A stretch of 64,000 nt of DNA from Aquirufa aurantiipilula. GTDB taxonomy: Bacteria; Bacteroidota; Bacteroidia; Cytophagales; Spirosomataceae. Of the stretch, positions 1-64,000 are shown one piece after another; the stretch's first letter is position 1, and each line of letters opens with the position of its first letter. The notes beneath the pieces were generated by a model. That model saw only the letters and a program-made list of their open reading frames with translations, had not been told where the DNA came from and did not search any database. The stretch is taken from contig NZ_JAANOG010000001.1 in the NCBI RefSeq assembly GCF_019923745.1, positions 186,001 through 250,000 on the forward strand. Reading direction: 5' to 3'. Position numbers and translations under genes: made by a program.

Positions 1-1
1 T

Positions 2-898
2 TTATTTGAAATCACTTTGTCCTCCTAGTATCCAAGCTGAAAATAGTAAATCTCCAAGATGTTGAATAGCAGCATTAAATTGCATCTCTATTTGTTTGTT
101 CAAGGATTTATGATAGGCTAAACTAAAAGCCTTACTGTAGTTTTTCACTAAGACGTTTCCTTTTTTGTCAAAACTGTATTTTTTGTTTTCTGGGGTATTT
201 AGCTGCAATTGTTTCTCTTTTATTAATAATTCAGGAAGTAAATGATGGGATTGCAAGACCCATTGCCAGGTTGCGGCTTGTGTATTTTCTATGTATTTGG
301 AAGGCCCAAGCCAATCTTCCATTGTATCCCCAAGCAATTCTGGAATGCGAGATTCCCAAAAGCTATGCAATCCATGCTGCCCTGTTTTTTGTCCATCGTA
401 ATTGGAAGTAGTATGCAAGGGTACATGTGCATCGGCCACATAATGACCTAATTCAGCTGATAATTTGATGATTTGAATCGTGTCATTATTTTTAAAAGCC
501 TGTACCAATCGTTGATGTGTTTTGGGAATATGCCAAACGACGATACCGTGTTTTTGAAGACTATCCTCGGAGATTATACCTATCGCTTGTTCCCAGGTAG
601 TAAAATGTATCTTTGGAGGATATTGATCTAAGTCAATGTAATGACGAGCTGCTTCTATATCCAGAATATACCTTCTTTGGTCTGGAAGAACAGCCCATTC
701 TTCTAATTGGCTTATATGTCTTTTGTAAAATTTACTTAAAATAGGAGGTAATGTAAAGATAGCCAGCTTGTTGATTTTTTTATGGGCATAGAATCCCCAA
801 GGATTTGCACGTATTTTAGTAGTATGGATTAAAAAGAGGCTAAAAATCAAGTAAATTATCTGGCATTTTTTGAATAAAACCTTGTGAGTATAAATCAT
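2..898 (-). CDS. Secreted zinc-dependent phospholipase C / S1-P1 nuclease-like protein
   Basis: A 298-residue protein with an N-terminal hydrophobic export segment (about residues 12-26). The mature part begins near the WGFYAH motif (W34, H39), which resembles the N-terminal metal site of the S1/P1 nuclease and zinc phospholipase C fold. Further likely metal ligands are visible: H86 with D89/D91 (HYIDLD), then H152, D156 and H158 (GHYVADAHVPLH) and H175/H178 with E182 (HGLHSFWES). This pattern and length match a Bacteroidota family usually named zinc-dependent phospholipase C; whether the substrate is phospholipid or nucleic acid cannot be told from sequence. It should act in the periplasm or outside the cell. 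The gene is complete, its stop lying at the window edge, and it is divergent from rpsT. Confidence 0.75.
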   Translation of the reverse strand: MIYTHKVLFKKCQIIYLIFSLFLIHTTKIRANPWGFYAHKKINKLAIFTLPPILSKFYKRHISQLEEWAVLPDQRRYILDIEAARHYIDLDQYPPKIHFTTWEQAIGIISEDSLQKHGIVVWHIPKTHQRLVQAFKNNDTIQIIKLSAELGHYVADAHVPLHTTSNYDGQKTGQHGLHSFWESRIPELLGDTMEDWLGPSKYIENTQAATWQWVLQSHHLLPELLIKEKQLQLNTPENKKYSFDKKGNVLVKNYSKAFSLAYHKSLNKQIEMQFNAAIQHLGDLLFSAWILGGQSDFK

Positions 899-912
899 AT
901 TGTTTACTTTTG
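881..912 (+). promoter_or_regulatory. Likely promoter of rpsT
   Basis: A perfect Bacteroidota -7 box TACTTTTG lies at 905-912. A near-match to the -33 box (CTTG, 881-884) is 20 bp upstream. Transcription would start near 918, leaving a leader of about 35 nt before rpsT. The call rests on consensus matching only. Confidence 0.5.
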
Positions 913-952
913 CATTTCAATTTTCAAAAGAATAGAAATTTTTTAGTTAAAA

Positions 953-1210
953 ATGGCAAATCATAAATCAGCACTAAAGCGTATTCGGGCAAATGAAGCA
1001 AAGCGTTTGCGCAATCGTTATCAGCATAAATCTACTCGTACATTGATCAAGAAATTGAGATTGACTACGGACTCTTCTGTAGTGGTAGATTTGTTCAAAC
1101 AAGTTTCTTCAGCTTTGGATAAATTGGCGAAGAAGAACATCATCCATAAGAATAAAGCAGCCAACCAGAAGTCTAAATTAGCTAAGTTGGTTAACAAAGT
1201 CGCTGCTTAA
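953..1210 (+). CDS. rpsT: 30S ribosomal protein S20
   Basis: An 85-residue, very basic protein beginning MANHKSALKRIRANEAKRLR, the typical S20 N-terminus. It binds 16S rRNA early in assembly of the small ribosomal subunit. Length and composition are normal for the family. The gene has its own likely promoter just upstream and a strong hairpin terminator just downstream, so it appears to be a single-gene transcript, as is common for rpsT. Nothing unusual is seen. Confidence 0.97.
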   Translation: MANHKSALKRIRANEAKRLRNRYQHKSTRTLIKKLRLTTDSSVVVDLFKQVSSALDKLAKKNIIHKNKAANQKSKLAKLVNKVAA

Positions 1211-1234
1211 TAGCACGATTATCATATACTTGAT

Positions 1235-1260
1235 AAACCCTGCCTATGGCGGGGTTTTTT
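1235..1260 (+). terminator. Intrinsic terminator after rpsT
   Basis: A 10-bp stem (1235-1244 with 1248-1257, one T-G wobble) and a 3-nt loop are followed by a run of T. The hairpin covers an in-frame ATG at 1246, which is why the downstream radC start is placed later. Confidence 0.85.
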
Positions 1261-1293
1261 CGTTTATACCTCATACATTCGCTAAAAAAAGCC

Positions 1294-1995
1294 ATGAAGT
1301 ATGAAGGACCCCATCTAGGAATTAAAGAACTGAATGTAGAAGATCGCCCTAGAGAGAAGTTAAATCTAGTGGGAAAGGATTTACTGGGAGTAGATGAACT
1401 ACTGGCCATTTTAATTCATTCTGGCATTCCCAATAAGTCAGCATTACAAATGGCGAATGAATTACTGAATTCCATTGGAGGGAATTTAAGCACATTAGGT
1501 CGGTTTTCATTGAGTGACTTCATGAAGTTTAAGGGCTTAGGTAAATCGAAGGCTACAATGCTTGTTGCGGCCATGGAACTAGGGAGGCGTAGGATGTCCT
1601 ACGAAGCTTCTCAGGCCATTCAAGTAATTCAGAGCTCCAAAGATGCCTATCGTTTATTTCATCCTCACCTATTTGATTTAAACCACGAAGAATTTTGGGT
1701 CATGCATCTCAATCGAGCCTCCAGTGTTTTGAAGTTGCAAAGGTTGAGTATGGGAGGAGTGGCTGGTACATCGGTCGACTTAAAATTATTATTTAAGTCA
1801 GCATTAGATACCATTTCTAGCTCATTGATTATTGCTCACAATCATCCATCAGGACAGTTGAAGCCTAGTAAAGCAGACAGGGATTTAACGCAAAGAATTG
1901 TGGAAGCAGGTAAAATGTTGGATATCCAAATATTGGACCATGTGATAATTACTGCTCAGGGCTATTTCAGCTTTGCCGATGAAGGCTGTTTATAA
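1294..1995 (+). CDS. radC: RadC family DNA repair / JAB-domain protein
   Basis: A 233-residue RadC-family protein. The N-terminal part holds a helix-hairpin-helix-like region (KFKGLGKSKATMLVAAMELG). The C-terminal part is a JAMM/MPN metalloprotease-like domain with HNHPSG at residues 182-187 followed by KPSKAD. The family was historically linked to DNA repair, but its biochemical role is unresolved; the motif implies a zinc-dependent isopeptidase-like fold. I chose the ATG at 1294, giving MKYEGPHLGIKELNVEDRPREKL with the expected ERPREKL-like motif near the start. An in-frame ATG at 1246 lies inside the rpsT terminator. The stop codon is embedded in a perfect inverted repeat shared with the small convergent gene. 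Confidence 0.9.
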   Translation: MKYEGPHLGIKELNVEDRPREKLNLVGKDLLGVDELLAILIHSGIPNKSALQMANELLNSIGGNLSTLGRFSLSDFMKFKGLGKSKATMLVAAMELGRRRMSYEASQAIQVIQSSKDAYRLFHPHLFDLNHEEFWVMHLNRASSVLKLQRLSMGGVAGTSVDLKLLFKSALDTISSSLIIAHNHPSGQLKPSKADRDLTQRIVEAGKMLDIQILDHVIITAQGYFSFADEGCL

Positions 1996-2026
1996 AGAAA
2001 GAGGCTTATTTACCTCTTTCTTTATA
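1991..2026. terminator. 14-bp perfect inverted repeat, probable bidirectional terminator
   Basis: Positions 1991-2004 and 2013-2026 are exact reverse complements, separated by an 8-nt loop. The repeat overlaps the last codon and stop of radC and the last codons of the convergent small gene at 2006-2104. The stem is mostly A-T with a G-G/C-C tip, and T-rich sequence follows on the plus strand. A shared terminator is the simplest reading. Confidence 0.55.
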
Positions 2027-2104
2027 AATTTTTTGAAGTTTTGAACCAATAACAATTGAAATTGCGAACAAAATAATGAAAAATGCTGCTCCTGAATAAC
2101 CCAT
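2006..2104 (-). CDS. Putative 32-residue single-pass membrane peptide
   Basis: An ATG-to-TAA reading frame encodes MGYSGAAFFIILFAISIVIG followed by a basic tail, SKLQKIYKERGK. It is a hydrophobic helix of about 18 residues with a positive C-terminal end, as expected for a small inner-membrane protein with a cytoplasmic tail. It fills the gap between radC and hisB on the hisB strand, 38 bp after hisB, and ends in the inverted repeat that would terminate its transcript. I do not recognise the family. Because it is so short it could be chance, but the membrane-like composition and the placement of start, stop and terminator favour a real gene. Confidence 0.45.
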   Translation of the reverse strand: MGYSGAAFFIILFAISIVIGSKLQKIYKERGK

Positions 2105-2142
2105 AGTTGTATGTTTAATGACGTGCAAAAATACTAAAAAAA

Positions 2143-3255
2143 TTAAAGCAGGCCTTTAGTACTTGGTAAAGAATTTAAATTATTTACGTCTCTTTGGACT
2201 GCCAAACGAATAGCTTTGGCAAAAGCTTTAAAAATAGCCTCTATTTTGTGGTGTTCATTTTCCCCCTCTGCTTTAATGTTCAGATTGGATTTAGAAGCAT
2301 CAGAAAAGGATTTGAAAAAATGAGAGAACATTTCCGTTGGCATTTCTCCAATTTTATCGCGTTTAAATTGTGCTTCCCAAACCAACCAATTTCTTCCGGA
2401 GAAGTCAATAGCCACTTGTGCTAGGCAATCATCCATAGGCAACAAGAAGCCATATCGGTTGATTCCTCGCTTATTACCTAGTGCAATAGCAAAAGCTTCA
2501 CCTAATGCAATACCCGTATCTTCAATGGTGTGGTGTTCATCAATGTGCAAATCGCCTTGTACACTAACTGTTAAATCCATGTTAGCATGTTTGGCAATTT
2601 GATCTAGCATGTGATCAAAAAAACCAAGACCAGTTTGGTTATTAGCCTTTCCACTTCCATCCAAATTTAGTTCAATATGGATTTTAGTTTCATGTGTATT
2701 TCTATCGTGGATAACCTTTCTTTCAGGCAATTGAAAAAACTGAAATATTTGATTCCAATGATCACATTGTAGAGCTAATGAATCTGCTAATTCATTTGGT
2801 ACTTCCATATTACCAAGTAGAATTCCTTGGCAACCAAGATTTTTGGCTAATTGTAAATCAGTTAAACGATCACCAATAACAAATGAGTTGGCTAAATCGT
2901 AAGCAGGACTAAAGTATTCTCCTAATAAACCGATGCCAGGTTTTCTCGTGGCTAAATTTTCATGCGGAAAACTTTTGTCGATATGTATTTGTGCAAAAAG
3001 TATTCCCTCAGAGGCTAATATTTCCAGCATTTTATTTTGAGCAGGCCAAAATGTTTCTTCTGGAAAAGAGGCTGTGCCTAAACCATCTTGATTAGTCACC
3101 ATCACTAATTCAAACTCAGTGATTTCGGTGATTTTTTTTAAATTGGAAATGACTTGTGGCAAAAAGGCTAGTTTTTCATAACTATCTACTTGCTGGTCAG
3201 TGATGGGTTCAATGATAAGTGTTCCATCACGGTCAATGAATAATACTTTCTTCAT
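2143..3255 (-). CDS. hisB: Bifunctional histidinol-phosphatase / imidazoleglycerol-phosphate dehydratase
   Basis: A 370-residue fusion enzyme of histidine synthesis. Residues 1 to about 170 are a HAD phosphatase domain (FIDRDGTLI at the N-terminus, VTNQDGLGT, and a later GDRLTD) that removes phosphate from histidinol phosphate. From about 180 to the end is the dehydratase domain, with DEHHTIED and [15 protein letters not shown] supplying the histidine/glutamate manganese ligands. The domain order and length match the E. coli-type bifunctional HisB. No other his genes are next to it here, so it is either separate from the histidine operon or at one end of a split one. It is transcribed toward the small membrane peptide gene. 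Confidence 0.95.
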
Positions 3256-3375
3256 TTGACAAAGTTAATGATACATTTTCATGGAAGTAAGAAATATGAA
3301 AAAAATACGAATCAATATATGCTAAAAGTGATGATACTAATGTAATTTAGAGGATAATTATACCCAAAGAGGCAG

Positions 3376-4626
3376 ATGTTTACAATTTTGGAAGCTGGCG
3401 AGAGAGAGATTTTTATTCAACGTGTAGCACAATTAACCAACGAGAGTGTCGATAAAATACAGGAATTATTACCTGTTTGGGAATCCATCATTTTAGGTTC
3501 ATCCTTAAAGCTGATTCGAAATCAAATTCGTTTCAATGCATTGTATAATTTCATTCATCAAAAACCCGTTCCCACAAAAGAGATTGAAGCTATTTTTTCA
3601 AGTTCTTCAGCCAGTGTAAACTGGGATAAGGTTATTTCATATGGTGAAGGCTTATTTGGTATTTTAATGCCAGATAAAAAAAGTGCCATTGCTTTATTAG
3701 TTTCTAGGGAGTTAAAATGTAAAAGTTCTTTAGTTGTTAAGGGTTTGGGCATTTGTTTTGCCATGTATGGGAATCGACTGAAGGTTGTCGATAATGCTTA
3801 TATTCAAGATTGGAACTCATTTGGAGAGCATTTTTTTGCTCAAAAGCTTGATTTTACAGCACTTTGTCCGCCGAAATTACAAAGTCCAATTTCAGAAATT
3901 TTACTCTTATCCGACGTATTTAAGCATGAATCGGGCACTTTTCAAAGTAATCTAGAGGAGATTGATTTGAATTCTGATCAGGAAGGTGGTTCCTCTACCA
4001 ATTGGAAAGTAATAGGTCTTATTTTGGGATCATTGATGATAGCTTCAGTTATTGCTTGGTTTGTTTACACCAATATGAGTAAAGAAGAAGAAGTGATTAG
4101 TGCTGATACAGAGGAAATTATCCCTATTGATAGTTTAGCTAAGCTTCGCGATAGTTTAACCAAATTAAGTGCTGATTCTGCAAGAATTGCCTCGGATTCA
4201 TTAACGCATTTAAGCTGGCCTGACGGAAAAGCTTATGATGTTCCCAAAACTTCAGTTTTAGTACCCATGTTTGAGTATTTAACAGATACTACAAATAATG
4301 AATCTACCGAATTGCGCGTAAGTGAAATTTCTTTTGATACAGAAACCAATCAATTGGTATCACCGTTTGATGCCTTTTTTAAGAAGATGTCAGAAGGCTT
4401 AAGCAAGTACAAGGATGTACAAATTCGAATCTTTGCATTTGCTGAAAATGATGCTAAATCAGCATTGAAACGAGGTTTTGTTGTTAAAAATCGCTTAGTA
4501 GGCGAGGGGATTTCACCCAATAGGATTGAGGTAAAATCGGCTGGAAACAACATAAGTCCTGAAGCAGCAGTCCCAATCAATTCACAAGTACTTTTAGTGC
4601 TAACCAAGAAGTCTGTATTAAAATAA
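3376..4626 (+). CDS. Single-pass membrane protein with degenerate OmpA-like C-terminus
   Basis: A 416-residue protein of unassigned function. The N-terminal 200 residues look cytoplasmic and begin with a helical stretch that faintly resembles DUF937. One transmembrane helix follows at about residues 210-231 (VIGLILGSLMIASVIAWFVY). After it come an acidic, serine/alanine-rich linker and a C-terminal region of about 100 residues (ISFDTETNQL..., then RGFVVKNRLVGEGISPNRIE) that follows the OmpA/MotB fold pattern but lacks the usual GHTD and NRRV signatures. A role linking cytoplasm to cell wall is possible but not shown. It stands alone between hisB (divergent) and the helicase gene. Confidence 0.55.
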   Translation: MFTILEAGEREIFIQRVAQLTNESVDKIQELLPVWESIILGSSLKLIRNQIRFNALYNFIHQKPVPTKEIEAIFSSSSASVNWDKVISYGEGLFGILMPDKKSAIALLVSRELKCKSSLVVKGLGICFAMYGNRLKVVDNAYIQDWNSFGEHFFAQKLDFTALCPPKLQSPISEILLLSDVFKHESGTFQSNLEEIDLNSDQEGGSSTNWKVIGLILGSLMIASVIAWFVYTNMSKEEEVISADTEEIIPIDSLAKLRDSLTKLSADSARIASDSLTHLSWPDGKAYDVPKTSVLVPMFEYLTDTTNNESTELRVSEISFDTETNQLVSPFDAFFKKMSEGLSKYKDVQIRIFAFAENDAKSALKRGFVVKNRLVGEGISPNRIEVKSAGNNISPEAAVPINSQVLLVLTKKSVLK

Positions 4627-4635
4627 TACAATTTA

Positions 4636-4667
4636 TTTGCTTCTCATTATTTAATAAAGTACTTTTG
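4636..4667 (+). promoter_or_regulatory. Promoter of the DEAD-box helicase gene
   Basis: A perfect -33 box TTTG (4636-4639), a 20-bp spacer and a perfect -7 box TACTTTTG (4660-4667) match the Bacteroidota housekeeping consensus. Transcription would start near 4673, leaving an unusually long leader of about 125 nt before the ATG at 4798. Confidence 0.65.
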
Positions 4668-4702
4668 TGCTTTAGAAATACAAATACATCCTCACAACTC
4701 TT

Positions 4703-4787
4703 TTTTACATTAATTGTAAAATTCTTTTCCCTGGTAAAGGGCTATCGGCAAGAGTTAATTACGGATGTGTTCGGGCAACGTAATTAA
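4703..4787 (+). promoter_or_regulatory. Structured mRNA leader of the helicase gene (three stem-loops)
   Basis: Three consecutive inverted repeats lie in the untranslated leader: a 7-bp A/T stem at 4703-4721, a 4-bp CCCT/AGGG stem at 4729-4741, and a perfect 9-bp stem TTAATTACG/CGTAATTAA at 4755-4763 with 4779-4787, whose loop can fold further. The last stem ends 10 nt before the start codon, where ribosomes load. This would suit temperature-dependent or autoregulatory control of an RNA helicase. The regulatory role is inference. Confidence 0.4.
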
Positions 4788-4797
4788 AAAACAACAA

Positions 4798-6594
4798 ATG
4801 AGTAATCAAATTCGCTTTGATTCGCTTCCGTTTTCGGAAGGAATCCTGGCTGCTGTTAACGAAATGGGCTTTGAATTCGCTTCTCCCATTCAATCAGAAG
4901 CTATTCCATTTATTTTAGAAGGTCGTGATGTGATCGGCCAAGCACAAACAGGTACAGGTAAAACTGCCGCGTTTGGTATTCCAATGATTGAGCATGTCGC
5001 TCCATTCGAAAAATATGTGCAGGCCATTGTGTTATGTCCCACACGTGAATTAGCTCTTCAGGTAACTGAAGAATTAAAGAAATTATCCAAATTCACTAAA
5101 GGAGTTTGGGTGACTACGGTCTATGGTGGAGATTCCATCGAACGTCAAATCAAGTCTTTAAAGGCTGGTGCCAACATTGTTGTAGGTACACCTGGACGTG
5201 TGATTGACTTAATTGAACGTCGTGCATTGAAATTAGGACAAGCATCCATGATTGTATTGGATGAGGCTGATGAAATGTTGGATATGGGTTTCAGAGAAGA
5301 TATTGAAAGTATCTTACAAGAAATTCCAGAAGAGCGTCAAGTGGTATTATTTTCTGCTACGATGTCTAAGCCTATCATGGCTTTAACTAATCGTTATTTA
5401 ACCAATCCTAAATTAGTGAAGGTTGTTAAAAACGAAATTACGAATGTGAATATTGAGCAATTGTACTTTGATGTCAAAGGACGTGCGAAAATGGAAGTAA
5501 CAACTCGTTTGATTGATTTTTATAACCTGAAATTGGTACTTATTTTCTGTAATCAGAAGAAACGTGTTGATGAAGTTGTTGAAGAATTGGTGATGCGTGG
5601 CTATGCTGCTGAAGGTTTACATGGTGATTTACGTCAATCTCAACGTACCCAAGTGATGAATCGTTTCCGTAATGGAAATGTAGGTTTCTTGGTAGCTACA
5701 GACGTAGCCGCACGTGGATTGGACGTAGAAAATGTGGATGCAGTTATCAATTATGATATCCCATTGGATGAAGAATATTATGTACACCGTATCGGTCGTA
5801 CAGGTAGAGCTGGAAAATTTGGTAAAGCTTTCACTTTGGTAGTAGGTTCAGAAAGAAATCGTTTGCGCGAGATCATGAATTATACAAAAGTAAAGATTGA
5901 AAAAGGTGTTATTCCTACCTTTACTGATGTAGTGGGTGTTAAGAAAGGCATGTTCATTGAACGTGTGGCTGCTACCATTCAAGAAGGAGATTTAGATGTA
6001 TTTAATGATGCATTAACTAACCTCCATCATGCTGGATTTACTACTGAGCAAATTGTTGCTGCTTTAGTGAAAATTAGCATGGGTGTTCAAAAGAACGAAT
6101 TTGGTGATGAAAATCTAGAAGGAGAATTTGAGCGTCAATCTCGTAAATATGGTCGTGATGACCGTGGTGGAGATCGCGGAGATCGCGGTGGATATCGTGG
6201 TGATCGTGGCGGTGACCGTGATGGTCGTCGTGGCGCTGGTCGCTTTGAAAGAGACTCTCGTTACGGTGGACGTGATGATCGTGGTGGCGACAGAGATCGT
6301 GGACCACGTGGGCCAAGAAATGACAAAGAAGGCAAGCCTTATCGTTCTGATGAGAATATGGTGCGTATGTTTGTTAATATCGGTTTCAATGAGAAAATTT
6401 CTCCTTCGAACATTGTAGGTGCTTTTGCTGGAGAATCTGGAATTCCTGGTAATGTGTTAGGACAAATTCAAATTGAGAATAAGCATACCTATGTAGATGT
6501 GCCTAAGGAATATGCGAATGTTGTATTAGAGAAAATGGCAGGTGCTCAAATTAAAGGAAAACGTGTATTAGTAGAAATTGCTAAGCCAGTTTAA
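4798..6594 (+). CDS. deaD: DEAD-box ATP-dependent RNA helicase with DbpA-type RNA-binding domain
   Basis: A 598-residue cytoplasmic RNA helicase. Core motifs are clear: AQTGTGKT (about residues 47-54), PTRELA, VLDEADEMLDMG (about 153), the SAT motif, and HRIGRTGRAG (about 331). Residues about 445-508 form a disordered linker very rich in R, G and D (repeated GDRGG). The C-terminal 75 residues are a DbpA/CsdA-like RNA-binding domain (FVNIGFNEKISPSNIVGAF). The family unwinds RNA duplexes in ribosome assembly and cold adaptation. The ATG at 4798 gives MSNQIRFDSLPFSEG, a normal N-terminus; the earlier in-frame ATG at 4765 lies in the structured leader. A strong terminator follows. Confidence 0.93.
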   Translation: MSNQIRFDSLPFSEGILAAVNEMGFEFASPIQSEAIPFILEGRDVIGQAQTGTGKTAAFGIPMIEHVAPFEKYVQAIVLCPTRELALQVTEELKKLSKFTKGVWVTTVYGGDSIERQIKSLKAGANIVVGTPGRVIDLIERRALKLGQASMIVLDEADEMLDMGFREDIESILQEIPEERQVVLFSATMSKPIMALTNRYLTNPKLVKVVKNEITNVNIEQLYFDVKGRAKMEVTTRLIDFYNLKLVLIFCNQKKRVDEVVEELVMRGYAAEGLHGDLRQSQRTQVMNRFRNGNVGFLVATDVAARGLDVENVDAVINYDIPLDEEYYVHRIGRTGRAGKFGKAFTLVVGSERNRLREIMNYTKVKIEKGVIPTFTDVVGVKKGMFIERVAATIQEGDLDVFNDALTNLHHAGFTTEQIVAALVKISMGVQKNEFGDENLEGEFERQSRKYGRDDRGGDRGDRGGYRGDRGGDRDGRRGAGRFERDSRYGGRDDRGGDRDRGPRGPRNDKEGKPYRSDENMVRMFVNIGFNEKISPSNIVGAFAGESGIPGNVLGQIQIENKHTYVDVPKEYANVVLEKMAGAQIKGKRVLVEIAKPV

Positions 6595-6612
6595 TATTTT
6601 TCAAAATACATG

Positions 6613-6640
6613 AAAAAGGCGACTTCGGTCGCCTTTTTTT
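6613..6640 (+). terminator. Strong intrinsic terminator after the helicase gene
   Basis: An 11-bp perfect stem capped by a C(TTCG)G tetraloop (6613-6623 with 6628-6638) is followed by T residues. The A-rich left arm means it can also serve the convergent gene ending at 6645. Confidence 0.92.
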
Positions 6641-6644
6641 ATGC

Positions 6645-7091
6645 CTACGATTTTTTCAACATAAAATGCTGTTTATTCGCTAATGGATTAAATCGTAAAA
6701 TACCCAAATCAAATAAATCAATGCTATGAATTACTCTGGGGTCATCTACCAAAGTGTCCCAAATATCTTGACTGAGTGTAGATTCATAAGGATTCAGAAT
6801 AAAAAGAATGGAGTTCGTTTGGGCTTTGGGTAATAAATCTTGATCAATTTGTTGATAAATTTCAGGATTTAAATGTGGAATAACCAAAGGGAAAACTTCA
6901 CCTAAATCGATTTCACGGGAATAAAATAGACTTATACCTTGAATTAATTCATCTGTTTTTGATTTTCTAGAAATACTCTTGTTCATTATTGGATTAATGA
7001 CCTCTGTATATAATCTAAATACAGATGGTGAATGTAATCCATGACTTGTTTGTGCTTGTAATAAAAAGAATAATTTTTGAAATAAACGCAT
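6645..7091 (-). CDS. Truncated relative of a Bacteroidota O-methyltransferase family, SAM-binding core missing
   Basis: A 148-residue protein that keeps both ends of a roughly 230-260-residue class I SAM-methyltransferase family. The N-terminal signature HGLHSPSVFRLYTEVI and the C-terminal block IDLFDLGILRFNPLANKQHF are what I know from that family. Between them I find no glycine-rich SAM-binding motif (the usual ELGTSLG-like strand-loop) and no acidic FDD-type motif; the corresponding strand reads ILFILNPYES. It is therefore unlikely to be a methyltransferase. The frame is intact with normal base use, so it may have a new role or be decaying. It follows apaG with a 1-base TAATG overlap and is probably cotranscribed with it. 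Confidence 0.6.
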   Translation of the reverse strand: MRLFQKLFFLLQAQTSHGLHSPSVFRLYTEVINPIMNKSISRKSKTDELIQGISLFYSREIDLGEVFPLVIPHLNPEIYQQIDQDLLPKAQTNSILFILNPYESTLSQDIWDTLVDDPRVIHSIDLFDLGILRFNPLANKQHFMLKKS

Positions 7092-7477
7092 TAATTTAAA
7101 ATATAAACAGGTGCTAATTCAAATGGAGGAATTTTAACAGAAAAAGTAGATTGGTTTTCCAAATTCAGAAAAGTATAATGCCCACTCATCTTACCCAAAT
7201 TTCCAATGATAGGGCATCCTGAAGTATATGTAAAGGATTGATTCGGTTCTATGATAGGTTGTTGACCAACAACTCCCAAACCGTTCACATGCTCAGTTTT
7301 TCCAGATCCATCTTGTATTTTCCAGAATCTACTGACTAATTGAGCAGGTTGTTTACTGAGGTTTTTGATTGTAATTTGGTAGGAGAAAAAATGTTGATAT
7401 GGTTTTTGAATTTCATATTCCGACATATGTTGTGTCTCTACAGCAATATAAAAACCATTCGTGATAGATTCGGTCAT
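7091..7477 (-). CDS. apaG: ApaG domain protein
   Basis: A 128-residue ApaG protein, a fibronectin-III-like beta sandwich. Typical motifs are YQITIKNLSKQPAQLVSRFW, then GVVGQQPIIEPNQSFTYTSG and MSGHYTF. The family was linked to Co2+/Mg2+ resistance in enterobacteria and its molecular role is unclear. Length is normal. It overlaps the next minus-strand gene by one base. Its start codon lies only 4 bp from the start of the divergent ung gene, so both promoters must sit inside the opposite gene or transcripts must be nearly leaderless. Confidence 0.92.
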   Translation of the reverse strand: MTESITNGFYIAVETQHMSEYEIQKPYQHFFSYQITIKNLSKQPAQLVSRFWKIQDGSGKTEHVNGLGVVGQQPIIEPNQSFTYTSGCPIIGNLGKMSGHYTFLNLENQSTFSVKIPPFELAPVYILN

Positions 7478-7481
7478 AAGT

Positions 7482-8186
7482 ATGGATCAATTCAAGAGTA
7501 AAATAGTTCGAAAATTACCTGATTTACTAACGAATGATTGGAAAAATATTTTCCTTTCTGAATTGGGAGAGTCATATTTTCATTTTATACAGGATAATTT
7601 GTCTAATATCAAGCAAAATGAGGAGGTATATCCATCTCAGGAAGCCATTTTTCAAGCATTCAATTTATGCTCATTTGCTGACGTTCAAGTAGTTATCATA
7701 GGTCAAGATCCTTATCATGGAAAAGGACAAGCTCATGGACTATGTTTTTCAGTTCCATCAGGTATAGCACTACCTCCATCTTTGCGAAATATTAAAAAAG
7801 AATTGCAAATGGATTTTGATGTGTTTTTGACGAATCAAGACGGAGATTTAAGTCAGTGGGCTAAACAAGGAGTATTGATGCTGAATTCCATCTTAACAGT
7901 TTCAGATTCTAAACCTGGTTCACATGCAGATTTGGGTTGGCAAAAATTAACTTCCTTAGCTATTGAAAAAATTAGTCAAGAAAAGGAGCATGTGGTATTT
8001 TTATTGTGGGGAAGTTATGCTCAGAAATTGGCTAAAAATGTCGATCCTCAAAAGCACCTTCTTTTGTGCTCTTCGCATCCATCTCCTTTGTCGGCCAATA
8101 GGGGAGGATGGTTTGGGAATAAAGTGTTTTCAAAAACCAATGATTACCTAGAAGCACATCAAAAGAAAGCAATCAACTGGTTATAA
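7482..8186 (+). CDS. ung: Uracil-DNA glycosylase (family 1)
   Basis: A 234-residue UNG enzyme that removes uracil from DNA as the first step of base-excision repair. The water-activating motif GQDPYHG and the C-terminal HPSPLSA...GWFGNKVFS loop are both present, as is the LLNSILTV uracil-pocket motif in the form MLNSILTVSDSKPGSH. I chose the ATG at 7482 because it gives a normal-length protein. An upstream GTG at 7461 would run into apaG. Its 3' end overlaps the convergent DUF4286 gene by 6 bp. Confidence 0.96.
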   Translation: MDQFKSKIVRKLPDLLTNDWKNIFLSELGESYFHFIQDNLSNIKQNEEVYPSQEAIFQAFNLCSFADVQVVIIGQDPYHGKGQAHGLCFSVPSGIALPPSLRNIKKELQMDFDVFLTNQDGDLSQWAKQGVLMLNSILTVSDSKPGSHADLGWQKLTSLAIEKISQEKEHVVFLLWGSYAQKLAKNVDPQKHLLLCSSHPSPLSANRGGWFGNKVFSKTNDYLEAHQKKAINWL

Positions 8187-8477
8187 CTTTTTAAGTTGAC
8201 TAGGAAAATAAACATGTTGATTTGGGAATTCTTCCAATAGGAAACCTGAAACTATAGCCTCAATGATGGCCAGTTGTTTTTCAAATTCGGGTTCTACCCA
8301 ACACTGTAAGCTAAAACCTTTAGAATCTGGTTCCTGATGTGAGGTGATTTCAAATAAGTATACTCGAGAAATGAAGGTTTGCTTTTCAATTTCAGGGACG
8401 ATAACTTTTTGTAAGGCAATTATGGCTTTTTCTTCCGCTTTATTCTCAAAAAAGAGCGACAAATTGTATTGAATCAT
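8181..8477 (-). CDS. DUF4286 family protein
   Basis: A 98-residue soluble protein that matches the small Bacteroidota family DUF4286 as I remember it (MIQYNLSLFFENKAEEKAI at the start; a compact ferredoxin-like alpha/beta pattern). Its function is unknown. It overlaps the end of the dehydrogenase gene upstream by 4 bp (ATGA), so the two are translationally coupled. Its 3' end overlaps ung by 6 bp. Confidence 0.65.
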   Translation of the reverse strand: MIQYNLSLFFENKAEEKAIIALQKVIVPEIEKQTFISRVYLFEITSHQEPDSKGFSLQCWVEPEFEKQLAIIEAIVSGFLLEEFPNQHVYFPSQLKKL

Positions 8478-11434
8478 ATTTTTATCTGTGGATTAGACAA
8501 GGATTGATAAAGGATTTCAACTGTGTGGTAAGCGTTTTTATCGATTCCGTCTTTGATTTGATGCCTACATGATGTACCATTACTTGCTACGATTGTAGAA
8601 CTTGGTTTTGCCAGAATTGTCGGGAAAAGAACTAGGTTGGCTATTTGTTTAGAAATCTTAATGTGCTTTTTTTCGTAGCCAAAAGAGCCTGCCATTCCGC
8701 AACAGCCTGAAGGAATCAATTCCACTTCGTGACCGTCTGGGAAAGCTAAAACTTGTCTAGTAGAACTTAAACCAGCAATGGATTTTTGATGGCAATGTCC
8801 GTGTAATATTATTTTTCGACTTTTCGTTCCAAAAGATGATTTACTGATTCTTTTTGCCTTGATTTCCTGAGCTAAAAATTCATCTATTAACAAACAATTA
8901 GCTTTTAATTGAAGTGCATCTTGTCTAAGTTCAGGATTTACTAAGTCAGGAATCTCGTCACGGAAACTCAAAATAGCACTAGGTTCCAATCCAATAAATG
9001 GTGTTTTAGAAGTAATGATTTCTTTTAGAATTTCAACATTGTGATTGGCCAGTCTTTTAGCTTCTATAAGCATGCCTTTTGACAAATAACTTCTTCCGCT
9101 GATGATTCCACTGGGTATTGATACTCCATAACCAAGTTCATTTAATAGGAGAATGGCTTTTTTGCCAATTTCTACATCATTGTAATTGGTAAATTCATCT
9201 GCAAAAAAGTAAAGCATACCCAAAGGCATTTCCTTTTGGTTAATTTTCTTTTTGTAAGAATTGAACCATTCCTCCAGGCTTGTGAACGAGACTTTAGGAA
9301 TACTTCTTTCCCACGAAAAGCCCATGAAACTTTTGATCATGATGCTACTCAATGGAAATTCAATTGCAAAATTATAAAGAGGGGATATTTTTCTGACCCA
9401 GTTTTGAATACGTGGAAAATGGCCAATCAATTGGGTCCGCCAAGGTGTACCTTGGTCTATATAACTCTGTTGAAGTGTTTCGGCTTTTAATTTGCTCATA
9501 TCTACCCCAGATGGACATTCGGTCTGACATCCTTTGCAAGAAAGGCACAAATCCAAAATGTCTTTCAATTGTGGATCAGAAAAAGGTTTTTCAACTTCTG
9601 AGCTTAGAATTTGCCTCAACATATTTGCTCTGGCCCTAGTGCTATCCTTTTCTTGTTGGGTAGCCATGAAACTCGGACACATGGTTCCACCTGTCAAAGC
9701 CGTTTTTTTACAATCGCCGGAACCTGAACATTTTTCTGCTAAGGTTAATGGATCATGTAGAGCTCCATAATGGAAGAAGTATTGCTTTTTTTGAGGAATT
9801 TTGGCTTGAATTCTAAACGCCTCATCCATGGGAGGGGTATGAACTATTTTTCCAGGATTTAAGGTATTGTAAGGGTCAAAAATGTGCTTTATTTCTTGAA
9901 ATAAAGCATAAATTTCTGTCCCCATGATTTCTGGAATAAACTCCCCACGTAGCCTTCCATCCCCATGTTCACCGCTTAATGATCCTTGGTATTTTTTAAG
10001 AATTTGAACTGTTTCTTGTAATAGTAGGCGAAAAAGCTTTTTCCCTTCGGCCGACTTTAAATCAAGAAATGGTTCAATGTGTAATTCCCCAGCACCAGCA
10101 TGTGCATAATATGCTGCTTCTACCTGATGTTTTTGAAGAAGCTCTTGAATATCTGCGACATAATTAGGCAAGTCTTTAGGATCTACAGCACAATCTTCAA
10201 TTAGATTGACAGCTTGTTTATCCCCTAGAATATTACGAATTAAACCTAAACCAGCTTTTCTAATATCCCATCCTTTGGAAATTTCTTCTCCAACTAGGGT
10301 AGGACAAGCATATCCAATATTTTCGGCGTTTAATTTTTCTATAAATCGATTGGCTTTATTTTCACTACTGGAAGCTTCATCTCCACGAAATTCGACCATT
10401 AAAATAGCCTCAGGTTTTCCCTCAATAAAATCTCGATCTTTTTGAAATTGTGGGTGGCCTTCGGTAAAAGATAGAATGAAATCATCTACTAATTCGGAAG
10501 CAGTCGGCTGGCAAGATAAAGCGACTAAATTGGCTTGCAGGGATTCTTGAATCGAATGACAATGCACGCAAACTAAACAAACATCAGTTGATGGGAGGTC
10601 CAATAATTGAAGACGGAGAGAATGGACCACAGCCAATGTTCCTTCTGATCCAGCAATGAGTGCAGATAAATTGAAAGGTTTACCTGTTGGATTGAATGGT
10701 TGCATGTCAACCAAAGCATCTAAAGCATAACCTGTATTTCTGCGCTTGACACTTGGTTTAGGGAATTTTGTTCTAATAAGTTCTTGCAAAGCAGGATTAT
10801 TCAAAATTCTATGCAATTCTCGGTAAATGTTTCCCTCTAAATTTTGAAGAGTCGTTTTTTTATAAAATTCCTCATTGCTTAGAGGATGCGTATAAATATC
10901 GGTACCATCGGCTAAAATCGCTTTTGTTTCTAGTAAGTGGTCTCGAACATTTCCCCAAACAATGGAATGTAAACCACAGGAATTATTGCCTACCATTCCC
11001 CCTAAAAGGGCACGATTTGCCGTAGAAGTTTCAGGACCAAAGAATAAGCCTGTTTTTTTGATGGATGTATTTAAATCATCTCGAACAATGCCTGGTTCAA
11101 CCCAGACGGTCTTTTCTTTTTTATTAAGAGAAATGATTTTACTCATGGACGAAGAAACTTCCATGACAATGCCTTCTCCTACTACTTGACCCGCTAAGGA
11201 TGTTCCAGCTCCACGAGGAATAATACCTAACTTATTATTTTTAGCAAATTGAATTAAGCGTTTAATGTCTTTATGTGAAGCAGGTATGGCAACAGCTTTG
11301 GGCTGTACTTGATAAACCGATGCATCGGTGGCATAAATTTTTCTAGCAATTTGGGAAGACTGTGAAGTATCAAAATACAATTTACCCTCAAAATGAGCAG
11401 ATAATAGGTGATATTCTCGTTGACTCCAAGCCAT
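8474..11434 (-). CDS. YdiJ-like FAD-linked dehydrogenase fused to Fe-S (CCG) domain
   Basis: A 986-residue fusion. Residues about 45-190 are a PCMH-type FAD-binding domain (IIPRGAGTSLAGQ, GGMVGNNSCGLHS). From about 220 to 500 is the GlcD/VAO-type C-terminal cap (YYAHAGAGELHIEP, SGEHGDGRLRGEF). The C-terminal third carries ferredoxin-like cysteines (CSGSGDCKK...CPS, CLSCKGCQTECPSG) and a CCG domain (HGHCHQKS, PSGCCGMAGSFGYEKKH). This layout matches E. coli YdiJ, a D-2-hydroxyacid (D-2-hydroxyglutarate-type) dehydrogenase that passes electrons to the respiratory chain. The exact substrate cannot be read from sequence. The gene is coupled to DUF4286 downstream. Confidence 0.85.
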   Translation of the reverse strand: MAWSQREYHLLSAHFEGKLYFDTSQSSQIARKIYATDASVYQVQPKAVAIPASHKDIKRLIQFAKNNKLGIIPRGAGTSLAGQVVGEGIVMEVSSSMSKIISLNKKEKTVWVEPGIVRDDLNTSIKKTGLFFGPETSTANRALLGGMVGNNSCGLHSIVWGNVRDHLLETKAILADGTDIYTHPLSNEEFYKKTTLQNLEGNIYRELHRILNNPALQELIRTKFPKPSVKRRNTGYALDALVDMQPFNPTGKPFNLSALIAGSEGTLAVVHSLRLQLLDLPSTDVCLVCVHCHSIQESLQANLVALSCQPTASELVDDFILSFTEGHPQFQKDRDFIEGKPEAILMVEFRGDEASSSENKANRFIEKLNAENIGYACPTLVGEEISKGWDIRKAGLGLIRNILGDKQAVNLIEDCAVDPKDLPNYVADIQELLQKHQVEAAYYAHAGAGELHIEPFLDLKSAEGKKLFRLLLQETVQILKKYQGSLSGEHGDGRLRGEFIPEIMGTEIYALFQEIKHIFDPYNTLNPGKIVHTPPMDEAFRIQAKIPQKKQYFFHYGALHDPLTLAEKCSGSGDCKKTALTGGTMCPSFMATQQEKDSTRARANMLRQILSSEVEKPFSDPQLKDILDLCLSCKGCQTECPSGVDMSKLKAETLQQSYIDQGTPWRTQLIGHFPRIQNWVRKISPLYNFAIEFPLSSIMIKSFMGFSWERSIPKVSFTSLEEWFNSYKKKINQKEMPLGMLYFFADEFTNYNDVEIGKKAILLLNELGYGVSIPSGIISGRSYLSKGMLIEAKRLANHNVEILKEIITSKTPFIGLEPSAILSFRDEIPDLVNPELRQDALQLKANCLLIDEFLAQEIKAKRISKSSFGTKSRKIILHGHCHQKSIAGLSSTRQVLAFPDGHEVELIPSGCCGMAGSFGYEKKHIKISKQIANLVLFPTILAKPSSTIVASNGTSCRHQIKDGIDKNAYHTVEILYQSLSNPQIKI

Positions 11435-11451
11435 GGGTATGAATTATGATT

Positions 11452-11459
11452 CAAAATTA
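11452..11459 (-). promoter_or_regulatory. Possible -7 box of the YdiJ-like gene
   Basis: On the minus strand this reads TAATTTTG, a perfect TAnnTTTG, 18 bp before the start codon. No good -33 box is seen at the expected distance, so this is weak. Confidence 0.3.
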
Positions 11460-11579
11460 CAAAAATCCAGTCTTACCATCATATTGCCATTCAAAGTTTA
11501 TACCATCTATTCATACAATTAGGAGAATATTAATCGAATTAGCTTAGTAACTTTAAGATTATTGCGCAAATTGATAGCT

Positions 11580-12824
11580 ATGAAATTTCTAAGACAAGTA
11601 TTTGAAAGTTTAGTTTTCGCCTACCAGGCACTTCGATCTAATATCATGCGTACCACCTTGTCTTTGTTAGGAGTCAGTGTCGGTATTTTTGCCATTGTAG
11701 CTGTATTTACGGCTGTCGATTCATTAAATGGTAAAATTCGTTCCGAAATTGATTCATTTGCAGGTTCAGGGGTATTGTATGTTGGCAAATGGCCTTGGTT
11801 GATGCAAAACAATTATCCTTGGTGGAAATATTTGAATCGACCTGAGATGAAATATTCTGAGTTTAAATATTTAAAAGAAAATCTTAAGTCGGCCCAAGCA
11901 GTGGCTATTATAGATGGCGGTAGAACGGCCTCTGTGAACCGTGGGAGCAGCAGTATGGATATCAATATTACTGGCGCAAGTTATGATTATAATCAAGTAA
12001 CAAGTTGTCCAATAAGTGAAGGAAGGTATTTTTTGCCGATTGAATCGGATAATGGTTTAAATGTAGCTATTATAGGTTCCAAAGTAGCAGAAAATTTATC
12101 CAATGGGGAGTCCATGATAGGCCAAATAATCAAATTGAATGGTATCAAGTTTTCAGTTATTGGAATAATTGAAAAGAAAGGTAATGATATGTTGGGTTTT
12201 GGAGGGACACCGGATGAGAAAGTGATTATCCCATATATTACTTATGCGACGATATTTCAAAAAGATAGGCCTCAACCAGACATTTCTGTCAAAGCATTTG
12301 AGGATGATGTCAATCAGCAAAACTTAGAAGGGGATATTTCGGGTATGATGCGTAGTTTACGCTCCATTAAACCTAAACAAGAGGATTCTTTTTCCATCAA
12401 CCGAATGGATGGATTGAATCAATTTTTTGATGGTATTTTTTCAGTTCTGAACGTAGCGGGGGCATTGATAGCTGGATTCTCTTTATTAGTTGGGGGCTTT
12501 GGTATTGCCAATATCATGTTTGTATCGGTGAAGGAAAGGACGAATATTATTGGAATACAAAAATCATTGGGGGCTAAAAACTATTTCATTATGTTTCAAT
12601 TTTTATTTGAAGCGGTATTTTTAAGTCTTATTGGTGGGATTGTGGGTATTGGACTGGTCGTCTTAATAACACTTATTCCACAAGAAGCATTGCCCTTGAG
12701 TTTAAGTTTTAAAAACATACTAAGCGGTTTAATGATTTCTAGCTTTATTGGAATTTTATCAGGTATTATTCCGGCTTGGGTAGCCGCCAAAATGGACCCT
12801 GTAATTGCAATCCGCTCTAAATAG
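11580..12824 (+). CDS. MacB/FtsX-type ABC transporter permease
   Basis: A 414-residue inner-membrane protein with the MacB-type arrangement: one N-terminal transmembrane helix (LLGVSVGIFAIVAVFTAVDSL), a large periplasmic MacB_PCD domain (about residues 45-280), and three C-terminal helices forming the FtsX domain (GALIAGFSLLVGGFGIANIMFVSVKERTNIIGIQKSLGA...). It would pair with a LolD/MacB-like ATPase for lipoprotein release or efflux, but no ATPase gene is adjacent. The ATG at 11580 is preferred over the TTG at 11562. It is followed by a palindromic terminator shared with mdh. Confidence 0.88.
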   Translation: MKFLRQVFESLVFAYQALRSNIMRTTLSLLGVSVGIFAIVAVFTAVDSLNGKIRSEIDSFAGSGVLYVGKWPWLMQNNYPWWKYLNRPEMKYSEFKYLKENLKSAQAVAIIDGGRTASVNRGSSSMDINITGASYDYNQVTSCPISEGRYFLPIESDNGLNVAIIGSKVAENLSNGESMIGQIIKLNGIKFSVIGIIEKKGNDMLGFGGTPDEKVIIPYITYATIFQKDRPQPDISVKAFEDDVNQQNLEGDISGMMRSLRSIKPKQEDSFSINRMDGLNQFFDGIFSVLNVAGALIAGFSLLVGGFGIANIMFVSVKERTNIIGIQKSLGAKNYFIMFQFLFEAVFLSLIGGIVGIGLVVLITLIPQEALPLSLSFKNILSGLMISSFIGILSGIIPAWVAAKMDPVIAIRSK

Positions 12825-12852
12825 AAAAAGGCCATCATATGATGGCCTTTTT
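12825..12852. terminator. Palindromic bidirectional terminator
   Basis: A perfect 28-bp palindrome with A5 on one side and T5 on the other sits between the convergent permease gene and mdh. It can terminate both. Confidence 0.88.
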
Positions 12853-12872
12853 AAATGTATAAAAATTGGGAA

Positions 12873-13808
12873 TTATAAACTCAAGGTACTTAAAACTGAG
12901 TTCATATTACGAACAGCATCAGCTGATTTATTGAAAGCAGCTTGCTCATCTTCTGTTAATTGATAATCAACTATTTTCTCCCATCCGTTTTTACCTAATA
13001 CAACTGGAACACCTAAGCAGATGTCTGATTGACCATATTCTCCGTCAAGAGATACGCAGCATGCCATGATTTTTTTCTCATCACGAACAATGGCTTCAAC
13101 CAAAGCAGCTCCTGCAGCACCAGGTGCATACCAAGCAGAAGTTCCTAATAAACCAGTCAATGTAGCTCCACCCACCATGGTATCGGCAGCTACCTTATCC
13201 AAAGTTTCAGCAGAAAGGAATTGACTAACTGGAACACCATTGTAAGTCGCTAAACGCTTTAATGGAATCATAGTTGTATCTCCATGGCCACCAATTACAG
13301 TTCCATGGATATCATTGATTGAAACATCCATAGCCTTGGCTAAATAACATTTGAAACGAGCTGAATCTAAAGTACCGCCCATTCCAATAATACGGTGTTT
13401 GTCTAAACCTGCTACCGACTTAGCTAAATAAGTCATGGTATCCATTGGATTAGAAATAATCACAATGATTGGGTTTTTAGAAAATTTCAAAATATTCTCG
13501 ACAACACTTTTAACAATACCAGCATTAACCCCGATTAATTCTTCACGAGTCATACCTGGTTTTCTTGGTAAACCTGAAGTAATTACAACGACATCTGAAT
13601 TAGCTGTTTTAGCATAATCATTGGTAGAACCTACTAATTTGGTGTCAAAACCTAATAAAGAGGCGGTTTGGAACATATCCAAGGTTTTGCCTTCTGCAAT
13701 ACCTTCTTTGATGTCCAATAAAACTAATTCATCAGCTAATTCTTTTCTAGCGATGTTGTCAGCACATGTAGCACCTACAGCACCAGCTCCAACTACGGTA
13801 ATTTTCAT
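12873..13808 (-). CDS. mdh: Malate dehydrogenase
   Basis: A 311-residue NAD-dependent malate dehydrogenase of the LDH-like type, which interconverts malate and oxaloacetate in the TCA cycle. Visible motifs are the Rossmann loop VGAGAVGATCADNIA, the substrate-binding loop region PRKPGMTREEL (arginine selecting a dicarboxylate), ISNPMDTMTYLA, and the catalytic GGHGDTTMIPL. Length is normal. It stands alone and is convergent with the permease gene, with which it shares a terminator. Confidence 0.96.
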   Translation of the reverse strand: MKITVVGAGAVGATCADNIARKELADELVLLDIKEGIAEGKTLDMFQTASLLGFDTKLVGSTNDYAKTANSDVVVITSGLPRKPGMTREELIGVNAGIVKSVVENILKFSKNPIIVIISNPMDTMTYLAKSVAGLDKHRIIGMGGTLDSARFKCYLAKAMDVSINDIHGTVIGGHGDTTMIPLKRLATYNGVPVSQFLSAETLDKVAADTMVGGATLTGLLGTSAWYAPGAAGAALVEAIVRDEKKIMACCVSLDGEYGQSDICLGVPVVLGKNGWEKIVDYQLTEDEQAAFNKSADAVRNMNSVLSTLSL

Positions 13809-13964
13809 TGTTGTGTGATTTTAATGATTCTTATGAGCAAAAAACTCCCCTAAATTACGATAAAACCATTAAATATTTGTAAAACTATTGGGATTATATA
13901 AATAAGGACAATGCCTGCTAGATTTTGGTATTCAATTTGTATATTTATGGATAATTCAATGTTT

Positions 13965-14384
13965 ATGACTAGAAAAATCACTTTTATTGATCGTATTTTA
14001 AGTTCCCAATTTTTCAAAGAAGCTTTGGACAAAGGGGAGGACTTAATGGCAAACAATAAATATGGTTTATTAAACTTGGTGAAAAGAGCTTTACAAAAAG
14101 TGAATGAAACAGCCTCACAAAGTAATATTTCTGTGGTTCGTTTATTAAATCATTACATTGTATTGTTTAGTCAGATGATTAAAGCGTATGTACAAGGATC
14201 TTATCGTAAACTTCCTGCGATAACTCTAGCAAAAATTGCTGCAGTTTTAATTTACTTTATTTCACCTTTTGATTTTATACCTGACTTATTGCCAATTGTC
14301 GGATTTACAGATGATTTGGCATTGGTATTATGGGTAGGTAAATCGATCAAACAAGAACTGGATGAATTTGAAAAACAAATGTAA
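13965..14384 (+). CDS. YkvA/DUF1232 family membrane protein
   Basis: A 139-residue protein (from ATG 13965) with the DUF1232 signature near the C-terminus: a hydrophobic helix ending in the conserved FDFIPDLLPIVGFTDDLA. The family is widespread and of unknown function. The N-terminal half is helical and polar. The start at 13965 (MTRKITFIDRILSSQFF) fits family length; in-frame ATGs at 13911 and 13947 would add a short unlikely extension. It is followed 68 bp later by tatA on the same strand. Confidence 0.8.
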   Translation: MTRKITFIDRILSSQFFKEALDKGEDLMANNKYGLLNLVKRALQKVNETASQSNISVVRLLNHYIVLFSQMIKAYVQGSYRKLPAITLAKIAAVLIYFISPFDFIPDLLPIVGFTDDLALVLWVGKSIKQELDEFEKQM

Positions 14385-14452
14385 TCTTTGGCCTTTAAAG
14401 AAGGATTTTTAATTAGTATTGAATATATTTACAAAATTTTTAAATACAGAAA

Positions 14453-14662
14453 ATGATGAGCATAGCAAGTATATTGTTGTTTTTGAACGGTTTAGGTGGT
14501 GGAGAACTTTTATTAATCGGTTTAGCCATACTATTGTTCTTTGGTGGAAAGAAGTTACCTGAGTTAATGCGTGGACTAGGTAAAGGTATCCGTGAATTTC
14601 AGGATGCTAAAAATGAAGTGAAAGATCAAATCAATAAAGAACTAGACGAAACTAAGAAGTAA
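14453..14662 (+). CDS. tatA: Sec-independent translocase TatA/TatE
   Basis: A 69-residue TatA-family protein: a short periplasmic N-terminus, one membrane helix (GGGELLLIGLAILLFFGG), the FGGKKLPELMRGLGKGIREF hinge and amphipathic helix, and a charged tail. It forms the pore for export of folded, twin-arginine proteins. tatC is not in the window, which is usual for this phylum, where tat genes are scattered. Two adjacent ATGs (14453, 14456) are possible starts. A strong terminator follows. Confidence 0.92.
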   Translation: MMSIASILLFLNGLGGGELLLIGLAILLFFGGKKLPELMRGLGKGIREFQDAKNEVKDQINKELDETKK

Positions 14663-14685
14663 TTCTTTGTTTGACTTATTAATCT

Positions 14686-14722
14686 GCATAGTTGGACTTG
14701 TCCAACTATGCTTTTGTGTTTT
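14686..14722 (+). terminator. Intrinsic terminator after tatA
   Basis: An 11-bp perfect stem (14686-14696 with 14701-14711), CTTG loop and T-rich tail. It contains the spurious in-frame ATG at 14708 upstream of gatA. Confidence 0.9.
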
Positions 14723-14740
14723 ATTGAATACCCCATTTGG

Positions 14741-16156
14741 ATGAATATATCCCAGTTAAAATACAGTGATTTAAGAAAATTGTTGGACCAAGGTCAGCTG
14801 ACCTGTGTGGACATAGTTAAGTATTATCTGTCTCAAATTGAGGCACATAATGCGACTCTACATGCATTTTTAGAAGTATATGACACCGAAGCTTTAGACA
14901 AAGCAGCTCTTGTTGATCAAAAAATTAAATCTGGAACGGCCGGTGAATTGGCTGGTTTGGTTATCGGTATCAAAGATTTACTTTGTTATGAAGATCATCA
15001 TTCCTATGCAGGTAGTAAAATATTGCAATCATTTAAATCAACTTTTTCTGCCACCGCTATTCAGCGATTGATAGATCAGGATGCCATTGTCATCGGTAGG
15101 CAAAATTGTGATGAATTTGGAATGGGTTCTACCAATGAAAATTCAGCATTTGGACCTGCTTTGAATTTTAAAAATACCGCTCATGTTGCTGGAGGAAGTT
15201 CTGGTGGTTCTGCTGTAGCTGTTCAGGCCAATATGTGTCATGTATCTTTGGGAACCGATACAGGTGGTTCAATTCGAATGCCTGCAGCATTTTGTGGGGT
15301 TAGTGGTTTAAAACCCACTTACGGTCGTGTTTCACGTTGGGGATTAATTGCCTATGCTTCTTCCTTTGATTCGATTGGGCCTATGGCGCGTCATCTAGAA
15401 GATTTAGCTTTGGTTTTAAGCCATATTTCTGGAGCGGATGGACAAGATAGTACGGTAGTTTCTTCAAATGAGTTTTTGGCAAAAAAGCCCATTCAAGGAA
15501 AGAGAATTGCCTACATCAAAGAAATGGCAGAGCATCCTAGTTTACAAGCGGATATTAAAAAAGCCTTTTTTGAGAAGTTGGAGCTATTGAAAAGCAAAGG
15601 CTATCAAGTGAATGCTGTTGATTTCCCTTATGTAGATGCTTTATTACCCACGTATTATGTATTGACCACTGCGGAAGCTAGCTCTAATTTATCTCGTTTT
15701 GATGGAGTCAAATTTGGTCACCGAACCAAAGTGGCTAGCAAGGATTTAGTGGATATGTATAAAAAGACACGTGATGAAGCATTTGGTGAAGAAGTCAAAC
15801 GAAGAATTATGCTTGGGACCTTTGTTTTAAGTGCTGATTATTATGATGCTTATTACACGAAGGCTCAAAAGGTTCGTCGCTTGATTAAAGATTTTACGCA
15901 AGGATTACTTCAAGATCATGATTTTTTAGTTTCTCCTACAACATCTTCTACGGCCTACCGTTTGGGAGAGAAAACAATGGACCCATTGCAAATGTATTTG
16001 GGAGATTTGTTTACAGTACAGGCCAATGTGGCAGGCTTGCCTGCTATTTCCATTCCTATGGGTGAAGATAGCCAATCTTTACCGATGGGATTTCAAATTA
16101 TGGCCGATGTTTTTCAAGAAGAAGCCATGCTAGAATTAGCCACGGAATTAGTTTAA
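14741..16156 (+). CDS. gatA: Asp-tRNA(Asn)/Glu-tRNA(Gln) amidotransferase subunit A
   Basis: A 471-residue amidase-signature enzyme that releases ammonia from glutamine for transamidation of mischarged Glu-tRNA(Gln) or Asp-tRNA(Asn). The Ser-cisSer-Lys triad is visible: K78 (GIKDLL), S154 (GGSSGGS) and S177 (TGGSIRMPA), close to the numbering of characterised GatA. The GatA-type SGLKPTYGRVSRWGLIAY block separates it from other amidases. The ATG at 14741 is used; the ATG at 14708 lies inside the tatA terminator. gatB and gatC are not adjacent. The transglycosylase gene starts 4 bp after its stop, so they are probably cotranscribed. Confidence 0.93.
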   Translation: MNISQLKYSDLRKLLDQGQLTCVDIVKYYLSQIEAHNATLHAFLEVYDTEALDKAALVDQKIKSGTAGELAGLVIGIKDLLCYEDHHSYAGSKILQSFKSTFSATAIQRLIDQDAIVIGRQNCDEFGMGSTNENSAFGPALNFKNTAHVAGGSSGGSAVAVQANMCHVSLGTDTGGSIRMPAAFCGVSGLKPTYGRVSRWGLIAYASSFDSIGPMARHLEDLALVLSHISGADGQDSTVVSSNEFLAKKPIQGKRIAYIKEMAEHPSLQADIKKAFFEKLELLKSKGYQVNAVDFPYVDALLPTYYVLTTAEASSNLSRFDGVKFGHRTKVASKDLVDMYKKTRDEAFGEEVKRRIMLGTFVLSADYYDAYYTKAQKVRRLIKDFTQGLLQDHDFLVSPTTSSTAYRLGEKTMDPLQMYLGDLFTVQANVAGLPAISIPMGEDSQSLPMGFQIMADVFQEEAMLELATELV

Positions 16157-16160
16157 GACC

Positions 16161-17591
16161 TTGAATAAGAAAAGCTTACATATTGTATTTTTTTTATTAC
16201 TTATTGTTAGTTCAATAGGGAAGGCGCAAGTATGGAATTCTTTCAAACCCATTCTTGACGAAAGGGTCATTGATTCTTTAGCTCAATATGAGCAAGGTTC
16301 TCCGACAGCTTGGATGATTGATCCTGCTTTGATAGAAGGACGTTTGAAACAAATGAAGAACCAAATTCCGCTGCCTTATAATTTTTATGTTCATCAGTTT
16401 GTAGAATACTTTGCTTTTAGGAAGTCGGACTTTACCCAACGTATGTTGGAAAAACGTGATTTGTATTTTCCAATTTATGAGAAATACCTTAAGCAATACA
16501 ATCTTCCTGATGAGCTTAAATATTTATCCTTGATTGAATCTGGCTTGGATCCTAAGGCTTTGTCCAATAAAGGAGCTGGTGGTTTATGGCAATTTATGCC
16601 CTATACAGCTCGAGGAGATTTTGGTTTACGAGTTGACTCATTTATTGATGAGCGTTTCGATCCTGAACGAGCTTCTGAAGCGGCAAGTAAGTATTTAAGA
16701 CAATTGTACCGCATTTTTGGAGATTGGCATTTGGCTTTAGCTGCGTATAATACCGGGCCGGGAAATGTGAAAAGAGCCATTCGGAATTGCAAAGGTTCAG
16801 ATGATTTTTGGGGGATTTATCCATGTTTGCCAAAACAAACGCGGGCATATGTTCCTCAGTTTATTGCTATGGCCTACATGATGAATTATCACTGGGATCA
16901 TGCTATTCATCCTGAAACTTGGGCTAGCCATGTTCCTTCGGATACTCTACAAATTAATGGATATTTAAACTTAAGTGTTTTTGCTTCTTTGGCCAAAATA
17001 TCCATGGATACGTTAAAGAAGTTAAATCCACATGTTTTAACACATTATTTGCCTAAAGATTCTAAATCCTTTGTTTTAAAAATACCTAAAAATAGAGCGG
17101 ACTTTTTTCAGTTAAATCGTAAGCAAATCATGGATTCTGCTGGTTTAGCTTCGATTGCTCTTCAGCCATTAATGGCGACCGATACAAGTGCCAGCATGAA
17201 AATGCGCATGGTCAAAGTACGTTACAAAGTTAAAAAGGGTGAAACCATTTATGAGGTAGCTCGTAAATTTGAAATTTCTGTTTTTGAACTGAAAAGGATT
17301 AACCGTTTACGGAGAAATAGATTGAAAAAAGGACAAAATTTGTTTGTTTTGGAAAAGCAATGGTTTCCTGTAAAATCTGTAGCTCAATTAACTGATACTG
17401 GTTCAGTTAAAATGACGAGTAAACAATTAGTATCGAAAAAGAAGAAAGTAAAATTTTATTTAGTTCGATCTGGAGATACTTTATCCGACATAGCTGAAAA
17501 GCATGACGGTTTGACTGTGGCTAAAATTAAAAAATTAAATCGATTGCGTTCTGCGGTATTACGTCCAGGAATGCGACTTAGAATATCCTAA
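16161..17591 (+). CDS. MltD-like lytic transglycosylase with two LysM domains
   Basis: A 476-residue exported murein hydrolase. It has a signal peptide (about residues 1-22, IVFFLLLIVSSIGKAQ), a SLT domain with the catalytic glutamate in LIESGLDPKALS and the GLWQFMPYTA and AYNTGPGNVKRAI motifs, and two C-terminal LysM domains (VKYR...-type near residues 354-397 and FYLVRSGDTLSDIAEKHDG near 432-475) that bind peptidoglycan. It cleaves glycan strands to anhydromuropeptides. The start codon is TTG, placed 4 bp after gatA; no ATG gives the signal peptide. ruvA follows after 2 bp, so gatA, this gene, ruvA and perhaps sprA form one transcript. Confidence 0.9.
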   Translation: MNKKSLHIVFFLLLIVSSIGKAQVWNSFKPILDERVIDSLAQYEQGSPTAWMIDPALIEGRLKQMKNQIPLPYNFYVHQFVEYFAFRKSDFTQRMLEKRDLYFPIYEKYLKQYNLPDELKYLSLIESGLDPKALSNKGAGGLWQFMPYTARGDFGLRVDSFIDERFDPERASEAASKYLRQLYRIFGDWHLALAAYNTGPGNVKRAIRNCKGSDDFWGIYPCLPKQTRAYVPQFIAMAYMMNYHWDHAIHPETWASHVPSDTLQINGYLNLSVFASLAKISMDTLKKLNPHVLTHYLPKDSKSFVLKIPKNRADFFQLNRKQIMDSAGLASIALQPLMATDTSASMKMRMVKVRYKVKKGETIYEVARKFEISVFELKRINRLRRNRLKKGQNLFVLEKQWFPVKSVAQLTDTGSVKMTSKQLVSKKKKVKFYLVRSGDTLSDIAEKHDGLTVAKIKKLNRLRSAVLRPGMRLRIS

Positions 17592-17593
17592 AG

Positions 17594-18181
17594 ATGATTG
17601 CATATTTGCAAGGTAAATTAGCTCATAAAGATCGTACGCACGTCATCATTGACGTGAATGGAGTAGGATATGAAGTTAAGATTTCACTTCAAACCTATGA
17701 TAGTTTGGCAAATGGGCATGAATCCATTAAGCTTTTTACTCATTTACAAATAAAGGAAGATTCCCATACTTTAGTAGGTTTTCATAGTATGGATGAAAAG
17801 CTATTGTTTTTAGATTTAATCAGTGTTTCTGGTATAGGTTTAAGTACAGCATTGGTGATGTTATCCTCTTTTTCTTCTGGAGAAATTCGGGCTGCAATCA
17901 TGAATGAAAACATAGGTTTGATTCAATCGATTAAAGGTATTGGTTCTAAAACAGCGCAACGAGTTATTTTAGAATTAAAAGACAAATGCAAAAAAGATGC
18001 CTTGTTTGTTGAGGCTGGTTTAGCTTCTCATGATCACTCCTATGGGGTTAAGCAAGAGGCCTTAGCCGCACTTGTTACCTTAGGTATTGCTAGGGGAGTT
18101 GCTGAGAAAAGTCTAGATAGTTTAATTAAAAGCAATCCAGATGCTTCTATTGAGCAATTAATTAAGTTGGCTCTTCGTTAA
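17594..18181 (+). CDS. ruvA: Holliday junction branch migration protein RuvA
   Basis: A 195-residue RuvA: an OB-fold N-terminus (MIAYLQGKLAHKDRTHVIID), tandem helix-hairpin-helix motifs (LISVSGIGLSTALVMLSSF and IKGIGSKTAQRVILELKDK), and a C-terminal RuvB-binding domain (EALAALVTLGIARGVAEKSL). It binds four-way junctions and loads the RuvB motor during recombination. It is tightly linked to the gene before it and lies 29 bp upstream of sprA. That ruvA-sprA neighbourhood is, to my knowledge, shared by other gliding or T9SS-bearing Bacteroidota. Confidence 0.95.
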   Translation: MIAYLQGKLAHKDRTHVIIDVNGVGYEVKISLQTYDSLANGHESIKLFTHLQIKEDSHTLVGFHSMDEKLLFLDLISVSGIGLSTALVMLSSFSSGEIRAAIMNENIGLIQSIKGIGSKTAQRVILELKDKCKKDALFVEAGLASHDHSYGVKQEALAALVTLGIARGVAEKSLDSLIKSNPDASIEQLIKLALR

Positions 18182-18210
18182 ATTGGTTTAAAATTGTTTC
18201 CCGAATAATT

Positions 18211-21200
18211 GTGCATAAACATTTTGCATCTCGTGTTCTGATTACAACATTAGCTTTTTTGCTACTTAATGGAGTAGTGGAAGGGGCTCCTGCCTATAAG
18301 AATGCATTTATTGAGGAAGACACCACTTTAGAAAAAAGTGGAAAAAGACCTAGGTTCAATTTAAAGTCCAACAATCCCTACAGCCTTTTTCCAATCCAAT
18401 CAAAATCCCCTTTTTCAATTTATTCCATCCGAGGCGCTAAGTCGGCCTTATCTTTTCAAGATCAAAATCAATTAATTCAATCCCAGCAACTAGGGAATAT
18501 TGCGGTTCAACCTGTTAGACCATTTTCATTTCAGGAATATGCAAGAGAACAAGACCGACAGGTTAATCGAAGTTTTTGGAATGCCTATTCTAAAAGTTTA
18601 GATGGAAGTAGTTCTTTGCAATCAAGAGGTTTATTCCCTAAAATAGAATTACCGCCAGCCATCGACCGTATTTTTGGTGGAAATGAGGTCTATTTTAAAC
18701 CCAATGGTAGTTTATTATTGGACATTGGTTACATGGGCCAGTTTGTGGACAATCCTGCTATTCCTGTTCAGTTGCGTTATGTAGGTAATTTATTTTTCAA
18801 TGAACAAGCTCAAATTAACTTTCAAGGTAAGATTGGTGAGAAACTTAATTTAAATACCAATTTTGATACGAAAGCTAGTTTTAACTTTCAAAATCAGCTT
18901 AAATTAAACTGGAAGACACAAGAGGAGGACATTTTACAAAATATTGAATTAGGTAATACCTCTTGGACCTTGAATTCCCAATTGATTCCTGGTGTACAGA
19001 ATTTGTTTGGTTTAAAGACCCTAATGAGGTTTGGTAATTTAGACGTAACTGTAGTTGCTGCACAGCAACGTTCCAAGCAGGATTGTATCACATTAAAAGG
19101 TGGAGCCCAAGGGAAATCCTTTGAAATACGAGCTGACCAATATGATGAAAATCGACATTTTTTCTTGTCTAGCTATTTCAGAAATCAATACGAACAAGCA
19201 CTGAAAAATGTGCCTATGTTATCTTCTGGAATTACCATTACTCGGGTAGAAGTGTACGTAACTAATAGAACGCAGAGTACGGAAACTCTTCGAAATCTAA
19301 TTTCACTTTCTGATTTAGGGGAATCAGCGCCATACAGTGCCAATAACCCAACTTTAAGTCCCATTCTTCCCAATCAGCCTGTAGATAATAAAAACAACGG
19401 ATTGTATGATAAGTTGGTCAATGATACAGAAATCAGAAAATCAGATCAAGCTTCTTATCGATTAGAATCTGCCTATAATTTACAGAGGGGAACAGATTTT
19501 GATATGTTAAAAGGGGCTAAGCGATTGAATGAAAGGGAATTTAAATTTCATCCGACCCTAGGTTATTTATCCTTGGTTTCTCCACTTAGAAACGATGAAG
19601 TACTTGCAGTGGCTTACGAATATACCTTGAATGGTAGAAAGTATAAAGTAGGTGAGTTGACCGAGGATTATCAAGCCAGGAGAGATGATGAGGTATTGGT
19701 TTTAAAAATGTTAAAATCATCAACCATCCGTAATAATTTGTACCACCCTATGTGGGATTTGATGATGAAGAATATCTATTCATTGAATACCAATGGCTTA
19801 GCCAAACAAAATTTTCAATTACGAATTGTTTACAAGGATGATGCAACAGGAATTGATAACTCCAACCTGATTGAAGGGGAAAAATTGAAAGATATCCCTT
19901 TGGTAAAAGTCTTGGGTTTGGACAAATTGAATTTTGCTGGAGATCCTCAACCAGATGGTAATTTTGATTTTGTGGAAGAATTAACCGTTGATGCTAAAAA
20001 TGGCCGTATCATTTTTCCTGTATTAGAGCCATTTGGTCGAAATTTAAAATCAAATTTTGGGCCAACTGAATCAAGTTTGGAAAGTAAATATGTTTTTGAT
20101 GAGTTGTATCGTAAAACTCAATCGGATGCTTTACAATTAGCTGGTAAAAATAAATTCTTTTTGAAAGGTTCTTTCCAATCGGGTATGGGTAGCGATATCA
20201 TGTTACCTTTTGGTGTGGAAGCTAAATCAGTTACCGTTTCTGCTGGTGGTCAATTACTTACATCGGGTACTGACTTTATTGTTGAGGGGATGTCTGGAAG
20301 GGTAAAAATCATTAATGAAAGTATTTTTTCTTCTGGTAGAGAACTAAAGATTTGTTATGAGAAACCAGATTTGTTTTCTAATCAGGTACGTACCTTATTA
20401 GGTACACGTTTGGATTATAATTTAGGTTCTGATTTCCATTTAGGTGCTACATTCCAAAACATGAGTGAAAGTCCACCTGCCTTTTTTCGTCGGGTGGCTA
20501 TTGGAAACGAACCGGTAAATAATACCTTGATAGGGTTTGATGCTAGTTTATTTCGTAAATCCATGGCACTTACTCGTGCCTTAGATGCACTACCTATCGT
20601 TTCTACCAAGGAAGCTTCCGTAATAGATTTTCAAGGTGAAGTTGCTAAACTCATACCTAACGTTAATGATCGTGTTCAAGGAAATGCCTTCATCGATGAT
20701 TTTGAGGCAGCTCGTGTGGTATATAATTTTTCCTCACAGCCAACACTTTGGAAACCAGCATCTACACCTAAAGAATTTATACAAGGTAATCCGCGTGATT
20801 TATCCTCGAATTACAAACGAGCTAAAATTTCAGCCTATAATGTGGATGCCAGTATATATGGTCAAGGTGGTTTCGGATTAGATATTCCAGGTATTGATCC
20901 CAATAAAGTCAATGCCTATGCCTATGAAAGGGTAGTTACCCCCAAAGGATTATTTCCCAATAAAGACTTCGCTAACAATATTACCAATTTGCCCCTAGGT
21001 ATATTGGATGTGGCTTATTTTCCACAGGAAAGAGGTATTTATAATTTTAATACCAATCTGACTTCTAAAGGTCTTTTGGCTGGAGATCCAAAAGGGAATT
21101 TTGGAGCTATCACTCGTGCAATCAACTCAGATACAGATTTTGATAATGCCAATGTAGAGCAAATTGAATTTTGGTTGATGAATCCTTTTGTGGCAGGAGA

Positions 21201-24200
21201 ACAAGGAAAGGTACGTGACGGGATTGTTAATAAGAATAATGAGACAGGAGGAAAACTCGTGTTTCATTTGGGAGATATTTCTGAAGATTTCATTCCTGAT
21301 GGTTTTTCTAACTTTGAAAATGGTATTCCTGCTGGTGAAAAAATTACTTCTGGGCCTTCCCAAAATGTAGAGGTTACTCAATGGGGTATAGCTCCCAAAC
21401 GACAGTTTGTAATCAATGCATTTGATAATCAAGCTGGTAGGTCCACGCAAGACGTTGGATTAGATGGCTTGTCCAATCAAATTTCAGAAGGTACAAGTGT
21501 TTCAGAAGAAACCTATTTTAAAGAGTATTTAAATCAAATTCGTAGCAAGGTTACAGATCCAGTTGCACTTACCAACATTGTTAAAGACCCTGCAGGAGAT
21601 GATTTTGACTACTACTTAAATGAGAAGTTTAACGGAACAGAAAGTTTGATTGAGCGCTATAAGAACTTTATGGGGCTTGAAAATAATTCTCCAACAACTG
21701 CTAATCCTAGTAATACCAATTTTACGGAAGCCAATAGTATGGTTCCTGATCGAGAAGACTTAAATACCGACAATACAGTGAATGAAGTAGAATCTTACTT
21801 CAAATACGAAGTTGATTTGAAACCAGGTCAATTGGAAGTGGGTAAAGGATATATTGTGGATCGTGTTACGGAGAATGGAGTCGATTGGTATTTATTTCGA
21901 ATTCCAATTAAAGATAAGCCTTCGGCAGTGGGAGGGATGAATAGTTTCAAATCCATCCGTTTTTTCCGAATGTTGTTGACCCAATTTCAAGAGCCAGTTG
22001 TATTACGTTTTGCTCAACTACAACTTTCTGGATATTCTTATCGTAAGTTTTTGGGCGATTTGGATAAGAAAAATGGGGTAGATATTCCTGAGGCTTATGA
22101 TGCCAAATTTAAAGTGTCTTCAGTTAATATAGAGGAAAATGGCCCTGCTTCTAAAGGTAGTAACACCATTCCTTATGTAGTACCACCTGGTTTTGTTCGT
22201 GATCAAGATATTACTACCATTAATAATGCTCGTTTAAATGAGCAATCGATGAGTTTATGTGTGGACAATTTACGTCCGGGGGATGCTCGTGCAGTATTTA
22301 AAAACACCAGTTTTGACTTCATCAATTATAAGCGACTTCGCATGTTTGTTTCCATGCAAAGTCAAGAACAAATCAATGGTAAAGTAGCTGCTTTTATCCG
22401 TATAGGTACAGATTTGACAGATAATTACTATGAAGTTCAATCCGTAGGTTTAACACAAACTCAAAAAGGTCAAAGTTTGGATTTAGAGATTTGGCCTATG
22501 GAAAATGAATTTGATATCGAGTTCGATTTGTTAAAACGTGCCAAAATGGAACGTGATAAACAGGGGAAATCCTTGAATGAGCGATTCTCCATTCTCATGA
22601 CTAGCTCTTCAGGAAAGCAATATAAAGTAACGGTCATGGGCCGCCCAGATCAAAGTGCTAGTATGACCATGATGATTGGAATGCGTAATATCAGCACGGA
22701 TGGACCTAAAAGTTTTTGTATTTGGGTGAATGAGTTAAGAGCCTCTGATTTTGATCAAACATCAGGAGAAGCTGCAGTAGGTAAATTAGGTTTGAAATTA
22801 GCCGATTTAGGAACTGTCATGATGAATGGAAGTTTCAAAAATTATGGTTTTGGAGGGGTTCAATCCAAAATTTCAGATCGTTCACGTGAGAATTATGTGG
22901 AATATGGTATTACAGCTAATCTAAATTTAGAGAAGTTTCTACCTGCAAGTTGGGGTTTCCGAATTCCATTTTTTATAACCTATGATAAACGCAATATTTC
23001 ACCCCAATTTGATCCTCTAGATCCTGATATTTTCTTATCAAATGCGTTGGAAACGAAGGGAGCGGCTTATGCCAAATTAGTAGAAGATAATACGGAAAGG
23101 AGAGGTTTCAACTTCACCAACGTGCGTAAAGTCAAAAGTAATTTATCCAAAAGAGCTTATTTGTGGGATTTTTCAAATTTCACTTTTTCCTATGCCTATT
23201 CGGAAATGTTAAGGTCCAGTACCATGATTCATTCCTATCAGCAGTATAGTCAGCGGGCAAGTATTTTGTATTCCTTCACGACGAATAGTGCTTTCTGGGA
23301 GCCATTTAACAAATGGAATACGAGCTCAGCTTGGTTGGATATAATCAAAGATTTTAACTTTAATTGGAAGCCAAGTTCCTTTACTGTTAGGGCAGAAATG
23401 GACCGCAGTTTTGTCAAAACCCAATTAAGAAATCAAGATTTAAATATCGTGGGTGTGGCGCCCCAATTTGAGAAATATTGGTTTTTTAATCGTCAATATG
23501 CACTCAATTGGAATTTGACTAAAAGTGTGATTCTGAATTACAACACCATGGTTAATGCCATTATAGATGAACCTTTTGGCGACATTGATACTCAAGCTAA
23601 GAGAGATTCTGTGATGAATAACATAAAGTCTTTGGGTCGAGCCAAGAATTTTGATCAGCAAGCGGGTATCGTTTGGAGATTACCACTACAAAAGCTGCCA
23701 TTAACAGATTGGATGAATGCTGATTATACTCACCGAATCGGTTATAATTATTATGCCAATTCATTTAATATTCGAGATTCTTTGAATTTGCCATTTGGTA
23801 ATATTATTAAAAACACAAGAGAAAGAGCTATTAGTGGAAAAGTAGATTTTGTATCCCTTTACAATCGAATTAGAGCTTTGCGCTGGGCTAATACCCCTGT
23901 TGCTACAGGCAAAAATGTGGCTCGAAATCCAGGTGATGAGGAGGAAATCGCCATTCCTAGTAAATCGGTTTTAAAAACCTTTGCGCGACTGTTTTTAACC
24001 TTGAGGGGTATTCAAGTGAATTATTCAGTTAACGAATCTACTACCTTACCAGGTTTCTTACAACAGCCGGGTTTGTTTGGATTAAACGGAAATACCTCTG
24101 CTCCAGGTTTGGATTTTGTCAGTGGTGGACAGGATGATGGTATTCGATTTAAAGCAGCTCAAGAAGGTTGGTTAACCAAAAGTACTGTACAAAATGTACC

Positions 24201-25332
24201 TTTTACCCAATTGAGAAACACAAAATTTAGCTACATAACGCAGTTAGAACCTAATAAAGATTTACGTATTCAGCTTGAAGGAAATTACAACCGAGGTGAT
24301 AATTACCAAGAGTTCTTTAGGCCAACTTCGGTAGGAGGAAAATTTGTTAGCCAGAATCCCTTGCGCTCAGGTAATTATTCCATGTCATTCTTATCATTCT
24401 TGACAGCATTTAAAGATCCTCAATTGGTTTTTGATGAATTTAAGAGTAATCGTGAAGTTCTATTAGCTCGATTGAATCGTGCCAAAGCAGCGGATGGCAG
24501 TTATAATATCAATTCCCAAGACGTATTAATCCCATCCTTTTTTGCAGCATATTCAGGTGTTTCTGCTCAATCTGTTAAGTATTCGCCATTTTATGATATC
24601 CCACTTCCCAATTGGAAAGTTGATTATAATGGGATTAATTTGATGCCTTGGTTGAAGAAGAAATTCAGTTCTTTCACAATTACACACATGTATTCAAGTA
24701 CCTATAATGTGGGTAATTTTATTTCATCTCTGGAATATGGGCAGTTTGAAAATGATTACGTTAACCTTACTTTGAATAGTTTATTGTATCCATTATCATC
24801 TCGCTTTGATCCTAAAACCAATACCTTAATTCCAGTATATGTGATGAGTACCATTTCATTCTCTGAAAGATTCTCTCCATTAATTGGTTTTAATGCCATA
24901 ACTAAAAGTCGAGTTTCATTGCGTTTGGAATACAATCAAGATCGAAATGTAGGTTTGAATTTATCAAATTCTCAAGTAGCTGAATTGTCTAATAAGGATT
25001 TTACTGTGTCCATTGGCTTTACGAGAGCGAATATGTTAATTCCATTTAAGATCAATGGAGCATTCGTTCGATTACCAAATGATTTAAGGTTTAACATGAA
25101 TTTAACCATACGGGATACGAGAACCCTACAGAGGAAATTGGATGCTGAAACGATTGTAACGCAAGGATTTATCAATTTTCAATTCAGGCCTCAGATCACT
25201 TATTCCATCAATAATAAATTATCGGTTACCGCTTATTTTGATAAGATGATGAATAATCCCTTGGTTTCTAATTCATTTTACCGCTCTACAGTGGCAGGAG
25301 GATTCCAGATACGATATAGTTTATCAGAATAG
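18211..25332 (+). CDS. sprA: T9SS outer-membrane translocon SprA (Sov)
   Basis: A 2373-residue protein matching SprA/Sov, the giant 36-strand beta-barrel that forms the T9SS pore in the outer membrane. It starts with GTG and a signal peptide (LITTLAFLLLNGVVEGAPA, about residues 8-27). Long stretches of alternating beta-strand pattern rich in N, F and Y follow throughout, and the C-terminus ends in an aromatic outer-membrane strand (VAGGFQIRYSLSE). Length is typical of the family (about 2400). It sits between ruvA and gcvH, the neighbourhood known for this gene. It works with PorV and Plug, which gate the barrel, and with the GldKLMN motor complex, absent from the window. Secreted cargo and possibly gliding adhesins would pass through it. 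Confidence 0.95.
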   Translation: MHKHFASRVLITTLAFLLLNGVVEGAPAYKNAFIEEDTTLEKSGKRPRFNLKSNNPYSLFPIQSKSPFSIYSIRGAKSALSFQDQNQLIQSQQLGNIAVQPVRPFSFQEYAREQDRQVNRSFWNAYSKSLDGSSSLQSRGLFPKIELPPAIDRIFGGNEVYFKPNGSLLLDIGYMGQFVDNPAIPVQLRYVGNLFFNEQAQINFQGKIGEKLNLNTNFDTKASFNFQNQLKLNWKTQEEDILQNIELGNTSWTLNSQLIPGVQNLFGLKTLMRFGNLDVTVVAAQQRSKQDCITLKGGAQGKSFEIRADQYDENRHFFLSSYFRNQYEQALKNVPMLSSGITITRVEVYVTNRTQSTETLRNLISLSDLGESAPYSANNPTLSPILPNQPVDNKNNGLYDKLVNDTEIRKSDQASYRLESAYNLQRGTDFDMLKGAKRLNEREFKFHPTLGYLSLVSPLRNDEVLAVAYEYTLNGRKYKVGELTEDYQARRDDEVLVLKMLKSSTIRNNLYHPMWDLMMKNIYSLNTNGLAKQNFQLRIVYKDDATGIDNSNLIEGEKLKDIPLVKVLGLDKLNFAGDPQPDGNFDFVEELTVDAKNGRIIFPVLEPFGRNLKSNFGPTESSLESKYVFDELYRKTQSDALQLAGKNKFFLKGSFQSGMGSDIMLPFGVEAKSVTVSAGGQLLTSGTDFIVEGMSGRVKIINESIFSSGRELKICYEKPDLFSNQVRTLLGTRLDYNLGSDFHLGATFQNMSESPPAFFRRVAIGNEPVNNTLIGFDASLFRKSMALTRALDALPIVSTKEASVIDFQGEVAKLIPNVNDRVQGNAFIDDFEAARVVYNFSSQPTLWKPASTPKEFIQGNPRDLSSNYKRAKISAYNVDASIYGQGGFGLDIPGIDPNKVNAYAYERVVTPKGLFPNKDFANNITNLPLGILDVAYFPQERGIYNFNTNLTSKGLLAGDPKGNFGAITRAINSDTDFDNANVEQIEFWLMNPFVAGEQGKVRDGIVNKNNETGGKLVFHLGDISEDFIPDGFSNFENGIPAGEKITSGPSQNVEVTQWGIAPKRQFVINAFDNQAGRSTQDVGLDGLSNQISEGTSVSEETYFKEYLNQIRSKVTDPVALTNIVKDPAGDDFDYYLNEKFNGTESLIERYKNFMGLENNSPTTANPSNTNFTEANSMVPDREDLNTDNTVNEVESYFKYEVDLKPGQLEVGKGYIVDRVTENGVDWYLFRIPIKDKPSAVGGMNSFKSIRFFRMLLTQFQEPVVLRFAQLQLSGYSYRKFLGDLDKKNGVDIPEAYDAKFKVSSVNIEENGPASKGSNTIPYVVPPGFVRDQDITTINNARLNEQSMSLCVDNLRPGDARAVFKNTSFDFINYKRLRMFVSMQSQEQINGKVAAFIRIGTDLTDNYYEVQSVGLTQTQKGQSLDLEIWPMENEFDIEFDLLKRAKMERDKQGKSLNERFSILMTSSSGKQYKVTVMGRPDQSASMTMMIGMRNISTDGPKSFCIWVNELRASDFDQTSGEAAVGKLGLKLADLGTVMMNGSFKNYGFGGVQSKISDRSRENYVEYGITANLNLEKFLPASWGFRIPFFITYDKRNISPQFDPLDPDIFLSNALETKGAAYAKLVEDNTERRGFNFTNVRKVKSNLSKRAYLWDFSNFTFSYAYSEMLRSSTMIHSYQQYSQRASILYSFTTNSAFWEPFNKWNTSSAWLDIIKDFNFNWKPSSFTVRAEMDRSFVKTQLRNQDLNIVGVAPQFEKYWFFNRQYALNWNLTKSVILNYNTMVNAIIDEPFGDIDTQAKRDSVMNNIKSLGRAKNFDQQAGIVWRLPLQKLPLTDWMNADYTHRIGYNYYANSFNIRDSLNLPFGNIIKNTRERAISGKVDFVSLYNRIRALRWANTPVATGKNVARNPGDEEEIAIPSKSVLKTFARLFLTLRGIQVNYSVNESTTLPGFLQQPGLFGLNGNTSAPGLDFVSGGQDDGIRFKAAQEGWLTKSTVQNVPFTQLRNTKFSYITQLEPNKDLRIQLEGNYNRGDNYQEFFRPTSVGGKFVSQNPLRSGNYSMSFLSFLTAFKDPQLVFDEFKSNREVLLARLNRAKAADGSYNINSQDVLIPSFFAAYSGVSAQSVKYSPFYDIPLPNWKVDYNGINLMPWLKKKFSSFTITHMYSSTYNVGNFISSLEYGQFENDYVNLTLNSLLYPLSSRFDPKTNTLIPVYVMSTISFSERFSPLIGFNAITKSRVSLRLEYNQDRNVGLNLSNSQVAELSNKDFTVSIGFTRANMLIPFKINGAFVRLPNDLRFNMNLTIRDTRTLQRKLDAETIVTQGFINFQFRPQITYSINNKLSVTAYFDKMMNNPLVSNSFYRSTVAGGFQIRYSLSE

Positions 25333-25352
25333 CAAAATGGATGTAAATTCGA

Positions 25353-25384
25353 TTTGCAAAAAATGATAACTTTAATGACCTTTG
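25353..25384 (+). promoter_or_regulatory. Promoter of gcvH
   Basis: A perfect -33 TTTG (25353-25356), 20-bp spacer and GACCTTTG (25377-25384), one mismatch from the -7 consensus. Transcription would begin near 25390, only about 17 nt before the gcvH start codon. Confidence 0.55.
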
Positions 25385-25406
25385 CATAACATATTAAACA
25401 ACAGAC

Positions 25407-25787
25407 ATGAATTTTCCAGAACAATTAAAATATACCCAAGAACACGAGTGGATTCGATTAGAAGGAGATGTAGCCATCGTAGGAATTACAGATTTTGCAC
25501 AAGGTGAATTGGGAGATATCGTATTTGTTGAAGTGGAAACAGTAGGTAAGAATATCGCAAAAGATGCTGTATTCGGAACAGTAGAAGCTGTTAAAACCGT
25601 TTCTGATTTATTTTTACCAGTAGCAGGAGAGGTTATCGAATTTAATACAGCTTTAAATAATAGTCCAGAACTTATCAATTCCGATCCTTATGGTGAAGGT
25701 TGGATTGTGAAATTAAAACCAAGTAATTTGGGTGATTTATCCGAATTAATGGATGTAGCCACCTATAAATCATTTGTTGCACATTGA
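25407..25787 (+). CDS. gcvH: Glycine cleavage system H protein
   Basis: A 126-residue lipoyl carrier of the glycine cleavage complex, which shuttles the aminomethyl group between the P, T and L proteins. The lipoylated lysine sits in [13 protein letters not shown] and the N-terminus shows [13 protein letters not shown] and [17 protein letters not shown], both standard. Length is normal. It has its own promoter and a strong terminator, and follows sprA by 74 bp. Confidence 0.97.
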
Positions 25788-25791
25788 TTTT

Positions 25792-25819
25792 AAAACCCTG
25801 ATTTTCAGGGTTTTTTTTT
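25792..25819 (+). terminator. Intrinsic terminator after gcvH
   Basis: A 10-bp perfect stem (25792-25801 with 25805-25814), 3-nt loop and nine consecutive T (25811-25819). Confidence 0.93.
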
Positions 25820-25831
25820 AGACCAAAAACC

Positions 25832-27115
25832 ATGCGCATTTTATTTAAGTCCGTTTTAATTTTAGATAGTACTTCCACATATTTTCAACAAAAAGTTGAT
25901 TTATTGGCAGAAAATGGAATTTGGAAGGAATTAGCTCCTTCAATTACTAGTTCTGTTGATACCCAAGTTGATTGTGAAAATTTGAGTTGGTATCCGTCTG
26001 TAATTGATCTTCGAGTGCATCATACTTTACCAGGAGGGGAATTTAAGGAAGATTGGAATTCCCTAAAATCAGCGGCAATTCGTGGTGGGGTTCTGGATAT
26101 GGCGCTTTTACCAACAGGTAATCCAGTGCCGCAACAAGCCGAAGCAATTCAATTTATTGCCAATCAAACAACCGAAGTTTCTTTTTATCCAATTGCCCCA
26201 TTAACATTGGATAACAAAGGAGAGAACTTTACCGATTTATACGATTTACATCAGGCAGGGGCGGAGTGGTTTAGTCACGGTGCTGGGTCATTACAGAATA
26301 CGGATTTGATGGTCAAATGTTTGCAATATCTTCAAACTTTACCTGTTACTTTAGTCACTAGACCCAATACGGAAGGTTTATCTCTGTATGGACAAATTCA
26401 TGAAGGACTTCAAAGTACCCTAATGGGTTTAAAGGGTATACCCGTTTTAGCTGAAACTTTATCCATCAAGCGAGACTTAGATTTATTGAGATATGTACAA
26501 AGCAACAGTTTTGGCAATGGAAATAAAGAATTTAAGCTTCATATTTCCTGCCTTTCTTGTCAGGAATCGGTAGATTTAATCCGTCAAGCAAAAAAAGAAG
26601 GTCTGCCCGTTTCAGCTGATGTGGCAATTCACCAATTGATATTCACAGAGTCAGATGTTTCAGACTTTGATACAAATAAGAAAGTGAATCCTCCGTTTAG
26701 AACTCAAGAAGATCAGGATGCACTTTGGAAGGGTCTTGTGGATGGAACCATTGATGCTATTGTATCAGATCACCATCCAGTAGAAGTGGAAATGAAGGAA
26801 ATCGAATTTGACCAGGCAAGTTTTGGCGTAGTTGGTTTAGAAACTTTGTTGCCAGCCCTTTTACAAGCTGCCAAACTAAGAAATATTCAGTCAGTGGATA
26901 CTTGGATTCATCATGGTCCAGCCAAATTGTTGGGTATAGATTCAGCCCAATTGGCTGTAGGAAACCCTTCTAAAGGTGTTTTGGTCGCCCTTAAGAATCA
27001 AGAATATGAGGCATCTCAAATTGTAAGTAAATCTAAAAATTCTGCATTTTTAAATCACACATTTGATCATCAGATAGTGGGCGTGTTAAACGGTACTTTT
27101 TATACCTCTTTTTAA
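25832..27115 (+). CDS. Dihydroorotase homologue lacking most metal ligands (PyrC'-like)
   Basis: A 427-residue amidohydrolase-fold protein clearly related to dihydroorotase (IDLRVHHTLPGGEFKED; NPPFRTQEDQDALWKGLVDG; SFGVVGLETLLPALL). The zinc-site residues are mostly replaced. The HxH motif reads R61-V-H63, the FTDDG loop reads FSHGAG (149-150), the next zinc histidine position is R177 (TRPNTEG), and the HxSTxES histidine is C240 (LHISCLSCQES). The substrate-binding LREPG arginine and MPNT asparagine are also changed (HTLPG, LPTG). D313 of the catalytic SDH motif remains. It is therefore probably not a dihydroorotase; known inactive PyrC' proteins serve as partners of aspartate transcarbamoylase. 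It begins just after the gcvH terminator and is 1 bp from the next gene. Confidence 0.8.
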   Translation: MRILFKSVLILDSTSTYFQQKVDLLAENGIWKELAPSITSSVDTQVDCENLSWYPSVIDLRVHHTLPGGEFKEDWNSLKSAAIRGGVLDMALLPTGNPVPQQAEAIQFIANQTTEVSFYPIAPLTLDNKGENFTDLYDLHQAGAEWFSHGAGSLQNTDLMVKCLQYLQTLPVTLVTRPNTEGLSLYGQIHEGLQSTLMGLKGIPVLAETLSIKRDLDLLRYVQSNSFGNGNKEFKLHISCLSCQESVDLIRQAKKEGLPVSADVAIHQLIFTESDVSDFDTNKKVNPPFRTQEDQDALWKGLVDGTIDAIVSDHHPVEVEMKEIEFDQASFGVVGLETLLPALLQAAKLRNIQSVDTWIHHGPAKLLGIDSAQLAVGNPSKGVLVALKNQEYEASQIVSKSKNSAFLNHTFDHQIVGVLNGTFYTSF

Positions 27116-27116
27116 T

Positions 27117-27638
27117 ATGTTTTTACACCTAAAACGACTACCCGAATTACTTGTAGTGGCTTTACTTGCTTTGGGATTGATCCTCGTTTATTGCTATATT
27201 TTAGATCAAAACGGTATTATTCCAATTGGAGGTAAAAAGGCTCCTAGCTATGTGATTGTCTTATTTTTTCAATGGTTTTTAGTTCAAAAAGGTGTGAAAC
27301 ATAGGGGGAATCAATCCATACATTTTTTGCATTTATTTGTATATCAATATGCCTTTGTCATCATCGTTGGTATATTAAGTTTTAGTTTTTTTCATTGGTT
27401 TTTTCAATCAAGTGCTGGTTTAGATTTATTAAATGAATATATTCGATTAAACTTGTTGGAACTATCTCAATATCAAAAGGTTATAGTTCAGCAGGAAGGT
27501 CAAAATTATTACTTAGAATTGAAAAATAGTATTTCTCAGATTAATGCTTTTAGCATTGCCAAAGATGACTTTTTTCAAAAAATAGCTTTATCTTTTTTAC
27601 CCAATCTACTTATTTCATTATACTACAAACGTTCTTAA
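27117..27638 (+). CDS. Four-helix membrane protein, possibly DUF4199-like
   Basis: A 173-residue integral membrane protein. Four hydrophobic segments are visible at about residues 10-32, 42-58, 70-98 and 150-170, with a polar stretch of about 45 residues between the last two. This topology equals that of the DUF4199 protein encoded next to it, but I see no strong sequence signature, so relatedness is a guess. It lies 1 bp after the dihydroorotase homologue and 4 bp before the DUF4199 gene, so all are probably cotranscribed. Function unknown. Confidence 0.6.
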   Translation: MFLHLKRLPELLVVALLALGLILVYCYILDQNGIIPIGGKKAPSYVIVLFFQWFLVQKGVKHRGNQSIHFLHLFVYQYAFVIIVGILSFSFFHWFFQSSAGLDLLNEYIRLNLLELSQYQKVIVQQEGQNYYLELKNSISQINAFSIAKDDFFQKIALSFLPNLLISLYYKRS

Positions 27639-27642
27639 ATCT

Positions 27643-28188
27643 ATGGAAAATCAATCCGAATCTACCCCTTCATCGTCCCTAATAGCTTTAAAATGGGGAT
27701 TAATTGGAGGGACACTAAGCTTTTTATTTACTTTATTAACCAAGTACACTGGATTAGAAGATCAATTTTCTGAGTCACTTGGGTGGATTACTTTTTTAGC
27801 CACTTTAGTTATTGATACATCTATTCTATTTCTTACTCTGAAAGAATTTAGAGAGCAAAATGGTGGTTTTTTAGGATATAGCCAAGGTTTAGGTGTTTCT
27901 AGTTTATTGGGTGCAATTTGGGGCTTGGTTTCTGGCGCCTACAATTATATTTATTTGAATTTCATTGACCCAACCGTCCTTCAAAAACAATTGGATATTG
28001 CACGTGAAAAGATGGAGGAGCAAGGCTTAAGTGAAAGTCAAATCTCAGAAGCCATGAAAGTTTCCTCCATGATGATGGGGCCTGGTGTACAATTTGTTTT
28101 GATCGTTTTGATGTCGACCTTATTCTTATTTTTATTAGGCTTAATTGTTTCAGCTATTTTAAAGAAGGAAAAACCATTTTTTGAGTAA
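27643..28188 (+). CDS. DUF4199 domain membrane protein
   Basis: A 181-residue membrane protein with the family pattern: helix 1 (LKWGLIGGTLSFLFTLLT), helix 2 (ITFLATLVIDTSILFLTL), the conserved FREQNGGFLGYSQGLGVS turn leading into helix 3, a soluble loop with an amphipathic helix (IAREKMEEQGLSESQISEAM), and helix 4 near the C-terminus. DUF4199 is a Bacteroidota family without a known function. It is packed between a similar small membrane protein and the gldF-like permease, suggesting a role at the inner membrane. Confidence 0.8.
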   Translation: MENQSESTPSSSLIALKWGLIGGTLSFLFTLLTKYTGLEDQFSESLGWITFLATLVIDTSILFLTLKEFREQNGGFLGYSQGLGVSSLLGAIWGLVSGAYNYIYLNFIDPTVLQKQLDIAREKMEEQGLSESQISEAMKVSSMMMGPGVQFVLIVLMSTLFLFLLGLIVSAILKKEKPFFE

Positions 28189-28194
28189 AAATTT

Positions 28195-28920
28195 ATGTGG
28201 GCAATAGTTCAAAAAGAATACCATTCATTTTTCAGTTCCTTTATAGGCCTTGGGCTCATGTTAGCTTTTTATATGCTAACTGGTCTGTATACTTGGGTAT
28301 TTGAAGGAAATGTCTTGGATTTTGGATTTGCTGAATTGAGTGTTTTTTTTGAATTAGCCCCCTGGTTTTTCTTATTCTTTATTCCAGCTTTGAGTATGCG
28401 TTTGTTTTCCGAAGAATATGCATTGAAAACTTATGACTTACTTCGTTCATTGCCTGTTTCTGATTGGGATATCTTGATGGGGAAAGTAATTGGCACCTTT
28501 GCAGTGGTTCTTACTTCATTAGTGCCAACTCTCTTTTTTGTGTATTCTTTGAGTAGTTTAGGAAGTCCTGTGGCAAACTATGATTCAACGTTGATTCTGG
28601 GAGGCTATATTTCCATTTGCTTACTCGGATTAGCCTTTGTGTGTTTAAGTGCTTTAGCTTCTTCTTTAACCAATAAACAGGCCTTAGCTTTTGTTTTAGG
28701 TGTTGCTTTCAATTTTGTTTTTTGGCAAGGTCCTCAAGAATTAGCTTTAATTCCTTTCTTTGCTAGTCTTGATGTTGACTTATATAGCCTCAATTTTCAT
28801 TACAGGAATATTTCGAAAGGAGTGCTTGGATTAGCTGATATAGCCTATTTTGCTGGTTTTAATTTAGTGGTATTAGGTCTTTTATTATTTCGTTTAAAAC
28901 GAAATTTATTTAAAATCTAA
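28195..28920 (+). CDS. gldF: GldF-like ABC transporter permease
   Basis: A 241-residue ABC-2 type permease with six predicted helices and the family opening WAIVQKEYHSFFSSFIG, then LRLFSEEY-like SMRLFSEEYALKTYDLLRSLP. Length and motifs match GldF, which with GldG and the ATPase GldA forms a transporter needed for gliding in Flavobacterium johnsoniae. GldG, which normally follows directly, is absent: the gene ends in a 15-bp overlap with a convergent ABC ATPase gene. It may function with a GldG elsewhere or be a GldF-type permease with another role; many non-gliding Bacteroidota keep it. Confidence 0.75.
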   Translation: MWAIVQKEYHSFFSSFIGLGLMLAFYMLTGLYTWVFEGNVLDFGFAELSVFFELAPWFFLFFIPALSMRLFSEEYALKTYDLLRSLPVSDWDILMGKVIGTFAVVLTSLVPTLFFVYSLSSLGSPVANYDSTLILGGYISICLLGLAFVCLSALASSLTNKQALAFVLGVAFNFVFWQGPQELALIPFFASLDVDLYSLNFHYRNISKGVLGLADIAYFAGFNLVVLGLLLFRLKRNLFKI

Positions 28921-29523
28921 TATCGATATACGATGTTGACATAAATCAATTTCAGCAGCTTCGTTTGAAGCAATGATGATCAATCGATTACTTTGTTCCT
29001 TGATTTTTTGATAAAACCAATTCTTAGCTTTTTCATCTAAATTAGTCGTAGGCTCGTCTAAGAATAGACAAGGTTTTTCAGACAAAAGCGCTAAGCCCAA
29101 TTTTATTTTTTGTCGCATGCCTGAAGAGTAGTTCTTGATGAACTTTGATTTATCAGGTTGTAATTCGATGTATTCCTGAAAATTTTGCAGGTTTAATTGA
29201 TTCGGTAAAGCTTTTAATTGAATCAGAAAGTTCAGAAGTTCGGATAAGGTAAATTCCTCAATTAATTCCACGTATGGAGCTGCATAAGCAACTAAGGAAT
29301 GACATTGATCGGATTCAATGCGAGTCGATTCACCTTGAAGAAATTGTACTTGTCCTTTGGTGGGTAGCGAGTATTGCGCTAAAATACGAAGCAGAGTGGA
29401 TTTTCCTGAACCATTGGGGCCAGTTAAAGCATAGGATTGTCCAGATTCAAATAGATAAGAGAAGGAGCGAACCACCCATTCTTGACGGAATTTTTTTTCA
29501 ACATGTTCGGCAAGAATTTTCAT
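28906..29523 (-). CDS. Small ABC transporter ATP-binding protein
   Basis: A 205-residue ATPase subunit with Walker A (TGPNGSGKSTLLRIL), a degenerate signature (NYSSGMRQKIKLGLAL) and Walker B (PCLFLDEPTTNLD), followed by a H-loop position replaced by SNE (IIIASNEAAEID). It resembles CcmA/ABC-2 type ATPases and is shorter than GldA (about 300). Its start is 11 bp from the end of lpxA on the same strand, so it is cotranscribed with the lipid A genes. Its 3' end overlaps gldF by 15 bp. Its permease partner is not obvious; the convergent GldF is a candidate only by proximity. Confidence 0.82.
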   Translation of the reverse strand: MKILAEHVEKKFRQEWVVRSFSYLFESGQSYALTGPNGSGKSTLLRILAQYSLPTKGQVQFLQGESTRIESDQCHSLVAYAAPYVELIEEFTLSELLNFLIQLKALPNQLNLQNFQEYIELQPDKSKFIKNYSSGMRQKIKLGLALLSEKPCLFLDEPTTNLDEKAKNWFYQKIKEQSNRLIIIASNEAAEIDLCQHRISILDFK

Positions 29524-29534
29524 GAATTGATGGC

Positions 29535-30305
29535 TTATCCTTTCATGATTCCGCGTTCTGAGCTGCGAATAAAAGAAAGTATCTCATCTCTTTCTGAAGA
29601 TGGGCTTATTTGTTCCTCTATTTCACTTAAGGCTGTTTGAATATTCAAGCCTTTTTGATACACATATCGATATATTTCTTGAATATCAGCGATTTGTTCA
29701 TCAGAAAAATTTCTTCTGCGTAAACCAACGGAATTAATACCAGCGTAAGTCAGCGGTTCTCTACCAGATTTGGTGTAAGGAGGTACATCTTTACGCACGA
29801 GTGAACCACCCGAAATCATGACGTGCTTTCCGATACTTGCAAATTGATGTATGGCTGTTGATCCGCCAATAATGGCATATTCTCCAACAGTTACGTGTCC
29901 TGCCATTTGTACAGAATTGGCCAAAATACAATTATCAGCAATTTGGCAATCATGCGCTATGTGTACATATGCCATGATTAGGCAATTTTTACCAACTACA
30001 GTACGGTCTTTATCTACCGTTCCACGGTTTATGGTGACACATTCACGGATAGTGGTATTATCTCCTATTTCTGCTGTGGTTTTTTCACCACCAAATTTTA
30101 AATCTTGGGGGATGGCAGAAATTACAGCTCCAGGAAAAATACGTACATTTTTTCCAATTCGAGCACCAGGAAAAATAGTAACATTGGACCCAATCCATGT
30201 TCCATCACCGATTTCCACATCTCCGTGTATCATGGTAAATGGATCAATTGTCACATTTTGGCCAATTTTTGCGGATGGATCTATATGTGTAAGCGGATAT
30301 GTCAT
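29535..30305 (-). CDS. lpxA: UDP-N-acetylglucosamine acyltransferase
   Basis: A 256-residue left-handed beta-helix enzyme that adds the first hydroxy-acyl chain to UDP-GlcNAc in lipid A synthesis. Hexapeptide repeats run from residue 8 to about 185 (IDPSAKIGQNVTIDPF onward). The catalytic histidine lies in AYVHIAHDCQIADN and the C-terminal helical domain begins at GINSVGLRRRNFSDEQI. Length is normal. It lies 8 bp after lpxC/fabZ in the lpxD-lpxC/fabZ-lpxA order typical of the phylum. Confidence 0.96.
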   Translation of the reverse strand: MTYPLTHIDPSAKIGQNVTIDPFTMIHGDVEIGDGTWIGSNVTIFPGARIGKNVRIFPGAVISAIPQDLKFGGEKTTAEIGDNTTIRECVTINRGTVDKDRTVVGKNCLIMAYVHIAHDCQIADNCILANSVQMAGHVTVGEYAIIGGSTAIHQFASIGKHVMISGGSLVRKDVPPYTKSGREPLTYAGINSVGLRRRNFSDEQIADIQEIYRYVYQKGLNIQTALSEIEEQISPSSERDEILSFIRSSERGIMKG

Positions 30306-30313
30306 GGGTACAA

Positions 30314-31708
30314 TTATGATTTTCTAACTAAACTAGCGGTCATTTCAGCTTCGCAAACAACTTGTCCAGCTACATAAGCCTTTCCTGTCATTTTAGCTAT
30401 TCCTCTTCTAATCGGAGATATTAATTCACATCGAAAGATAACAGTATCTCCAGGAATTACACTTTTTCTGAAGCGACAATTTTCAATACCAACTAAATAA
30501 GGCCAATAGTTTTCTGGATCAGGTACTGAGCTTAGTACCAAAATTCCACCTGTTTGAGCCATAGCTTCTACTTGCATAACACCAGGCATAACCGGGTTGT
30601 TAGGAAAATGGCCCATAAAATAGCTTTCATTCATGGTAACATTTTTGATACCCACTACACTATTCTCATCCAAATAAGTGATTTTATCAATCATTTGGAA
30701 TGGATAACGGTGAGGTAATAACTCATAAATACGTTCGTGAGAACAAATTGGAGGTTGCTTAGGGTCGTAAACAGGAACTTTGTTTTTCTCTGTTTCTAAC
30801 ATCAACTTCTTGATCTTTTTGGCCAATTCTACATTGGAAGCATGTCCTGGTCTAGAAGCTAAAATTTGCGCTTTTATAGGTCTGCCTACTAAGGCTAAAT
30901 CTCCCATGACATCCAATAATTTATGGCGAGCCATTTCATTATTGTAATGTAAGTTGGTATTGTTTAAAATACCTACTTCCTTGGATATACTTACTTTAGG
31001 TTTACCCAACACTTCGGATAAATGAGATAATTCTTTTTCAGAATAATCGCGGTCTGCAATCACGATTGCATTACTTAAATCTCCTCCTTGAATTAAACCA
31101 GCTTTATAAAGAACTTCTAACTCATGCACAAAACAAAATGTTCTGCACATGGCAAATTGCTCTTTAAATTGAGATACGTGAGTTAAATTGGCATGTTGGC
31201 TGGATAGGAATTTGGAATTATAATCCACCATAACAGCTATTCGGTAATCATTTAATGGGAGGGCTGCTAATTCAATACCTTTATCTAAATCTTTGAATCT
31301 GATTTCTTCAGGAAGTTCAAAGAATTTGCGATGAGCCTCTTGTTCCAGAGGAATAGCTTCTTCTAATGCCTCTACAAATTTGATGGAACTACCATCCATG
31401 ATAGGAGGTTCTGGACCATCTAGTTGAATTAAGATATTATCTATCTCCATACCCACCATCGCAGCTAACACGTGCTCGACAGTGTTGATACGAGCACCAT
31501 TATGCTCTATGGTAGTGCCTCTAGAAGTATCTACAACATAATCAACATCAGCATCTGCAATGGGTTGATCAGGTAAATCAGTACGTTGAAACTTGATCCC
31601 GTGATTGGCTGGTGCTGGTAAAAAAGTCATAGTGGCTGTTACGCCAGTATGAAGACCCACTCCGCTTAGAGTGACTGATTTACTAATGGTGTGTTGCTTA
31701 TTGTTCAT
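30314..31708 (-). CDS. lpxC/fabZ: Bifunctional LpxC deacetylase / FabZ dehydratase
   Basis: A 464-residue fusion. Residues 1 to about 300 are LpxC, the zinc deacetylase committing to lipid A (zinc ligands in INTVEHVLAAM and HKLLDVMGDLALVG). The rest is FabZ, the hydroxyacyl-ACP dehydratase of fatty-acid synthesis (LLPHRYPFQMIDKI with the catalytic His, GHFPNNPVMPGVMQVEAMAQ with the catalytic Glu). The fusion is characteristic of Bacteroidota and links the two pathways that compete for hydroxyacyl-ACP. It lies between lpxD (17 bp upstream) and lpxA (8 bp downstream). Confidence 0.96.
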   Translation of the reverse strand: MNNKQHTISKSVTLSGVGLHTGVTATMTFLPAPANHGIKFQRTDLPDQPIADADVDYVVDTSRGTTIEHNGARINTVEHVLAAMVGMEIDNILIQLDGPEPPIMDGSSIKFVEALEEAIPLEQEAHRKFFELPEEIRFKDLDKGIELAALPLNDYRIAVMVDYNSKFLSSQHANLTHVSQFKEQFAMCRTFCFVHELEVLYKAGLIQGGDLSNAIVIADRDYSEKELSHLSEVLGKPKVSISKEVGILNNTNLHYNNEMARHKLLDVMGDLALVGRPIKAQILASRPGHASNVELAKKIKKLMLETEKNKVPVYDPKQPPICSHERIYELLPHRYPFQMIDKITYLDENSVVGIKNVTMNESYFMGHFPNNPVMPGVMQVEAMAQTGGILVLSSVPDPENYWPYLVGIENCRFRKSVIPGDTVIFRCELISPIRRGIAKMTGKAYVAGQVVCEAEMTASLVRKS

Positions 31709-31725
31709 ACGAATCTAATGTCCAT

Positions 31726-32748
31726 TTACTCAACTTTCATTGTTTGATTGATTTTTTCAAACAAGTCAGGTAATTGACGAATAAGTGCATTTCTTTTTAA
31801 ATAATCTACATTAGGGGACGCTGGTGTGCCTCCAAGTGTTTGTCCAGGTGTTTTAACTGTTTTCGTAACTCCTGATTGAGCTGTAACAATGGTGTGGGAG
31901 GCAATACTAATATGTCCTGCTACGCCAACTTGACCACCAATTAAACAATGATCTCCAATTTTAGTGGATCCTGAAACACCCACTTGGGCGGCTATGGCCG
32001 TATTTTGGCCTACCTCAACATTGTGAGCGATTTGTACTAAATTGTCTATTTTAGAGCCTTTCCCAATCTTGGTGGATCCCATGGTGGCACGATCAATGGT
32101 GGTATTGGCGCCAATACTTACGTGGTCTTCAATTACTACATTTCCTAATTGAGGAATACTAGTAAATGTGCCATCTGGCTGAGGAGCAAAGCCAAAGCCA
32201 TCTGATCCAATTACCGCATTGGCGTGTATGATGCAGTTGTTTCCGATTTTGGTGTCAGCATAAAGAATTACACCCGGATAAATGAGACAGTTTTCGCCGA
32301 TTTCGACGTTTACGCCAATACTTACATTATTCATAATTCGGCTTCCCGAACCAATTTTGGCATTGCGATTGATGCTAGTAAAAGTGCCAATAAATAGATT
32401 TTCACCTAAGGTAGCACTTGAATCAATGAAAGAAGGTTGTTGTATTCCTGTTTCGTTGGATGCCATCATTTCCTGGTATTTTTGTAATAATACAGTAAAT
32501 GATAGATAGGGGTTAGCCACACGAATTAAGGTAGCTAATGGTTTCTTTTTGAGTATTTGATCTTTTGAAATGATAATGGCTGTGGCCTTAGAATCATACA
32601 AAAATGCCTCGTATTTGGGATTGGCTAAAAATGATATGGTACCTGCTTTGCCTTCTTCTATTTTACTGAAATCTGAAATAATATCAGCTCCATTCCCATC
32701 TACTGTTCCATGAATTAGTCCGGCAATTTGATCAACAGTAAATTTCAT
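31726..32748 (-). CDS. lpxD: UDP-3-O-acyl-glucosamine N-acyltransferase
   Basis: A 340-residue enzyme adding the second hydroxy-acyl chain in lipid A synthesis. It has the N-terminal uridine-binding domain ([20 protein letters not shown]) and a long left-handed beta-helix of hexapeptide repeats from about 105 to 300 with the catalytic histidine in [14 protein letters not shown]. The C-terminal helix ([17 protein letters not shown]) is typical. It heads the lpxD-lpxC/fabZ-lpxA block and may have its own promoter in the end of the HD gene. Confidence 0.95.
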
Positions 32749-32794
32749 GCAGGGATGAATTGATTTTCAGGTAATAATGGAATTAGGTACGCAA

Positions 32795-34039
32795 TCAACG
32801 TAATTCGCCTTGCAAATATACGCTCTTTGGGCAACAAAAATAGTATTTTTTTACAATCTTACTCAATGCTTGGATGGTCGGTAAGTCAGATGCTTCAAGT
32901 AACTCGACAACCTGACCTTGTTTATCGACCATTTTGATGGTATTGTCTCCTTGAATGTAGGCTGCATTACTCGTGGAGCCATCCACCACAAAATATCCGA
33001 CTTCGTCTGCACTGATGCCTAATGTTTTTTGAATCATTTGTTCAATTTCCAATTTTTTAGTTCTTGGAATAGGTTGACTTCCTAGTTTACAAGTAAATAA
33101 TTTTCTAGTTAAGAATTGCTGACAAAGGTTTTTTAAGATAATGTCTTCTGCTGATTTCCAGCTTTTTATAGCTGCCCATACATCATGGTCATCCAAATCA
33201 GTAAAGGCCACTAGGAGAGATTCTCTCATTGAAAATTCTTCCCAAGTATAGATTTTACTTAAAAAGGTAAATAAGGGTGTAGAGCAATCTAATTGTACTC
33301 CAGAATTAATCAAATATTTAGCTCGTCGTAATATTTGTATCAACATGCTTTCTGCTGCAATGGCCGTTTTGTGTAAATAAACTTGCCAATACATGAGTCT
33401 TCTAGCCATTAAGAAGTTCTCTATTGAATATATTCCCTTTTCTTCCAAAACGAGCCTTTCATTGACTAAATCCAGCATGGATAATAATCTTTCTGAACCG
33501 ATGAAGCCTTCTCTTACTCCTGTATAAAAGGAATCACGACTTAAATAATCCAAGCGATCGACATCCAATTGACTCGAAATCAATTGATGAAAGAAGGGAC
33601 GGTGATATTTATCAGAAAACATTTGAATAGCTAAATCGAGCTTACCATCGAAATGTTTATTTAGGGTAGCCATTAATAATTGAGAAATAGCCTCATGATG
33701 GACATTTTCTAATAAGGTATATTCCAAGACATGCGAAAATGGTCCATGGCCGATGTCGTGCAATAAAATAGCTATTTCAGCAGCTTCTCTTTCTTCATCT
33801 GAAATAGGATAACCTTTAGCTTGTAAATTATTTAAAGCTTGGTCCATTAAATGCATGGCTCCCAAAGCATGATGAAATCGTGTATGATGTGCTCCAGGAT
33901 AAACAAATTCGGCTAATCCTAATTGTTTAATGCGTTTTAATCGCTGGAAATATGGATGATCAATGAGTTTTAAAATGAATGGATTATTGATTTTGATGAA
34001 TCCATAAATCGGGTCATTGATAATTTTAGTAGGGTACAT
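32795..34039 (-). CDS. HD-domain phosphohydrolase (dGTPase-like)
   Basis: A 414-residue HD-superfamily protein. Metal-binding motifs are visible: H in TRFHHALGAMHLMDQ, the HD pair in ILLHDIGHGPFSHVLE, and a later D in QLDVDRLDYLSRDSFY. This arrangement matches the dGTPase/SAMHD1-like group common in Bacteroidota, which may hydrolyse dNTPs or related nucleotides; the substrate is not determined. It is encoded 3 bp after the DUF1003 gene and 46 bp before lpxD on the same strand. Confidence 0.88.
   Translation of the reverse strand: MYPTKIINDPIYGFIKINNPFILKLIDHPYFQRLKRIKQLGLAEFVYPGAHHTRFHHALGAMHLMDQALNNLQAKGYPISDEEREAAEIAILLHDIGHGPFSHVLEYTLLENVHHEAISQLLMATLNKHFDGKLDLAIQMFSDKYHRPFFHQLISSQLDVDRLDYLSRDSFYTGVREGFIGSERLLSMLDLVNERLVLEEKGIYSIENFLMARRLMYWQVYLHKTAIAAESMLIQILRRAKYLINSGVQLDCSTPLFTFLSKIYTWEEFSMRESLLVAFTDLDDHDVWAAIKSWKSAEDIILKNLCQQFLTRKLFTCKLGSQPIPRTKKLEIEQMIQKTLGISADEVGYFVVDGSTSNAAYIQGDNTIKMVDKQGQVVELLEASDLPTIQALSKIVKKYYFCCPKSVYLQGELR
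32813..32820 (-). promoter_or_regulatory. Possible -7 box upstream of lpxD
   Basis: On the minus strand this reads TATATTTG, a perfect TAnnTTTG, 65 bp before lpxD and inside the last codons of the HD gene. No matching -33 box is seen. It could start an lpxD transcript separate from the HD gene. Confidence 0.3.
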
Positions 34040-34042
34040 AGT

Positions 34043-34756
34043 TTAGCGGACTTTCTTATCTTTTACCAAATTGGTTATTTCATTGAGCATCTCAACTTGG
34101 ATATTTTGTATTTCTAGTAATTCTTGTTGTTGGTGGGTCATTAAATGATCTATTTTTTCATTCAATAACCTGATTTCCAATTCAGACTTTAAATTGATTA
34201 AATAATCTTTTTTTGATCTTTCTCTGTCTCTTTCTTCTTGTCTATTTTGGCTCATCATAATCACAGGTGCTTGCAAAGAGGCTATGCAGGATAAGATAAG
34301 ATTTAATAGAATAAAAGGGTAGGGATCAAAACCTTTGTTGAGAAACCAATATACATTGGCCAAGATCCAAAGGGCTAAAAATACAAAGAAGGAAATGATA
34401 AAACGCCAACTTCCACCAAATGAAGCTACTTTATCTGCAATTTTTTGACCCATGGTTAAATCACCAAAGTCCTCCATATCCACCGCTTGAGTAATCAATC
34501 GATGATCTGCTTCATTTTTTAATACTACTTGTTCTAATGCTGTTAAATCTCCTGTTTCTTTTTTTAGAAAATCAGACAAATAAATTTGTCGAAATATATT
34601 TAATTCTGTTAAAGCTAAATTACTCTCAGATTTAAAATTCGGATAATCCCTTTGTATTAATTGCAAGATTCCCTCTTGAATATTACTCCCATTGACCATC
34701 TCAGCGATGGGGTAAATTTTCATGGATAAGTCGCTAATGAAAGTTTTCGTTTTCAT
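34043..34756 (-). CDS. DUF1003 membrane protein
   Basis: A 237-residue protein with the DUF1003 core: GQKIADKVASFGGSWRFI, two membrane helices (IISFFVFLALWILANVYWFL and PYPFILLNLILSCIASLQAP), the MSQNRQEERDR turn, and a C-terminal coiled-coil helix (LEIRLLNEKIDHLMTHQQQE). The first 90 residues are soluble. Function is unknown. It is cotranscribed with the HD gene. Transcription runs away from the tRNA. Confidence 0.85.
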   Translation of the reverse strand: MKTKTFISDLSMKIYPIAEMVNGSNIQEGILQLIQRDYPNFKSESNLALTELNIFRQIYLSDFLKKETGDLTALEQVVLKNEADHRLITQAVDMEDFGDLTMGQKIADKVASFGGSWRFIISFFVFLALWILANVYWFLNKGFDPYPFILLNLILSCIASLQAPVIMMSQNRQEERDRERSKKDYLINLKSELEIRLLNEKIDHLMTHQQQELLEIQNIQVEMLNEITNLVKDKKVR

Positions 34757-34816
34757 TTTTTTGATTTGGAAGTCAAAAGCTAGATTAAACCTTAAATTAT
34801 AAATTTATAAAGGAAA

Positions 34817-34848
34817 TTAGTTAAAAAGCTCTTGATTATTTAATTTTG
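34817..34848 (+). promoter_or_regulatory. Likely promoter of the tRNA gene
   Basis: A perfect -7 box TAATTTTG (34841-34848) with a weak -33 match TTAG (34817-34820) 20 bp upstream. The start would be near 34854, about 20 nt before the tRNA. Confidence 0.45.
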
Positions 34849-34872
34849 CAGCTCGTTGAAGCAATTCAATGC

Positions 34873-34946
34873 GGACTTGTAGCTCAGTTGGTTAGAGCAT
34901 CTGACTCATAATCAGGGGGTCCATGGTTCGAGCCCATGCTGGTCCA
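34873..34946 (+). tRNA. tRNA with CAU anticodon (Met elongator or Ile2)
   Basis: A 74-nt cloverleaf can be drawn by hand. It has a D arm GCTC/GAGC with AGTTGGTTA loop, an anticodon stem TCTGA/TCAGG with loop CTCATAA giving CAU, a variable region GGGTC, and a T arm CATGG-TTCGAGC-CCATG. The acceptor stem GGACTTG pairs with CTGGTCC with a T-G wobble and one T-T mismatch at pair 6-67. The CCA end is not encoded (ACCCC follows). A CAU anticodon serves elongator Met, or Ile2 after lysidine modification; I cannot decide which. It is not an initiator type because the first acceptor pair is G-C. Confidence 0.9.
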
Positions 34947-34954
34947 CCCCATGT

Positions 34955-34993
34955 AAAAAGCAATATCTTGGAAAAGAGGTATTGCTTTTTTTT
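34955..34993 (+). terminator. Terminator after the tRNA
   Basis: An 11-bp stem (AAAAAGCAATA with TATTGCTTTTT, further imperfect pairing inside) and a run of T end the tRNA transcript. Confidence 0.8.
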
Positions 34994-35065
34994 GTTGATT
35001 AAAAGGTTTTATGCGATATTTATTTGTAATATACCGTGAAATTATAGAACAATAAATATTTACAA

Positions 35066-36379
35066 ATGAACCGTCAAGAATTTATAAAGCAATCCAGCAT
35101 CCTTTTTATGGCCAGTCAGCTTCACATTCCCAATACTTCCGAAACCAATTGGGCTGGTAATTTGACTTATTCAGCAAAAAAAATAGTATACCCTACAAGC
35201 ATTGAAGAATTAAGAAAAGAAGTGTTAGCAGCTAAGCAACCCAAAGCTTTAGGCTCTAAACATTCATTTAATACCATTGCTAATTCAACAGATACACTGA
35301 TTTCTACTTCAAAATTGGATAAACTATTATCCATTGACCGTCAAAAGATGTGGGTTTGGGTTGAATCAGGAATTAAGTATGGAACGTTGGGATTGCTTTT
35401 GGATAAAGAGGGCTTTGCATTACATAATTTGGCATCTTTGCCCCATATTTCAGTAGCTGGAGCTTGTGCGACAGCCACTCATGGATCAGGCGACAAGAAT
35501 GGTAACCTTTCTTCGGCGGTTCGTGGAATAGAATTGATGAAGTCCGATGGAACAATAGAAAGATGGGAGCAAGGACACCCTGATTTTAATGGCGTCGTTG
35601 TGAATCTGGGTGCTTTAGGAATTGTTACTAAAATGGCTTTAGCCATTCAACCCAAATTTGAGGTAAGTCAGTTTGTGTTTGAAAATTTGTCGATGAATCA
35701 ATTGAAGGATCATTTTAATGAAATTTATCAAGAAGGATATTCCGTAAGTATGTTTACACATTGGGAAAATAAGAACATCAACCAATTGTGGATTAAGAAA
35801 CGGTCCGATGCGAAAAACATTCACCCAGTGAAAGAATATTTTGGAGCTACCGCTGCTACCTCTCATTTGCATCCTATAAAAATTAATTCCCCCATAAATT
35901 GTACTGACCAAATGGGGATATCGGGTCCATGGTATGAACGCTTACCTCATTTTAAAATGGGTTTTACTCCGAGTAATGGTGCTGAATTACAAGCGGAATA
36001 TTTTGTACCTAGGAAGTTTGCTTATCAGGCCATTATGGCCGTGGAAGCGATACATTCTATTTTTGTTCCTTATTTATTTGTAACTGAAATTAGAAGTATT
36101 GCCGCTGACGAATTATGGTTAAGTCCTGCTTATCAACAAGATATGATAGCAATTCATTTTACATGGAAGCCTGATACCAAAAATGTCTTAGCCGTTTTAC
36201 CAAAAATTGAAGCGGCATTAGAACCCTTCGAGGTGAAGCCTCATTGGGGAAAACTATTCACCATGAGTCCTAAAAAATTACAAGCTAGATATCCCAAATT
36301 CAAAGATTTTCAAGCCTTAGCCAAACGCTTAGATCCTCAAGGGCGTTGCCGCAATGAGTTTTTGAATCGAAATTTATAG
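35066..36379 (+). CDS. FAD-linked alditol/aldonolactone oxidase-like protein
   Basis: A 437-residue VAO/PCMH-family flavoprotein. The FAD domain spans about residues 30-195 (YPTSIEELRKEV, ALGSKHSFNTIA, GACATATHGSGDKNGNLSSA, NLGALGIVTKMAL). The cap and C-terminus end in the family motif RLDPQGRCRNEFLNR. This matches xylitol/alditol oxidases and arabinono-lactone oxidases, which oxidise sugar alcohols or lactones with oxygen. The N-terminus (MNRQEFIKQSSILFMASQL) resembles a degenerate Tat leader without twin arginines, so location is uncertain. It is convergent with the PQQ dehydrogenase (7 bp apart). Confidence 0.82.
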   Translation: MNRQEFIKQSSILFMASQLHIPNTSETNWAGNLTYSAKKIVYPTSIEELRKEVLAAKQPKALGSKHSFNTIANSTDTLISTSKLDKLLSIDRQKMWVWVESGIKYGTLGLLLDKEGFALHNLASLPHISVAGACATATHGSGDKNGNLSSAVRGIELMKSDGTIERWEQGHPDFNGVVVNLGALGIVTKMALAIQPKFEVSQFVFENLSMNQLKDHFNEIYQEGYSVSMFTHWENKNINQLWIKKRSDAKNIHPVKEYFGATAATSHLHPIKINSPINCTDQMGISGPWYERLPHFKMGFTPSNGAELQAEYFVPRKFAYQAIMAVEAIHSIFVPYLFVTEIRSIAADELWLSPAYQQDMIAIHFTWKPDTKNVLAVLPKIEAALEPFEVKPHWGKLFTMSPKKLQARYPKFKDFQALAKRLDPQGRCRNEFLNRNL

Positions 36380-36386
36380 GTTTACA

Positions 36387-38492
36387 CTACGGAAGAGCAA
36401 AGGCCACATACTGGTTGTTTTTAGGTGTTCCTAATTTTGTTCCTCCACAAGCAATTACAATGAATTGCTTTCCTTGAACCATGTAAGTAGAAGGTGTAGC
36501 AAATCCAGCAGCAGGTAAATTGGTTTCCCATACCAGTTTACCTGTTTTTGATTCAAATGCCCTGAATTTTCCGTCTTTAGTAGCTCCAATAAAAAGTAAT
36601 CCATTGGAAGTTAAAAGTGGCCCTCCGTAATTTTCTGTTCCTGTATTTTTTATACCTTTTTTAGCTAATTCTATATCTTCACCTAATGGAATTTTCCATA
36701 AATATTCCCCTGTATTCAGATCAATGGCATTTAATGTACCCCAGGGCGGTTTAATCCCTGGCCTTCCATTAACATCCAAAAATTTATTATATCCTGTCAT
36801 TCGATATGGAATTTTAACTTTCTGACTGGAATTTTGACTACTGACTTCTTGCTTATCCTCATGTCCTAAGTAAGTTAAAATAGATTCGATCTCATTGTTT
36901 TTTAATTGAGTAAATCCTGGCATCATGCCTTTTCCTTGTTGAATGATTTGTTTAACAAATACTTTATCCCTTCTTTTAAAAATATCCATTAAAGAAGGAT
37001 AACCACTTAGGCTATTTCCTTTCAATTCTGGTCCATGACAACTTTGACAATAATTCTGATAAAGTCTTTTGGCATTACTTATTTTTAGTTTTTCCTTTTC
37101 TGATTGATTTTCCATTTTTTGAACCCAAGGCATTTCATTGCTATTGATGTATATAATCCCATTTTCTGGATCTGCCGCCGCACCACCCCATTCTCCACCT
37201 CCGTCAAATCCTGGAAGTATGAGTGTCCCGACTTCACTAGGTGGGGCATAGAAGTCTTTTTTAAATTTCTTAAGTTGTTGAATTAATTCATCTTTGTTTT
37301 CAGCATATGGACTAACATCTAAATGGCTAATTTCATATGACTGTCGAGCATAAGGAGCTGGTTTACTAGGAAATGGTTGGGTGCCCCAAGGCTTTTCTCC
37401 TGGCAAACCTTGAGTGGATACTTTCTTTTCCGTAATAGGAAATAAAGGTTTCCCAGTGCTTCTATTGAATAAGAATACAAAACCTTGTTTTGAGATTTGA
37501 GCTACAGCATCGATGTATTTCCCTTGATGCTTTACTCGAATTAAATTGGGAGGTGCAGGTAAATCCCGATCCCATAAATCGTGGTGAGTGGTTTGAAAAT
37601 GCCATAATCGTTTTCCAGTTTTAGCATCCAAAGCAATTAAACAATTAGCAAATAGGTTACTTCCTGGTCTATTTCCTCCCCAAAAATCATATCCTGCTGA
37701 GCCCGTTGGAACAAAAATAATGCCTCTTTTTTCATCAACGGCCATTCCTGCCCAATTGTTCGCAGCACCTACATAAGTGTTTTTATATGCATCTTTGGGG
37801 AATGTTTTATATCCAAATTCTCCAGGATATGGAATCGTATGGAAGGTCCAAACTAATTTTCCTGTTTTTACATTAAAGGCTCGTATGTCACCAGGAGCCG
37901 CATCTTCTCCTTCAGATAGTCGGAGTGGCATGATGATTAAATCTTGGTAAATACTACCCGGAGTATTAGAAACTATAAATTTATTTTGGGCAATTTCAGG
38001 AAGACCAGTATGTAAATCGATTTTACCTCCTTGTCCAAAGGATAAAACAGGTTTACCTGTTTTGGCATCCAATGCCCACAAATTGGGCCCTGCCGTATAT
38101 AATATTCTAGAATCTTTTCCATCTGTCCAATAGGAAACTCCACGACTCGTACTTGCCCAGTTTTTTAAAGGATCTCCAAATCGCCAAATTTCTTTACCAG
38201 AAGCAGCATCCAATGCAAAGGCTTGAACGGAGGCATTCACACTATAGAGTATTCCTTGGATGATGATAGGATTCGCTTGAATATGAGCAGAATCACCACT
38301 CGCGTATGTCCATGCTATTTTTAGTTCGTTTACATTTTCTAATGTTATCTGATTCAATGTGGAATAATGATTCCGATCTGAGCCACCTAAATAGGAGGGC
38401 CAGTCTTCGTTTGATGGTACTGTTAAAAATGAACTGCCTATGAATACAAGCAAACAAGCTATGGCTGATAGAAGGAGAATTTTACTTTTCAT
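36387..38492 (-). CDS. PQQ-dependent dehydrogenase with built-in cytochrome c domain
   Basis: A 701-residue periplasmic quinoprotein. It has an N-terminal signal or anchor (LLLSAIACLLVFIGSSFL, residues 5-22) and then an eight-bladed propeller with tryptophan-docking repeats (GKEIWRFG, GKLVWTFHTIPYPGEFG, GKRLWHFQTTHHDLWDRD). A c-type haem domain is inserted at about residues 465-550 (NYCQSCHGPELKG with MMPGF supplying the axial Met). The propeller then resumes (NAIDLNTGEYLWKIPLG ... GKLVWETNLPAAGFATPST). It resembles soluble-part glucose/quinate-type dehydrogenases, oxidising a sugar or alcohol and passing electrons through its haem. The substrate is unknown and no PQQ synthesis genes are present here. 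Confidence 0.88.
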   Translation of the reverse strand: MKSKILLLSAIACLLVFIGSSFLTVPSNEDWPSYLGGSDRNHYSTLNQITLENVNELKIAWTYASGDSAHIQANPIIIQGILYSVNASVQAFALDAASGKEIWRFGDPLKNWASTSRGVSYWTDGKDSRILYTAGPNLWALDAKTGKPVLSFGQGGKIDLHTGLPEIAQNKFIVSNTPGSIYQDLIIMPLRLSEGEDAAPGDIRAFNVKTGKLVWTFHTIPYPGEFGYKTFPKDAYKNTYVGAANNWAGMAVDEKRGIIFVPTGSAGYDFWGGNRPGSNLFANCLIALDAKTGKRLWHFQTTHHDLWDRDLPAPPNLIRVKHQGKYIDAVAQISKQGFVFLFNRSTGKPLFPITEKKVSTQGLPGEKPWGTQPFPSKPAPYARQSYEISHLDVSPYAENKDELIQQLKKFKKDFYAPPSEVGTLILPGFDGGGEWGGAAADPENGIIYINSNEMPWVQKMENQSEKEKLKISNAKRLYQNYCQSCHGPELKGNSLSGYPSLMDIFKRRDKVFVKQIIQQGKGMMPGFTQLKNNEIESILTYLGHEDKQEVSSQNSSQKVKIPYRMTGYNKFLDVNGRPGIKPPWGTLNAIDLNTGEYLWKIPLGEDIELAKKGIKNTGTENYGGPLLTSNGLLFIGATKDGKFRAFESKTGKLVWETNLPAAGFATPSTYMVQGKQFIVIACGGTKLGTPKNNQYVAFALP

Positions 38493-38616
38493 AGGCTTAA
38501 TTTAATAATAAATAGTACTTTCATTAGCCTGCCTTGAATTGTTTTTATCAATTCTTCTGCTACATTAGCAAGCCAATTTTAGGGTAATATTCCTTAGATG
38601 GTTGATTTAGTGGTTT

Positions 38617-38663
38617 AATATGACACTCGTTGATTGTTTTTTAGATTAGAAAAGTATCATATT
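38617..38663. promoter_or_regulatory. Candidate operator: spaced inverted repeat upstream of the RhaT-like gene
   Basis: AATATGACAC (38617-38626) and GTATCATATT (38654-38663) are reverse complements at 9 of 10 positions, spaced by 27 bp, in the 215-bp divergent region between the PQQ dehydrogenase and the transporter. The adjacent GntR regulator is a natural candidate to bind it. Only the repeat is seen. Confidence 0.3.
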
Positions 38664-38707
38664 CTGCTTTGGAAGTTATTATTCAAATTAAAAAATTAAA
38701 ATATCAA

Positions 38708-39757
38708 ATGGGTTCATTATTAGGATTGTTGTTTCACAGTTTGGGGGGCTTTGCTTCAGGTAGTTTTTATATTCCTTATCGCAAGATAGAGGTATGGTCA
38801 TGGGAAAGTGCTTGGATAGTAGGAGGGGTATTTTCATGGATATTGGTGCCTTTTGTGGCGGCATATTTAACTATCCCTGATTTCATGCAGATTATCCAAC
38901 AAGCAAACTCAAGTACCTTATTCTGGACATATGCATTTGGTGTATTGTGGGGAATTGGAGGATTAACCTTTGGTTTGGCCATGCGATATTTAGGGATGTC
39001 CCTTGGGATGTCTATTGCTTTAAGTTTATGCAGTATTTTTGGCGCTTTGGTTCCTCCTATTTATCGTGAATTTTCAGGTATGGAGGGTATCACTTTTTCT
39101 CAAATTGCGGGTAGTACTGGAGGTAGATTGGTTCTATTGGGCATTGTGGTGTGCATCTTTGGTATTTACCTATGTGGTAAAGCTGGTATGATGAAGGAAA
39201 ATGAACTATCCGATGAGCAGAAGAAAGAAAGTATTAAAGAGTTTAATTTGGTTAAAGGCTTAATTGTAGCCACTATTTCTGGCTTATTAAGTGCATGTTT
39301 TAATTTTGGTATTGAAGCAGGAAAATTAATGGCTAATGAAGCTATTATAAAGGGATGCGATCCTCTTTTTCAGAACAATGTCATTTTTATTGTGGTATTG
39401 TGGGGAGGATTTACTACTAATTTTATTTGGTGTATGTATTTAAATTATACCAATAAATCCTTTGGAGATTATTTGAATACCGAATCTCCTTTACGTAGAA
39501 ATTATACTTTTGCTGCCGTAGCAGGAACTACCTGGTTTCTTCAATTCTTTTTTTACGGGATGGGTGAAAGTAAATTGGGCAATGGGGCTAGTTCATGGAT
39601 CCTACACATGGCGACCATTATTTTAACTTCTAACTTTTGGGGATTGTATTTCAAAGAATGGAAAGGAGTTTCAAAGCAGACATTAAGGACAGTAATGGCT
39701 GGAATTGTTGTAATTTTGGTATCTGTTATCATTGTTGGTATCGGTAATTCTTTATAA
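38708..39757 (+). CDS. RhaT-like sugar (L-rhamnose) proton symporter
   Basis: A 349-residue ten-helix membrane transporter of the DMT superfamily matching RhaT: MGSLLGLLFHSLGGFASGSFYIPYRKIEVWSWES with the WSWE motif, then FGVLWGIGGLTFGLAMRYLGMSLGMSIALS and LVLLGIVVCIFGIYLCGKAG. It would import L-rhamnose or a similar deoxysugar with H+. The ATG at 38708 matches the family N-terminus; an upstream TTG at 38669 adds an unlikely polar leader. The regulator gene starts immediately after its stop (TAAATG), so the two are coupled. Confidence 0.85.
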   Translation: MGSLLGLLFHSLGGFASGSFYIPYRKIEVWSWESAWIVGGVFSWILVPFVAAYLTIPDFMQIIQQANSSTLFWTYAFGVLWGIGGLTFGLAMRYLGMSLGMSIALSLCSIFGALVPPIYREFSGMEGITFSQIAGSTGGRLVLLGIVVCIFGIYLCGKAGMMKENELSDEQKKESIKEFNLVKGLIVATISGLLSACFNFGIEAGKLMANEAIIKGCDPLFQNNVIFIVVLWGGFTTNFIWCMYLNYTNKSFGDYLNTESPLRRNYTFAAVAGTTWFLQFFFYGMGESKLGNGASSWILHMATIILTSNFWGLYFKEWKGVSKQTLRTVMAGIVVILVSVIIVGIGNSL

Positions 39758-40789
39758 ATGAGTCATTCAAATATTCTTGATGTCATCCATATCGATGAGT
39801 TTTCATCGACTCCTAAATACCAGCAGTTGGCCAATTCCATCATCGAAGGAATTAGAAATAAGCGGATTAAGAAAGGAGAAAGTTTACCATCGATTAATGA
39901 AGTTAGTTTTGAATATTATATCTCCAGAATTACTGTTGAGAAGGGGTATAACTATTTGAAATCCAAAGGAGTAATAGATTCGGTTCGCGGTAAAGGCTTT
40001 TTTATAAAAATCGATAAGCTACCCGTAGATTTCCGCATTTTCCTTTTATTCAATAAGTTAAGTGGTCACAAGAAATTGGTCTATGATTCCTTTGTAGAAG
40101 CGATGGGGGAAAATGCCACCATTGATTTTTACATCTACAATAACGACTTCAATTTATTTAAAAAGATAATTCAGTCCAGAGATCGAGATTACTCCCACAT
40201 TGTGATTATTCCCCATTTTATGGAAGGAGAACAAAGTGCTAGGGAATTGATAAATCAGTTGCCTAAAGAGAAATTGATTTTATTGGATAAGTTGTTACCG
40301 GGTATACAAGGGAATTTTGGGGCAGTGTATGAAAATTTTGAAAAAGATATTTATTCAGCCTTGATTCAAGCCAAGGATGATTTGAGTAAATACCATGTAT
40401 TAAAAATGATCTTCCCTAATACGTCCTATTATCCTCAGGAAATTGTGACAGGCTTTACGAATTTTTGTCGTGATTTTGCCTTTGATATGGAGATTGTATC
40501 TTCTGCTAGTGCCATAACTCCTGCCGTTGGTGAAGCTTATATTAATGTCATGGAGGATGATTTGATTATGTTGTTGGAAAAAATATTAGAAAAGGAATTA
40601 ATTCTTGGAGAGGATGTAGGATTGATTTCCTATAATGAAACACCATTAAAAAGGTTGTTGTTTAAAGGGATTAGTACCATATCAACTGATTTTGCACAAT
40701 TGGGGCGGACTGCTGCTGAATTAATCAAAACGAATTCCAAGGTACATATTGAAAATCCCTTCTGCCTGATTTCGAGAGCATCTTTATAG
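39758..40789 (+). CDS. GntR-type transcriptional regulator with LacI-like effector domain
   Basis: A 343-residue regulator. Residues about 15-85 are a GntR winged helix (YQQLANSIIEGIRNKRIKKG, LPSINEVSFEYYISRITVEK, YLKSKGVIDSVRGKGFFI). The remaining 255 residues have the pattern of a periplasmic-binding-protein-like sugar sensor (DVGLISYNETPLKRLLFKGIS, FAQLGRTAAELI). Such hybrids control rhamnose and other sugar genes in Bacteroidota. It is coupled to the RhaT-like gene and probably controls it, perhaps through the repeat at 38617-38663. Effector is not known. Confidence 0.88.
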   Translation: MSHSNILDVIHIDEFSSTPKYQQLANSIIEGIRNKRIKKGESLPSINEVSFEYYISRITVEKGYNYLKSKGVIDSVRGKGFFIKIDKLPVDFRIFLLFNKLSGHKKLVYDSFVEAMGENATIDFYIYNNDFNLFKKIIQSRDRDYSHIVIIPHFMEGEQSARELINQLPKEKLILLDKLLPGIQGNFGAVYENFEKDIYSALIQAKDDLSKYHVLKMIFPNTSYYPQEIVTGFTNFCRDFAFDMEIVSSASAITPAVGEAYINVMEDDLIMLLEKILEKELILGEDVGLISYNETPLKRLLFKGISTISTDFAQLGRTAAELIKTNSKVHIENPFCLISRASL

Positions 40790-40843
40790 GACCCCTCTTG
40801 CCAAATTTTATATGGCAAAACTCGGTTTTTGAGCAATTAAACC

Positions 40844-40874
40844 TTTGAACTTCCTGAAAAAAGTAGCATTTTTG
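40844..40874 (+). promoter_or_regulatory. Promoter of the leucine operon
   Basis: TTTG (40844-40847), 19-bp spacer, CATTTTTG (40867-40874; one mismatch to TAnnTTTG). Transcription would start near 40880, 30 nt before leuC; the leader is too short for a peptide attenuator. Confidence 0.5.
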
Positions 40875-40909
40875 TAGCTTGATTTCGGTAATTATTTAAT
40901 TCTATTATA

Positions 40910-42313
40910 ATGAGCAATACTCCCAATACCCTTTTTGATAAAGTTTGGGACTCTCATGTCGTTCGTAAGATCGAAGATGGTCCAGATGTTTTTTTTATTG
41001 ATCGTCACTTCATTCATGAGGTAACTAGTCCAGTAGCATTTTTAGGTTTAGAGACACGTGGTATCGGTGTGTTATTTCCAGAAAAAACATTTGCTACTGC
41101 GGATCATAATACTCCTACCATTAACCAGCATTTGCCCGTTGAGGATCCTTTATCGGCAAATCAGTTATTGCAATTGGAAAAAAATACTGCCAAATATGGT
41201 ATTTCACACTGGGGCTTAGGGAATCCTAAAAACGGTATTGTTCACGTAGTAGGACCAGAAAACGGAATTACCTTACCAGGCATGACCATTGTTTGTGGTG
41301 ATTCACATACTTCGACTCACGGAGCTTTTGGTGCTATCGCTTTTGGAATTGGGACATCAGAGGTAGAAATGGTGCTTTCTTCGCAATGCATCATGCAACC
41401 TAAACCAAAGAAAATGATCATTAATGTCAATGGGACATTAGGAAAAGGAGTTACACCAAAAGATGTGGCTTTGTATATTATTTCTAAACTATCTACTTCG
41501 GGTGCCACTGGATATTTTGTAGAGTATGCAGGAGATGTATTTAGAAACATGTCCATGGAAGGTCGAATGACGGTTTGTAACCTTTCGATCGAAATGGGTG
41601 CTCGTGGTGGTATGATTGCTCCTGACCAAACGACTTTTGATTATATTGAAGGACGTGAATTAGCTCCTAAAGGTGCGGATTGGGATAAGCAATTAGCTTA
41701 TTGGAAGACATTAAAAACCGATGAAGGTGCTGTATTTGATCAAGTGATTAATTTTAATGCAGCGGATATTGAGCCGATGATTACTTATGGTACCAATCCA
41801 GGAATGGGTATGGGTATCTCTAAGCATATTCCTAAAGCAACAGATGTGGAGGGTGGTGTGGCTACCTATGAAAAATCGCTTGATTACATGGGATTTGCTG
41901 AAGATGATGCCATGATTGGTAAGAAAGTAGACTATGTGTTTATTGGTTCTTGCACGAATGGTCGTATCGAAGATTTCAGAGCTTTCGCTTCTATTGTAAA
42001 AGGTCGTAAAAAGGCAGATCATGTGACGGCTTGGGTAGTACCTGGTTCTCACATTGTTGAAAAACAAATTAAGGATGAAGGTATTTTTGATATTCTGACA
42101 GAAGCAGGATTTGAATTACGTCAACCGGGTTGTTCAGCTTGTTTAGCTATGAATGACGATAAAATTCCTGCTGGAAAGTACGCAGTGAGTACTTCTAACC
42201 GAAATTTTGAAGGACGTCAAGGACCAGGTTCTCGTACTTTATTAGCTAGTCCATTAGTAGCTGCTGCAGCAGCAGTAACCGGAGTGGTTACAGACCCAAG
42301 AGAGTTTTTATAA
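40910..42313 (+). CDS. leuC: 3-isopropylmalate dehydratase large subunit
   Basis: A 467-residue aconitase-family subunit carrying the 4Fe-4S cluster that isomerises 2- to 3-isopropylmalate in leucine synthesis. Cluster cysteines appear in [15 protein letters not shown] and in [37 protein letters not shown] and the C-terminal [17 protein letters not shown] are family landmarks. Length is normal. It is the first gene of leuC-leuD-leuA-type-leuB. Confidence 0.97.
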
Positions 42314-42333
42314 GTTGTTTAAATTAGACCATT

Positions 42334-42924
42334 ATGGCTTACGATAGTTTTAGTGTATTAAGAAGTTCTGCCGTTCCATTACCAATTGAGAACGTAGATA
42401 CAGATCAAATCATCCCTGCTCGTTTTTTAAAGGCAACAGAGCGTAAAGGATTTGGAGATAATTTATTTAGAGATTGGCGATACGATAAAAATGATCAACC
42501 TAAGGCTGATTTCGTATTGAATAATCCTACTTACCAAGGAAAGATTTTAGTAGGGGGTAAGAATTTCGGTTCTGGTAGTAGCCGTGAGCACGCAGCTTGG
42601 GCGATTTATGATTATGGCTTTAGATGTGTTGTATCTTCTTTCTTTGCTGATATTTTCCGTGGAAACGCCATTAACGTAGGTATCTTACCAGTACAAGTAA
42701 GTCCAGAGTTTTTGCATCAAATTTTTGAAGCCATTGAAAAAGACCCTAAGGCTGAATTAGAAGTGAATTTACAAGAACAACGCATCAGCATTGTGTCTAC
42801 AGGAGCTTCAGAAAGTTTTGATATTAATGGGTATAAAAAACATAATTTATTGAATGGTTTTGACGACATAGATTATTTACAAGCTATGAAAGACGAAATC
42901 GTTTCTTTTGCTTCCAATCGATAA
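42334..42924 (+). CDS. leuD: 3-isopropylmalate dehydratase small subunit
   Basis: A 196-residue swivel-domain subunit that completes isopropylmalate isomerase with LeuC. It shows [14 protein letters not shown] near the start and [21 protein letters not shown], which carries the substrate-binding loop. Length is usual. It lies 20 bp after leuC and 4 bp before the likely start of the next gene. Confidence 0.97.
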
Positions 42925-42928
42925 TTCC

Positions 42929-44443
42929 TTGAAACGTCATATTGAAATCATGGATACCACCCTTCGCGATGGTGAACAAACCAGTGGGGTATCCTTTTCT
43001 GCTAGTGAAAAATTAACTATAGCTCAATTGCTATTGACTGAATTAAAAGTCGATCGTATTGAGATTGCCTCGGCACGTGTGTCGGAAGGTGAATTTCAGG
43101 CTGTGAAAAAAATCACGGAATGGGCCGACAAAAATGGTCTTTTGGATAAAGTAGAGGTTTTGACTTTCGTCGATGGCGGAACTTCGGTGAATTGGATGTT
43201 AGATGCAGGTGCCAAAGTGATGAACTTATTAACAAAGGGTTCTTTAAATCATTTGACATTTCAATTAAAAAAGACTCCAGAGCAGCATTTTAGTGAAGTA
43301 GAAGCTACCATCCGATTAGCTATTTCCAAAGGGTTAAAGGTAAATGTATATTTAGAAGATTGGTCAAATGGTATGCGAAATTCAAAAGAATACGTCATTT
43401 CTTATTTGGACTTTCTAAGCAAATTACCAGTAGATCGTATTTTGTTGCCAGATACGTTAGGTATTTTAATTCCATCTGAAGTGGCAGCATTTATTTCTGA
43501 ACTAGTTGCGCGGTATCCTACGGTACATTTCGACTTTCACGCACACAATGATTATGATTTAGGCACAGCCAATGCTTTGGAAGCAGTAAGAAATGGAGTT
43601 CATGGACTTCACTTAACTGTTAATGGTATGGGTGAAAGAGCAGGCAATGCTCCTTTGGCTAGTGTCATTGCTGTGATAAATGATTATCAAAAAGATGTAG
43701 AGGTGTCTGTTGAAGAGAAATCTTTATACTCTGTAAGTAAATTGGTGGAAACTTTTTCTGGTTTCAGAATACCTGCCAATAAGCCAGTGGTAGGTGAAAA
43801 CGTTTTCACCCAAACAGCGGGAATTCATGCAGATGGTGATAAAAAGAATAATTTATACCACAATGATTTAATGCCAGAGCGTTTTGGTCGTGAACGTAAA
43901 TATGCTTTAGGTAAAACTAGTGGTAAAGCGAATATTGAAAATAATTTATTGCAATTGGGCATACAGCTTTCAGATGAAGATTTGAAAAAAGTAACCCAGC
44001 GAATTATTGAATTGGGTGATCGCAAAGAGGTCGTAACTCCCAATGATTTGCCCTATATCATTTCAGATGTATTGGATAGTTCCACGATTGAGGAACGTGT
44101 TCAAGTGTTAAATTATGTACTAACACACAGCAAAGAATTACGTCCTTCCGTGACCTTGAAAATCTCCATTGACGGAAAAGTATATGAAGAGCATGCTCAA
44201 GGGGATGGTCAATACGATGCTTTTGTCAATGCATTAGAAATTATATTCCAAAAGAATGGTAAGAAATTGGCGCAATTGAAAGATTATGCTGTTCGTATTC
44301 CACCTGGAGGAGATTCTGATGCGCTTTGTGAAACCATTATTACATGGTCGCATCAAGGAAAGGAATTAATTACCCGTGGATTGGATTGTGATCAAACGGT
44401 TTCCGCCATTAAGGCAACTCAAAAAATGTTGAATTTGATTTAG
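42929..44443 (+). CDS. leuA: 2-isopropylmalate / citramalate synthase family enzyme
   Basis: A roughly 504-residue HMGL-like TIM-barrel enzyme. The catalytic Arg-Asp pair and Glu are in MDTTLRDGEQTSGVSF, metal-binding histidines in FHAHNDYDLGTANA, and GMGERAGNAPLASV precedes a C-terminal LeuA-type regulatory domain (about 390-504) for allosteric feedback. The place between leuD and leuB argues for leucine synthesis. The length (about 500) and barrel also fit (R)-citramalate synthase, which makes isoleucine from the same LeuBCD enzymes; I cannot decide. I use the TTG at 42929, 4 bp after leuD; a TTG at 42908 overlaps leuD and the ATG at 42950 would remove the first strand. Confidence 0.85.
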   Translation: MKRHIEIMDTTLRDGEQTSGVSFSASEKLTIAQLLLTELKVDRIEIASARVSEGEFQAVKKITEWADKNGLLDKVEVLTFVDGGTSVNWMLDAGAKVMNLLTKGSLNHLTFQLKKTPEQHFSEVEATIRLAISKGLKVNVYLEDWSNGMRNSKEYVISYLDFLSKLPVDRILLPDTLGILIPSEVAAFISELVARYPTVHFDFHAHNDYDLGTANALEAVRNGVHGLHLTVNGMGERAGNAPLASVIAVINDYQKDVEVSVEEKSLYSVSKLVETFSGFRIPANKPVVGENVFTQTAGIHADGDKKNNLYHNDLMPERFGRERKYALGKTSGKANIENNLLQLGIQLSDEDLKKVTQRIIELGDRKEVVTPNDLPYIISDVLDSSTIEERVQVLNYVLTHSKELRPSVTLKISIDGKVYEEHAQGDGQYDAFVNALEIIFQKNGKKLAQLKDYAVRIPPGGDSDALCETIITWSHQGKELITRGLDCDQTVSAIKATQKMLNLI

Positions 44444-44461
44444 TAACATACAATAATACAA

Positions 44462-45535
44462 ATGGCGAAGAAGCATATTTTAATCGTTCCTGGTGATGGA
44501 ATTGGACAAGAAGTTACCGCAGTAGGTAAAAAAGTATTAGACAAAATTGCAGCAAGATTCAATCATGAGTTTACTTATGATGAGGCTTTAATTGGTCACG
44601 TAGCCATCGAGGCTACCGGAGATCCACTTCCTGCTGAATCTTTGGAGAAAATGAAAAATTCGGATGCTGTATTGTTTGGTGCAGTAGGTCATCCAAAATA
44701 TGACAACGATCCATCTGCCAAAGTTCGCCCTGAGCAAGGCTTGTTAAAAATGCGTAAAGAATTAGGTTTATATGCCAATTTACGCCCTATTAAATTGTTT
44801 GATGAGCTATTGGGAGCATCAAGTATTAAGCCTGAGATTTTGAAAGGTGCTGATATTTTGTTCTTCCGTGAATTAACTGGCGATATTTATTTTGGTGAAA
44901 AAGGGCGTAAAAACAATGGAGATACAGCCTATGATGTAGCTGAGTATAGTCGTTATGAAGTGCAGCGTATAGGTCGTAAAGCCTTTGATGCTGCTAGAAC
45001 TCGTCGTAAAAAATTAGTTTCTGTAGACAAAGCCAATGTGTTAGAGTCTTCCCGTTTGTGGAGAGAAGAAATTCAAAAGTTAGCTTTAGAATATCCAGAT
45101 GTAGAAGTTGAATACCAATTTGTGGATGCTACAGCCATGATATTAATTAAAGAGCCAACTCGTTTCGATGTAGTAGTTACGGCTAATTTATTTGGAGATA
45201 TTTTAACAGATGAAGCTTCTCAAATTGCAGGTTCAATGGGTATGCTTGCATCAGCTTCAATCGGAGATGGAACAGGTGTTTATGAGCCAATTCACGGTTC
45301 TGCTCATGATATTACGGGTAAAGGTTTAGCAAATCCTATGGCTTCTGTATTGTCAGCAGCCTTATTATTGGATATCTCTTTTGGTTTGAAAGAAGAATCT
45401 GAAGCGATTATTTCAGCTATTGACCAGGTATTGAAGAAAGGTTTCCGTACACGTGATATTGCAGATAAAACAACGGACCCATCCATGATTTTAGGTACTG
45501 ATGCCATTGGGGAAGAAATTTTAAAATTGCTTTAA
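44462..45535 (+). CDS. leuB: 3-isopropylmalate dehydrogenase
   Basis: A 357-residue NAD-dependent decarboxylating dehydrogenase, the third step of leucine synthesis. Motifs: VPGDGIGQEVTA at the start, RPEQGLLKMRKELGLYANLRP, the ELTGDIYFGEKGR loop, VDKANVLESSRLWREE, and the metal/NAD region NLFGDILTDEASQIAGSMGM with EPIHGSAHDI. Length is normal. It closes the operon and is followed by a strong terminator. Confidence 0.97.
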   Translation: MAKKHILIVPGDGIGQEVTAVGKKVLDKIAARFNHEFTYDEALIGHVAIEATGDPLPAESLEKMKNSDAVLFGAVGHPKYDNDPSAKVRPEQGLLKMRKELGLYANLRPIKLFDELLGASSIKPEILKGADILFFRELTGDIYFGEKGRKNNGDTAYDVAEYSRYEVQRIGRKAFDAARTRRKKLVSVDKANVLESSRLWREEIQKLALEYPDVEVEYQFVDATAMILIKEPTRFDVVVTANLFGDILTDEASQIAGSMGMLASASIGDGTGVYEPIHGSAHDITGKGLANPMASVLSAALLLDISFGLKEESEAIISAIDQVLKKGFRTRDIADKTTDPSMILGTDAIGEEILKLL

Positions 45536-45558
45536 TTGCCACAATATTTAATAAATTT

Positions 45559-45585
45559 AGGTCCCAATTATTGGGACCTTTTTTT
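45559..45585 (+). terminator. Terminator of the leucine operon
   Basis: A 9-bp perfect stem (45559-45567 with 45571-45579), 3-nt loop, and seven T. A spurious TTG start at 45571 for the next gene lies inside it. Confidence 0.93.
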
Positions 45586-46083
45586 ATGCATATTCATGAA
45601 GTACTTGTGGTTTTAGGCTCCCCAAATTCACCTGATGGTCAATTAGGTCCTATTGCTTTAGATCGAGTCAATTATTGTTGGGAGCTGTTTCAAAAACAAG
45701 CTAGGCTTATTTTGTGTACCGGTGGATTTGGTGCTCATTTTAATACAAGCCCATGGTCACATGCTTCTTTATTGAAAAATGAATTAGTTGCCAAAGGCGT
45801 ATCTGAACATGCTTTTTTACCTTTAGCATTATCGGCTAACACCGTAGATGATGCAGTAAAATCTAAAGCTGTATTAATGGATTATCCCGTAGAATCTCTT
45901 GTAATTATTACTTCAGCATATCATATTCCCCGGGTTGAATTGGTCTTCGATGAAATATTGTCCAATTTTTCAAAACAATATATGGGGATTGAGCATTTAG
46001 TTGAAACACCAGAAATAATGGCTTTAAGAGCTCATGAATTAAAAGCAATTGAAGAAATAAAATTGAATGGATTATATTATTAA
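45586..46083 (+). CDS. YdcF/DUF218 family protein
   Basis: A 165-residue DUF218 protein without an obvious membrane helix. The family pattern is present: VVLGSPNSPDGQLGPIALDRV, then LILCTGGFGAHF, and VIITSAYHIPRVELVFDEI near the C-terminus. The fold is Rossmann-like, and relatives act on envelope or vitamin B12-type substrates, but the role here is unknown. The ATG at 45586 is the first outside the leuB terminator. The peptidase gene begins 10 bp after the stop. Confidence 0.8.
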   Translation: MHIHEVLVVLGSPNSPDGQLGPIALDRVNYCWELFQKQARLILCTGGFGAHFNTSPWSHASLLKNELVAKGVSEHAFLPLALSANTVDDAVKSKAVLMDYPVESLVIITSAYHIPRVELVFDEILSNFSKQYMGIEHLVETPEIMALRAHELKAIEEIKLNGLYY

Positions 46084-46093
46084 ATCAACAAAC

Positions 46094-48235
46094 ATGAAAC
46101 ATTTATTAACAATCGTTGTGGTCATTTTGGTCTGTTTTTCAGCCAGTTCCCAAACTAAGAAAATTGAATTAACTGATTTACTTAAAATTAAAACAGTTTC
46201 ACAACCCCAATTTTCTCCTGATGGTAAAAAGTATATTTATTTACTCAAGTCGATCGTGGAAGACCCGGATAGAAAGGGAGAATTTGCCTATCAAAATCAT
46301 TTGTATTTGGGAGATTTGGCATCGAAAGAATCTAGAGCTTTAACCTCAGGTAAAATGTCTGTTTCTTCTGCCTCCTGGAGTCCCAATGGTCAATTTATAA
46401 GTTTTGTCAGATTAGTAGGTGATAAACCTCAGTTATTTCTTTTACCTATTTCTGGAGGAGAAGCATATCCAATCACAACCATTTCATATGGTGTAGGGGC
46501 CCCAGAATGGTCAAAGGATGGTTCAAGTTTATATTTCAGCTCGGAATTATCTGTTAAAGATTTTTTGGTAGATACGGTTTACAATAAATCGGCATTGCAA
46601 CCTTCATGGACACAGGAAAAGCCTGCTTATGATTGGTCCATTTTTCAAAAGAAAATGAAAGCTAATCCCGATGGGAATATTGAAGAAATCAGAGCTTATC
46701 TTTTTCAAAACGAAAAAGATAAAAAAGCTAAAGTGATTAATCAATTGGATTTTCAGGAAGAAAGTACCGTATCGGGCGAATTAACGGTTACTGCATTTTT
46801 CAAAACTTCTATTTTAGGAAATTCTAAACCTGAATTACTGGTCAATCCATTTAGACGAGTTGATGAAATGAAAGAGCTGAAAAGCGGACAAACTTTTGTT
46901 GTGTGTATTCCTGCAGATACCCTTCGTCATCCTGATAAAGTATTGGATAATACAATAGCAATTTATGATGCGACAACAAAGTCTTTCCAAACATTAGTTG
47001 AAAAGCCAGGATATCGATATTCCAATATATCTGTTTCTCCTAATGGGAAGTATTTGGCTTTCTTTGAGTTAAAAGTAGGAGGAATACCTAGTCCAGTAGC
47101 TAAAATTATAGCCTTAAGTCCAGGTGCTTATTATCAAAAAATCATTCCATTGGATCGGATTTTAACGCAATGGTCTTGGTCAAAAGATGAATCAACATTG
47201 TATTTTACTGCTCAAGATCACGGTGGTGTACCTCTGTATGAGTATGACATAGCCAAAGGGAAATTAACTGCTTTAAGTTCAATTGAAGAAGGTGTATTAG
47301 GTTTTGATCAGATGGATGGTCAGTTTATTTATGCAAAGACAAAAATTACAAATCCATCTGAATTGTATTTTTCTAGCAAATCCAATCCAGTTGATATGGC
47401 ATTAACTCAGTTTAATACAGTCTGGCTGAAAGATAAAGTATTAAGTTTAGCTAGTAAAAAGACATTTAAAAATAATAAAGGTTTACTGGTAGATTATTGG
47501 GTAATGAAACCAGTTAATTTCCAGTCAGATAAAAAATATCCATTATTAGTAGAAATACATGGAGGACCTACAGCCATGTGGGGTACAGGAGAAGCAAGTA
47601 TGTGGCATGAATTTCAGTATTTTGCTGCCAAGGGTTACGGTATAGTGTATTCCAATCCGAGAGGTAGTGGTGGGTATGGAACGGAATTTATGGGAGCTAA
47701 TGTGAAAGATTGGGGACAAGGCCCCATGTCTGATGTGATGAAAGCTTTAGATTTAGGAATATCTGAAGGTTGGGCAGATACAACCAAATTAGTTGTAACA
47801 GGAGGATCCTATGCAGGATACTTAGTTACTTATATGATAGGACATACCAATCGATTTAAAGTGGCTTGTTCTCAACGTGGTGTATATGAATTATCTACGT
47901 TTTTTGGTGAGGGAAATGCTTGGAGATTAGTTCCAAATTATTTTGGTGGTTATCCTTGGGAAAAACAAGCTAGGAGTATTTTGGACAAAGAATCTCCTTT
48001 AAGTTATGTCCTGAACATTAGAACCCCTCTGATTATATTTCATGGCGAACAGGACCTTAGAACAGGTGTAATTCAATCGGAAATGTTATACAAGAGTTTG
48101 AAAGTTTTGGGACGTGATGTTGAGTATGTTCGTCACCCAGGAGCTACACATGAAATCACTCGATCAGGTAATAACCGTCAGCGGCTTGATCAAATGCTAA
48201 GAACATATGAGTTTTTTGAGCGGTATCTGAGATAA
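46094..48235 (+). CDS. Secreted S9-family serine peptidase (dipeptidyl/acylaminoacyl peptidase type)
   Basis: A 713-residue exported peptidase. It has a signal peptide (LLTIVVVILVCFSASSQ, about residues 4-20), an N-terminal WD40-like beta-propeller (to about residue 450), and a C-terminal alpha/beta hydrolase. The triad is visible: Ser in GGSYAGYLVTY, Asp in HGEQDLRTGV, and His in HPGATHEITRSG. The oxyanion region is HGGPTAMWG. It should trim oligopeptides in the periplasm or outside. The ATG at 46094 starts the signal peptide; an upstream ATG at 46067 overlaps the DUF218 gene. The repeat-rich gap 48236-48348 follows. Confidence 0.92.
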   Translation: MKHLLTIVVVILVCFSASSQTKKIELTDLLKIKTVSQPQFSPDGKKYIYLLKSIVEDPDRKGEFAYQNHLYLGDLASKESRALTSGKMSVSSASWSPNGQFISFVRLVGDKPQLFLLPISGGEAYPITTISYGVGAPEWSKDGSSLYFSSELSVKDFLVDTVYNKSALQPSWTQEKPAYDWSIFQKKMKANPDGNIEEIRAYLFQNEKDKKAKVINQLDFQEESTVSGELTVTAFFKTSILGNSKPELLVNPFRRVDEMKELKSGQTFVVCIPADTLRHPDKVLDNTIAIYDATTKSFQTLVEKPGYRYSNISVSPNGKYLAFFELKVGGIPSPVAKIIALSPGAYYQKIIPLDRILTQWSWSKDESTLYFTAQDHGGVPLYEYDIAKGKLTALSSIEEGVLGFDQMDGQFIYAKTKITNPSELYFSSKSNPVDMALTQFNTVWLKDKVLSLASKKTFKNNKGLLVDYWVMKPVNFQSDKKYPLLVEIHGGPTAMWGTGEASMWHEFQYFAAKGYGIVYSNPRGSGGYGTEFMGANVKDWGQGPMSDVMKALDLGISEGWADTTKLVVTGGSYAGYLVTYMIGHTNRFKVACSQRGVYELSTFFGEGNAWRLVPNYFGGYPWEKQARSILDKESPLSYVLNIRTPLIIFHGEQDLRTGVIQSEMLYKSLKVLGRDVEYVRHPGATHEITRSGNNRQRLDQMLRTYEFFERYLR

Positions 48236-48236
48236 G

Positions 48237-48348
48237 TTACTAGTTATTAGGGATTAGTTTTAAGTGATTAGTTTTTAGGGATTAGTTACTAGGGAATGGA
48301 TGTTAATTTTTATAATTACCCATTTTAATATCTAACCCCTAATAACTA
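48237..48348. repeat. TTAG-rich degenerate repeat with flanking 17-bp inverted repeats
   Basis: Between two convergent peptidase genes lie several copies of a TAGTTATTAGGGATTAG-like unit (48241-48257, then GATTAGTTTTTAGGGATTAG at about 48266-48286). A near-perfect inverted copy lies at 48332-48348 (16 of 17 positions), which also supplies the stop codon of the downstream gene. Transcripts from both sides could fold here, so it may act as a terminator. It may also belong to an interspersed repeat family. Confidence 0.65.
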
Positions 48349-49425
48349 ATTAAAGTATCTAAAATCTTCATTTCCCTTCACCTTCAATAAGCAAGCGTAA
48401 ATTAAATCTATTACTGCTTCCATGTCGGATTTGGCAATCATTTCTACTGTTGTATGCATGTATTTCAACGGTAAAGAAATTAATGCAGAGGCAACACCTT
48501 CTGTTGCATAAGCAAATGAGTCTGTATCTGTACCCGTGGATCTAGAAACGGCTTGTCTTTGGAAATCAATCTTATTTTCGTTGGCAACATCAATAATGAA
48601 ATCTCTGACATTATTTTGAACCGCTGGTCCATAACAAATCACAGGGCCTTTACCGCAAGCCATATCTCCTTGTGTTTTCTTATTGTACATCGGAGATTGT
48701 GTATCATGGGTAACATCGGTAATGATAGCTAAATCTGGTTTTAAACGTTTGACAATCATTTCAGCACCACGTAAGCCAATTTCTTCTTGAACAGCATTTA
48801 CTACGTACAAAGTAAATGGCAATTCGATTTTATTATCTTTCAATCGTTTAGCCACTTGTGCTATCATATATCCACCAATGCGGTTATCCAAAGCACGACC
48901 TACTAAATATTTTTCATTCAATTCCATAAGTCCATCCTCGAAAGTGACTACAGTACCTACATGGATGCCCATTTCTTCTACTTCTTTCTTATTGGATGCA
49001 CCACAATCAATGAATATATCACTCACTGTTGGAGCTTTATCTTTCGTTGTATCGCGTACGTGTATGGCTGGCCAACCAAAAATCCCTTTGATTACTTTGT
49101 CTTTGGTATGAATGTTGGCTCTCATAGAAGGTGCTATTAAAGCATCTGAGCCACCATTTCTGCGTAAAAATAAATATCCATTCTCGTCGATGTAATTCAC
49201 AAACCATGAAATTTCATCGGCATGAGCCTCAATGACCACAGAATACGGTTTCCCAGGATTGATGACAGCTACGGCAGTTCCGTATATATCTATGATTTTT
49301 TCATCTAAGTAAGGTTTTAAATAATCCAACCAAATTTTTTGTCCCGACATTTCGAAACCAGTAGGGGATGCATTATTTAAATATTCGTACAGAAAGTCAT
49401 TCGATTTTTGAGACATAATTGACAT
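48346..49425 (-). CDS. M42-family aminopeptidase
   Basis: A 359-residue zinc aminopeptidase of the M42 (TET/glutamyl aminopeptidase) family. Metal and catalytic residues are visible: EAHADEISWFVNYID, the Asp in VGRALDNRIGGYM, VQEEIGLRGAEM (catalytic Glu-Glu), DVTHDT, and the C-terminal LKYMHTTVEMI histidine. It degrades peptides in the cytoplasm, often as a large oligomer. The stop codon is contributed by the inverted repeat. ATGs at 49425 and 49416 are both possible starts. Confidence 0.92.
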   Translation of the reverse strand: MSIMSQKSNDFLYEYLNNASPTGFEMSGQKIWLDYLKPYLDEKIIDIYGTAVAVINPGKPYSVVIEAHADEISWFVNYIDENGYLFLRRNGGSDALIAPSMRANIHTKDKVIKGIFGWPAIHVRDTTKDKAPTVSDIFIDCGASNKKEVEEMGIHVGTVVTFEDGLMELNEKYLVGRALDNRIGGYMIAQVAKRLKDNKIELPFTLYVVNAVQEEIGLRGAEMIVKRLKPDLAIITDVTHDTQSPMYNKKTQGDMACGKGPVICYGPAVQNNVRDFIIDVANENKIDFQRQAVSRSTGTDTDSFAYATEGVASALISLPLKYMHTTVEMIAKSDMEAVIDLIYACLLKVKGNEDFRYFN

Positions 49426-49495
49426 ATTTTTTGAAGATGCAATTTACTAAGGCTAATTTATATTTGAATTTTATCGAAAAAATAAATTTAAGAGT

Positions 49496-49525
49496 TTTGG
49501 AGAGCCATTTTAAAGCTTAAATTTG
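49496..49525 (+). promoter_or_regulatory. Promoter of pfkA
   Basis: TTTG (49496-49499), 18-bp spacer and a perfect -7 box TAAATTTG (49518-49525). The start near 49531 gives a leader of about 60 nt. Confidence 0.55.
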
Positions 49526-49592
49526 TAGTTAATAGTGAAAATTTATCCGGCTAAGGATTGTTTTTATCATTTTATTAGTAAAACAACATTTG

Positions 49593-50567
49593 ATGAAGAA
49601 AATAGCAGTTTATACATCAGGAGGAGATGCCCCAGGAATGAATTCTTGTATTCGTGCCATTGTACGAGGAGCCGCTTATCATGGAGTAGAGGTTTATGGA
49701 ATTGTGAGGGGATATAATGGTATGATTAATGGAGATATTATTCCATTAAATTCACAGTCGGTTAGTAATATTATTCAAAGAGGAGGAACCATCCTTAAAT
49801 CAGCACGTTCTAAAGAGTTTTTAACTACAGAAGGTCGTAAAAAAGCTTATGATCAATTGCAGGCTAAAGGTATAGAAGGTTTAGTGGCTATTGGAGGAAA
49901 TGGTACGTTTACTGGGGCTGAAATTTTTTATAATGAATTTAAAATACCTTGTGTAGGTGCTCCTGGTACAATTGATAACGATTTATACGGAACAGACTAT
50001 ACTATTGGGTATGATACGGCTGTCAACACAGCATTAGATGCTATCGATAAAATTAGAGATACAGCTGATTCCCATGATCGTGTATTTTTTATCGAAGTAA
50101 TGGGCCGTGACTCTGGTTATATTGCCATTCAATGCGCAATTGCTGGGGGGGCAGAGGCTGTAATGATTCCTGAAAACCTTACTCCAGTTAGCGAAGTAAT
50201 GGAAACATTACAAAAAGGATTTTCAAAAGCTAAATCATCGTCTATTGTGATTGTAGCAGAAGGAGATGAAGAAGGAAATGCACAAAAAGTAGCTCAAAAG
50301 ATTAAAGATCAAATGAAAATTGAGTTAGATATTCGTGTGACTACTTTAGGTCATATTCAGCGTGGTGGTGTTCCTACAGCAGCTGACCGGATATTAGCTA
50401 GCAGATTAGGTCTTGGAGCTTTGGAAGGACTTTTACGTGGTGAAAAGAATGTCATGGCTGGTGTGGTAAATAACCAATTGGTATATACTCCATTCCATGA
50501 TACTATTACTAAAAAGAAACCAGTTTCAGAAGATTTGATACGTATGGTAGAAATCTTATCTACCTAA
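49593..50567 (+). CDS. pfkA: ATP-dependent 6-phosphofructokinase
   Basis: A 324-residue PfkA that phosphorylates fructose 6-phosphate in glycolysis. The ATP loop YTSGGDAPGMNSCIRA, the catalytic GAPGTIDNDLYGTDYTIG (Asp of TIDND), EVMGRDSGYIA and the sugar-phosphate-binding TTLGHIQRGGVPTAADR are all present. ATG at 49593 is preferred over the TTG one codon earlier. Its end overlaps the convergent DUF218 gene by 4 bp. Confidence 0.96.
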   Translation: MKKIAVYTSGGDAPGMNSCIRAIVRGAAYHGVEVYGIVRGYNGMINGDIIPLNSQSVSNIIQRGGTILKSARSKEFLTTEGRKKAYDQLQAKGIEGLVAIGGNGTFTGAEIFYNEFKIPCVGAPGTIDNDLYGTDYTIGYDTAVNTALDAIDKIRDTADSHDRVFFIEVMGRDSGYIAIQCAIAGGAEAVMIPENLTPVSEVMETLQKGFSKAKSSSIVIVAEGDEEGNAQKVAQKIKDQMKIELDIRVTTLGHIQRGGVPTAADRILASRLGLGALEGLLRGEKNVMAGVVNNQLVYTPFHDTITKKKPVSEDLIRMVEILST

Positions 50568-51340
50568 ATATATCCTTGCAATTTGTAAACGACTATACCT
50601 ACAAATTCTCGTGTTAAATGGAAGAAATTCTCCAAGCTTTTTTCGCTTGGTTTAAAGTTGGAAAGGATACCCGGTTGGGTATCCTTTTTTAATATATCAG
50701 CAGAATAGGGTCGCACATTAAATCCTTGCTTTTCAAAGCACATGACAGCCCGTCTAAGATGTAAAGCAGAGGTAATTACAACAACTGTATCTTTTTTGAT
50801 GTAATTTTTTAGCATTTGACTAGAATATAAGGCATTTTCATAGGTATTTCTTGCCTTATTTTCCACGAATATATCTCTTGATGGTACGCCCATTTTAATG
50901 AGAAGTTTACGAACATTAAGGGATTCTTGGGTGTTGTCTACGATTAAATTGGGAATGCTTGTTTCTCCACCTGAAACGAGTATTTTCTTGATAGCTCCCT
51001 GTTGGTATAAATGAAATGTTTGTAACATTCTATCTGATACCGAACCAAACGAAATTCGATTGGGATGTCCATCTGCATATTTTACCATACCACCTGTTAA
51101 GACTATTCCCCAAGTGTACGTTTTATTTGTAGGAATATCGGGAGCATCCACTTCCCAATTTTTTATAAAGAAGTTGCAAATGAACCCATTAGTAAGAATT
51201 AGCACTAAAATCAATGATGTTAAAACGGCTCTTCTTATATGTTGTGTTTTTTTCAAACGTAAGGCAATCACCAAAGGAATAATTATCCAAACTGTTGGTG
51301 AAAGTATGATGTCAAATATTTTAGATAGTATGAAAAACAT
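50564..51340 (-). CDS. Membrane-anchored YdcF/DUF218 protein
   Basis: A 258-residue protein with two N-terminal helices (SKIFDIILSPTVWIIIPLVIAL and AVLTSLILVLILTNGFICNF) and a DUF218 domain from about residue 80: GIVLTGGMVKYADGHPNRI, KILVSGGETSIPN, ENKARNTYENALYSSQML, and VVITSALHLRRAVMCFEKQG. This is the SanA/YdcF-like membrane form associated with envelope integrity in other bacteria. It is the second DUF218 protein in 6 kb but differs in architecture from the soluble one at 45586. Function is inferred only at family level. Confidence 0.85.
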   Translation of the reverse strand: MFFILSKIFDIILSPTVWIIIPLVIALRLKKTQHIRRAVLTSLILVLILTNGFICNFFIKNWEVDAPDIPTNKTYTWGIVLTGGMVKYADGHPNRISFGSVSDRMLQTFHLYQQGAIKKILVSGGETSIPNLIVDNTQESLNVRKLLIKMGVPSRDIFVENKARNTYENALYSSQMLKNYIKKDTVVVITSALHLRRAVMCFEKQGFNVRPYSADILKKDTQPGILSNFKPSEKSLENFFHLTREFVGIVVYKLQGYI

Positions 51341-51381
51341 TGTAATTTTAGATTCGTTAGTCTGTAAATTTAATTAAATAT

Positions 51382-52833
51382 ATGAAAGTATTTTTTCTAG
51401 CCACTAGCCTTATACTCTGTGGATTTGCATCAATCGCCCAAGTAAAAAAAACAAACAATTCCACCTCATCTAGTATTGGCTTCTCAATTAAAGGAAAGAT
51501 TAATGGAATAGGTAATTCAGAGCTGTATTTAGCCCATTATTTTGGTTCAACACAACAAGTAATTAAAGACACCGCCCAAGCAGATGCTCAAGGGAATTTT
51601 GTATTTCAAGGAAAAGATGAATTACCTAAAGGTCTTTATTTAATTAGTTTTTCAAAAAATAGATACCTCGATGTCATCATAGGAAATACCAACTTTTCAT
51701 TTGAAACAGATACGCTTGATCCAATCAATCACATGAAGTTCCAAAATTCTGCCGAAAACGAGGCATTTTTTGGCTTTCAAAGAGAAATGGGGAAAAGGTA
51801 TGTGGAACTAAGGAAATTGGAAATGGAAAAAAAAGATCAAGTTCAAATTGCATCCATTCGTAAGGAAATCATTCAATACCAACAATCTTGGTTTGAAAAA
51901 AATAAGCTCCTCTTTGTATCTAAATTAGTTAGAGCCACTTTTGAACCAGAAATACCTCCTTTTAAAAAGAAAGTAAGTACTCCAAAAGATAGTACGGAAT
52001 TTTATCAATATCAGTTTAGTTATTACAAAAAGCATTTCTTTGATAATCTTGATTTGAACGATGAGCGTTTTATTCGTACACCATTTTTACAAAAAAAATT
52101 AGAAAAGTATTTTGAAGATTTGGTTGTACAACAGCCCGATTCCATCATTAAAGATACAGATCTATTAATGTCAAAAATTAAAAATAAAGAGGTAAGACGT
52201 TATGTTATTTACAAGATTGCGAGTACCTATGAAACTTCCAATATTGTTGGTACAGATGCTGCATTCGCCCATATGGGTGAAAAATACTATGTAGGAGAAG
52301 CTTCTTTATGGGATACCACTACTGTTCGTCAAATGAGAGACCGAATTAAAGTGTTAAAACCTTTATTGATTGGAAAGCGAATTCCAGAACTACTATTAAC
52401 AGACCCTTCCGGTAAAAGACTGACCACAGCCTCAATACCTGGTGAGTATACCTTGGTATATTTTTACGATCCAGAATGTAGCCACTGTAAAGAAGAAACC
52501 CCTAAATTAATGGCTCAGGCTAATTATTTTAAATCTAAGAAAATCTCCGTTTTAGCCACTTCAATTGCAAGAAATAAGAAACAATGGACCGATTTTATCA
52601 AAGAATATAAAATGGAATCCATTTACAATGGCATTGATATTCATCCAAGTGCTAAATCAGGTAAGGAAGAATACTACACTGATTTTTTACGCACATTTGA
52701 TATTTATTCTACACCCATTATTTATATCCTAGATAAAAACAAACGAATTATAGGTAAGAAAATCCCAACAGATAAGATCCAAGATTTTATCTCATTTTAT
52801 GAAAACCGTCAGAAGGAACTGGGAATTAAATAA
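51382..52833 (+). CDS. Exported thioredoxin-like protein with DUF4369 and DUF5106-like regions
   Basis: A 483-residue exported protein. A signal peptide (FLATSLILCGFASIAQ, residues 4-19) precedes a beta-rich DUF4369-type domain (SIGFSIKGKINGIGNSELYL...), a helical middle of DUF5106 type (about 120-320), and a C-terminal TlpA/AhpC-like thioredoxin domain with active site DPECSHCKEETPKL (CxxC). The cis-proline region is TFDIYSTPIIYILD. It should act in the periplasm as a reductase or sensor of disulfides; its partner is unknown. It is convergent with the DUF58 gene (8-bp overlap). Confidence 0.85.
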   Translation: MKVFFLATSLILCGFASIAQVKKTNNSTSSSIGFSIKGKINGIGNSELYLAHYFGSTQQVIKDTAQADAQGNFVFQGKDELPKGLYLISFSKNRYLDVIIGNTNFSFETDTLDPINHMKFQNSAENEAFFGFQREMGKRYVELRKLEMEKKDQVQIASIRKEIIQYQQSWFEKNKLLFVSKLVRATFEPEIPPFKKKVSTPKDSTEFYQYQFSYYKKHFFDNLDLNDERFIRTPFLQKKLEKYFEDLVVQQPDSIIKDTDLLMSKIKNKEVRRYVIYKIASTYETSNIVGTDAAFAHMGEKYYVGEASLWDTTTVRQMRDRIKVLKPLLIGKRIPELLLTDPSGKRLTTASIPGEYTLVYFYDPECSHCKEETPKLMAQANYFKSKKISVLATSIARNKKQWTDFIKEYKMESIYNGIDIHPSAKSGKEEYYTDFLRTFDIYSTPIIYILDKNKRIIGKKIPTDKIQDFISFYENRQKELGIK

Positions 52834-53710
52834 TTTGTCGAATCAGTTCAAACAGACTTTCATTGACGCAAAGTGAATGATAATGGTATCCTTTACTGAG
52901 CAAGGGATTAATTCGTTGATCAATAAATACGCTTTGTTGTTTGACTTGTAATTGATTCCATTCTTCCATAGGTAAAGAAAGTACTTGGTTCGTTTCAATG
53001 TCTTTGTACTGTAAAATACTACCTATTTTTGATTCCTGGCGTTTTTCACTCTTATCCCAAACATGCAGAATTTTGATGCTATTTTTATTGGCTTTTATTT
53101 CTGAAAGACTTCTTAAAAATAGAGCATAGTCTTGATCATTAAATAATAGGTCAGTTAAAATGAAGACAATTTTTCTTTGACCGATAGCACTGACTTTATG
53201 GGATAATATGGTAGGAAGCTGGCTAATTTCCTCCAACGATTCACGTTGTAATAATCCCTCTAATTGCTGGTAAATATCGTGTAAATGCCCTTTGGTGTTG
53301 GATAAAGGACTTTCCCAAAGTAATTCATTGGAGATGCCAAGTGTGCCAAATTTGTCTCTTTGCTTTTGTAAAATCTTACATAAAACGGCAATGATTTGTA
53401 TCGATTTATTGATTTTTTCTAGAGTTTCTCTGGGAAAAAACATGGAAGAAGACAAGTCAATAAAAAAATAGGCACTGATGTTCGATTCATCATGAAAGTG
53501 CTTGGTGAATAATTTATCGGTTCTTCCGTATAACTTCCAATCGACTTGCTTTAGATTGTCGCCCGTTTGGTAAGCTTTATATTCTTTAAATTCAGATGAA
53601 TATCCATGAAAAGCACTACGGTGTTTCCCATGGTATAGTTCTTGGCTAATTTCTTCAGCGATTATCGCCAGGGATTTACTTACTTGTTCTTCTGCTACTT
53701 TTTTGAGCAT
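52826..53710 (-). CDS. DUF58 domain protein (vWA-like)
   Basis: A 294-residue DUF58 protein: the family motif GYSSEFKEYKAYQTGDNLKQ followed by VDWKLYGRTDKLFTKHFHDE, then a vWA-like fold with the MIDAS-type FIDLSSSMFF and IVFILTDLLFNDQD. DUF58 proteins usually work with a MoxR AAA ATPase, and often with batABCD genes in this phylum; none is adjacent here. It overlaps the end of rlpA by 35 bp, out of frame, so the pair is probably cotranscribed. Confidence 0.88.
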   Translation of the reverse strand: MLKKVAEEQVSKSLAIIAEEISQELYHGKHRSAFHGYSSEFKEYKAYQTGDNLKQVDWKLYGRTDKLFTKHFHDESNISAYFFIDLSSSMFFPRETLEKINKSIQIIAVLCKILQKQRDKFGTLGISNELLWESPLSNTKGHLHDIYQQLEGLLQRESLEEISQLPTILSHKVSAIGQRKIVFILTDLLFNDQDYALFLRSLSEIKANKNSIKILHVWDKSEKRQESKIGSILQYKDIETNQVLSLPMEEWNQLQVKQQSVFIDQRINPLLSKGYHYHSLCVNESLFELIRQII

Positions 53711-54275
53711 GGCTACTTTTCTTTTTACGTTTTTTATTCACTGTACCTTTCTTTTTTCCTTTGATTAAATATGAACGGTGGCGAATATGTCTTTTTAGGC
53801 GATATTTCTTTTTATACTTTAATCGAGTCTTTTGGTAATACATCGTACTAAATTTTGGGCTTGTTTCCATTTCCAAATGCTGATAGGGGATAAGCATTTG
53901 TTCATTTTCAAATCCAATGATTTTTAATCTGACTTTCGTTAAGCCAACCTTACGGATATTGAGTTGTTTGGCACCTATTTCTGTTAAATCAATGATTCTC
54001 CCTGATTTATAAGGACCTCGATCATTGATACGAACAATAACGGATTTTTTGTTCTGTAAGTTGGTGACTTCTACTAAGGTATTAAAAGGATAAATACGAT
54101 GAGCTGCGGTAAATTCTTTCCTATTAAGTAATTCCTGATTGGCAGTTTTTTTGTTGTAAAAACTGCGAGAATAATAAGATGCTATCCCATAACTTTCATC
54201 CCCTAGGTTTTGCGCCTGGACTGAGAAAATGAAGTGATAGATTAGGGTAAATAGTATGATCCTAAACGAAGTCAT
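53676..54275 (-). CDS. rlpA: RlpA-like septal ring lytic transglycosylase with basic tail
   Basis: A 199-residue exported double-psi beta-barrel protein. A signal peptide (FRIILFTLIYHFIFSVQAQ) is followed by the RlpA core (GIASYYSRSFYNKKTANQE, HRIYPFNTLVEVTNLQNKKS, VIVRINDRGPYKSGRIIDLT with the catalytic Asp, and GLTKVRLKIIG). It cleaves denuded glycan at the septum. Instead of a SPOR domain it ends in about 60 residues very rich in lysine and arginine. The ATG at 54275 is chosen; a TTG 5 codons upstream is possible. Confidence 0.88.
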   Translation of the reverse strand: MTSFRIILFTLIYHFIFSVQAQNLGDESYGIASYYSRSFYNKKTANQELLNRKEFTAAHRIYPFNTLVEVTNLQNKKSVIVRINDRGPYKSGRIIDLTEIGAKQLNIRKVGLTKVRLKIIGFENEQMLIPYQHLEMETSPKFSTMYYQKTRLKYKKKYRLKRHIRHRSYLIKGKKKGTVNKKRKKKSSHAQKSSRRTSK

Positions 54276-54390
54276 GATGCAACTTATCAAATTACCCGCT
54301 TATTGTGTAATTTTTATACTTATAATTTAAGATTATCTAACTTTTGTACAAAAAAGGCTCATTTTTTGACTGTAAATTTCCTCTATATTT

Positions 54391-54421
54391 TTTGAGTGAT
54401 TGAGAATAAATAGTAGATTTA
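54391..54421 (+). promoter_or_regulatory. Promoter of the PUR-alpha-like gene
   Basis: TTTG (54391-54394), 19-bp spacer, TAGATTTA (54414-54421; one mismatch to TAnnTTTG). The start near 54427 gives a 25-nt leader. Confidence 0.45.
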
Positions 54422-54451
54422 CGCATTGTAAAACTTAAATACTTATTTAAA

Positions 54452-54769
54452 GTGGAAGAAAGAGACAGAGAAGAATTGTTTTCAAAAAGAATTCGTGCGG
54501 GTAAAAGAACTTATTTTTTTGATGTTAAATCAACTCGTTCACAAGATTATTACATAACAATAACAGAAAGTCGCCGTCACCAAAAAGAAGATGGGTTTGT
54601 GTATGAAAAGCACAAAATGTTCCTTTACAAGGAGGATTTCGATAAATTTATGGATGGATTGAAGGAAGCTGTGGATCATGTGAAGACAGAATTGATGCCA
54701 GATGTAGATTTTACTCAATTCAACCGAGATGAAGATGAGTTTGGTGGGTCCGATTTAAAGTGGGAATAA
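54452..54769 (+). CDS. PUR-alpha-like DNA/RNA-binding protein (DUF3276)
   Basis: A 105-residue protein of the DUF3276 family, bacterial relatives of the PUR-alpha/PUR repeat fold that bind single-stranded nucleic acid. The pattern is RIRAGKRTYFFDVKSTRSQ, DYYITITESRR, then KHKMFLYKEDFDKFMDGLKE, with an acidic tail. It begins with GTG, 25 nt after a likely promoter. It is a single-gene unit closed by a terminator. The cellular role in Bacteroidota is unknown. Confidence 0.88.
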   Translation: MEERDREELFSKRIRAGKRTYFFDVKSTRSQDYYITITESRRHQKEDGFVYEKHKMFLYKEDFDKFMDGLKEAVDHVKTELMPDVDFTQFNRDEDEFGGSDLKWE

Positions 54770-54789
54770 AAAATTACTTGATATTTACG

Positions 54790-54820
54790 AAAAAGCCGCT
54801 GTAGAAACAGGGGCTTTTTT
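54790..54820 (+). terminator. Terminator after the PUR-alpha-like gene
   Basis: A stem of 8 plus 3 bp around one G-G mismatch (54790-54801 with 54808-54819), a 6-nt loop and T-rich tail. Confidence 0.8.
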
Positions 54821-54832
54821 AATTTTTAAGCG

Positions 54833-54840
54833 TATTTTTG
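54833..54840 (+). promoter_or_regulatory. Possible -7 box of ychF
   Basis: A perfect TATTTTTG (TAnnTTTG) 20 bp before the ychF start codon. No good -33 box, since that position falls in the terminator hairpin. Confidence 0.35.
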
Positions 54841-54860
54841 CGCTTCATTTTAAATATGCT

Positions 54861-55964
54861 ATGGGATTAACGTGTGGAATTGTTGGTTTACCCAACGTTG
54901 GTAAGTCAACTTTATTTAGTGCTATTTCTTCTAATAAAGCAGAAGCAGCTAATTACCCTTTTTGTACGATAGAACCCAATGTGGGTATTGTTACTGTACC
55001 TGATGAACGATTGTCCATTTTGGAATCGTTGGTAAACCCTCAGCGTGTTTTACCTACTGTTATTGAATTTACTGATATTGCAGGTTTAGTTAAAGGTGCA
55101 TCTCAAGGTGCAGGATTAGGAAATAAATTTTTAGCCAATATTCGTGAAGTAGATGCCATCATTCATGTGGTACGCTGTTTTGTTGATGAAAATATTGTCC
55201 ACGTAGAAGGTCGTGTCAATCCTGTCAGTGATAAAGAAATCATTGATATGGAATTGCAATTAAAAGACTTAGAATCAGTCGATAAAAAGATATCTAAAAC
55301 CGAACGTGCCGCTAAAGCGGGTGATGCTAAGGCCAGACAAGAATTGGCAGCATTACAACAGTTTAAAGCAACATTAGAAGCAGGTAAATCTGCTCGCACT
55401 TTGGATATGGATCCAGAATTGAGAGCAGCTGCCATAGGAGACTTGTATTTATTAACAGATAAGCCTGTTATTTATGTAGCTAATGTAGATGAATCCGCAC
55501 TTGCTCAAGGTGGTAATGAATATGTTGATCAATTAAGAGCCAACGTTCAAGCGGAGAATGCAGAAGTGATAGTGGTTTGTGCCGCTTTAGAGGCGCAAAT
55601 TGCTGAAATTGAGGATATGGATGAGAGAGCCATGTTTTTGGCTGAGTATGGTTTAACAGAATCAGGATTAAGTAAGTTGATTCGTAGTTCTTACTATTTA
55701 TTAAACTTGATTACTTATTTTACGGCAGGAGTGCAAGAAGTTCGCGCTTGGACTATCCAAAAAGGATGGAAGGCTCCTCAAGCTGCCGGTGTTATTCATA
55801 CGGATTTTGAAAAAGGATTTATTCGTGCAGAAGTTATTAAATTGTCTGATTATCAAGCCTTGAAGACAGAATTAGCTTGTAAAGAGGCTGGAAAAATGAG
55901 TGTAGAAGGTAAAGAATATGTCGTGCAAGATGGTGATATCATGCACTTTAGATTTAATGTTTAA
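54861..55964 (+). CDS. ychF: Ribosome-associated ATPase/GTPase YchF (OLA1 family)
   Basis: A 367-residue Obg-like P-loop protein. G1 is GLPNVGKSTLFSA, G3 is DIAGLVKGASQGAGLGNKFL, and the G4 position reads NVDE rather than NKxD, which in this family gives ATP preference. A coiled-coil insert follows (LQLKDLESVDKKISKTERAA), and a TGS domain ends the protein (YFTAGVQEVRAWTI, VQDGDIMHFRFNV). It binds ribosomes and affects stress responses. Length is normal. It is convergent with the Plug-type gene (4-bp overlap). Confidence 0.96.
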   Translation: MGLTCGIVGLPNVGKSTLFSAISSNKAEAANYPFCTIEPNVGIVTVPDERLSILESLVNPQRVLPTVIEFTDIAGLVKGASQGAGLGNKFLANIREVDAIIHVVRCFVDENIVHVEGRVNPVSDKEIIDMELQLKDLESVDKKISKTERAAKAGDAKARQELAALQQFKATLEAGKSARTLDMDPELRAAAIGDLYLLTDKPVIYVANVDESALAQGGNEYVDQLRANVQAENAEVIVVCAALEAQIAEIEDMDERAMFLAEYGLTESGLSKLIRSSYYLLNLITYFTAGVQEVRAWTIQKGWKAPQAAGVIHTDFEKGFIRAEVIKLSDYQALKTELACKEAGKMSVEGKEYVVQDGDIMHFRFNV

Positions 55965-57199
55965 GGATATAACAATTTATTATATCCTAACAACGAATCA
56001 TGGCGATCGCCTGGTTTTCTAAAATAGACTAATACCTCATAGGTATTTTCGGTTTGTGAGTAATTTCCTTCTAAGGTCGTATTAGGCTTATTACTCACAA
56101 ACTGATAATTATAAATTCCCTGTTTCAAACGAATTTTCTTGGTATACATCTGTTTGGATGTATCGTATTCCATTAAATTTTCTGAATTTTTTTCAAATTG
56201 GTTAAAAGCTCCAACCACATAAATTTGTTCATTGGCTAATTCCTCCATTTTCAATTGAAAATTACACCAGATATAATCTGAGGCAACACTTGAATTGCCA
56301 TTTTCATAATGGTCAATAACAAAAGAACCATCAAAATCAGGTCTTTGGACATAGGAATAGTTTCCTTGTGGAACTTCCACTTGTGTACTGATTTCAGTAA
56401 AAGCATCAGATTGTCGAATACTTCCCACAAAGGTCATTTTCTGTTGTGTACTTGACAAATTGATTAACCTAAATTCATTTCCTCCAGGAATTACATTTTC
56501 ATTATCGTAAAATGGGAAAGTGATTTTTCTTTCTTGTCCATTGATTTGTGCTCTAGGAATCTTTGATAACCAATTCTCTGTTTGGTAATTTTTTCTCAAA
56601 ATAATATGTAATCCTTCATCCGAATTTAGCATCAGTTGATTTGGATATAACAATGTCAAATCTATAGCTTGGTGAGTATTTCGAAGATGATTTGGACGAG
56701 CAAAAGAAATTTTTGCCGCTACTGTGATGGCATTTTCATACACGGAAAATCGCTTAGTAAATACCGTATCTCGTTTATTTCTTTGGGCATAAACCATGGC
56801 AATGAAATTGCCACTGATTCTAACTTTAGGTATTTCAATTTGATAATGTAAATAGGGAATTTTTGTACCAAATGAATTTCTGGGAGATCGAATAGGTACG
56901 TCATTAAAATCTTGTAAATACTCAATTTCAGATAAATTGGATGGTTTCCAATCTGCCTGACAATGAATAACTCGAACGTGATAAGTTAAGTTTTTCATTG
57001 CTAAATCATCAAATGAGAGTAGATAACTCCCTTGTGATGATAAGTCTATTACAGGATTATCCGTGATGATGGTTTTTTCTTCGGAGCGACTTAAAATAAC
57101 GGTTTGAACTTCAGGCTTAAATTTTTTATTCTTGATTTGTCCAATTGTGGAGAAATGAATGAATAAAAATAAGAAGGCCACAACCCGGTATATTAACAT
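55961..57199 (-). CDS. DUF5103 protein, T9SS Plug-type
   Basis: A 412-residue exported protein with signal peptide (YRVVAFLFLFIHFSTIGQ) and the DUF5103 pattern: SQGSYLLSFDDLAMKNLTYH, CQADWKPSNLSEIEYLQDFN, then NDVPIRSPRNSFGTKIPYLH, several beta sandwiches, and a C-terminal region with VVGAFNQFEKNSENLMEYD and YNYQFVSNKPN. In F. johnsoniae a DUF5103 protein is the Plug that closes the periplasmic end of the SprA barrel. With sprA in the same window this supports a working T9SS. It is encoded downstream of the ABC-F gene, 1 bp apart. Confidence 0.85.
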   Translation of the reverse strand: MLIYRVVAFLFLFIHFSTIGQIKNKKFKPEVQTVILSRSEEKTIITDNPVIDLSSQGSYLLSFDDLAMKNLTYHVRVIHCQADWKPSNLSEIEYLQDFNDVPIRSPRNSFGTKIPYLHYQIEIPKVRISGNFIAMVYAQRNKRDTVFTKRFSVYENAITVAAKISFARPNHLRNTHQAIDLTLLYPNQLMLNSDEGLHIILRKNYQTENWLSKIPRAQINGQERKITFPFYDNENVIPGGNEFRLINLSSTQQKMTFVGSIRQSDAFTEISTQVEVPQGNYSYVQRPDFDGSFVIDHYENGNSSVASDYIWCNFQLKMEELANEQIYVVGAFNQFEKNSENLMEYDTSKQMYTKKIRLKQGIYNYQFVSNKPNTTLEGNYSQTENTYEVLVYFRKPGDRHDSLLGYNKLLYP

Positions 57200-57200
57200 A

Positions 57201-59081
57201 TTAAGCTAGTAAGGTTTCCCAATCATTCATCACTTCACGTAATTCATCTGTTACTGATTTTAATTTTTCTTCCCAAGTTTTCAATTCTTGAAATTGATTG
57301 TTTTGGGCTAAATCAGACATTTTTGTCTCAATTTCTTCCTTCTTGTTTTCCAATTCCATGATTTTAGCCTCTAGCTTTTCAATTTGCTTGGCATTATTCA
57401 CAACTGGAGGCTTGGGGGCAATCGTTTTTTCAATTTCAGGTTTAGGTTTATCAGCCACTTTTTTATTGCCAGCTGGTAATTCCGCTTTTCTAGTTTCTTG
57501 CCAAGTTTCATATTCATCAAAAGATCCTGGGTATTCTTTGATTTCATAATCCTCTAAATACCAGATTTTATTGGCAATCTGAGACACAAAGAATCTGTCG
57601 TGAGAAACTACCACATAACTACCTTCATATTGCTGTAATGCTTGAATCAATATATTCACTGATTGCATATCCAAGTGGTTGGTTGGCTCATCCAACAACA
57701 AGAAATTAGCTTGAGAAATTAAAACTTTAGCTAATGCTACACGTGATTTTTCACCTCCTGATAGTACTTTAATCTTTTTGAAAACTTCTTCACCTGAAAA
57801 TAAGAAACATCCTAAGATACTTCTCAATTCCATCTCTGTTTTTGCTGTGCCAGTCGATTTTAATTCATCTAAAAGAGAATTTTCAACTTGCAAACTTTCC
57901 AATTGATGTTGAGCAAAAAAGGATTCAATGACGTTATGTCCTAATCTTCTTTCGCCTTCAATTTTTTCTGTCCCGGAGATGATTCTCAACAGGGTCGATT
58001 TACCCTTTCCATTTGCCCCAATTAAGGCGATTTTATCACCTCGATTAATTGTAGCAGAAGTATTTTTTAGGATGATTTTTTCTCCATAAGCTTTGGAAAT
58101 TTGTTCCAAAAATAGAATGAATCTACCTGGTTGAGTACCAAAGTTGAATTTAAAATTAACCTTAGCTTTTTCGTCGATCACATCATCAATGATATCAATT
58201 TTATCCAATGCTTTGACACGTGATTGTACTTGACGGGCTTTGGATGCTTTAGCTTTGAAACGCTCAATGAACCGTTCTGTTTGACGTATCTGTGCTTGTT
58301 GGTTTTCGTATGCTCCTTTTTGTACTTCGTTTCTAAGCGCTTTTTCTTCCATGTAGAAAGAATAGTTGCCAGGATATAAAGTTATTTTAGCATTGGAGAC
58401 TTCAGCAATATGATCAATGGTTCTATCTAAGAAATAGCGATCGTGAGAAACTACAACAATAGATCCCTCGTAATCATGTATGTATTTTTCTACCCATTCA
58501 ATAGAAGGTAAGTCCAAGTGGTTGGTTGGCTCATCCAATAGGAGCAATGCTGGTTTCTGTAATAATAATTTAGCCAACATTACACGCATTCTCCAACCTC
58601 CAGAAAATAACCGTAGTGGTCTAGATAAATCTTCCGTACTAAAACCCAGTCCTTCTAATATTTCCTCTGTTTTAGCTTGTATTGTATATCCATCTAAGCG
58701 TTCAAATTCCTCTTGTAAATGAGCTAATACATCAATATCCTTGTCCTCATAATTCGTTTCCATCTTGTGCAAGACAGCATCGATTTTATGTTGAAGCTCT
58801 AATTGCTTTTCAAATGCCTGCATCGCTACTTCCAAGATACTATCATCTGTTTGATAGGATAATAAATCTTGATTCAGAAAACCGATGGTGCACTCACCTG
58901 ACTTAGAAATATTCCCTCCATCAGGGGAATATTCACCAGATATTAGGCGAAGTAAAGTGGATTTTCCTGTACCATTGGCCCCGATGAGACCTATCTTGGT
59001 TTTAGGTTTGATGTGTAAATTGGCATTTTCGTATAATGCCCGACTACCGAAATAGAAACTTAGATTGGATATGGATAACAT
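57201..59081 (-). CDS. ABC-F family ATPase
   Basis: A 626-residue soluble protein with two ABC domains: Walker A GLIGANGTGKSTLLRLI and ALIGANGKGKSTLLRII, signatures LFSGGWRMRVMLAKLL and VLSGGEKSRVALAKVL, and Walker B LLLLDEPTNHLD twice. Between them is the ABC-F linker (YSFYMEEKALRNEVQ, RFKAKASKARQVQSRVKALD). The C-terminus is a coiled coil (LEAKIMELENKKEEIETKMS). It resembles the Uup/EttA-like group acting on ribosomes. The ATG at 59081 gives MLSISNLSFYFG; an upstream extension to 59165 would overlap the neighbouring gene. Confidence 0.93.
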   Translation of the reverse strand: MLSISNLSFYFGSRALYENANLHIKPKTKIGLIGANGTGKSTLLRLISGEYSPDGGNISKSGECTIGFLNQDLLSYQTDDSILEVAMQAFEKQLELQHKIDAVLHKMETNYEDKDIDVLAHLQEEFERLDGYTIQAKTEEILEGLGFSTEDLSRPLRLFSGGWRMRVMLAKLLLQKPALLLLDEPTNHLDLPSIEWVEKYIHDYEGSIVVVSHDRYFLDRTIDHIAEVSNAKITLYPGNYSFYMEEKALRNEVQKGAYENQQAQIRQTERFIERFKAKASKARQVQSRVKALDKIDIIDDVIDEKAKVNFKFNFGTQPGRFILFLEQISKAYGEKIILKNTSATINRGDKIALIGANGKGKSTLLRIISGTEKIEGERRLGHNVIESFFAQHQLESLQVENSLLDELKSTGTAKTEMELRSILGCFLFSGEEVFKKIKVLSGGEKSRVALAKVLISQANFLLLDEPTNHLDMQSVNILIQALQQYEGSYVVVSHDRFFVSQIANKIWYLEDYEIKEYPGSFDEYETWQETRKAELPAGNKKVADKPKPEIEKTIAPKPPVVNNAKQIEKLEAKIMELENKKEEIETKMSDLAQNNQFQELKTWEEKLKSVTDELREVMNDWETLLA

Positions 59082-59104
59082 AGTGCAAAGATAACCAAAC
59101 CTTT

Positions 59105-60694
59105 CTAAACCACAGGTGCAAATGCCAATCGTTTTCTTGCTCCTTCTCCACCTAAATGAGAACAAGCCAATAATTCATGGAAACTTCCATATTTTACGGG
59201 GTCTTTATGATAGCCTAGGGACTTGGAAAGGGCTATGGTTCGATTATTATCTCCCATGGAAAATTCAATATCATCCATGGTTAATTGACAAGGATGCTCA
59301 TAACCACAAGCATGGGTTATTTCACCAATTTCCTTGATTAAGGTATAGTGGTACAAATAATACCTTTCACTTTTTAGAGTTACATCGATACCTGCTTGTA
59401 GCCATTTATTGGATGTTGCGATGCCCGTTGGACAATGATTGGTATGGCATTTTTGGGCTTGAATACATCCAATGGACATCATGGCTTCCCTAGCGATGTT
59501 AATTGAATCTGCCCCCATGGCAAAGGCCATCAGTGCTTTTTCCGGGAAACCTAGCTTTCCTGAGGCAATGAAAAAGATATGTTCGGTTAATTCTTGTCTT
59601 TGAAATATTTGATAGACTTTGGCAAAAGCAAAAGTAAATGGCATGGAAACATGATCCGCAAAAGCATGGGGAGCCGCACCTGTTCCACCTTCTCCACCAT
59701 CAATCGTAATGAAATCAGGGCCTTTGCCCGTTTTTTTCATGTACAATGCTAATTCTTCCCATTGTTCTAATTTACCGATGGCCGATTTGATTCCTACAGG
59801 TAATCCTGTAGCTTCTGCCATTCGTTCAATGAAATCTACCATTTCAGGAATATTGGAAAATTCAGAATGAAAAGCAGGGGAGAAAGCATCTTTACCAATA
59901 GGTATGTGACGTATGTCTGCGATTTCTTTGTTTACTTTTGCAGCTGGTAGCATGCCACCTTTACCAGGTTTCGCACCTTGAGATAGTTTTAATTCAATGG
60001 CTCTAAGCCTAGGATTTGATTGAACTTTTTCCACTAATTTTTCCATGGAAAATTTTCCATCCAAATCCCTAACACCAAAATAGGCTGTTCCGATATTTAA
60101 TACAATATCCGCGCCCATTTGATGGTATGGCGACAAAGACCCTTCTCCTGTATTATGAAAACATCCAGCTAAATAGGCCCCTTTATTTAAGGATTCTACG
60201 GCTTTTGCCGACAAAGAACCGTAGCTCATTCCTGAAATATTAACCACTGAATATGGGCGGAATGGGCGTTTTCTTTCATGATATGCTCCGATTACTTTTG
60301 CTGCTGGAATTACGCCAGGATTTTTTCTAAATGGATGATCCTTCGGTGGATTATAACCCATCATGGCATTTTTTATAAAAATATATCCTGGTGAATTGAA
60401 ATCTTGATCACTACCAAAACCTTGTAAATTGTTTTCATTTTTTGAAGAAGCATAGATCCAAGAACGTTCTTGTCGGTTAAATGGAAGCTCCTCTCGGTTA
60501 TTGGCTACGATGTATTGACGAATTTCTGGTCCTATGCGCTCAATCCAATATCGAATATGACCTACAATGGGAAAATTATGAGTGATGGTGTGGCTTTTTT
60601 GAATAAAAACATCTCGAATGATAACGACAATCAAAAAAAGGATGATCCAAAACCAAAAGGACTTAGTTAAATCTAATAAAGCTGAAGTTTGCAT
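59105..60694 (-). CDS. FMN-binding glutamate synthase (GltB-like) family protein, membrane-anchored
   Basis: A 529-residue protein. One N-terminal helix (FWFWIILFLIVVIIRDVFI) anchors it. The remainder is a GltS-type TIM barrel with NISGMSYGSLSAKAVESLN, HNTGEGSLSPYH, ELKLSQGAKPGKGGMLPAAK, DFITIDGGEGGTGAAP, and the cysteine set CIQAQKCHTNHCPTGIAT, which in glutamate synthase binds a 3Fe-4S cluster. It has neither the glutaminase domain nor the C-terminal beta helix of full GltB, so it is not a standard glutamate synthase. It may be an FMN oxidoreductase of unknown substrate. The ATG at 60694 is used; a TTG at 60733 adds 13 residues. Confidence 0.88.
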   Translation of the reverse strand: MQTSALLDLTKSFWFWIILFLIVVIIRDVFIQKSHTITHNFPIVGHIRYWIERIGPEIRQYIVANNREELPFNRQERSWIYASSKNENNLQGFGSDQDFNSPGYIFIKNAMMGYNPPKDHPFRKNPGVIPAAKVIGAYHERKRPFRPYSVVNISGMSYGSLSAKAVESLNKGAYLAGCFHNTGEGSLSPYHQMGADIVLNIGTAYFGVRDLDGKFSMEKLVEKVQSNPRLRAIELKLSQGAKPGKGGMLPAAKVNKEIADIRHIPIGKDAFSPAFHSEFSNIPEMVDFIERMAEATGLPVGIKSAIGKLEQWEELALYMKKTGKGPDFITIDGGEGGTGAAPHAFADHVSMPFTFAFAKVYQIFQRQELTEHIFFIASGKLGFPEKALMAFAMGADSINIAREAMMSIGCIQAQKCHTNHCPTGIATSNKWLQAGIDVTLKSERYYLYHYTLIKEIGEITHACGYEHPCQLTMDDIEFSMGDNNRTIALSKSLGYHKDPVKYGSFHELLACSHLGGEGARKRLAFAPVV

Positions 60695-60780
60695 AATTTG
60701 ATGAAGTAAAATTCGATGAAACGAATATAGCAAAAGAACGTTGGCAAGCTGTTAAAAGTTTTATTCCCCCATAATATTTT

Positions 60781-60788
60781 TATCTTTG
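60781..60788 (+). promoter_or_regulatory. Possible -7 box of the Ldh-family gene
   Basis: A perfect TATCTTTG (TAnnTTTG) 17 bp before the start codon; the -33 position has no good match. Confidence 0.4.
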
Positions 60789-60805
60789 TACTTTGTTTTT
60801 AGACT

Positions 60806-61885
60806 ATGCAAGCAGATTTTAACCGCTTACAAAATTTTGTTGCCTCGGTTTTTGAATCCATAGGAACACCAGAAAATCAAGCACAATTAGCCGCTGAAGT
60901 TTTGGTTTCTGCGGATGCACGTGGGATTGATTCACATGGCGTAGCTCGTTTGGCTGGATATGTCCGTTTATTTGATCACGGAAGACTGAATCCTAATCCT
61001 AAGATTAAGATTATTCATGAATCTCCTTCGACAGCTGTGATTGATGGGGATAGGGGTCTAGGATTGGTAGTAGCACCTTATGCAATGGAAATTGCTTGCG
61101 AAAAAGCTGAAAAAGCAGGTACCGGTTGGATTGCAGTTCGTAATTCAAATCACTTTGGAATAGCTGGATATCATGCTATGAAAGCCTTAGAACATCAAAT
61201 GATTGGTTGGGCCATGACTCATGCAGCGCCTTTGGTGACACCAACTTTTTCACGTGAAAAATTATTAGGTACAAATCCTGTGGCCATGGCTATACCAGCT
61301 TTAACTGAACCAGCTTTTGTAGCTGATTTTGCTTCTACAGCAGTAGCATACGGTAAATTAGAAATTTTACAAAGAAAAGGTCTTGATACTCCCGATGGCT
61401 GGGTTCAAGATGCAGAAGGAAAGCCTTGCAATGATGCCTTTGCCATTAAAAATGGAGGTGCATTACTTCCTTTAGGGGGAGATAGAGAGCATGGTTCCCA
61501 TAAAGGTTATGCTTTGGGAGCTATGGTGGATATATTATCAGGTGTACTTTCTGGAGCCAATTTTGGGCCTTGGGTTCCTCCTTTTGCTACGGCAGGATTT
61601 ATGTCAGCAGGGGAGACTGTCGGAATTGGAACAGGTCATTTCTTAGGAGCAATGCGCATTGATGCATTCAGACCAGCAGAAGAGTTTAAGCAGGATATGG
61701 ATAAATGGATACAGCGTTTCCGTTCGGCACAAGCTGTAGAAGGGAAAAAAGTGATTATTCCTGGAGACCCTGAAAGAGAATTAGAACTAGAGCGTAAAGC
61801 TCATGGTATTCCATTGTTGGAGCCTGTTGTATTCGATTTACAATCCTTAGCCAATCGATTTAATGTACCTTTTAATATAGCCTAA
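60806..61885 (+). CDS. Ldh/MDH2-family NAD(P)-dependent dehydrogenase
   Basis: A 359-residue member of the malate/L-lactate/ureidoglycolate/sulfolactate dehydrogenase family (distinct from Rossmann MDH). Family motifs: SADARGIDSHGVARL, VRNSNHFGIAGYHAM with the catalytic His, LLGTNPVAMAIPA, and GSHKGYALGAMVDILSG. The substrate is a 2-hydroxyacid, not predictable from sequence. It begins a plus-strand run with mltG (1 bp gap), a thioesterase and a YihY gene, which looks like one operon. Confidence 0.9.
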   Translation: MQADFNRLQNFVASVFESIGTPENQAQLAAEVLVSADARGIDSHGVARLAGYVRLFDHGRLNPNPKIKIIHESPSTAVIDGDRGLGLVVAPYAMEIACEKAEKAGTGWIAVRNSNHFGIAGYHAMKALEHQMIGWAMTHAAPLVTPTFSREKLLGTNPVAMAIPALTEPAFVADFASTAVAYGKLEILQRKGLDTPDGWVQDAEGKPCNDAFAIKNGGALLPLGGDREHGSHKGYALGAMVDILSGVLSGANFGPWVPPFATAGFMSAGETVGIGTGHFLGAMRIDAFRPAEEFKQDMDKWIQRFRSAQAVEGKKVIIPGDPERELELERKAHGIPLLEPVVFDLQSLANRFNVPFNIA

Positions 61886-61886
61886 G

Positions 61887-62921
61887 ATGGTTGATAATAA
61901 GAAATTTAAGATATTCATTTTGGTGTTCTCGCTGTTAGCGGCCATGTTTTCCTATTATGTTTGGCAGGTTTTCAAAACACCTAATTTTGATGTAAAAGCT
62001 GATAAGCCATTTGTTTTGTTGATTCCTAAAGGTGCTAGTTTTGAAACAGTTTTAGATACCTTGGACAAACACAAATTGGTCAGAGACCAATTAAGTTTTC
62101 GTTTTTTGGCTAAAGTATTATCCTATCCAGAGCGCGTTAAAGCGGGTCGTTATTTAATTTATTCTGAAACAGGAAATTTTGAATTACTCAGAAAATTAAG
62201 AAATGGTCGACAAGATGCGATTCGTCTAGTGATTAATACTTTCCGGTTAAAAGAAGATTTAGCGGGTAAATTATCTAAGCAATTACCTTTTGATTCAAGT
62301 TTTATCTACAAGCAATTAGATTCTAATGCCTATGTGGGTCAATTCGGATTTAACAAAGAAACCGTTCCTTGCTTGTTTATTCCTAATACTTATGAAATCC
62401 TTTGGACTTCTTCCTTTGAATCTTTCATGTCAAAGATGAGCAAAGAGTATACTAAATTTTGGACTAAAGAAAGAAAAGATAAGGCTCAAAAATTAGCTTT
62501 AAGTCCTACAGAAGTGGGTATTTTAGCTTCTATTGTGGAAGGCGAAAGTAAAAAATCAGATGAACAATCAAGGATAGCTGGTGTTTATTGGAATAGATTA
62601 AAAACGGGTATGCCTTTGCAAGCCGATCCAACCATTGTATTTGCCTGGAAGGATTTCACGATTAAGCGTGTAACAGGTAAATACACAGCCATCAGTTCTC
62701 CTTATAACACATATCGGTTAACTGGACTTCCTCCAGGGCCGATCTCGATCCCTTCTCCTCAAGTTATTGATAAGGTGTTAAGTCTGGAAAAGCATAGCTA
62801 CTTGTATTTTTGTGCCAAGGAAGATTTTTCTGGTTACCATTCTTTTGCTAGCACATACGAAGAGCATATGCAAAATGCTAAAAGATACCAAAGTGCATTA
62901 GATGCCTTAAAAATTAAATAA
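61887..62921 (+). CDS. mltG: Endolytic murein transglycosylase MltG
   Basis: A 344-residue inner-membrane protein with one N-terminal helix (IFILVFSLLAAMFSYYVW), a LysM-like subdomain (FVLLIPKGASFETVLDTLDK), and the YceG catalytic domain. The catalytic Glu lies in ASIVEGESKKSDEQSRIAGV, followed by YWNRLKTGMPLQADPT and YNTYRLTGLPPGPISIPS. It cuts nascent glycan strands and sets their length. Length is normal. Confidence 0.95.
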   Translation: MVDNKKFKIFILVFSLLAAMFSYYVWQVFKTPNFDVKADKPFVLLIPKGASFETVLDTLDKHKLVRDQLSFRFLAKVLSYPERVKAGRYLIYSETGNFELLRKLRNGRQDAIRLVINTFRLKEDLAGKLSKQLPFDSSFIYKQLDSNAYVGQFGFNKETVPCLFIPNTYEILWTSSFESFMSKMSKEYTKFWTKERKDKAQKLALSPTEVGILASIVEGESKKSDEQSRIAGVYWNRLKTGMPLQADPTIVFAWKDFTIKRVTGKYTAISSPYNTYRLTGLPPGPISIPSPQVIDKVLSLEKHSYLYFCAKEDFSGYHSFASTYEEHMQNAKRYQSALDALKIK

Positions 62922-62922
62922 G

Positions 62923-63327
62923 ATGTATAGTCACGCAGTAACTTATCGAGTTTGTTATGCCGATACGGATCAAATGGGATATGTTTACTATGGTAACTAT
63001 GCTCGTCTATTTGAAATTGCAAGAGTAGAGACCTTGCGAAGTTTGGGAGTTAGTTATAAGGATTTAGAGGATCAACAAATTGGTTTACCGGTATATGAGA
63101 ATTATTCCAAATTCTTAGCCCCAGCTTATTACGATGAGCTATTGACTATTGAATGTACTTTATTGTCTTTACCCCAAGTTCGAATTCAATTTTCTTATCG
63201 AATATTGAATTCTAAACAAGAATTGATCCATGAAGGTAAAACCACTCTAGTTTTCATGGATATGAAACGACAAAAAATGGTGAAGGCCCCCTATTATTTA
63301 TTGGAGGTTTTGAAGCCATATTTTTAA
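62923..63327 (+). CDS. YbgC-type acyl-CoA thioesterase
   Basis: A 134-residue hot-dog-fold thioesterase. The catalytic Asp sits in YADTDQMGYVYYGNYARLFE, the classic 4-hydroxybenzoyl-CoA thioesterase/YbgC signature, and IARVETLRSLGVSYKDLE follows. It hydrolyses short acyl-CoA or acyl-ACP; in enterobacteria YbgC is linked to the Tol-Pal system, but no tol genes are next to it here. It lies 1 bp after mltG and 1 bp before the YihY gene. Confidence 0.9.
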   Translation: MYSHAVTYRVCYADTDQMGYVYYGNYARLFEIARVETLRSLGVSYKDLEDQQIGLPVYENYSKFLAPAYYDELLTIECTLLSLPQVRIQFSYRILNSKQELIHEGKTTLVFMDMKRQKMVKAPYYLLEVLKPYF

Positions 63328-63328
63328 T

Positions 63329-64000
63329 ATGAAAAAAAGTATACTCCGTGAACTTAAACTTATTTGGAAAGAACTGGAGGAACACTATGTCCTAGCCAGA
63401 ATTCTAAGTATTCTTTATCAAAAGATATTTCAATTTGATATAGATGTACGCGCTGCAGCTGTTGCATACAATTTCACCTTAGCCTTTTTTCCAGCGATTA
63501 TATTTCTTTTTTCTCTTTTAGCCTACTTACCCATTGATCATTTGGATGTCAAAATGATTGGTTTTTTAAAGGGTTCTATCCCTAAAAGTATGTTAAAAGA
63601 TTTATCTGAATTGGTGGTTGAGTTGGTGAGTAATAAAAGGGGAGGAGTACTATCTTTTGGATTTATTTTGGCACTTTATGCCTCTACTAGCGGTATCATG
63701 GCATTAATAAGGTCATTTAACTTAACCTATAAAACCAATGAAAACCGCGGTTATATCAAAGAAAGGGTGATTGCAGTGGCGTTGAACTTTTTATTAACCT
63801 TTGTGCTCATTACCGCTTTTTTGGTTTTTATCGTGGGGAATTTAATCGTTCATAGTTTAGCCAATCGAGGTTTAATCAATTATGACTTTACCTTTTATTT
63901 TATCAAAATTTTAACCTATTTCGTCATATTCTCCGTATTCTTTTTAACAATTTCCATCATTTATTTTTATGCCCCAGCCATTCATAAACGTTGGAAATTT
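63329..64000 (+). CDS. YihY/BrkB family membrane protein (3' end outside window)
   Basis: A partial gene: the ATG at 63329 opens a frame that stays open for 224 codons to the window edge. The start MKKSILRELKLIWKELEEHY is polar; then come VRAAAVAYNFTLAFFPAIIF, LFSLLAYLPIDHL, GGVLSFGFILALYASTSGIM and two more helices. This is the YihY/BrkB pattern, once mislabelled RNase BN, a six-helix inner-membrane protein of unknown transport or envelope function. It begins 1 bp after the thioesterase stop. About a third of the usual length is missing from view. Confidence 0.88.
   Translation, partial: MKKSILRELKLIWKELEEHYVLARILSILYQKIFQFDIDVRAAAVAYNFTLAFFPAIIFLFSLLAYLPIDHLDVKMIGFLKGSIPKSMLKDLSELVVELVSNKRGGVLSFGFILALYASTSGIMALIRSFNLTYKTNENRGYIKERVIAVALNFLLTFVLITAFLVFIVGNLIVHSLANRGLINYDFTFYFIKILTYFVIFSVFFLTISIIYFYAPAIHKRWKF

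Follow-up and report, generated by a model that had tools for sequence, protein, structure and literature searches.

A gene in a 64,000-nucleotide stretch of the Aquirufa aurantiipilula genome (the window) encodes a class-I dihydroorotase (DHOase) homologue, P0001, whose metal site has been dismantled. We consider that this protein is probably a dead DHOase retained in aspartate transcarbamoylase (ATCase, PyrB) as a structural subunit, similar to the Pseudomonas PyrC' (pDHO) but encoded away from pyrB. The best reading of the sequences is that such pseudo-dihydroorotases (pseudo-DHOs) are ancient and class-wide in Bacteroidia and arose separately from the alphaproteobacterial form.

The reading frame opens with ATG and contains 427 codons with no internal stop. 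By sequence, P0001 is a class-I DHOase, with the enzymes of B. anthracis, Thermus, S. aureus and Aquifex as its top PDB matches. The metal-ligand positions were read against the solved class-I DHOases 3mpg, 2z00, 3gri and 4bjh and against 17 metal-intact PyrCs from sister classes. P0001 retains two of the six ligands, H63 and D313, and the other four are replaced by R61 (formerly His), G150 (Asp), R177 (His) and C240 (His) (Table 1). The original prediction of a DHOase homologue with a dismantled metal site is borne out by this comparison, as all six ligands are present in all 17 of the fetched PyrCs. Its assignments of H63, D313, R61, R177 and C240 stood, and the pair H149/G150 was refined: the ligand Asp (D153 in Aquifex) corresponds to position 150, now Gly, while H149 stands for the adjoining conserved Asp. 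Substrate-binding residues had also been described as altered, and P0001 indeed carries T65 for Arg, T95 for Asn and V317 for His at positions that are R, N and H in 17/17 metal-intact PyrCs. These are the R of HxHxR, the N of MPNT and the H of DHAPH, functional residues of a catalytic class-I DHOase. Taken together, the residues suggest a pseudo-DHO without a metal site, which is expected to be non-catalytic.

Table 1. Features of the pseudo-DHO gene and of the intergenic region upstream of it (positions in the window)
Feature	Position	Strand	Remark
Terminator-like hairpin and T run, gcvH/pseudo-DHO intergenic	25792..25814	+	Consensus match; number in region no more than chance
Pseudo-dihydroorotase CDS (PyrC'-like)	25832..27115	+	427 aa; matched in 61/61 genomes of Spirosomataceae
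Former HxH metal motif, now R-V-H	26012..26020	+	Codons 61-63
Former D-D(ligand), now H-G	26276..26281	+	Codons 149-150
Former ligand His, now Arg	26360..26362	+	Codon 177
Segment after lost His177, loop-A equivalent by position	26372..26461	+	Codons 181-210
Former ligand His, now Cys	26549..26551	+	Codon 240
Catalytic-site Asp, kept	26768..26770	+	Codon 313

P0001 did not reach the cut-off of any of the 25 NCBIfam models listed for it, and Pfam at an E-value of 0.1 assigned no family to it. The telling model is TIGR00857 (dihydroorotase; 225.7 for P0001 versus a cut-off of 279.05), because the metal-intact PyrC L201 passes it and, like P0001, misses the narrower PRK cut-offs. TIGR00857 was passed by both pseudo-DHOs of other families that were checked (L226, 368.8; L044, 281.3), in which the metal site is absent. 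The AlphaFold model of P0001 (pLDDT 94.3, pTM 0.93) has the DHOase barrel fold, and a structure search with it returned class-I DHOases as the best PDB matches, in agreement with the earlier claim that fold and length were intact. The model superposes on 2z00 with a Z-score of 54.1, and on 3d6n_A, the Aquifex DHO from a crystal of its complex with ATC, with a Z-score of 51.6 (414 residues, rmsd 2.3).

The named loci closest to the pseudo-DHO locus are those of Aquirufa species and one Cytophagaceae MAG, with identities of up to 84%. The idea that metal-site loss is limited to one species or family was rejected, since the loss is class-wide: 254 of 296 sampled Bacteroidia genomes matched P0001 at E≤1e-50, and all but one of them (G132, which carries a metal-intact PyrC instead) are pseudo-DHO genomes, 253 in number. 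A low-threshold re-search covered 24 of the 42 genomes without a match, namely all 11 with a PyrB at E<1e-100 and 13 of the other 31, and revealed very diverged pseudo-DHO copies in six (G374, G430, G524, G539, G552 and G585). The remaining 18, 13 of them with PyrI, stood outside the re-search; G289 and G297 (with PyrI) and G155 had earlier been searched at E≤1e-10. A further genome first counted as lacking the gene, G368, has a diverged metal-less copy, read from the DNA, behind a BatA-like gene, which brought the total to 260. Five f71/g195 genomes with a close PyrB but no match at 1e-50 had appeared to be exceptions, as had G585, and all six carry very diverged pseudo-DHOs. One f71/g195 copy, L188, is 25% identical to P0001, and its model reached a pLDDT of 77.9 and a pTM of 0.85. 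Weak matches in G385, G400, G413 and G534 were rejected as pseudo-DHOs and proved to be the 2gwn-type DHOase described below.

Among 158 distinct Bacteroidia pseudo-DHOs, a set rich in Spirosomataceae in which the fragment L186 is gapped at one ligand column, 19, 84, 39 and 16 sequences hold zero, one, two and three of the six ligands, respectively; for 58 representatives below 60% identity the numbers are 13, 20, 15 and 10. No ligand is invariant, and the retained subsets differ by lineage. In a large quick tree, 51 pseudo-DHOs were monophyletic (SH-aLRT 100), and a smaller, careful tree agreed, with 13/13 in one clade (100/100). The careful tree placed the alphaproteobacterial PyrX in a clade of its own, with metal-intact PyrCs branching off between it and the Bacteroidia pseudo-DHOs. 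The metal site was therefore lost separately in PyrX, and inactivation occurred at least twice. The phylogenetic check proposed with the original prediction, a comparison with PyrC'-type proteins, was thus carried out for the alphaproteobacterial form, from which the Bacteroidia lineage is separate.

The same genome encodes a 2gwn-type DHOase at C1:57828-59162, which scores 691.8 bits in the PRK09236 equivalog model (cut-off 535), and has pyrB on another contig, at C51:35056-35970 (401.9 versus a cut-off of 263; 305 residues). A second DHOase and a pyrB had both been proposed as things to look for. The former means that the condition named as fatal to the prediction, P0001 being the sole DHOase of a prototroph, does not apply. 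No PyrI was found in the host genome. Among solved structures, the ATC from the Aquifex DHO-ATC complex matches the host PyrB best, but it leads stand-alone ATCases such as 2at2 and 3r7d by only a small margin (199 versus 188 bits). The 2gwn-type DHOase is present at E≤1e-40 in 288 of the 296 Bacteroidia genomes, including most of those without a pseudo-DHO. It accompanies the pseudo-DHO in 249 of 253 genomes, the exceptions G371, G420, G487 and G561 being unexplained. The other four genomes without it are G132, in which a metal-intact PyrC adjoins PyrB, and G226, G382 and G411, in which no PyrB was found. In three of eight 2gwn-type copies viewed (the host copy L005, L195 and L200), Gln replaces the first His of the HxH motif (IDDQVHFREPG); the His is kept in L197, L281, L283, L284 and L285.

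A close PyrB (E<1e-105) was found in 249 of the 254 genomes with a match to the pseudo-DHO versus 10 of the 42 without one (Fisher p 7e-29). After the partial re-search, the counts for PyrB at E<1e-100 became 255 of 260 and 5 of 36, respectively (p 1e-31). The counts from before the re-search give the fairer picture, because the re-search was uneven (11/11 genomes with a close PyrB, 13/31 of the others) and the genomes are related, and for the latter reason both p-values overstate independence. The mismatches comprise, on one side, G375, G397 and G470, in which the PyrB match is weak or split, and G464 and G368, in which no PyrB was found; on the other side, a close PyrB is present and no pseudo-DHO was found in G527, G532, G534, G573 and G579. 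Assembly gaps may lie behind the cases in which one of the two genes was not found. PyrI occurs in 15 of the 296 genomes, all of them among those without a pseudo-DHO (0/260 versus 15/36).

The identity of PyrB itself changes with the presence of the pseudo-DHO. Used as a query, the host PyrB was 68-95% identical to its counterparts in 27 other genomes with a pseudo-DHO, versus 35-41% in eight pseudo-DHO-less genomes of f6 and f11 and 46% in G132, and it had no match in G226. In the PyrB tree, whose sample excluded the f82 PyrBs (E 1e-88 to 1e-94), 28/28 PyrBs of pseudo-DHO genomes formed one clade (99/96) and those of f6, f11 and G132 were placed elsewhere. PyrB has thus been replaced three separate times, in f6, f11 and G132, each time in a lineage without a pseudo-DHO. 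Since the 2gwn-type DHOase persists in 288 of the 296 genomes, most of the pseudo-DHO-less ones included, it is PyrB that changes with the pseudo-DHO. G132, which is Hymenobacter-like by its PyrC motifs, has its pyrB beside the metal-intact pyrC (L182/L265), and a 2gwn-type DHOase was not found there at E≤1e-40. In the searched assembly of G226, of the same genus, PyrB, the pseudo-DHO and the 2gwn-type DHOase were all unfound. Plasmids of Hymenobacter volaticus and H. canadensis carry pyrB adjoining a pyrC with 6/6 ligands (L268, L269); a purK-type gene lies on the former and purE and a purK-type gene lie alongside the pair on the latter. Of the 17 sister-class loci fetched, 6 have pyrB beside a metal-intact pyrC, and no pyrB was found in the flanks of the fetched pseudo-DHO loci. 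The suggestion that P0001 is a non-catalytic ATCase partner of the PyrC' type is supported by these observations, which, together with the separate DHOase, amount to sequence-based evidence of co-occurrence and co-replacement.

It is unlikely that the pseudo-DHO is still a DHOase, or another cyclic amidohydrolase with fewer or different ligands, that backs up the 2gwn-type enzyme. D313 is retained in 128 of the 158 relatives and the arginine of P-P-x-R in 153, yet no pseudo-DHO holds more than three ligands, none of which is invariant, and the subsets are lineage-specific. The mean modal-residue frequency, 0.51 over the whole protein, rises slightly in the DDG, H240 and DHxP segments (0.58-0.60) and to 0.65 in P-P-L-R, whereas the HxH segment (0.50) and that around H177 (0.40) do not exceed the average; in the metal-intact PyrCs, the same two segments stand at 0.90 and 0.75 versus 0.68 overall. 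Missing ligands are no proof of inactivity, because a Pseudomonas PyrC paralogue lacking the conserved zinc ligands is reported as active in the available text of PMC2770081. Both of the other-family relatives that were checked pass the dihydroorotase model. A separate DHOase is nevertheless at hand in 249/253 pseudo-DHO genomes. Codons 181-210, which by our own placement are the likely positional counterpart of loop A of Aquifex DHO, include G187, G199, G202, P204 and E208, all invariant or nearly so in the alignment; the frequency for this segment is only slightly raised and unstriking (0.56 versus 0.51).

The gene is flanked in the window by gcvH and DUF4199, as expected from the earlier remark that the neighbourhood is unrelated to pyrimidines. 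In 80 named Cytophagales loci, mostly from the window's family, gcvH was found in 73, DUF4199 in 74 and an ABC-2 permease in 72. Two tandem genes of the DUF4199 family (27117-28188) follow the pseudo-DHO gene with intergenic gaps of 1 and 4 bases, and the first of them scores below the Pfam cut-off (20.2 versus 32.3). A 2373-residue ORF with a GTG start (18211-25332) looks like the type IX secretion protein SprA.

Outside the window's family, many Bacteroidia have, just upstream of the pseudo-DHO gene, a gene for a BatA-like protein of ~680 residues with an N-terminal two-TM domain (BatA/TIGR02226). It was present in the flank in 17/20 loci (immediately upstream in 16), 22/27 and 14/23 loci; the loci with this gene lie within L221-L240, L034-L060, L171-L190, L216-L218, L267 and L280. 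It is still found upstream of the extremely diverged copies, namely the five of f71/g195 (L188, L189 and L216-L218), whose genomes retain a close PyrB, and that of G368 (L280), in which no PyrB was found. In Rufibacter it overlaps the pseudo-DHO gene by 17 bases, and a 12.5-kb record of Rufibacter tibetensis labelled plasmid 2 (L267) holds the pseudo-DHO and BatA-like genes along with two of the DUF4199 family and two for glycosyltransferases. This frequent adjacency, which extends to Rufibacter and G368 and was seen beside none of the 17 metal-intact pyrC genes, could mean that the pseudo-DHO is a partner of the two-TM protein in some envelope process that has nothing to do with pyrimidines. 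We regard that as improbable, since the BatA-like gene is missing from the 1.5-kb flanks of 22/22 loci of the window's family and from 78/80 named Cytophagales loci, where the pseudo-DHO is conserved too, and since such a partnership leaves the match with one PyrB lineage unexplained. There is likewise only a slight chance that in many Bacteroidia the two roles are combined, such that the ATCase scaffold would also link to the upstream-encoded membrane protein and thereby tether or control the first committed step of pyrimidine synthesis at the envelope.

We also compared how match scores covary among the three proteins. The partial covariation between the pseudo-DHO and PyrB was 0.27-0.30 and fell to 0.10 when the five most diverged families were left out, whereas that between the pseudo-DHO and the 2gwn-type DHOase was 0.47-0.61. 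The covariation is not specific to PyrB and was therefore dropped as support for a PyrB partnership. The stronger signal, together with the presence of the 2gwn-type DHOase in nearly all pseudo-DHO genomes, could be taken to mean that the pseudo-DHO is a non-catalytic partner of that enzyme, for example in a hetero-oligomer, rather than of PyrB. This is very unlikely, as genomes without the pseudo-DHO keep a little-changed DHOase (1e-167 and 7e-171 in two of f6, 1e-113 to 1e-137 in five of f11), while it is their PyrB, unlike the 2gwn-type DHOase, that has been replaced.

The dN/dS values of the pseudo-DHO gene against two Aquirufa orthologues were 0.069 and 0.059 (three further pairs were saturated), compared with 0.011-0.027 for the neighbouring gene lpxA (three pairs) and 0.036-0.089 for gcvH (five pairs). 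The gene is clearly constrained, less so than lpxA. That it is a decaying, functionless gene specific to Aquirufa, as the long Aquirufa branch in the pseudo-DHO tree and the extra changes T65, T95 and H149 might suggest, is hardly credible, because purifying selection of this strength already contradicts it, as do the match in every family genome and the complete, confidently predicted fold.

The pattern of co-occurrence and replacement is what dependence of PyrB on the pseudo-DHO predicts, and we therefore read the pseudo-DHO as a pDHO-like ATCase scaffold. We infer that it binds PyrB and has no DHOase activity: pseudo-DHO dimers would hold PyrB trimers together, with a stoichiometry modelled on the dodecamers of Aquifex DHO-ATC and Pseudomonas pDHO-ATCase, and PyrB would depend on them for a stable, active ATCase. 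As to the probable order of events, the ancestor would have had pyrB and an active class-I pyrC, a pair that some sister-class genomes still carry side by side. In Bacteroidia, catalysis may then have passed to a second dihydroorotase, the 2gwn-type enzyme, and PyrC may have lost its metal site while being retained because PyrB depended on it. Separation of the pseudo-DHO gene from pyrB would have followed.

If this reading is true, ATCase works with a dead-enzyme partner in most members of a major bacterial class, while a different enzyme performs the DHOase step. The same subunit would have been inactivated in Bacteroidia and, separately, in alphaproteobacteria, which makes it a testable case of an enzyme becoming a scaffold: the metal site was lost where another DHOase was at hand (in nearly all genomes), and the scaffold is gone where PyrB was swapped. 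Annotation is affected as well. The Rufibacter tibetensis protein WP_062546243.1 has 0/6 ligands and is annotated as dihydroorotase; such names in records, together with passes in TIGR00857, may put a protein that is not an enzyme into metabolic models and target lists as if it were one. Among the open-licence literature matches listed, a scope that leaves subscription journals outside, no study of a pseudo-DHOase of Bacteroidota was found.

According to the available text of PMC7053772, class A2 ATCases consist of PyrB and an inactive DHOase, and the P. aeruginosa PyrB, a 37-kDa chain with an N-terminal extension, is monomeric and inactive until pDHO joins it. Like the pDHO of Pseudomonas aeruginosa and P. 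putida (PyrC', PyrX), P0001 is a ~45-kDa DHOase homologue without zinc ligands whose host genome encodes a separate DHOase. It differs in that its gene is apart from pyrB, that the host PyrB has 305 residues rather than the extended 37-kDa chain (same text), and that PyrB binding is putative here, as judged by co-occurrence. As in class A2 pseudo-DHOs, the homologue is full-length and metal-less, and a separate DHOase and a PyrB without PyrI are present, but the gene does not lie beside pyrB and the inactive form is not shared by descent with the alphaproteobacterial PyrX. The latter also lacks the metal site (0/6 in the Sinorhizobium sp. M103 and Shinella copies) and retains P-P-L-R, but has pyrB nearby, whereas the Bacteroidia pseudo-DHO does not. 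In S. meliloti, smc01361 adjoins pyrB, and its disruption causes pyrimidine auxotrophy, as the available text of PMC5929573 describes. The inactive DHO-like domain of fungal CAD-like proteins (5nnl) likewise combines the DHOase fold with missing zinc ligands (PMC7053772, in its available part), but it is eukaryotic, fused with ATCase and only a remote sequence match to P0001 (1.7e-4). In the Aquifex aeolicus DHO-ATC complex (3d6n, 4bjh) the fold is shared, but the Aquifex DHO retains its ligands, of which P0001 has two of six; these are H61, H63, D153, H180, H232 and D305 in the accessible portion of PMC3880350, which also states that DHO activity arises on ATC binding and that loop A is displaced upon it.
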